A DNA stretch of 15,072 bases, taken from the NCBI GenBank assembly GCA_937877295.1, contig CALFIV010000004.1, forward strand, positions 1-15,072. Direction: 5' to 3'. The position numbers and the translations under genes are program-made. Shown in pieces: positions 1 to 15,072 of the stretch. This DNA is from an uncultured Clostridia bacterium (GTDB taxonomy: Bacteria > Bacillota_A > Clostridia > Christensenellales > CAG-138). Position 1 is the stretch's first letter. Every line of letters begins with the position of its first letter. The notes under the pieces are model-generated. The model was not told where the DNA came from. It worked only from the letters and a program-made list of their open reading frames with translations, and made no database searches.

Positions 1-248
1 TCTCAAACTGGACCATCATTCACATTACCGGCCGCGACCGTGTGATCCGCTGCAGCGCGTGTCGCCAGATCTGGCATTCATTTGCCGGTTACACAAATGA
101 ACTGCCCGAAAAGCTGGTTTCGCCGTATGTCTGGCGTCAACTGATTCATACGCCGGATTACCATAAAGGCGAAGATCCCATTGAGGGCGAAGCTGACAGC
201 TATCTTGATCCGGAATTCGAAAGTCGTTTTGATAAGAATGAACCATGA
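1..248 (+). CDS. C-terminal part of an unidentified protein (5' end outside window)
   Basis: The frame is open from base 3 to the stop at 246-248, giving 81 residues of a protein that begins upstream of the window. It contains a CSAC (CxxC) pair near its start, in the context RVIRCSACRQIW, and then an acidic, hydrophilic tail with no membrane segment. The stretch from SNWTII to the CxxC faintly resembles the small DUF951 family of Firmicutes (GSN-W....C..C), but the ~50-residue tail after it is not part of that family, so this is only a suggestion. The stop overlaps the ATG of the GtrA-like gene (ATGA), so the two are probably translated from one mRNA. Function unknown. Confidence 0.55.
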   Translation, partial: SNWTIIHITGRDRVIRCSACRQIWHSFAGYTNELPEKLVSPYVWRQLIHTPDYHKGEDPIEGEADSYLDPEFESRFDKNEP

Positions 249-676
249 AACATGAGTTTTTACGAACAATCAAATATGTTCTGATTGCCGCTTCGGCAGG
301 ACTTATCCAGATAGTCAGTTTCACGCTGATGAACGAGCTGATTGGCTGGGATTACTGGTTGAGCTATCTCATTGCTCTTGTATTATCTGTGATCTGGAAC
401 TTTACGTTCAACCGTCGCTACACATTCAAGAGTGCTTCTAATATCCCGAAGGCAATGCTACTTGTCTTTGCCTATTATTGTGTCTTTACGCCGCTCTCAA
501 CGCTTTTGGAGCATTATCTGACAGACAAGCTGCATTGGAACGAATATCTTGTCACTGCGATCAACATGGTTCTGAACCTTGCTACAGAGTTTCCGTTCCA
601 AAGGTTTGTGGTATTTCGCAAAACAATTGATACCAATGATCTTGCAAAAAAGGAATCCGAAAAGAGCAGCGAATAA
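245..676 (+). CDS. GtrA-family four-helix membrane protein
   Basis: A 143-residue protein with four predicted hydrophobic segments (roughly residues 8-30, 36-53, 68-88 and 99-118) and the GtrA-type signature around residues 50-62 (SVIWNFTFNRRYTF), repeated in variant form near the end (FPFQRFVVFR). GtrA proteins are small inner-membrane proteins associated with cell-surface polysaccharide or teichoic acid glycosylation, often proposed to help translocate lipid-linked sugars; the exact substrate cannot be read here. The length is normal for the family. The start overlaps the stop of the upstream gene by ATGA, implying translational coupling. The hydrophilic, Lys/Glu-rich C-terminus ends inside the left arm of a strong terminator, so the gene is last in its transcript. 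Confidence 0.85.
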   Translation: MKHEFLRTIKYVLIAASAGLIQIVSFTLMNELIGWDYWLSYLIALVLSVIWNFTFNRRYTFKSASNIPKAMLLVFAYYCVFTPLSTLLEHYLTDKLHWNEYLVTAINMVLNLATEFPFQRFVVFRKTIDTNDLAKKESEKSSE

Positions 677-690
677 CCGCTGCTCTTTTT
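661..690 (+). terminator. Rho-independent terminator of the gtrA transcript
   Basis: An 11-bp perfect stem (661-671 with 678-688, AAAGAGCAGCG/CGCTGCTCTTT) with a 6-base loop ends in a T run. The left arm overlaps the last codons and stop of the GtrA-like gene. Confidence 0.9.
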
Positions 691-770
691 GACGTCGGTT
701 ATATCACAAACCGTTAGTTCTTCAACCCTCTTCTCTGGTAAACCATAACCAGCCGGGGTGGTCTTTTCTG

Positions 771-796
771 TGGTGCGAGTGTTGATAACGGACTTA
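771..796 (-). repeat. Copy 1 of a dispersed ~26-bp motif
   Basis: It contains TGTTGATAACGGACTTA (780-796), repeated exactly at 963-979. Including flanks, 771-796 and 954-979 match at about 23 of 26 positions. It lies in the 349-bp intergenic region 677-1025, which holds no gene I can support. The same core (TCCGTTATCAnCACTCG on the opposite strand) recurs at 2203-2219 in the hairpin after the adenosine-deaminase-like gene. Confidence 0.6.
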
Positions 797-914
797 TTCG
801 AAAAAGGTTGGTAGCGAAAGCTTTTCGTCGTGAGGGCGTTTACAACCGCGCAGAAAAGCTGAGCATGATCTTTTTTCTGAAAGGAGTCGCAGCGGAGTAA
901 AGCGATTTTGCAAC

Positions 915-954
915 AAAAAAGTCGTCGCAAGCCAAACAGAGCTTGCGACGACTT
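915..954 (-). terminator. Rho-independent terminator for the adenosine-deaminase-like gene
   Basis: On the minus strand a 14-bp perfect stem (954-941 with 932-919, AAGTCGTCGCAAGC/GCTTGCGACGACTT) with an 8-base loop is followed by a T run (920-915). It lies about 70 bases past the stop of the gene at 1026-1964. Confidence 0.9.
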
Positions 955-979
955 GGAACGAATGTTGATAACGGACTTA
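954..979 (-). repeat. Copy 2 of a dispersed ~26-bp motif
   Basis: Second copy of the motif at 771-796, in the same orientation, start to start 183 bp apart. It abuts the minus-strand terminator hairpin (919-954), so it lies between the adenosine-deaminase-like gene and its terminator. It may be part of a repeat family or a relic of a duplicated terminator region; function unknown. Confidence 0.6.
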
Positions 980-1025
980 GAATAATACGCAAAAGCAACC
1001 GCACTACACATTCCTAATACAATGC

Positions 1026-1964
1026 TCATACGTTTTTCAATCCGTTCATCCGAATATCGTCTAACTCCTCCGCACGCAAGCAACCACTTTGGTACAGCCG
1101 TAGATATTCCTTCGATACGTCCGAGTCAAAGATCAAAACGTCGTCAGAATTGATCGTGACGTCAACGCCGCTTCTGTAAAGCTTTGCAATTGGGTGCGTC
1201 TTTAAATCTTTAACCCTGCCGAGAAGATAATTGCTGGAGGGTGTGATATTCAGCCGAATGTGGTTATCTCTCAAAAACCGAATCACGGAAGGATCATCTG
1301 CTGCCGCGATTCCGTGCTGTACCTCATCCAATTCAAGGCACTCAACAGCACGGCGCACATCATCCGCTGTTCCCCATTCGCCGACGTGTGCTTTCAACCG
1401 GAGCCCTTCCGACTTTGCCCGACAGTAGATAGACTTGAAATTTTCAATCGGCTGTGCCAGCTCATCCCCGTATAGATCAATGGAATAAAACGCTTTGCAG
1501 CCCCAGAAATGCGAAAGGCAATCATTGAGATATGCAACGTCACAATGTCGAGACAAACCGATCTGCAGCCGCAGTTCAATATCCGGAGCGATCTTTTGAT
1601 GCGCTGTTTCAAACGCCGATACCAGTTCTTCGATATTCCCATGGAAAAACGTATCGAGACCCCATACATCTTCGCCAATTTCAAGGATCGTTACGCCGTC
1701 TTCTTTTGCCTGTGCAAACGTTGCTCGTATCAGCTGGATTCGCCCTTCGGTCGTATCAAACACATTTCCGAGATTTTGGGAATTCCATGTGTGCATCTCG
1801 TCCATGGAATGCAAAGGGGCATGGATGGGTTGAATATCCTTTCCGCAATGCTCGTGCAAATACTGCCGACTTCCGCCCAATACGAAATGATTGTGCAGAT
1901 CAGCTTTCGGGCATTTGCGAACAGCCGCAAGATCGCCTCGCATCAACGCTTCTGTAAACTCCAT
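1026..1964 (-). CDS. Adenosine deaminase family metal-dependent hydrolase
   Basis: A 312-residue protein with the ordered motifs of the adenosine/AMP deaminase family: KADLHNH near residues 20-26 (two metal-binding His, H24 and H26), KAHVGEWG near 191-198 (metal His H193 and catalytic Glu E196), VQHG with H217, the substrate-pocket-like NITPSSN (239-245), and INSDD (271-275) carrying the metal Asp. The expected reaction is hydrolytic removal of the amino group from adenosine or a related purine in the cytosol (purine salvage), though divergent members act on other amidohydrolase substrates. The start at 1964 was chosen because AGAAGGAG lies just upstream; an in-frame extension to 2045 has no ribosome site and would cross the promoter. 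The C-terminus (IRMNGLKNV) stops soon after the family's final helix begins, so the protein is slightly short. Monocistronic, with its own promoter and terminator. Confidence 0.88.
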   Translation of the reverse strand: MEFTEALMRGDLAAVRKCPKADLHNHFVLGGSRQYLHEHCGKDIQPIHAPLHSMDEMHTWNSQNLGNVFDTTEGRIQLIRATFAQAKEDGVTILEIGEDVWGLDTFFHGNIEELVSAFETAHQKIAPDIELRLQIGLSRHCDVAYLNDCLSHFWGCKAFYSIDLYGDELAQPIENFKSIYCRAKSEGLRLKAHVGEWGTADDVRRAVECLELDEVQHGIAAADDPSVIRFLRDNHIRLNITPSSNYLLGRVKDLKTHPIAKLYRSGVDVTINSDDVLIFDSDVSKEYLRLYQSGCLRAEELDDIRMNGLKNV

Positions 1965-2000
1965 CTGTACTCCTTCTGTACCGTCAATAGATTTAATAAT

Positions 2001-2029
2001 AGTATAACATTGTTGAGAAAAGCCTGCAA
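2001..2029 (-). promoter_or_regulatory. Sigma-70-type promoter of the adenosine-deaminase-like gene
   Basis: On the minus strand TTGCAG (2029-2024) and TATACT (2006-2001) are 17 bp apart, about 35 bases upstream of the ATG at 1964. A palindrome ACCTGC-TAT-GCAGGT lies further upstream (about 2073-2087) and could be a regulator site, though nothing identifies the regulator. Confidence 0.6.
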
Positions 2030-2171
2030 CGATTGATGTTATCAATGTCAGAACTGTTTATTACGAACTCACGACCTGCTATGCAGGTATAGTGTGTTAT
2101 ACTGTTTTCATAATAGTATTCTTTAGAATTGACGATGGATTATCAATGATGTTATGCTTTCCTTCTCAGTA

Positions 2172-2220
2172 GGTAAAAAGAAATCGAGTGGTGATAACCA
2201 AATCCGTTATCACCACTCGA
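2172..2220 (-). terminator. Host terminator originally downstream of tRNA-Leu
   Basis: A 15-bp perfect stem (2220-2206 with 2198-2184) with a 7-base loop is followed on the minus strand by TTTCTTTTTACC. It starts two bases from the att copy at 2223, so before the element inserted it sat directly behind the 3' end of tRNA-Leu and ended that transcript. The insertion now separates it from the tRNA by 5 kb. Confidence 0.75.
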
Positions 2221-2222
2221 CA

Positions 2223-2245
2223 TGGTGCGATTGGCGGGATTTGAA
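2223..2245. repeat. att site, distal end (tRNA-Leu 3' fragment)
   Basis: This 23-bp stretch is identical to 7291-7313, which is the CCA end, acceptor 3' strand and T-arm of tRNA-Leu. Identity ends at 2246 (T versus C at 7314), so this copy is only a fragment of the tRNA, as expected for the end away from the reconstituted gene. A small inverted repeat ATGAAAT-CGC-ATTTCAT (2249-2265) lies just inside. Confidence 0.9.
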
Positions 2246-2350
2246 TTGATGAAATCGCATTTCATGCCTTTACATAGATTTCCAAAAAGTGCCTGTTTAT
2301 CTATGTTTTTTGGCATCTCCGTTGCAAATCGTTTTACCTCATTTCATAAC

Positions 2351-2385
2351 TTTGTGAGACTTGGTCTCACAAAAGTCTCACAAAA
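2351..2385. promoter_or_regulatory. Left arm-type integrase binding sites (11-bp repeats)
   Basis: Two head-to-tail copies of GTCTCACAAAA (2364-2374, 2375-2385) are preceded by an inverted copy (TTTGTGAGAC, 2351-2360). The same tandem pair occurs at 7202-7223 near the other end. Tandem ~11-bp repeats inside both ends are what the N-terminal arm domain of lambda/Tn916-type integrases binds. The inverted copy makes a 10-bp-arm palindrome that is absent on the right side. Confidence 0.65.
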
Positions 2386-2425
2386 GACAACTTATGAATT
2401 GCACATCCTTGTAGGTTACCGCATC

Positions 2426-2908
2426 TCATTGTCCGCTCTTTGCATCTGCATATCCCGCCTCATATCCATCCTCATATCCTGCATTGTATGCTTCGTCCAC
2501 AACCGCATCATATTCCATTGATAATGCATTCATCTTGTCTTCATAGTACGCTTCCATTTCTTGTAACGAATTGCTCCAATCGTTTTCCATCTCTTTAATT
2601 GTATCATTCAAGTCATCAATTTCTGCATCATACTTGTCACTTATTTCGTCAATATGGTTTTCGTGCTCACGAGCAATTTCATCCATTTCAAATGTGTGAT
2701 CGCGCTTAATGTCTGAAATATCATCCTCAAAGCGAGATACCATTTCATCGTATTTCTCTTGCCACTCTGCGTTCACACGATCTTCTATAGGCTTTACAAA
2801 CAACACGTTTAGTATACCGCATACGATAAATACTCCAACAATAATCAGTCCGCAGTACAGTATGTACTTCCAATCAATACTCGAAATCCACTCTCTAATC
2901 TTCTTCAT
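2426..2908 (-). CDS. Membrane-anchored coiled-coil protein with C-terminal GY repeats
   Basis: A 160-residue protein of unknown function. After a short basic N-terminus (MKKIREW), residues about 14-37 form one hydrophobic membrane segment. Residues about 42-130 are rich in Glu, Asp, Lys and Met with heptad-like spacing, so probably a long coiled coil, and the tail (about 140-156) repeats Gly-Tyr every four residues (AGYEDGYEAGYADA). A type II anchored rod facing the cytoplasm or cell surface is plausible. The ATG at 2908 was chosen because GGGAG lies 8 bases upstream; a GTG at 2923 overlaps that ribosome site. It has its own promoter and is the only element gene outside the integration and replication modules, hence the candidate cargo: it could be a satellite-phage interference, exclusion or membrane-attachment protein, but nothing proves this. 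Confidence 0.75.
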   Translation of the reverse strand: MKKIREWISSIDWKYILYCGLIIVGVFIVCGILNVLFVKPIEDRVNAEWQEKYDEMVSRFEDDISDIKRDHTFEMDEIAREHENHIDEISDKYDAEIDDLNDTIKEMENDWSNSLQEMEAYYEDKMNALSMEYDAVVDEAYNAGYEDGYEAGYADAKSGQ

Positions 2909-2979
2909 CGTATTATCTCCCACTTATAGCATGGTATCTTCTTGTCTGTATAATGCAACAATCCTCATTCTTTTTGCTA

Positions 2980-3008
2980 ATTATACCTTTATTCCATTGA
3001 TATTTCAA
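2980..3008 (-). promoter_or_regulatory. Promoter of the coiled-coil membrane protein gene
   Basis: On the minus strand TTGAAA (3008-3003) and a perfect TATAAT (2985-2980) are 17 bp apart, about 70 bases upstream of the ATG at 2908. The gene is therefore transcribed separately from the replication operon, which ends at a terminator near 3526-3548. Confidence 0.75.
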
Positions 3009-3018
3009 TACGCTATCG

Positions 3019-3037
3019 TATATGCTGATCGCATATA
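3019..3037. promoter_or_regulatory. Inverted repeat just upstream of the 2980-3008 promoter
   Basis: TATATGC-TGATC-GCATATA has 7-bp arms and sits 10 bp upstream of the -35 box. Its position suits an operator for an element or helper-phage regulator. It shares no motif with the candidate operators at the divergent switch region. Confidence 0.35.
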
Positions 3038-3057
3038 AAAACGGAGTAACGGTTTTA

Positions 3058-3233
3058 AACAGCGTCATGCCAATGCAAAGACCGTGCGACTCGCATTGCT
3101 ACGACCGCCCAACAGCGCCTTAAATCAGCGCGTACACGGTGCTGAAAGCATCCGGAACAACGCTACAACAACGCTACCTAGCGTTGTTTCGTTGCTAATC
3201 AACAGCGCTACAACGGTGCATCCATGCGCTGTT
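3058..3233. repeat. Cluster of AACARCGC repeats, candidate replication origin
   Basis: The octamer AACARCGC or a one-mismatch form occurs at 3058, 3111, 3124, 3156, 3167 and 3201 on the plus strand, and inverted at 3226-3233 and within 3179-3189. The copies at 3156 and 3167 are exact 11-bp tandem repeats (AACAACGCTAC), and the second pairs with the inverted copy to give a 10-bp-arm palindrome (3167-3176/3179-3188). It lies in the 770-bp gene-free interval 2909-3679, downstream of the replication-type gene. Iteron clusters of this kind bind initiator proteins in phage and satellite origins; initiator binding here is inferred. Confidence 0.5.
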
Positions 3234-3261
3234 CGCATTGCAAAGACGGTGCCAGCTGCAT

Positions 3262-3316
3262 GACAGAATCCCGACATCTCTATGACATTATACTGACATG
3301 AACCGGACATCCGTAT
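3262..3316. repeat. Five GACAT-type repeats at exact 11-bp spacing
   Basis: GACAG/GACAT occurs at 3262, 3273, 3284, 3295 and 3306, each exactly 11 bp after the last, while the six bases between copies are not conserved. This helical phasing implies a row of proteins bound on one DNA face. It immediately follows the AACARCGC cluster, and a GC-rich hairpin follows it (3331-3345, TCGGGG-CTT-CCCCGA), then a palindrome CCATGC-CT-GCATGG (3369-3382). The remaining gene-free stretch to 3525 shows nothing else I can name. Confidence 0.5.
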
Positions 3317-3525
3317 CACGGCATCGGGTATCGGGGCTTCCCCGACAAGTGGTATTTATCCCCTAATCCCATGCCTGCATGGACATCGCAATTATGATCA
3401 GCGTATACCTCTATCGAAATAGCACACCTATCCCGCCCATAATCCTTTTTCTCCCATCATAGAGAAATGGTGCTTCTAAATGGTCGAACGCGAATAATAG
3501 GGCTTGTAGCTATCGCATTCCAAAC

Positions 3526-3548
3526 AAAAAAGACGGTGATTCCGTCTT
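3526..3548 (-). terminator. Terminator of the element's replication operon
   Basis: On the minus strand the stem AAGACGG/CCGTCTT (3548-3542 with 3536-3530) with a 5-base loop is followed by a T run (3531-3526). It lies about 130 bases past the stop of the replication-type gene and separates that operon from the candidate origin. Confidence 0.75.
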
Positions 3549-3679
3549 CTCTGTCTCAAGTCTTGGTATCATCAAGCAATTACTATCTATTCTTCCATAT
3601 AACGCGATCTCTCGTTCAGACTATTTCATAACTACAACCACCGCCTGCACGGTTTTTATCAACGGGCGGCTATAGGGGA

Positions 3680-4489
3680 CTATGTTTCTTTGTACAAATC
3701 TACCCGCAATGCATCAAAGTCTGATTCGCTGATTGGCTTCTGATCATATTCCAATGCCGAATTCCTTTTCACTTTTGGCGGTTCACTTTCCCATCTGCGC
3801 ATGGTCAACCACTTTGCGGGATAAGGAATATAATCCGGTTCATTCCGTGCATTCCAATACCGAACCCATTTTTCAAGACCCTCAAAGACTGATTTGCAAA
3901 GCGTATCATCAATTACCAAACTGTTCCATACTTTCTGCGCTTTATGCTCGTCAACCTTCCTAGGATACAGTTCCCACCATTCCGTAAATAAATCGTTTGA
4001 ATTCAATGCGCGGCATTCCCCTTTAGTTTTCGGTTGGCTTGCATTCCCTTCATTCGAATTTGATTTAGTTCCATTATATTCTATGGTCAAGCCCCCTTGA
4101 GGGGTCTCAAGCCCCCTTGAATTCATCAACCGTCTATGCGTTTCTTTCGCTATGCTATATCCGTGCGCAAACTCTTTTTCACGGAACAGCGTATCAGTAT
4201 AGTCTTCATGTTTTGCCCATTCGAGCCAAAACTCGTCATCTTTGTAACTCTTTTTTATAGACCCAAATATCTGCGATTTCCATTGCGAATTGAAACCACC
4301 TTCAACAGTTCCCCAAAGCAGTTTAAAATACGGCTTCAATTCTCTTGGTAGGTCTTCCGGGATAACCGAATTATATGCACGATCATAAAGAGCTTGAAGC
4401 ACGGTCTTCAGTTCTGACGCTTCATAATCGTCCAACATATCTTTCAATGCATCACTATTGATCAGCATTGCCGAAGGGGTCTCCAACAT
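3680..4489 (-). CDS. Phage replication-type protein (two-domain)
   Basis: A 269-residue protein. Residues about 8-110 (LINSDALKDMLDDYEASELKTVLQALYDRA...) resemble the DUF6291-like N-terminal domain of Gram-positive phage proteins. Residues about 125-160 are a low-complexity linker. Residues about 168-234 carry the block F-TEWWELYPRKVD...W...YIPYPAKWLTMRRWE, typical of the C-terminal region of phage replication (lambda O-like or DnaD-associated) proteins. Role inferred: binds the element's origin and recruits the host helicase loader; no helicase or primase motif is present. It is last in the five-gene operon; its ATG shares one base with the preceding stop (TAATG), with AAAGAGGTG upstream. 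The adjacent 3058-3316 repeats are the likely target. Confidence 0.7.
   Translation of the reverse strand: MLETPSAMLINSDALKDMLDDYEASELKTVLQALYDRAYNSVIPEDLPRELKPYFKLLWGTVEGGFNSQWKSQIFGSIKKSYKDDEFWLEWAKHEDYTDTLFREKEFAHGYSIAKETHRRLMNSRGLETPQGGLTIEYNGTKSNSNEGNASQPKTKGECRALNSNDLFTEWWELYPRKVDEHKAQKVWNSLVIDDTLCKSVFEGLEKWVRYWNARNEPDYIPYPAKWLTMRRWESEPPKVKRNSALEYDQKPISESDFDALRVDLYKET
4087..4120. repeat. Short direct repeat inside the replication-type gene
   Basis: TCAAGCCCCCTTGA occurs at 4087-4100 and 4107-4120, 20 bp apart, in the linker region of the replication-type gene. Each copy is itself an inverted repeat (TCAAG/CTTGA). Since 20 is not a multiple of three, the two copies are read in different frames, so the repetition is at the DNA level. 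It could be an internal protein-binding site (phage O genes commonly hold their origin) or replication slippage. Confidence 0.5.
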
Positions 4490-4662
4490 TACTGCGTCAC
4501 CTCTTTATCATCATCATGCCGCCCGTCACGCTTGCAATTCGGATTCTTGCCCATGCGGAACGGATACAACGGACATTTTGTGATCGGACAATTCCGAACC
4601 TCTGACGGTTGAAAGAACGAACAATCAAGGCATTTCGCCCGTATCGCTTTCACCGGAGTCAT
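4489..4662 (-). CDS. Small Cys-rich phage/satellite protein (putative zinc-binding)
   Basis: A 57-residue protein below usual gene-calling size, in an operon with overlapping neighbours on both sides (ATGA upstream, TAATG downstream). It has five cysteines arranged KAIRAKCLDCSFFQ...VRNCPITKCPLYPFRMGKNP, a pattern I recognise from conserved hypothetical proteins of Firmicutes prophages (CxxC....CP...CPL-P-R-G). This suggests a small zinc-ribbon fold that could bind DNA or protein. A ribosome site (GGGGTGAG) lies just upstream of the ATG. Function unknown; position between the excisionase-like and replication genes suggests an early role in excision or replication. Confidence 0.75.
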   Translation of the reverse strand: MTPVKAIRAKCLDCSFFQPSEVRNCPITKCPLYPFRMGKNPNCKRDGRHDDDKEVTQ

Positions 4663-4844
4663 GCGGTCTCACCCCCCAAGCTGTTCAGCATCTGCACAAG
4701 ACGGTCGAAATTGATCAGAGTCTTGTTACCCGTCCTGATCGCGGGCAACCGTCCTTCCTTTGCCATCTTCCGCAGGCAACGCTCCGGCAGTATACCCGTC
4801 TTTGCAACCTCATGAATGCTCATGAATCTCGGTAAGCTTGTCAT
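4659..4844 (-). CDS. Excisionase / AlpA-like MerR-type DNA-binding protein
   Basis: A 61-residue protein whose residues about 7-52 (FMSIHEVAKTGILPERCLRK..., then GRLPAIRTGNKTLIN...LVQML) match the winged-helix pattern of the excisionase/AlpA family: an HTH that reads -hEvA--gi-...-lR--ak-GrlPa, followed by a short wing and a final helix. In integrative elements such proteins bend DNA at the ends and direct the integrase towards excision. The ATG at 4844 was chosen over one at 4892 because it overlaps the upstream stop as ATGA and has GGAGGAAGAG just before it. Being in the repressed divergent operon means it is made only on induction. Confidence 0.75.
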   Translation of the reverse strand: MTSLPRFMSIHEVAKTGILPERCLRKMAKEGRLPAIRTGNKTLINFDRLVQMLNSLGGETA

Positions 4845-5008
4845 TGTTTCTCTTCCTCCTCCATCAAAATCTGTACGATCACATCTTCCCATAGTTCAAA
4901 ATACCTCACTGCATTGTCCGTCCCGTTTGTTCTCTTCTGTCGGTCAAATATGTCCCGCATCTTACCGTACATCTCTTCCCGTACATCCTTAACGCTTCTC
5001 TTGGTCAT
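4841..5008 (-). CDS. Unknown 55-aa protein of the satellite operon
   Basis: A 55-residue protein that starts at MTKRSVKDVREEMYGK and ends EEEEKQ. It is charged, with a basic N-terminal half and an acidic end, and predicted mostly helical with no membrane segment or cysteine. It is supported as a real gene by ATGA overlaps with both neighbours, a ribosome site (GGGGTGATC) before its ATG, and the lack of any gap in the operon. I recognise no family. By position it may be an early regulator or a partner of the excisionase-like protein. Confidence 0.65.
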   Translation of the reverse strand: MTKRSVKDVREEMYGKMRDIFDRQKRTNGTDNAVRYFELWEDVIVQILMEEEEKQ

Positions 5009-5187
5009 TCGATCACCCCGCTTGACAGCTTTGCGATGATCGCGTACACCTTTTCCTTCTGTCCTTCCGTCAGTTCATGACGAAGCTTGCGGGAAAAGTT
5101 TCCATCCGTCATGCCCAACGCATTCGCTATCTGCCACAGTTTCACATCCGCCTGCTTTGCCGCTTCTCTGATTTCTTTGTTCTGCAT
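5005..5187 (-). CDS. Cro-like small HTH protein, first gene of the lytic-side operon
   Basis: A 60-residue protein; residues about 13-40 (DVKLWQIANALGMTDGNFSRKLR) form a helix-turn-helix in which LWQIANALG and DGNFSRKL fit the two helices. Such short proteins are common at the start of early operons in Clostridia prophages and integrative elements, and I infer a Cro- or Str-like role opposing the XRE repressor encoded divergently. AGAAGG lies 7-8 bases before the ATG, and the stop overlaps the next gene as ATGA. It could instead be an accessory repressor; no target motif proves either. Confidence 0.7.
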   Translation of the reverse strand: MQNKEIREAAKQADVKLWQIANALGMTDGNFSRKLRHELTEGQKEKVYAIIAKLSSGVIE

Positions 5188-5212
5188 CTTTTTACCTTCT
5201 TTCTTAAATTGT

Positions 5213-5271
5213 TGTTGACAACAGATAATGTGTTGCGGTATTATAATAACAGCAACAGATCATAAATGCAA
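5213..5271. promoter_or_regulatory. Overlapping divergent promoters and candidate operators (genetic switch)
   Basis: Plus strand: TTGACA (5215-5220), 18 bp, TATTAT (5239-5244), driving repressor-integrase. Minus strand: TTGCAT (5271-5266), 17 bp, TATTAT (5248-5243), driving the HTH-xis-rep operon. Both -10 boxes fall in one palindrome, TATTATAATA (5239-5248), so the two promoters cannot be occupied together. Candidate operators are TGTTG-A-CAACA (5213-5223) over the plus -35 and TGTTGC/GCAACA (5231-5236, 5252-5257) around the -10. Confidence 0.6.
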
Positions 5272-5297
5272 TGAGTTTATTGCGTTTTATGTATAAC

Positions 5298-5309
5298 CGA
5301 AATATTTCG
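5298..5309. promoter_or_regulatory. Perfect 12-bp palindrome in the repressor leader
   Basis: CGAAATATTTCG lies between the promoter and the ribosome site (GAGAGGAG, 5317-5324) of the repressor gene. It is a candidate autoregulatory operator but differs from the TGTTG sites upstream, so it may bind a different protein. Confidence 0.4.
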
Positions 5310-5331
5310 TTGAATCGAGAGGAGCAAAACA

Positions 5332-6030
5332 ATGGAACGCAACAAATACAATCAGTCAAGAGAGAGCAGAACGTTCCCGTCTCAGCTTAAAGAACTCTGT
5401 CCCGTATCTGATCGGCACAGCCAACAAACGTTAGCTGATCATCTTGGGGTTACTCGGCAATGCATCAGTAATTGGATATTCGGAAAAACGAAACCACAAG
5501 AGTTTGAGACTCTTGTGAAGATTGCACAGTATTTTAATGTTACAACCGATTGGCTTCTTGGTATGCCAAACGCATCGAAAGAGGTCAATGCAGACAAATA
5601 TCAAGTTATGAAGACAACTGGATTGAGCGAAAGAGCGGTTGATCAACTTATCAATGCTTCCGTTGAACATCCCCAAGCCGTTGATTCCTTACTGTCCGTC
5701 AACGATTTCACTACCGCAATGAGCGACTTGGATGAAGCAATTCATCTCTCGCAGAATTGGTTATGCGATTCATACTATCTGATTCCGGCATACAACGAAC
5801 AGCCTACAATAGATGACATCGAAGATATTCAAAAAAGGTCTGACGGTTATCCCACGATCATTCAAATAAACGAAATTGTGCGGTATCTGATATCCTACGC
5901 ATTTGAGGAAATCGAAAGTCAAGTCATGAAAGATATCCTACGCAACATCTATTCGATCATGCACGAAGAATGGAACGCAGAAAAGGAAGGTGCAGAAAGC
6001 AATGGCAACGATCACGGCACGGAAGAATAA
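5332..6030 (+). CDS. XRE-family repressor (CI/Stl-like) with a large C-terminal domain
   Basis: A 232-residue protein. Residues about 29-75 (HSQQTLADHLGVTRQCISNWIFGKTKP...ITDWLLG-like end) are a classical XRE/lambda-type helix-turn-helix. The remaining ~150 residues are mostly helical and acidic and are not a LexA-type self-cleaving domain (no Ser/Lys pair and no Ala-Gly cleavage context). As with Stl repressors of SaPIs, derepression may therefore come from a helper-phage protein binding this domain rather than RecA; this is inference. GAGAGGAG sits 7 bases before the ATG. The 3' end overlaps the integrase start by 29 bases in another frame, so the two are co-translated and expressed in the integrated state. 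Confidence 0.85.
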   Translation: MERNKYNQSRESRTFPSQLKELCPVSDRHSQQTLADHLGVTRQCISNWIFGKTKPQEFETLVKIAQYFNVTTDWLLGMPNASKEVNADKYQVMKTTGLSERAVDQLINASVEHPQAVDSLLSVNDFTTAMSDLDEAIHLSQNWLCDSYYLIPAYNEQPTIDDIEDIQKRSDGYPTIIQINEIVRYLISYAFEEIESQVMKDILRNIYSIMHEEWNAEKEGAESNGNDHGTEE

Positions 6031-7183
6031 AGACGGGATCATCACATCATACACGATTCGCGTCTTGCTTTACGAAGACAGTAAGGGCAAGCATTATGAG
6101 ACATCCTCTTTCAAGATCAATCCCGAATGGAAGGAAAAGACCGCACGGAAAAAAGCCGAAGCATATGCGGCAACCTTTGAACGGGACATCAAAAACGGAG
6201 TTTTGTCTAACGAGCGCAGACGGTTTGATGACTATGCGGAGTATGTGATTGAATTGAAGCAATCCACGGGAAAATGTAAAACTACAACGCTTGATCGGTA
6301 TCGGCAGATGAGACAGCAAGTCTACCCCGCTATCGGTTATATCCGTCTAAAGGATTTGAGACCGGAACACCTCAACCGTTTCTACATGGACTTGAAGACG
6401 GGCAAATTCACGGGAAACCCACTTTCGGCAAAGTCTATCCGCAATTATCACGGTTTTATCTCAACCGTATTGGAGCAGGCATTCAAGGAAGGTGCTGTGG
6501 TCATGAATGTCGCGCATCGTGCCGAACCGCCGAAGGTGGAACAGAAAGAACCGGAAACGCTTGAAGTCGAACAGCTTCAGACGATCTTCAAAGTCTTGGA
6601 AAGCGAACCGATGAAATGGCGGGCGGCAATCATGCTTCTTGCGGAAACGGGAATGAGGCGCGGTGAGTTATTCGGTCTCAAATGGGACAAGGTGAATCTG
6701 AACACCGGAACAATTGAGATTTGCAACAACCTTCTCCGAAGCAGAGAAACGCATACGCTCTACGAAGATACTCCTAAAACGAAAATGTCCAATCGGACGA
6801 TCTGCATCACATCCGAAATGACGGACTTTCTGAAGCAATACAAAGCATGGCAGAACGAAGAGCGCTTGCGGCTCGGCGGTTACTTTGTCGATAAAGGTTT
6901 TCTATTCGCGCAAGACAACGGAAACCCCATGCAACCGGACAGCTTGACGAATTACTGTTGCGTCCATCTTCAGAACCTATGCGGTTTCCACATCTCCCCG
7001 CATTTGTTCCGACACACGCAGGCAAGCTTGCTGATCGCAAACAAAGTTCCGATCACATCCGTCTCAAAGCGGCTCGGTCATTCACAGACCAGTACCACGA
7101 TGAACATCTACGCACATGCTTTGAAGAATGCGGATGAAGAGAATGTGAAGGTGCTTCAGACGCTTCTCTACGGTCAGAATTAA
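6002..7183 (+). CDS. int: Tyrosine recombinase (phage-type integrase)
   Basis: A 393-residue integrase with an N-terminal arm-binding domain (about 1-60), a SAM-like core-binding domain (about 75-165, FDDYAEYVIE...) and a catalytic domain with the full set: R219 in TGMRRGEL, K261 in TKMSNR, H334 and R337 in HLFRHT, H360 in LGHSQ and Tyr nucleophile Y370 in MNIYAH. It should catalyse integration into and excision from the tRNA-Leu site at 7291-7313. The ATG at 6002 is preferred (GGAAGG 11 bases before); a GTG at 5990 would overlap that site. Length and domain order fit lambda/Tn916-type integrases, which bind core and arm sites, consistent with the 11-bp repeats at both ends. Confidence 0.95.
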   Translation: MATITARKNKDGIITSYTIRVLLYEDSKGKHYETSSFKINPEWKEKTARKKAEAYAATFERDIKNGVLSNERRRFDDYAEYVIELKQSTGKCKTTTLDRYRQMRQQVYPAIGYIRLKDLRPEHLNRFYMDLKTGKFTGNPLSAKSIRNYHGFISTVLEQAFKEGAVVMNVAHRAEPPKVEQKEPETLEVEQLQTIFKVLESEPMKWRAAIMLLAETGMRRGELFGLKWDKVNLNTGTIEICNNLLRSRETHTLYEDTPKTKMSNRTICITSEMTDFLKQYKAWQNEERLRLGGYFVDKGFLFAQDNGNPMQPDSLTNYCCVHLQNLCGFHISPHLFRHTQASLLIANKVPITSVSKRLGHSQTSTTMNIYAHALKNADEENVKVLQTLLYGQN

Positions 7184-7201
7184 CGCAGTTTTCGAGCGAA
7201 G

Positions 7202-7223
7202 GTCTCACAAAAGTCTCACAAAA
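7202..7223. promoter_or_regulatory. Right arm-type integrase binding sites (11-bp repeats)
   Basis: Two head-to-tail copies of GTCTCACAAAA lie 18 bases past the integrase stop and about 70 bp inside the att site. Together with the preceding G they are identical over 23 bp to the left-arm pair at 2363-2385, in the same orientation. Confidence 0.65.
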
Positions 7224-7246
7224 CGCAGAAATCGGAATACATAGAA

Positions 7247-7281
7247 AACGAAAAAGCCCCGTATTTAGGGCTTTTTTCGTT
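7247..7281. terminator. Bidirectional terminator between integrase and tRNA-Leu
   Basis: The stem AACGAAAAAGCCC/GGGCTTTTTTCGTT (7247-7259 with 7268-7281, one bulged base) has T runs on both strands. On the plus strand it ends the repressor-integrase transcript; on the minus strand it lies 10 bases past the tRNA-Leu CCA and can replace the terminator displaced to 2172-2220. Confidence 0.8.
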
Positions 7282-7290
7282 GTTAGAATG

Positions 7291-7313
7291 TGGTGCGATT
7301 GGCGGGATTTGAA
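7291..7313. repeat. att site, tRNA-proximal end
   Basis: The 23-bp direct repeat of 2223-2245, here part of the intact tRNA-Leu gene (CCA, acceptor 3' strand and T-arm). Because it keeps the tRNA sequence exactly, integration leaves the gene functional. Confidence 0.9.
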
Positions 7314-7373
7314 CCCGCAAGGTTTCCCCGACGGATTTTAAGTCCGTTGTGTATGCCGTTCCACCACAATCGC
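7291..7373 (-). tRNA. tRNA-Leu (anticodon UAA), CCA encoded
   Basis: On the minus strand the gene begins GCGATTG (7373-7367) and ends CAATCGC-A-CCA (7301-7291), giving a 7-bp acceptor stem with encoded CCA. The anticodon arm is ACGGA-CTTAAAA-TCCGT with TAA at the anticodon position. A short variable arm (CGGGGAAACCTT) fits a class II leucine tRNA, and the T arm is GCGGG-TTCAAAT-CCCGC. The length is 83 bases with CCA. It is the attachment site of the element. Confidence 0.95.
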
Positions 7374-7381
7374 ATAAAACC

Positions 7382-7409
7382 ATTTTACACGGTTTTGGAC
7401 TTTTGTCAA
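7382..7409 (-). promoter_or_regulatory. tRNA-Leu promoter
   Basis: On the minus strand a perfect TTGACA (7409-7404) and TAAAAT (7387-7382) are 16 bp apart, placing transcription start only a few bases before the tRNA 5' end. It lies directly after the chromate-transporter stop, so the tRNA does not depend on the upstream operon. Confidence 0.75.
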
Positions 7410-7412
7410 CCA

Positions 7413-8000
7413 TCAAAGCGACAGCAATCCGCCGAGCATACCTCCGGCAAAAATGAAAAACAGCGGATGGATTTTGGACGTTTTTTTCCAGAACGCGAAA
7501 AACGCAAAGGCAGCAAACAGACCGAGTCTCAACAGCGTTGACCAATCCGCGGAGAACTTAAAATGCAAAAAGTCTGCCTTGATGTTTAACGCAACGAGCA
7601 GTAGTGAAAACCCAGCCGCTGTAATCAAGCCGATCGCCGCAGGGCGCAGGCTTGTAAACAGGCTTTTGACGAGATAGGAATGGGAATATTTTTTGATTGC
7701 TTTTGCGACAAGAATGATAATAATCACGGATGGTGTGATCAGTCCGATCGTCGCTGTGATTGCACCCGGAATGCCGGCAACTTGAAATCCCACATATGTC
7801 GCAGCATTTACGCCGATCGGTCCGGGTGTTGATTCGGCGATTGCAATGATATTGGCAACCTCCGCTTCTGAAACCCAACCGTAAACAGCACCCATTTCTC
7901 GAATGAACGGAACGGTGGCAAGACCGCCGCCAACGGCGAACAGACCGGCTTTGAAAAACTCAAAGAACAACAATCCAAGATTCTTCAAAAGGATCAGCAT
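7413..8000 (-). CDS. Chromate transporter (CHR family), short form, second half
   Basis: A 195-residue membrane protein with the CHR-family motifs FFKAGLFAVGGGLATVPFI near residues 15-34 and the STPGPIGVNAATYVGF motif near 60-75, followed by further hydrophobic segments. Short CHR proteins have one six-helix domain and usually occur as adjacent pairs that work as a heterodimer of opposite topology; the partner is the next gene upstream. The family exports chromate, but in anaerobic Firmicutes the natural substrate of these pairs is not established. The start at 8000 overlaps the partner's end by 7 bases; an in-frame ATG at 8018 is also possible. Last protein gene of the operon. Confidence 0.88.
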   Translation of the reverse strand: MLILLKNLGLLFFEFFKAGLFAVGGGLATVPFIREMGAVYGWVSEAEVANIIAIAESTPGPIGVNAATYVGFQVAGIPGAITATIGLITPSVIIIILVAKAIKKYSHSYLVKSLFTSLRPAAIGLITAAGFSLLLVALNIKADFLHFKFSADWSTLLRLGLFAAFAFFAFWKKTSKIHPLFFIFAGGMLGGLLSL

Positions 8001-8527
8001 CTCTTCATCCACCCCCATGCAAGCCCTACGATTCCTGCCCCGATGACAATAAACACGGGAGAAACGCCGCCAACGGCAACAAACAGGAACGCAAGCAAAA
8101 ACAGGAAGAATCCGGTCAAATTCACGACAGATTTTCGAAACAGTTTATAGACAGCAGCGGCAATCAGCGCACACACTGCAATACGAATTCCGGCAAACAC
8201 ATGCTGAACAATCGGATAGGACGCAAAGCTTTGCAGCAACGCGGCGATGATCGTAATCAGGATCATAGGCACAAGGATTACGCCAAGCGAAGCAACGATT
8301 GCACCGGTTACACGGCGAACTTTATATCCGACAAACGTCGCAGTATTGATCGCAATCACGCCCGGTGTACATTGCGCAACGGCGATATAATCGGTCAGCT
8401 CATCTTCTGTGATGATATGATTCTTCTCGACGAGCTCACGAACCAACAGCGGCAGCATGGAATAACCGCCGCCGATCATCATCGAACCGATCTTTACAAA
8501 TTGAATAAACAGCTTCCAGAGACTCAT
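7994..8527 (-). CDS. Chromate transporter (CHR family), short form, first half
   Basis: A 177-residue membrane protein with CHR motifs: FVKIGSMMIGGGYSMLPLL near residues 8-26 and AQCTPGVIAINTATFVGY near 52-69. The ATG at 8527 was chosen because GGGAGGGG lies 4 bases upstream and it overlaps the preceding stop as ATGA; an upstream in-frame start at 8578 would overlap far into the previous gene. It pairs with the downstream CHR gene, with which it is translationally coupled. The two halves differ in sequence, as expected for heterodimer partners rather than a recent duplication. Confidence 0.88.
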   Translation of the reverse strand: MSLWKLFIQFVKIGSMMIGGGYSMLPLLVRELVEKNHIITEDELTDYIAVAQCTPGVIAINTATFVGYKVRRVTGAIVASLGVILVPMILITIIAALLQSFASYPIVQHVFAGIRIAVCALIAAAVYKLFRKSVVNLTGFFLFLLAFLFVAVGGVSPVFIVIGAGIVGLAWGWMKRC

Positions 8528-9870
8528 ACAACCCCTCCCGCATAACCGGCAATGAACGCATAAAAGTATGCCAACCATGCGCAGATAAACAAAACGGTTA
8601 ACACCGCATCAACCCATCCCTTTCTTACTCTGACGGCAAGAGCGACGGTAAACGGCGCAGTCATCGTCAAGTAACGTGCCGTATCGCCGATCCTGCCGGA
8701 GCAAACGACAGCGGCTATGCTGAGCAGCATCAGCAGCACATGCGACGTTCGAATTCGCTCGCAGCCCAGTATTACCAGAATGCATCCACCGATCAGATAC
8801 AGCAGCTGCGGCAATACGCTTGCAAGCAGCGTGAAGACCGTGTCCGGACGGATCTCCCGCATGGCGCGAAAGACGCTGTCCAGCCAATCAAACAGCGCGT
8901 TGCTGAACGTAGAAGGAGAAAGCCCGGCTGTTTCGATTGCTGCCCGGTACAGTGCGATCGGATCTCCGAACCGCAGATACGAATACAAAATCACCAAACC
9001 GATCCCGATCGGAACAAGAAGAAACGAAAGTGCATTGAACAGTTGCTTTACCGTGTAGCCTTTTTCCATCTCACGGTTGGATCGTACGTTATCAATTGCA
9101 TAAACACAGAATTCCAATAGAATCGGAAAAAACAACAGGACGCCAAGCGCATGTGTGAGCGTTGCGAGCATCGCAAAACCGTTTGCCGCAATGTATAATC
9201 GTTTCCGCAAGAACAAAAGGCAGCCGATTGAGATCAGCAAAAACAGCCCGTCCGGAACAGTACCGAGCAACAGGCAGGATATCGGCAAGAAGAAAAAATA
9301 TCGGACGGCACGGCGGGCGGTCTTGCGATCGAAATCGAGCTGAACAAGATAATACAGAGCTGCGCCGGCAAGCGCTGTGAAGAAGTAGGAACCGATAAAG
9401 CGTGCGTGATTAAAATTGAAACTGACGATCCAAAAGACGTCCGATAGATATCCGTACAGCGGAAATGCAGTTTCCGCATGGTAAAAGTCAAGCCAGACAC
9501 GCTGCACCTCAAAAAATGTACCGGCATATCCGAACAGATGAAAGTGCAGAACATACGTCAAAAGAATCTCTATCAGCCGAAGCAGCAGCAACAGCAGAAT
9601 CAATTTACAAAGCTCGCGAACCCCGCACCGGCGGAACGTCCGATCGCCCTCCCTGCTCATATGCGGTTCTGAACCGCCGGCAAGGAACGTGACGCAGGTT
9701 TGTATCAATCGAAGAATCGCGGCGGCGAACAGAATATAAACCAGCGTCGCAAGCACGATTGTTTCCCAATATGCGGGCGTGTGAAAATACAACGAAAGAC
9801 CGTACAGCAACGCAAGCACGGTCATAACTGTCAATGATATGCAAAGTTGGGTGACGGTTTTCTTTTGCAC
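8524..9870 (-). CDS. PIG-V-like multi-spanning mannosyltransferase
   Basis: A 448-residue polytopic membrane protein with about ten hydrophobic segments. The central block (about residues 155-262, HARFIGSYFFTALAGAALYYL...FFLPISCLLLGTVPDGLFLL...ATLTHALGVLLFFPILLE) resembles the GPI mannosyltransferase 2 / PIG-V (GT76) family found in some bacteria, which use a polyprenyl-phosphate sugar donor outside the membrane; the bacterial acceptor is unknown. The 60-110 region has a basic cytoplasmic loop. It starts with GTG (9870), 3 bases after the previous stop, with only a weak ribosome site, so translation probably depends on coupling. I place it in a C-fold glycosyltransferase class with moderate confidence; a donor-specific role is not visible. 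Confidence 0.6.
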   Translation of the reverse strand: MQKKTVTQLCISLTVMTVLALLYGLSLYFHTPAYWETIVLATLVYILFAAAILRLIQTCVTFLAGGSEPHMSREGDRTFRRCGVRELCKLILLLLLLRLIEILLTYVLHFHLFGYAGTFFEVQRVWLDFYHAETAFPLYGYLSDVFWIVSFNFNHARFIGSYFFTALAGAALYYLVQLDFDRKTARRAVRYFFFLPISCLLLGTVPDGLFLLISIGCLLFLRKRLYIAANGFAMLATLTHALGVLLFFPILLEFCVYAIDNVRSNREMEKGYTVKQLFNALSFLLVPIGIGLVILYSYLRFGDPIALYRAAIETAGLSPSTFSNALFDWLDSVFRAMREIRPDTVFTLLASVLPQLLYLIGGCILVILGCERIRTSHVLLMLLSIAAVVCSGRIGDTARYLTMTAPFTVALAVRVRKGWVDAVLTVLFICAWLAYFYAFIAGYAGGVV

Positions 9871-9873
9871 GGA

Positions 9874-10299
9874 CTATCGCAATGCTTTCGGTTTCCCGAA
9901 AATCTCTGAGTAGATAATTCCTTGAAGAATGTTATTCGATGAGAAGCTGACGGGCGTCTTCCCATTGTGTTGTGCAGATGCGCCCGTATGCGCTTCTTGT
10001 TCTTCATGTTCATCCGGTCGCAGGGCACATAAATCATGTTCCGGATGCTTCTGTGACTGCGTGAAGGAAGCCTTATACTCTTTTTGTGCAATCGCAGTCG
10101 GCTGTACCTTCCGTGCAGAAGGCGTCTGCACGGAAGGTTTCACCGGAGTATAGGACGCTTGGCCTTCGGACGCAGCTTGTTGCTGCTGCATCTGAGGCGC
10201 GTTTTGCTGCGCTTGCGCACGTTTTTTGTGTTCCGCCGCTTTCAAGACCGTAATCAGTATCCCGAAGACGATCATCGGCAAAACCAAGATGAACGGCAT
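9874..10299 (-). CDS. Small membrane-anchored protein of the floA operon
   Basis: A 141-residue protein with an N-terminal membrane segment (about 1-20, MPFILVLPMIVFGILITVLK), a Gln/Ala/Pro-rich low-complexity linker (about 28-115) and a conserved-looking C-terminal motif NNILQGIIYSEIFGKPKALR. I recognise this ending (LQGI-(M/Y)SEI-GKP-AL) from small proteins next to floA in Clostridia. It is likely cytoplasmic apart from its anchor and may be a FloA partner in membrane microdomains; this rests on position. AGGAAA precedes the ATG, which lies 3 bases after the floA stop. Confidence 0.65.
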   Translation of the reverse strand: MPFILVLPMIVFGILITVLKAAEHKKRAQAQQNAPQMQQQQAASEGQASYTPVKPSVQTPSARKVQPTAIAQKEYKASFTQSQKHPEHDLCALRPDEHEEQEAHTGASAQHNGKTPVSFSSNNILQGIIYSEIFGKPKALR

Positions 10300-10302
10300 G
10301 GC

Positions 10303-11310
10303 TCAGTTTCCTTTCTTTTCGTTCGCGGGAGCTGCAGATTTTCCGATAGCCGTACGCATCTCCGTATCAGACATCACGTTTTTCATATTGTAGTAATCGA
10401 GTACGCCGAGCTTTCCTTCACGCAGAGCTGCGGAAATCGCCTGTGGAACTTCCGCCTCCGCCTCGATAACGCGAGCACGCATGCGCTGCACTTCCGCAAC
10501 GTTTTCCTGTTCCTGTGCAACCGCCATTGCGCGGCGCTCCTCCGCCTTTGCCTGTGCAATACGTTTATCCGCTTCCGCCTGATCGATCTGGAGTTGTGCG
10601 CCGACGTTTCTGCCGACGTCTACGTCTGCAATATCGATAGAGAGAATCTCAAACGCCGTACCGGCGTCCAGGCCTTTGGAAAGAACCGTGCGAGAAATGG
10701 AGTCAGGGTTCTCCAAGACTTCCTTGTGGCTTGCTGCGGAGCCGACCGTGGTGACAATACCCTCACCGACACGCGCAATGATCGTTTCTTCACCAGCGCC
10801 GCCGACAAGACGGTCGATATTGGCGCGCACCGTCACCTTCGCCTTTGCGCGGAGTTCAATACCGTCCATTGCGACAGCAGCGATGATCGGGGTTTCGATG
10901 ACTTTCGGATTGACGCTCATCTGGACGGCGTTCAAGACGTCGCGTCCTGCAAGGTCAATGGCGCAAGAACGCTCAAAATCGAGCGGAATGCCTGCACGTT
11001 GTGCTGCAATCAGAGAATCGACAACACGATTGACGCTGGCTTTTCCATTGATCTTACCGCCTTTGGCAAGATAATGTGCCTCGAGTTTATTCATCGGAAT
11101 GGACAAGCCGGCCTTGGTCGCTTTGATCATCGGATTGACGATATCCGCAGCGTTGACCTTACGGATGCGCATACCGATCAGCTGGAACAGCCCGATCTTC
11201 ACGCCGCTGGCGCTTGCCGAAATCCACAGTCCGAGCGGTACAAACGAAAAGAAGATGATCAGGAATACAACGACAGCAGCGCCGATGATCCAGGGAATAA
11301 TATGTTCCAT
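10303..11310 (-). CDS. floA: Flotillin-like protein FloA
   Basis: A 335-residue protein close to FloA (YqfA) in length and layout: an N-terminal hydrophobic hairpin (about 5-30), the SPFH/band-7 domain (about 35-230, including [18 protein letters not shown] and [31 protein letters not shown]), and a Glu/Ala-rich helical region (about 235-290, [21 protein letters not shown]). FloA forms lipid-raft-like membrane assemblies that influence membrane fluidity, protein secretion and cell-wall enzymes. A perfect AGGAGG lies 5 bases before the ATG. It is preceded by nfeD-like and zinc-ribbon genes; the nfeD-floA pairing is the standard arrangement for the family. Confidence 0.95.
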
Positions 11311-11319
11311 AAGTTCCTC

Positions 11320-11526
11320 CTAATGTATCAGTTTGAAATAGAGTGTGATGATACCCATAATGAGCAGAATCGACGCCGGAATCGCGATTCCGAGCGCGAT
11401 CCAACGTTTGCGGATTTCTTTATCTGACGCCGGCTCGATTTGCTGCTTTTCTTCCGGTTCGATGACGCCGCACTTCGGGCACACATCCGTCGTGTACAGT
11501 ACGCCGCATTTCTTACAGTATTTCAT
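11320..11526 (-). CDS. Zinc-ribbon single-span membrane protein
   Basis: A 68-residue protein with an N-terminal zinc ribbon (YCKKCG at C4/C7 and VCPKCG at C16/C19), an acidic spacer and one C-terminal membrane segment (about 43-65). Its ATG overlaps the stop of the nfeD-like gene (ATGA), and its stop is 9 bases before the floA start. The role is unknown; the arrangement between nfeD and floA suggests it belongs to the same membrane-organising module, presenting a zinc ribbon at the cytoplasmic face. Confidence 0.8.
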   Translation of the reverse strand: MKYCKKCGVLYTTDVCPKCGVIEPEEKQQIEPASDKEIRKRWIALGIAIPASILLIMGIITLYFKLIH

Positions 11527-12017
11527 GCAACCGTAATCTTCGTTCCGTCCACAGCGACGACAGTCACGATGGCATTCCGATCCACAAAGGTCGCCTGCGA
11601 CTCTACCGAATATCGTGTTCCGTCGATGATGACGATGCCGCTCGGACGCAGTGGCGTTGTGGCAACGCCTTTTTTGCCGATCAGTCCCTCGAGCGAGCCG
11701 GACGAAGGTTTAACCGCCTCCGCTTCGATCCGGTCTTTTAATACGATCGGAGAGCGAAACAGCAATCCGCCCTTCATGGACCGCATGAACAAAACGATCA
11801 TCAGAATCAGGATTGCAAGCAGAACCGCTGCAACGATATAAGCGGTTGTTGCCGATGCAGCTAAGAATTCAATGACGATCACGGCAACAAGGCATAAAAT
11901 CCCCGTGATCCCCGAAACGCCGAATCCGGGGAGCAAAAGCTCTATTATCAGCAGTGCCAAGCCGAATAAGCAAAGAATCAGGCAAGGCAGCCATAAACTT
12001 CCGAAAACTGCAACCAT
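11523..12017 (-). CDS. NfeD-like membrane protein (short form)
   Basis: A 164-residue protein with an N-terminal run of hydrophobic segments (about 1-95, including WLPCLILCLFGLALLIIELLLPGFGVSGITG, shortened here to its start and PGFG-SG core) and a C-terminal OB-fold region (about 108-164: GLIGKKGVATTPLRPSG, DGTRYSV, and VTVVAVDGTKI). This is the short NfeD form without the ClpP-like protease domain, which is encoded beside flotillin genes and thought to work with them. The ATG at 12017 has AGGAGG 7 bases upstream and is far better than in-frame starts further upstream. It is the first gene of the seven-gene minus-strand operon. Confidence 0.88.
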   Translation of the reverse strand: MVAVFGSLWLPCLILCLFGLALLIIELLLPGFGVSGITGILCLVAVIVIEFLAASATTAYIVAAVLLAILILMIVLFMRSMKGGLLFRSPIVLKDRIEAEAVKPSSGSLEGLIGKKGVATTPLRPSGIVIIDGTRYSVESQATFVDRNAIVTVVAVDGTKITVA

Positions 12018-12041
12018 TTCAGAACCTCCTTTCATGGCTTT

Positions 12042-12070
12042 AGTATACCATGATGCCCAACGTTTGAAAA
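12042..12070 (-). promoter_or_regulatory. Promoter of the nfeD-floA operon
   Basis: On the minus strand TTTTCA (12070-12065) and TATACT (12047-12042) are 17 bp apart, 25 bases upstream of the nfeD-like ATG. Confidence 0.65.
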
Positions 12071-12092
12071 GGGTTATTTTCGCGAAATACGA

Positions 12093-12121
12093 TTGCCTAA
12101 TTTGCCCTTTGGTGCTATAAT
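12093..12121 (+). promoter_or_regulatory. Promoter of the CDF exporter gene (near-leaderless)
   Basis: TTGCCT (12093-12098) and a perfect TATAAT (12116-12121) are 17 bp apart. The -10 box ends only 8 bases before the ATG at 12130, so transcription should begin at or within about 3 bases of the start codon, and no ribosome site fits. Confidence 0.7.
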
Positions 12122-12129
12122 AAGGCACT

Positions 12130-13329
12130 ATGATCCGCTTGCTTTCCAAATTATTCATAAAGAACACCGACAGCACCGATTCGCAGCAAGTACGCAGCGC
12201 ATACGGTGTTCTAACCGGTTGTATCGGGATTGTTTTGAATCTCATCCTTTTCGGCTTCAAATTTGTTGCCGGATGGCTGGCAAAAGCAATTTCGCTGCAG
12301 GCGGACGCGTTCAACAACCTAGGCGACGCAGGATCATCCATCGTTTCGCTACTCGGTTTTCGTCTCGCAGCGAAAAGACCGGATCGTGATCATCCGTATG
12401 GACACGGACGATTTGAATACATTGCCGGTCTTTGTGTCTCGATCAGCATCCTTTTGATGGGGATCTCACTGCTTCGCATCTCTGTTGAATCTCTCATCAA
12501 AGGAACTGAGTCTGCCTACGCATCGCACTTTCTCTTATCATGCGCAACTATGGCCGGATCAATCCTGATCAAACTGTATTTATTTGCAGCGAACCGTTCT
12601 TTATCCAAAAAGCTGGATTCACCGGCAATGCTCGCAGTCGCGCTTGACAGTGTTTCCGACGCCGTTGCAACCGCTGTTGTACTCATTTGCGCATTACTGA
12701 CGCATTTTGTGCCTTCTGTTCAAAAGCTGCGTCTGGACGCGATCTGCGGATTGCTTGTATCTATATTTATCTTCTATTCGGGCGTCAAGTCTGCAAAAGA
12801 GACCGTTGAACCGCTGCTTGGTAAACGTCCGAATCCCGAATTTGTACAAAATATCAGCAAAGCCGTACTTTCCTTCGAGGGTATCAACGGCGTACACGAT
12901 GTTGTTGTACACGATTACGGTCCTGGCCGCGTATTCGTTTCGCTGCATGCGGAAGTTTCGGCAAAAGCCGATATCCGGGAGATTCACGACGTCATAGACA
13001 GCGCGGAAAGATATCTGTTTGAAACATTCCATTGTACTGCTACGATTCATATGGATCCGATCGTAACCGATGATCCCTTAACCGCAACCTATTGCAAACG
13101 CATGCAAGAGATCCTCAGCGAAATCGATCCGCGTCTGTCTCTGCACGACTTTCGTATTTCTGCAACTCCAACTGGAAAAACGCTGTTGTTTGACGTTCTG
13201 CTCCCCTTCGACTTGAAGCTTTCCGAAGATGCGCTCAAACAGCGCATAGACAGCGAAGTCAGTCAACTCGACGAATCCTGCGCGGCTGTTGTGGAGTTTG
13301 AACGCGGCGAGGCCGATCTGATCCTGTGA
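12130..13329 (+). CDS. Cation diffusion facilitator exporter, probably Mn2+-type
   Basis: A 399-residue CDF transporter: six membrane segments in residues about 25-215, then a cytoplasmic metal-sensing domain (about 225-310, FEGINGVHDVVVHDYGPG...TIHMDP) and an extra C-terminal domain (about 315-399). The membrane metal site reads N62-x3-D66 in AFNNLGD (TM2) and D173-x3-D177 in ALDSVSD (TM5), i.e. an NDDD site, which in characterised proteins such as MntE goes with Mn2+, whereas DDHD (FieF) goes with Zn/Fe. DHPYGHGRFEYIAG (87-100) is the family signature. MIRLLSKLFIK is a typical clostridial start, supporting the ATG at 12130 despite the absence of a leader. It is divergent from the nfeD operon. 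Confidence 0.9.
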   Translation: MIRLLSKLFIKNTDSTDSQQVRSAYGVLTGCIGIVLNLILFGFKFVAGWLAKAISLQADAFNNLGDAGSSIVSLLGFRLAAKRPDRDHPYGHGRFEYIAGLCVSISILLMGISLLRISVESLIKGTESAYASHFLLSCATMAGSILIKLYLFAANRSLSKKLDSPAMLAVALDSVSDAVATAVVLICALLTHFVPSVQKLRLDAICGLLVSIFIFYSGVKSAKETVEPLLGKRPNPEFVQNISKAVLSFEGINGVHDVVVHDYGPGRVFVSLHAEVSAKADIREIHDVIDSAERYLFETFHCTATIHMDPIVTDDPLTATYCKRMQEILSEIDPRLSLHDFRISATPTGKTLLFDVLLPFDLKLSEDALKQRIDSEVSQLDESCAAVVEFERGEADLIL

Positions 13330-13346
13330 TGCAGAAAGGAGTAAGT

Positions 13347-14300
13347 ATGAAACCGGTTCTTTGCGTAGGCGACGTTTGTGTCGATCTCATCATTCCGTAT
13401 GCATCCGCTTTGAAAGCGAAGAGCGGCGAACCTGTTGCACAGGATTCGACAGAGGTTCGGCCTTGTCACGGAGGAAGCGTTGCCAACACAGCATGCTCCA
13501 TTGCGCGTCTCGGTGTTCCCGTTCTGTTTGCGGGAACATGCGGAAAAGATCTGCATGGGCAGTTCTTAAAACAGGGTCTTGTTGACGATGGCGTCGACTG
13601 TTCTTTGCTTCGCATGGACGATTCGTTGTCGACACAAACGGTACTGCTGGTATTGGATGCAAACGGAGAACGAACCGCTTTTGCATTTCCTGCACACAGC
13701 GGCGCGCAGCACGCAATTGTTTTAAGCCAATTCCCGCAGGATCTCTTAGACCGTATCGGTTGGCTGCATGTCAGCGGCATGATGCTCCGCGAAGAGCCTG
13801 CCGCATCAACGCAGCTTCTCTTGATGGAACGCTGTCACAAAGCAGGCATACCCGTTTCGTTGGACGTCAACGCTCGAGTCGAGTCGCTGAACGATCCTGC
13901 TTTTCGACGCAATCTGATGACTGCAAAAGAACATTGTACAGTTATTTTCGGCTCGGCAACGGATGAAATACCGCTCCTCACCGATCAGTATGATACAGAA
14001 ACTGCCGCAAAAATTCTTGCAGAGCACGGTATTGCCGTGATTGCCAGAAGCGGTTCGCGGGGCGCTGTTTATTACTGCGGAAAGACGCGTATCCATTCCC
14101 CTGCCTTTCTCGTTTCTGTTGCCGACACCATCGGCGCAGGTGATACCTTTGACGGTGCTTACATTGCTGCATGTATGCGCGGACTTGATCCGCAAACTGC
14201 CTTGCGCGAAGCGAATGCAGCTGCTGCCATCTGTGTTGCCTCGCACAGCGGCCGCGCTTGTCCCACCCGTTCGGAGCTTCAGTCCTTCCTCAACAACTGA
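13347..14300 (+). CDS. PfkB-family sugar/nucleoside kinase
   Basis: A 317-residue cytoplasmic kinase of the ribokinase/PfkB family. The N-terminal signature is HGGSVANTACSIARLG (41-56), where GG and N bind the sugar; the C-terminal signature is DTIGAGDTFDGAYIA (260-274), with catalytic Asp D266 and the anion hole GAGD. The overall length and the V(L)CVGDVCVDLI start match the family. Sugar specificity cannot be read. AAGGAG lies 5 bases before the ATG at 13347, chosen over an in-frame GTG at 13326 that overlaps the CDF stop. The gap to the CDF gene is 17 bases, so the two are co-transcribed. Confidence 0.9.
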   Translation: MKPVLCVGDVCVDLIIPYASALKAKSGEPVAQDSTEVRPCHGGSVANTACSIARLGVPVLFAGTCGKDLHGQFLKQGLVDDGVDCSLLRMDDSLSTQTVLLVLDANGERTAFAFPAHSGAQHAIVLSQFPQDLLDRIGWLHVSGMMLREEPAASTQLLLMERCHKAGIPVSLDVNARVESLNDPAFRRNLMTAKEHCTVIFGSATDEIPLLTDQYDTETAAKILAEHGIAVIARSGSRGAVYYCGKTRIHSPAFLVSVADTIGAGDTFDGAYIAACMRGLDPQTALREANAAAAICVASHSGRACPTRSELQSFLNN

Positions 14301-14324
14301 ATTGTAAAATCTCTTTCCGAGCTC

Positions 14325-14367
14325 TTGACGCTTACTGTATGGTGTGTCATAATACATAATACAGTAA
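14325..14367 (+). promoter_or_regulatory. Promoter and GntR-type operator upstream of the GntR fragment
   Basis: TTGACG (14325-14330), 17 bp, CATAAT (14348-14353). A perfect inverted repeat TTACTGTAT/ATACAGTAA (14332-14340, 14359-14367) covers the spacer and the start region, so a regulator bound here would block transcription. Arms of this type are typical of YtrA-subfamily GntR autoregulation. A strong ribosome site (AAAGGAG) precedes the ATG at 14384. Confidence 0.7.
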
Positions 14368-14383
14368 AGTGAAAGGAGCGTTT

Positions 14384-14440
14384 ATGTTTACCGTTGACAA
14401 ACTATCACGCGTGCCGATCTATGAGCAACTGATCAGAGAG
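14384..14440 (+). pseudogene. N-terminal fragment of a GntR-family regulator (truncated at junction)
   Basis: The first 19 codons read [19 protein letters not shown], the characteristic beginning of YtrA-type GntR repressors (…PIYEQLI.…), and are preceded by a good promoter, operator and ribosome site. After the EQLIRE stretch (14423-14440) the reading frame continues without a stop into a succinate dehydrogenase iron-sulfur subunit, so the rest of the winged-helix domain is missing. The most likely reason is a chimeric join, in which case the native gene is intact in the real genome and only truncated in this contig. Confidence 0.75.
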
Positions 14441-15072
14441 GGAAATGATCCGGTAGCTGTCGAGAGGGGTTGTAAGAGCAGCGGACCTGTTTCGTTTGAC
14501 CACGACTGTCGTGAAGGTATATGCGGAGCCTGCTCCCTGTACATTGACGGACGTGCCCACGGTCCGGATGACCATGTAACTACCTGTCAATTGTTTATGC
14601 GTCACTTTAGGGATGGAGCCACCATTACCGTGGAGCCTTGGAGGAGCGCTGCTTTTCCTGTAATCAAGGATCTTGTAGTTGACAGGACGGCTTTTGACAA
14701 GATACTCCAGGCCGGTGGTTTCATCACCGTACGTACCGGTTCTGCCCAGGATGCCAACAATATACTGATTCCTCATGACAAGGCTGAGGAAAGTATGGAT
14801 GCTGCAGCCTGCGTGGGATGCGGAGCTTGTGTAGCTACTTGTAAAAACGGATCTGCTATGCTGTTCGTCGCAGCCAGGGTGAGTTCGCTTGCCCTCCTGC
14901 CTCAGGGCCGTCCGGAAGCCAAGCGCAGGGCTAAAGCTATGGTAGCCAAGATGGACGAGCTCGGATTTGGCAACTGTACCAATACCCGCGCCTGTGAGAT
15001 GGAGTGTCCTAAGGGTATCTCTGTCAGTCATATAGCACGACTCAACAGAGAGTACCTCAAGGCCCGCTTCTC
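14441..15072 (+). CDS. sdhB: Succinate dehydrogenase/fumarate reductase iron-sulfur subunit, Bacteroidetes-type, partial
   Basis: About 210 residues of SdhB/FrdB, open to the window end, joined in frame to the GntR start. Visible are the [2Fe-2S] loop [14 protein letters not shown] with its fourth Cys in TTCQL, the conserved [20 protein letters not shown], the first ferredoxin-like cluster motif [11 protein letters not shown], and the second Cys set [16 protein letters not shown]. The enzyme passes electrons from FAD in SdhA to quinone across the cytoplasmic membrane. The wording matches Bacteroidetes SdhB and the codon use (frequent AGG Arg) differs from the upstream genes. The native N-terminus, including the plug region before the [2Fe-2S] site, is absent. 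Confidence 0.9.

Follow-up and report, generated by a model that had tools for sequence, protein, structure and literature searches.

The locus described here lies in a window of 15,072 nucleotides (the whole stretch of DNA that was analysed) from an uncultured Clostridia bacterium, and it raises the question of what kind of mobile element can consist of a few small genes in a tRNA-Leu gene, and how it would replicate and spread. The element is intact, 5068 bp long (2223-7290) and flanked by 23-bp direct repeats. The two copies of this att core, TGGTGCGATTGGCGGGATTTGAA at 2223-2245 and 7291-7313, are 100% identical with a spacing of 5068, as expected from the tRNA 3' end repeat reported in an earlier note on this DNA. 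The right copy forms the 3' end of a tRNA-Leu with the anticodon TAA (tRNA-Leu(UAA)). The features at the boundaries are:

2183..2221, minus strand: terminator-like hairpin left of the element (16-pair stem and T run)
2223..2245, plus strand: attL, the left 23-bp core (identity with 7291-7313)
2363..2385, plus strand: arm-type repeat GGTCTCACAAAAGTCTCACAAAA, copy 1 (repeat search)
7201..7223, plus strand: arm-type repeat GGTCTCACAAAAGTCTCACAAAA, copy 2 (repeat search)
7251..7276, minus strand: element-borne terminator-like hairpin adjoining the tRNA (similar hairpins in L001 and L146)
7291..7313, plus strand: right 23-bp att core, the tRNA-Leu 3' end (repeat search and tRNA call)
7291..7373, minus strand: tRNA-Leu(TAA), the integration target, still intact (ARAGORN; Rfam RF00005, 60.9 bits over 7294-7373)

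Hairpins homologous to the one at 2183..2221 are present in two other loci (L155 and L160), and this hairpin probably represents the original terminator of tRNA-Leu, pushed away from its gene when the element integrated. One copy of GGTCTCACAAAAGTCTCACAAAA lies near each element end, a placement as for arm-type sites, and in two relatives described below (L081 and L146) the core is flanked by analogous TGTGACA/TGTTACAC repeats; we infer that the GGTCTCACAAAAGTCTCACAAAA repeats are integrase arm sites. Between the cores we found the following:

5999..7183, plus strand: tyrosine integrase, 394 aa (PF00589 1.9e-25; phrog_1 8e-68)
5332..6030, plus strand: XRE/CI-like repressor (PF01381 9e-9)
5188..5331, no strand: divergent control region with TTGACA-18-TATTAT and palindromic TGTTGACAACA (motif scan)
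5005..5187, minus strand: HTH-like protein, 60 aa, gene 1 of the leftward operon (phrog_17740, unknown function, 3e-13)
4841..5008, minus strand: 55-aa protein (ORF call)
4659..4844, minus strand: excisionase (Xis) of the HTH_17/TIGR01764 type, 61 aa (TIGR01764; 74% over 58 aa to L081)
4489..4662, minus strand: small Cys-rich protein, 57 aa (ORF call)
3680..4489, minus strand: Rep, 269 aa, phage-type initiator with a host-co-loader-like C-terminal tail (PHROGs)
2906..3679, no strand: non-coding region, presumed origin, with iteron-like repeats at 3075, 3130, 3207 and 3240 (motif count)
2426..2905, minus strand: membrane-anchored coiled-coil protein, 159 aa as translated (hydrophobic segment and EDRVNAEWQEKYDEMV block)

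The integrase gene starts (ATG at 5999) 32 nt within the XRE gene; its protein is 68% identical to the integrase of L081 and 66% to that of L146. No Peptidase_S24 domain was matched on the repressor in Pfam; matches of its helix-turn-helix to a terminase PHROG (phrog_2538, 0.0085) and to PADLOC RmrA (1.8e-7) were set aside as weak. Xis scored 29.1 bits against TIGR01764, just above the cut-off of 28.8. Its start was taken as the ATG at 4844 (the full ORF is 4659-4892), and given this start the minus-strand operon genes overlap by 1-4 nt; the description of this side as a divergent coupled operon is therefore correct. The only Pfam match of the Cys-rich protein was DUF7451 at 0.01, below the cut-off, and the 55-aa protein had no convincing family in Pfam, PHROGs, NCBIfam or PADLOC. 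A region in L081 looks similar to the divergent control region. Thus the integrase, XRE repressor and excisionase-like gene named in the earlier note were all recovered by family searches, and its view that the genes are intact holds for the reading frames as well as for the cores, arm repeats and promoter-like sites. At sequence level, the element is site-specifically integrated in tRNA-Leu(UAA) between identical cores and carries a full int-repressor // HTH-xis-rep-iteron cassette.

The replication-type gene and repeat-rich non-coding region which had been noted were also found. Rep matched phrog_9327, phrog_9474 and phrog_270 (4.7e-13 to 1.3e-11) and has two homologues of equal length elsewhere (82-83% identity); its fold model was poor (pLDDT 55) and the fold search gave no PDB match at E<=0.001. 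Four copies of GCNNNNACNGTGC lie on the same strand within 178 bp of 2906-3679; these are the only copies in the window (shuffles: mean 0.46, 0/200 reaching 4), the motif being post hoc because the pattern was composed after inspecting the region. Two iteron-like copies 35 bp apart occur in a remnant element (L001-B). Among 103 family genomes only a 63-bp piece of the non-coding region was found, in G001, and a single 27-bp match to phages (E 0.07) was rejected. Scanning viral contigs with Rep alone gave 6 pattern stretches, 0 of which were confirmed. With the Rep profile 483 stretches were identified as relatives, the best 80 of which were retained; these are phage contigs which have the C-terminal domain in common. 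As their hosts are unknown they were left out of the tail test described below, and among the part of them with tails listed there was no close, placeable tail match.

Relatives with the same PICI-like order were found in other genomes, two of them in the same tRNA. These are core-to-core elements of 5250 bp (L146, integrase 66%) and 5306 bp (L001-A, integrase 42%), and both have an AAA_25 replication module unlike that of the window element, which is therefore not a simple deletion of them. A third relative, L081, is a circular viral contig of 6929 bp with a 127-bp exact terminal repeat, an integrase of 67-68% identity and a single att core, beside its integrase; it looks like the excised form of a related element, although, despite its place in IMG/VR, it may be an episome or a tandem array. 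An empty site was also sought: L159 has the tRNA site without an element, the homologue of window 245-676 being followed by the tRNA within about 150-170 bp. Window 771-897 in L003 was rejected as an empty site as it proved to be a repeat. L001-B, which retains the integrase end only, and L164, with a truncated AAA_25 gene, are remnants; what we read as restriction-type genes by L001-B could not be assigned as cargo, with no further core (<=5 mismatches) in the 16 kb around. Cassette order, relatives and circular L081 together uphold the earlier reading of an intact integrating replicon with PICI-like order, and we are confident that the element integrates and excises.

As the earlier note had stated, the element has no packaging or transfer genes that we could recognise: no packaging, structural or relaxase family was credible in Pfam, PHROGs, NCBIfam or PADLOC at E up to 0.1. 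No structural, relaxase or Mob gene was recognised in the scanned proteins (a subset of the reading frames) of L146, L001-A and L081. L146 has a TerS-like gene matching phrog_2538, phrog_4044 and phrog_3218 at 1.2e-5 to 2.1e-5, with the matches covering the N-terminal helix-turn-helix and one of them, phrog_2538, also matching the XRE repressor of the window element, and a protein in L255 which is 81% identical to it has no TerS family in Pfam. The TerS-like gene of L001-A matches PF16677 (2.1e-6, 28.3 bits vs a cut-off of 29.4), and its protein also matches a late-activator PHROG (8.3e-4). Both TerS assignments are weak. The concern that relatives might carry genes deleted here is thus not clearly borne out: the weakly TerS-like genes of the two same-site relatives come with the differing AAA_25 module, and neither structural nor relaxase genes were recognised in the relatives' scanned proteins.

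At its C-terminus Rep has a tail resembling that of the helicase co-loader (PF07261) encoded in the chromosomes of the host's relatives. Among 49 host tails the best match to it gives a score of 88, shuffled tails never exceeding 50 in 300 rounds, and the best-matching hosts make up the G001-G004 clade (FloA 93-96%). For G105 and for the prophage Rep of G027a, the own host ranked 1/49. The L114 locus has a co-loader gene that overlaps a gene for an AAA+ loader (PF01695 5.8e-10), and the corresponding tail in B. subtilis binds the loader according to the available text of PMC13326638. An own loader or helicase adjoins 8 of 10 tail-less Reps but was seen beside 0 of 10 tailed Reps (the window element and the fetched regions of nine others, two of them barely assessable). 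We propose from these comparisons that the tail recruits the host AAA+ loader, with few mobile cases and with controls that are not fully clean: other stretches of Rep, taken as controls, also gave a small excess. More broadly, and tentatively, the small satellites and phages of this group may load helicase in three exchangeable ways: with their own helicase (AAA_25/DnaB), with their own loader (G39P/AAA+), or with a host-co-loader-like tail recruiting the host loader. The window element would be a ~5-kb case of the third, its host-matched tail of ~27 residues replacing a loader gene and perhaps helping to set host range.

It is also conceivable, if somewhat doubtful, that the tail is not a docking device and that Rep and the chromosomal co-loader share it without function, through shared ancestry or gene exchange among these bacteria. 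Leaving aside the Rep of the window element, six of nine tailed Reps are apparently solitary genes of the chromosome, for which descent would predict a match to the host, and only three lie in or beside mobile DNA; a general claim of host matching for mobile Reps was cut back for this reason. These counts and the excess in the control stretches fit a functionless tail, whereas the first-ranked hosts of the G027a prophage Rep and G105, the B. subtilis binding, and the fact that tail and own loader or helicase have so far never been seen together speak for docking.

The coiled-coil protein, the one membrane coiled-coil gene noted earlier, has 6 homologues apart from itself among 19 candidates, a family with a hydrophobic segment and an invariant EDRVNAEWQEKYDEMV block, and its gene is preceded by a sigma70-like promoter (3008-2980). 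Weak matches to an Rz-like spanin PHROG (0.04), Gp58 (0.017) and TraP (0.069) were set aside, and likeness to FliH, spanin and ZorA looks like coiled-coil bias. Its profile gave 44 stretches in viral contigs, 0 confirmed, and weak matches in 2 of the 103 family and 1 of 396 order genomes (E 1.9e-4 to 7e-4), which were not counted. Our guess is that it is cargo, perhaps for phage exclusion.

Given the same-tRNA relatives, the L081 circle and the weak TerS-like genes in relatives, we consider the element a candidate satellite, similar to PICIs but smaller and without TerS. The XRE repressor, in which no self-cleaving domain was recognised, would keep the divergent operon silent until a phage or some other factor lifts repression, and Int and Xis would then cut out a circle carrying one core. 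Rep would bind the iterons and its DnaB_2 co-loader-like tail would bring in the DnaI-type AAA+ loader and helicase of the host, so that the element would need neither of its own. A helper phage would package circles or concatemers by recognising a short signal in the DNA, with no TerS from the satellite, and the coiled-coil protein, from its own promoter, would act as cargo. Phage-mediated transfer is what we infer, and the reading as a phage-satellite-type integrative replicon, intact and site-specific, with the repressor, excision, Rep-tail and packaging steps taken jointly, is possible rather than probable.

An integrative mobilisable element, i.e. an integrating replicon which carries only an oriT and is moved in trans by a conjugative element, is unlikely. 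The absence of a packaging gene would agree with it, plasmids too carry related integrases, at <60% identity throughout (626 of 72,556 records), and oriT-only plasmids are described as hitchers (available text of PMC11389934); however, no relaxase gene was found in Pfam, PHROGs or NCBIfam, nor a relaxase or Mob family in the scanned proteins of the three relatives, two same-site relatives have weakly TerS-like genes, and Rep is of phage type. That the element is a decayed, no longer mobile remnant of a larger prophage or satellite which lost its packaging genes is quite improbable, as its frames, cores, arm repeats and promoter-like sites are intact, its Rep has two homologues of the same length and its size is close to that of the two other core-to-core elements, although relatives may carry TerS-like genes missing here and true remnants (L001-B, L164) exist nearby.

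The satellite reading can be set against known systems. Like the PICIs and SaPIs of Gram-positive bacteria, the element has the int-repressor // xis-rep-ori order with divergent transcription and without structural genes; compared with the PICI order int-stl // xis-(pri)-rep-ori, its rep lacks a recognisable primase and its ori is presumed. It differs in size (5068 bp vs a typical ~15 kb) and in having no recognised primase, terS, cpm, ppi or other interference gene, although terS is also missing from some PICIs and SaPIs, which rely on the cos or pac site of a helper (PMC6092414, PMC5052747, available text). PICI att sites are never occupied by prophages, whereas the exact att core lies next to the integrase of L247, a phage-like contig with Erf, holin and another integrase; this is indirect as L247 is known as a contig, not integrated. 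StCI satellites of Streptococcus thermophilus share att repeats, integrase, regulatory and replication genes and the lack of structural genes, but in the available text of PMC13376191 phage satellites are put at 7-20 kb, StCIs have a named primase gene and the inducing phage is known.

For the tail, phage 77 ORF104 and G39P-type loaders are similar in that phage proteins target the DnaI/helicase-loading step, but ORF104 inhibits DnaI and the phage has its own loader homologue (PMC4887207, available text), whereas the host-like tail of Rep is proposed to recruit the host loader. We found no description of a tail-for-loader exchange in the PMC papers searched, subscription papers being outside this scope (available text of PMC13326638, PMC10201434 and PMC4887207). 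Should the tail dock the host loader, the way in which tiny replicons borrow the replisome of their host would come down to a short peptide, and one peptide would then suffice to test both the host range of satellites and helicase loading in these uncultured Clostridia.

A further comparison is with the PICMIs of Vibrionaceae. As far as the available text of PMC10803314 describes them, they share a minimal set of int, excision regulator, replication gene and few unknowns, one gene overlapping int, and the absence of capsid-remodelling genes. PICMIs are recognised by int, AlpA and a DUF3987/DUF5906-model primase beside fis, whereas the window element, in Clostridia, has a phage-initiator-like Rep, an XRE repressor and a tRNA-Leu site, with no primase family in Pfam, PHROGs or NCBIfam. 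PICMI115 (6,110 bp) has been described as the smallest satellite element whose activity is characterised (PMC10803314, same text); if packaged, the window satellite would be smaller still and would show how few genes may suffice.

In a contig of 15 kb, the element spans 5068 bp between two copies of a 23-bp core, the last 23 bp of tRNA-Leu(TAA) recurring exactly at 2223. It consists of a rightward pair (repressor and integrase), a leftward operon of five overlapping genes (HTH60, a 55-aa protein, Xis, a Cys-rich protein and Rep), a non-coding region and a single membrane coiled-coil gene. The features at its ends are:

7291-7373, minus strand: tRNA-Leu(TAA)
2363 and 7201: arm-like repeat, one at each element end
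2221-2183, minus strand: strong hairpin directly left of the element
7276-7251, minus strand: hairpin within the element's right end

A scan for terminator-like sites gave 5, vs 5.1 in shuffles, and only long stems are meaningful; the left hairpin is probably the native tRNA terminator and the right one its replacement. The coiled-coil gene (2426-2905) and its homologues form a rare membrane protein family. In all 7 sequences compared, 16 consecutive invariant residues (EDRVNAEWQEKYDEMV) directly follow the hydrophobic segment; the tail after them varies and frequently bears GYxxGY repeats.

Within the top 80 of 586 loci, FloA of the window (gene named by reading) was 96% identical to its homologues at L001 and L002 and 91-94% identical to those at L003-L005 and L007 (L007 partial), all from metagenome-assembled Clostridia. 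Of 103 genomes in L001's family, 5 encode an integrase matching at E ≤ 1e-60 and 16 contain the exact core; 3 of 396 genomes of the order had an integrase at that threshold. A site without an element, of the kind that the earlier note suggested looking for, was found in L159, where a homologue of window 245-676 is followed by the tRNA within about 150-170 bp. In the window, a non-coding repeat (771-1000; copies at 75-81% in L160 and L003) and, right of it, an adenosine-deaminase-like gene (by reading) separate the element from a GtrA-like gene; the corresponding stretch in L159 measures only ~150-170 bp.

The same note had called for relatives with the same gene set in this tRNA. Complete elements were indeed found there, in L146 (genome G079; core spacing 5250 bp, integrase 66%) and L001-A (5306 bp, 42%), but both encode a helicase-like protein of the AAA_25 type (PF13481; 5.1e-27 and 4.2e-24). 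Each also has a weakly supported TerS-like gene: that of L146 matches phrog_2538/4044/3218 at 1.2e-5 to 2.1e-5 over its N-terminal helix-turn-helix, phrog_2538 also touching the window's XRE repressor (0.0085), and Pfam gave no TerS family for a protein 81% identical to it; that of L001-A matches PF16677 at 28.3 bits (cut-off 29.4) and a late-activator PHROG too. L001-A is followed by a remnant, L001-B. The integrase end of L001-B is 84% identical to the window in DNA, and a 63-bp stretch of the window's non-coding region is retained there at 79%. This tandem at the same tRNA-Leu (L001:14146-20400), in which the complete element measures 5.3 kb and the remnant is closely related to the window's element, adjoins type I restriction-like genes (by reading). 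Another related element (L164:8097-11067, genome G005) adjoins tRNA-Met (11187-11262); only the first ~100 residues of its AAA_25 protein matched, followed by the left-end gene, and it is probably a deletion remnant. We also observed a dispersed repeat of ~150-195 bp (e.g. L155:1037-1185; 25 other matches, 11 of 13 genomes, 1-5 in each genome with a match, G001 and G079 having none), which starts with 20 of the 23 core bases, lies directly beside this tRNA-Leu in several genomes and resembles a tiny att-bounded unit.

A circular relative, L081 (IMG/VR contig 3300029305_004411, 7056 bp), has an exact 127-bp terminal direct repeat and therefore closes to 6929 bp. Its single core adjoins an integrase that shares 67-68% identity with that of the window, and it has the same gene order (HTH60 54%, Xis 74%, Rep C-terminal domain 41%), with additional genes. 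Such a structure would be expected of a form that is excised or tandemly repeated, here of a relative and not of the window element itself. A phage-like contig (L247:1-5724; Erf and holin) has the identical core beside its own integrase, for which no close kinship was seen, and phages therefore seem to share this integration site.

The Rep search of 103 genomes gave 16 places in 13 genomes; seven of these places were chromosomal proteins other than Rep, matched only over their last 31-38 residues. L114, the one of these seven that was scanned, belongs to the DnaB_2 family of co-loaders (PF07261, 3.8e-29); as a query it had one match each in 97 of the 103 genomes, and the next gene encodes an AAA+ loader of IstB/DnaI type. 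For Bacillus subtilis, PMC13326638 describes contact of the DnaB C-terminal tail with the DnaI AAA+ domain. When the window Rep tail was compared with 49 host tails, the top score was 88, vs at most 50 for shuffled tails over 300 rounds; G001-G004 (FloA 93-96%) are among the 17 highest-scoring hosts (73-88), with G005 and G007 (91-92%) absent.

Host matching was assessed with 18 Rep-domain proteins from 14 genomes, eight from the Rep search (a ninth, G105, was found again by the tail-free profile) and ten from profile A4, which leaves out the tail and matched in 9 of 297 genomes. Of the 49 host tails, one reading frame each, 30 came from the loci of the co-loader search and 12 from hand-chosen regions picked to include Rep-bearing genomes; 7 more were added. 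Seven of the 18 Reps scored highest with their own host, and nine had it among their three best. Own-host scores summed to 1105 for all 18, where permutations averaged 583 (sd 104; 0/20000), to 739 vs 408 (0/20000) for one Rep per genome (14) and to 512 vs 275 (2/20000) for the ten from the tail-free profile. For control residues 11-45, 124, 153 and 1864 of 20000 permutations, respectively, reached the observed sum, and for residues 46-80 from the end 1282, 2626 and 119; a weaker excess therefore exists outside the tail.

Nine of the 18 Reps were judged by eye to be tailed, G339 being weakest (score 63). By reading of gene names, G027a lies in a prophage and G079 in a phage-like cluster; G105 adjoins tRNA-Thr near a contig end. 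The remaining six (G027b, G033a, G033b, G030a, G030b and G339) are apparently alone among host genes (by reading), so that a host match is unsurprising in them, which narrows the claim. Loci of such apparently lone genes are L333:5722-6390, L334:5262-6197, L335:4915-5739, L336:5508-6536, L337:3539-4675 and L338:5763-6656; G033 has three Rep-domain genes, one tail-less.

A helicase-loading gene was found next to or close by 7 of the 9 tail-less Reps: PF11417 G39P in G173, G279 and G035, PF01695 in G208 and G186 (in G186 two genes further along, truncated where the locus ends and scoring under the cut-off) and DnaB helicase in G008 and G051. None lay beside Rep in G271 or G033c, G271 having one marginal match (8e-4) on the other strand. 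The tenth tail-less Rep, of L081, has PF11417 (1.7e-9). Eight loader/helicase queries, 7 of them from these elements and phages themselves, had no match in the window element or in 4.7-20 kb regions around the nine tailed Reps. Two of these regions are short downstream (G105 583 bp, G030b 17 bp), and a loader very unlike the queries would escape detection. The small elements each show a single visible solution: a helicase (L146, L001-A), a loader (L081) or a tail (window). The window element's replication tail deserves a bench test.

In the proposed cycle the repressor would be relieved, Int/Xis would excise the element, Rep would initiate at iterons with its tail recruiting the host loader, and a helper phage would passively package the product. 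Integration is evident and excision is supported by L081; we infer repressor relief, iteron initiation, loader recruitment and packaging. Since the XRE repressor had no S24 match in Pfam, it is more likely to be relieved by a partner protein, as PICI repressors are, than by SOS cleavage. No packaging signal was identified in the element, which counts against reading it as a satellite.

The reading in the earlier note, a minimal phage satellite or an integrating replicon mobilised in trans, holds in part. Against PICIs as described in PMC6092414, where TerS is optional, the element agrees in gene order and absence of structural genes, but not in size or att exclusivity, the core being found in L247 too. 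PICMIs, as described in PMC10803314, differ from it in primase, regulator and site, and are nearest to it in economy.
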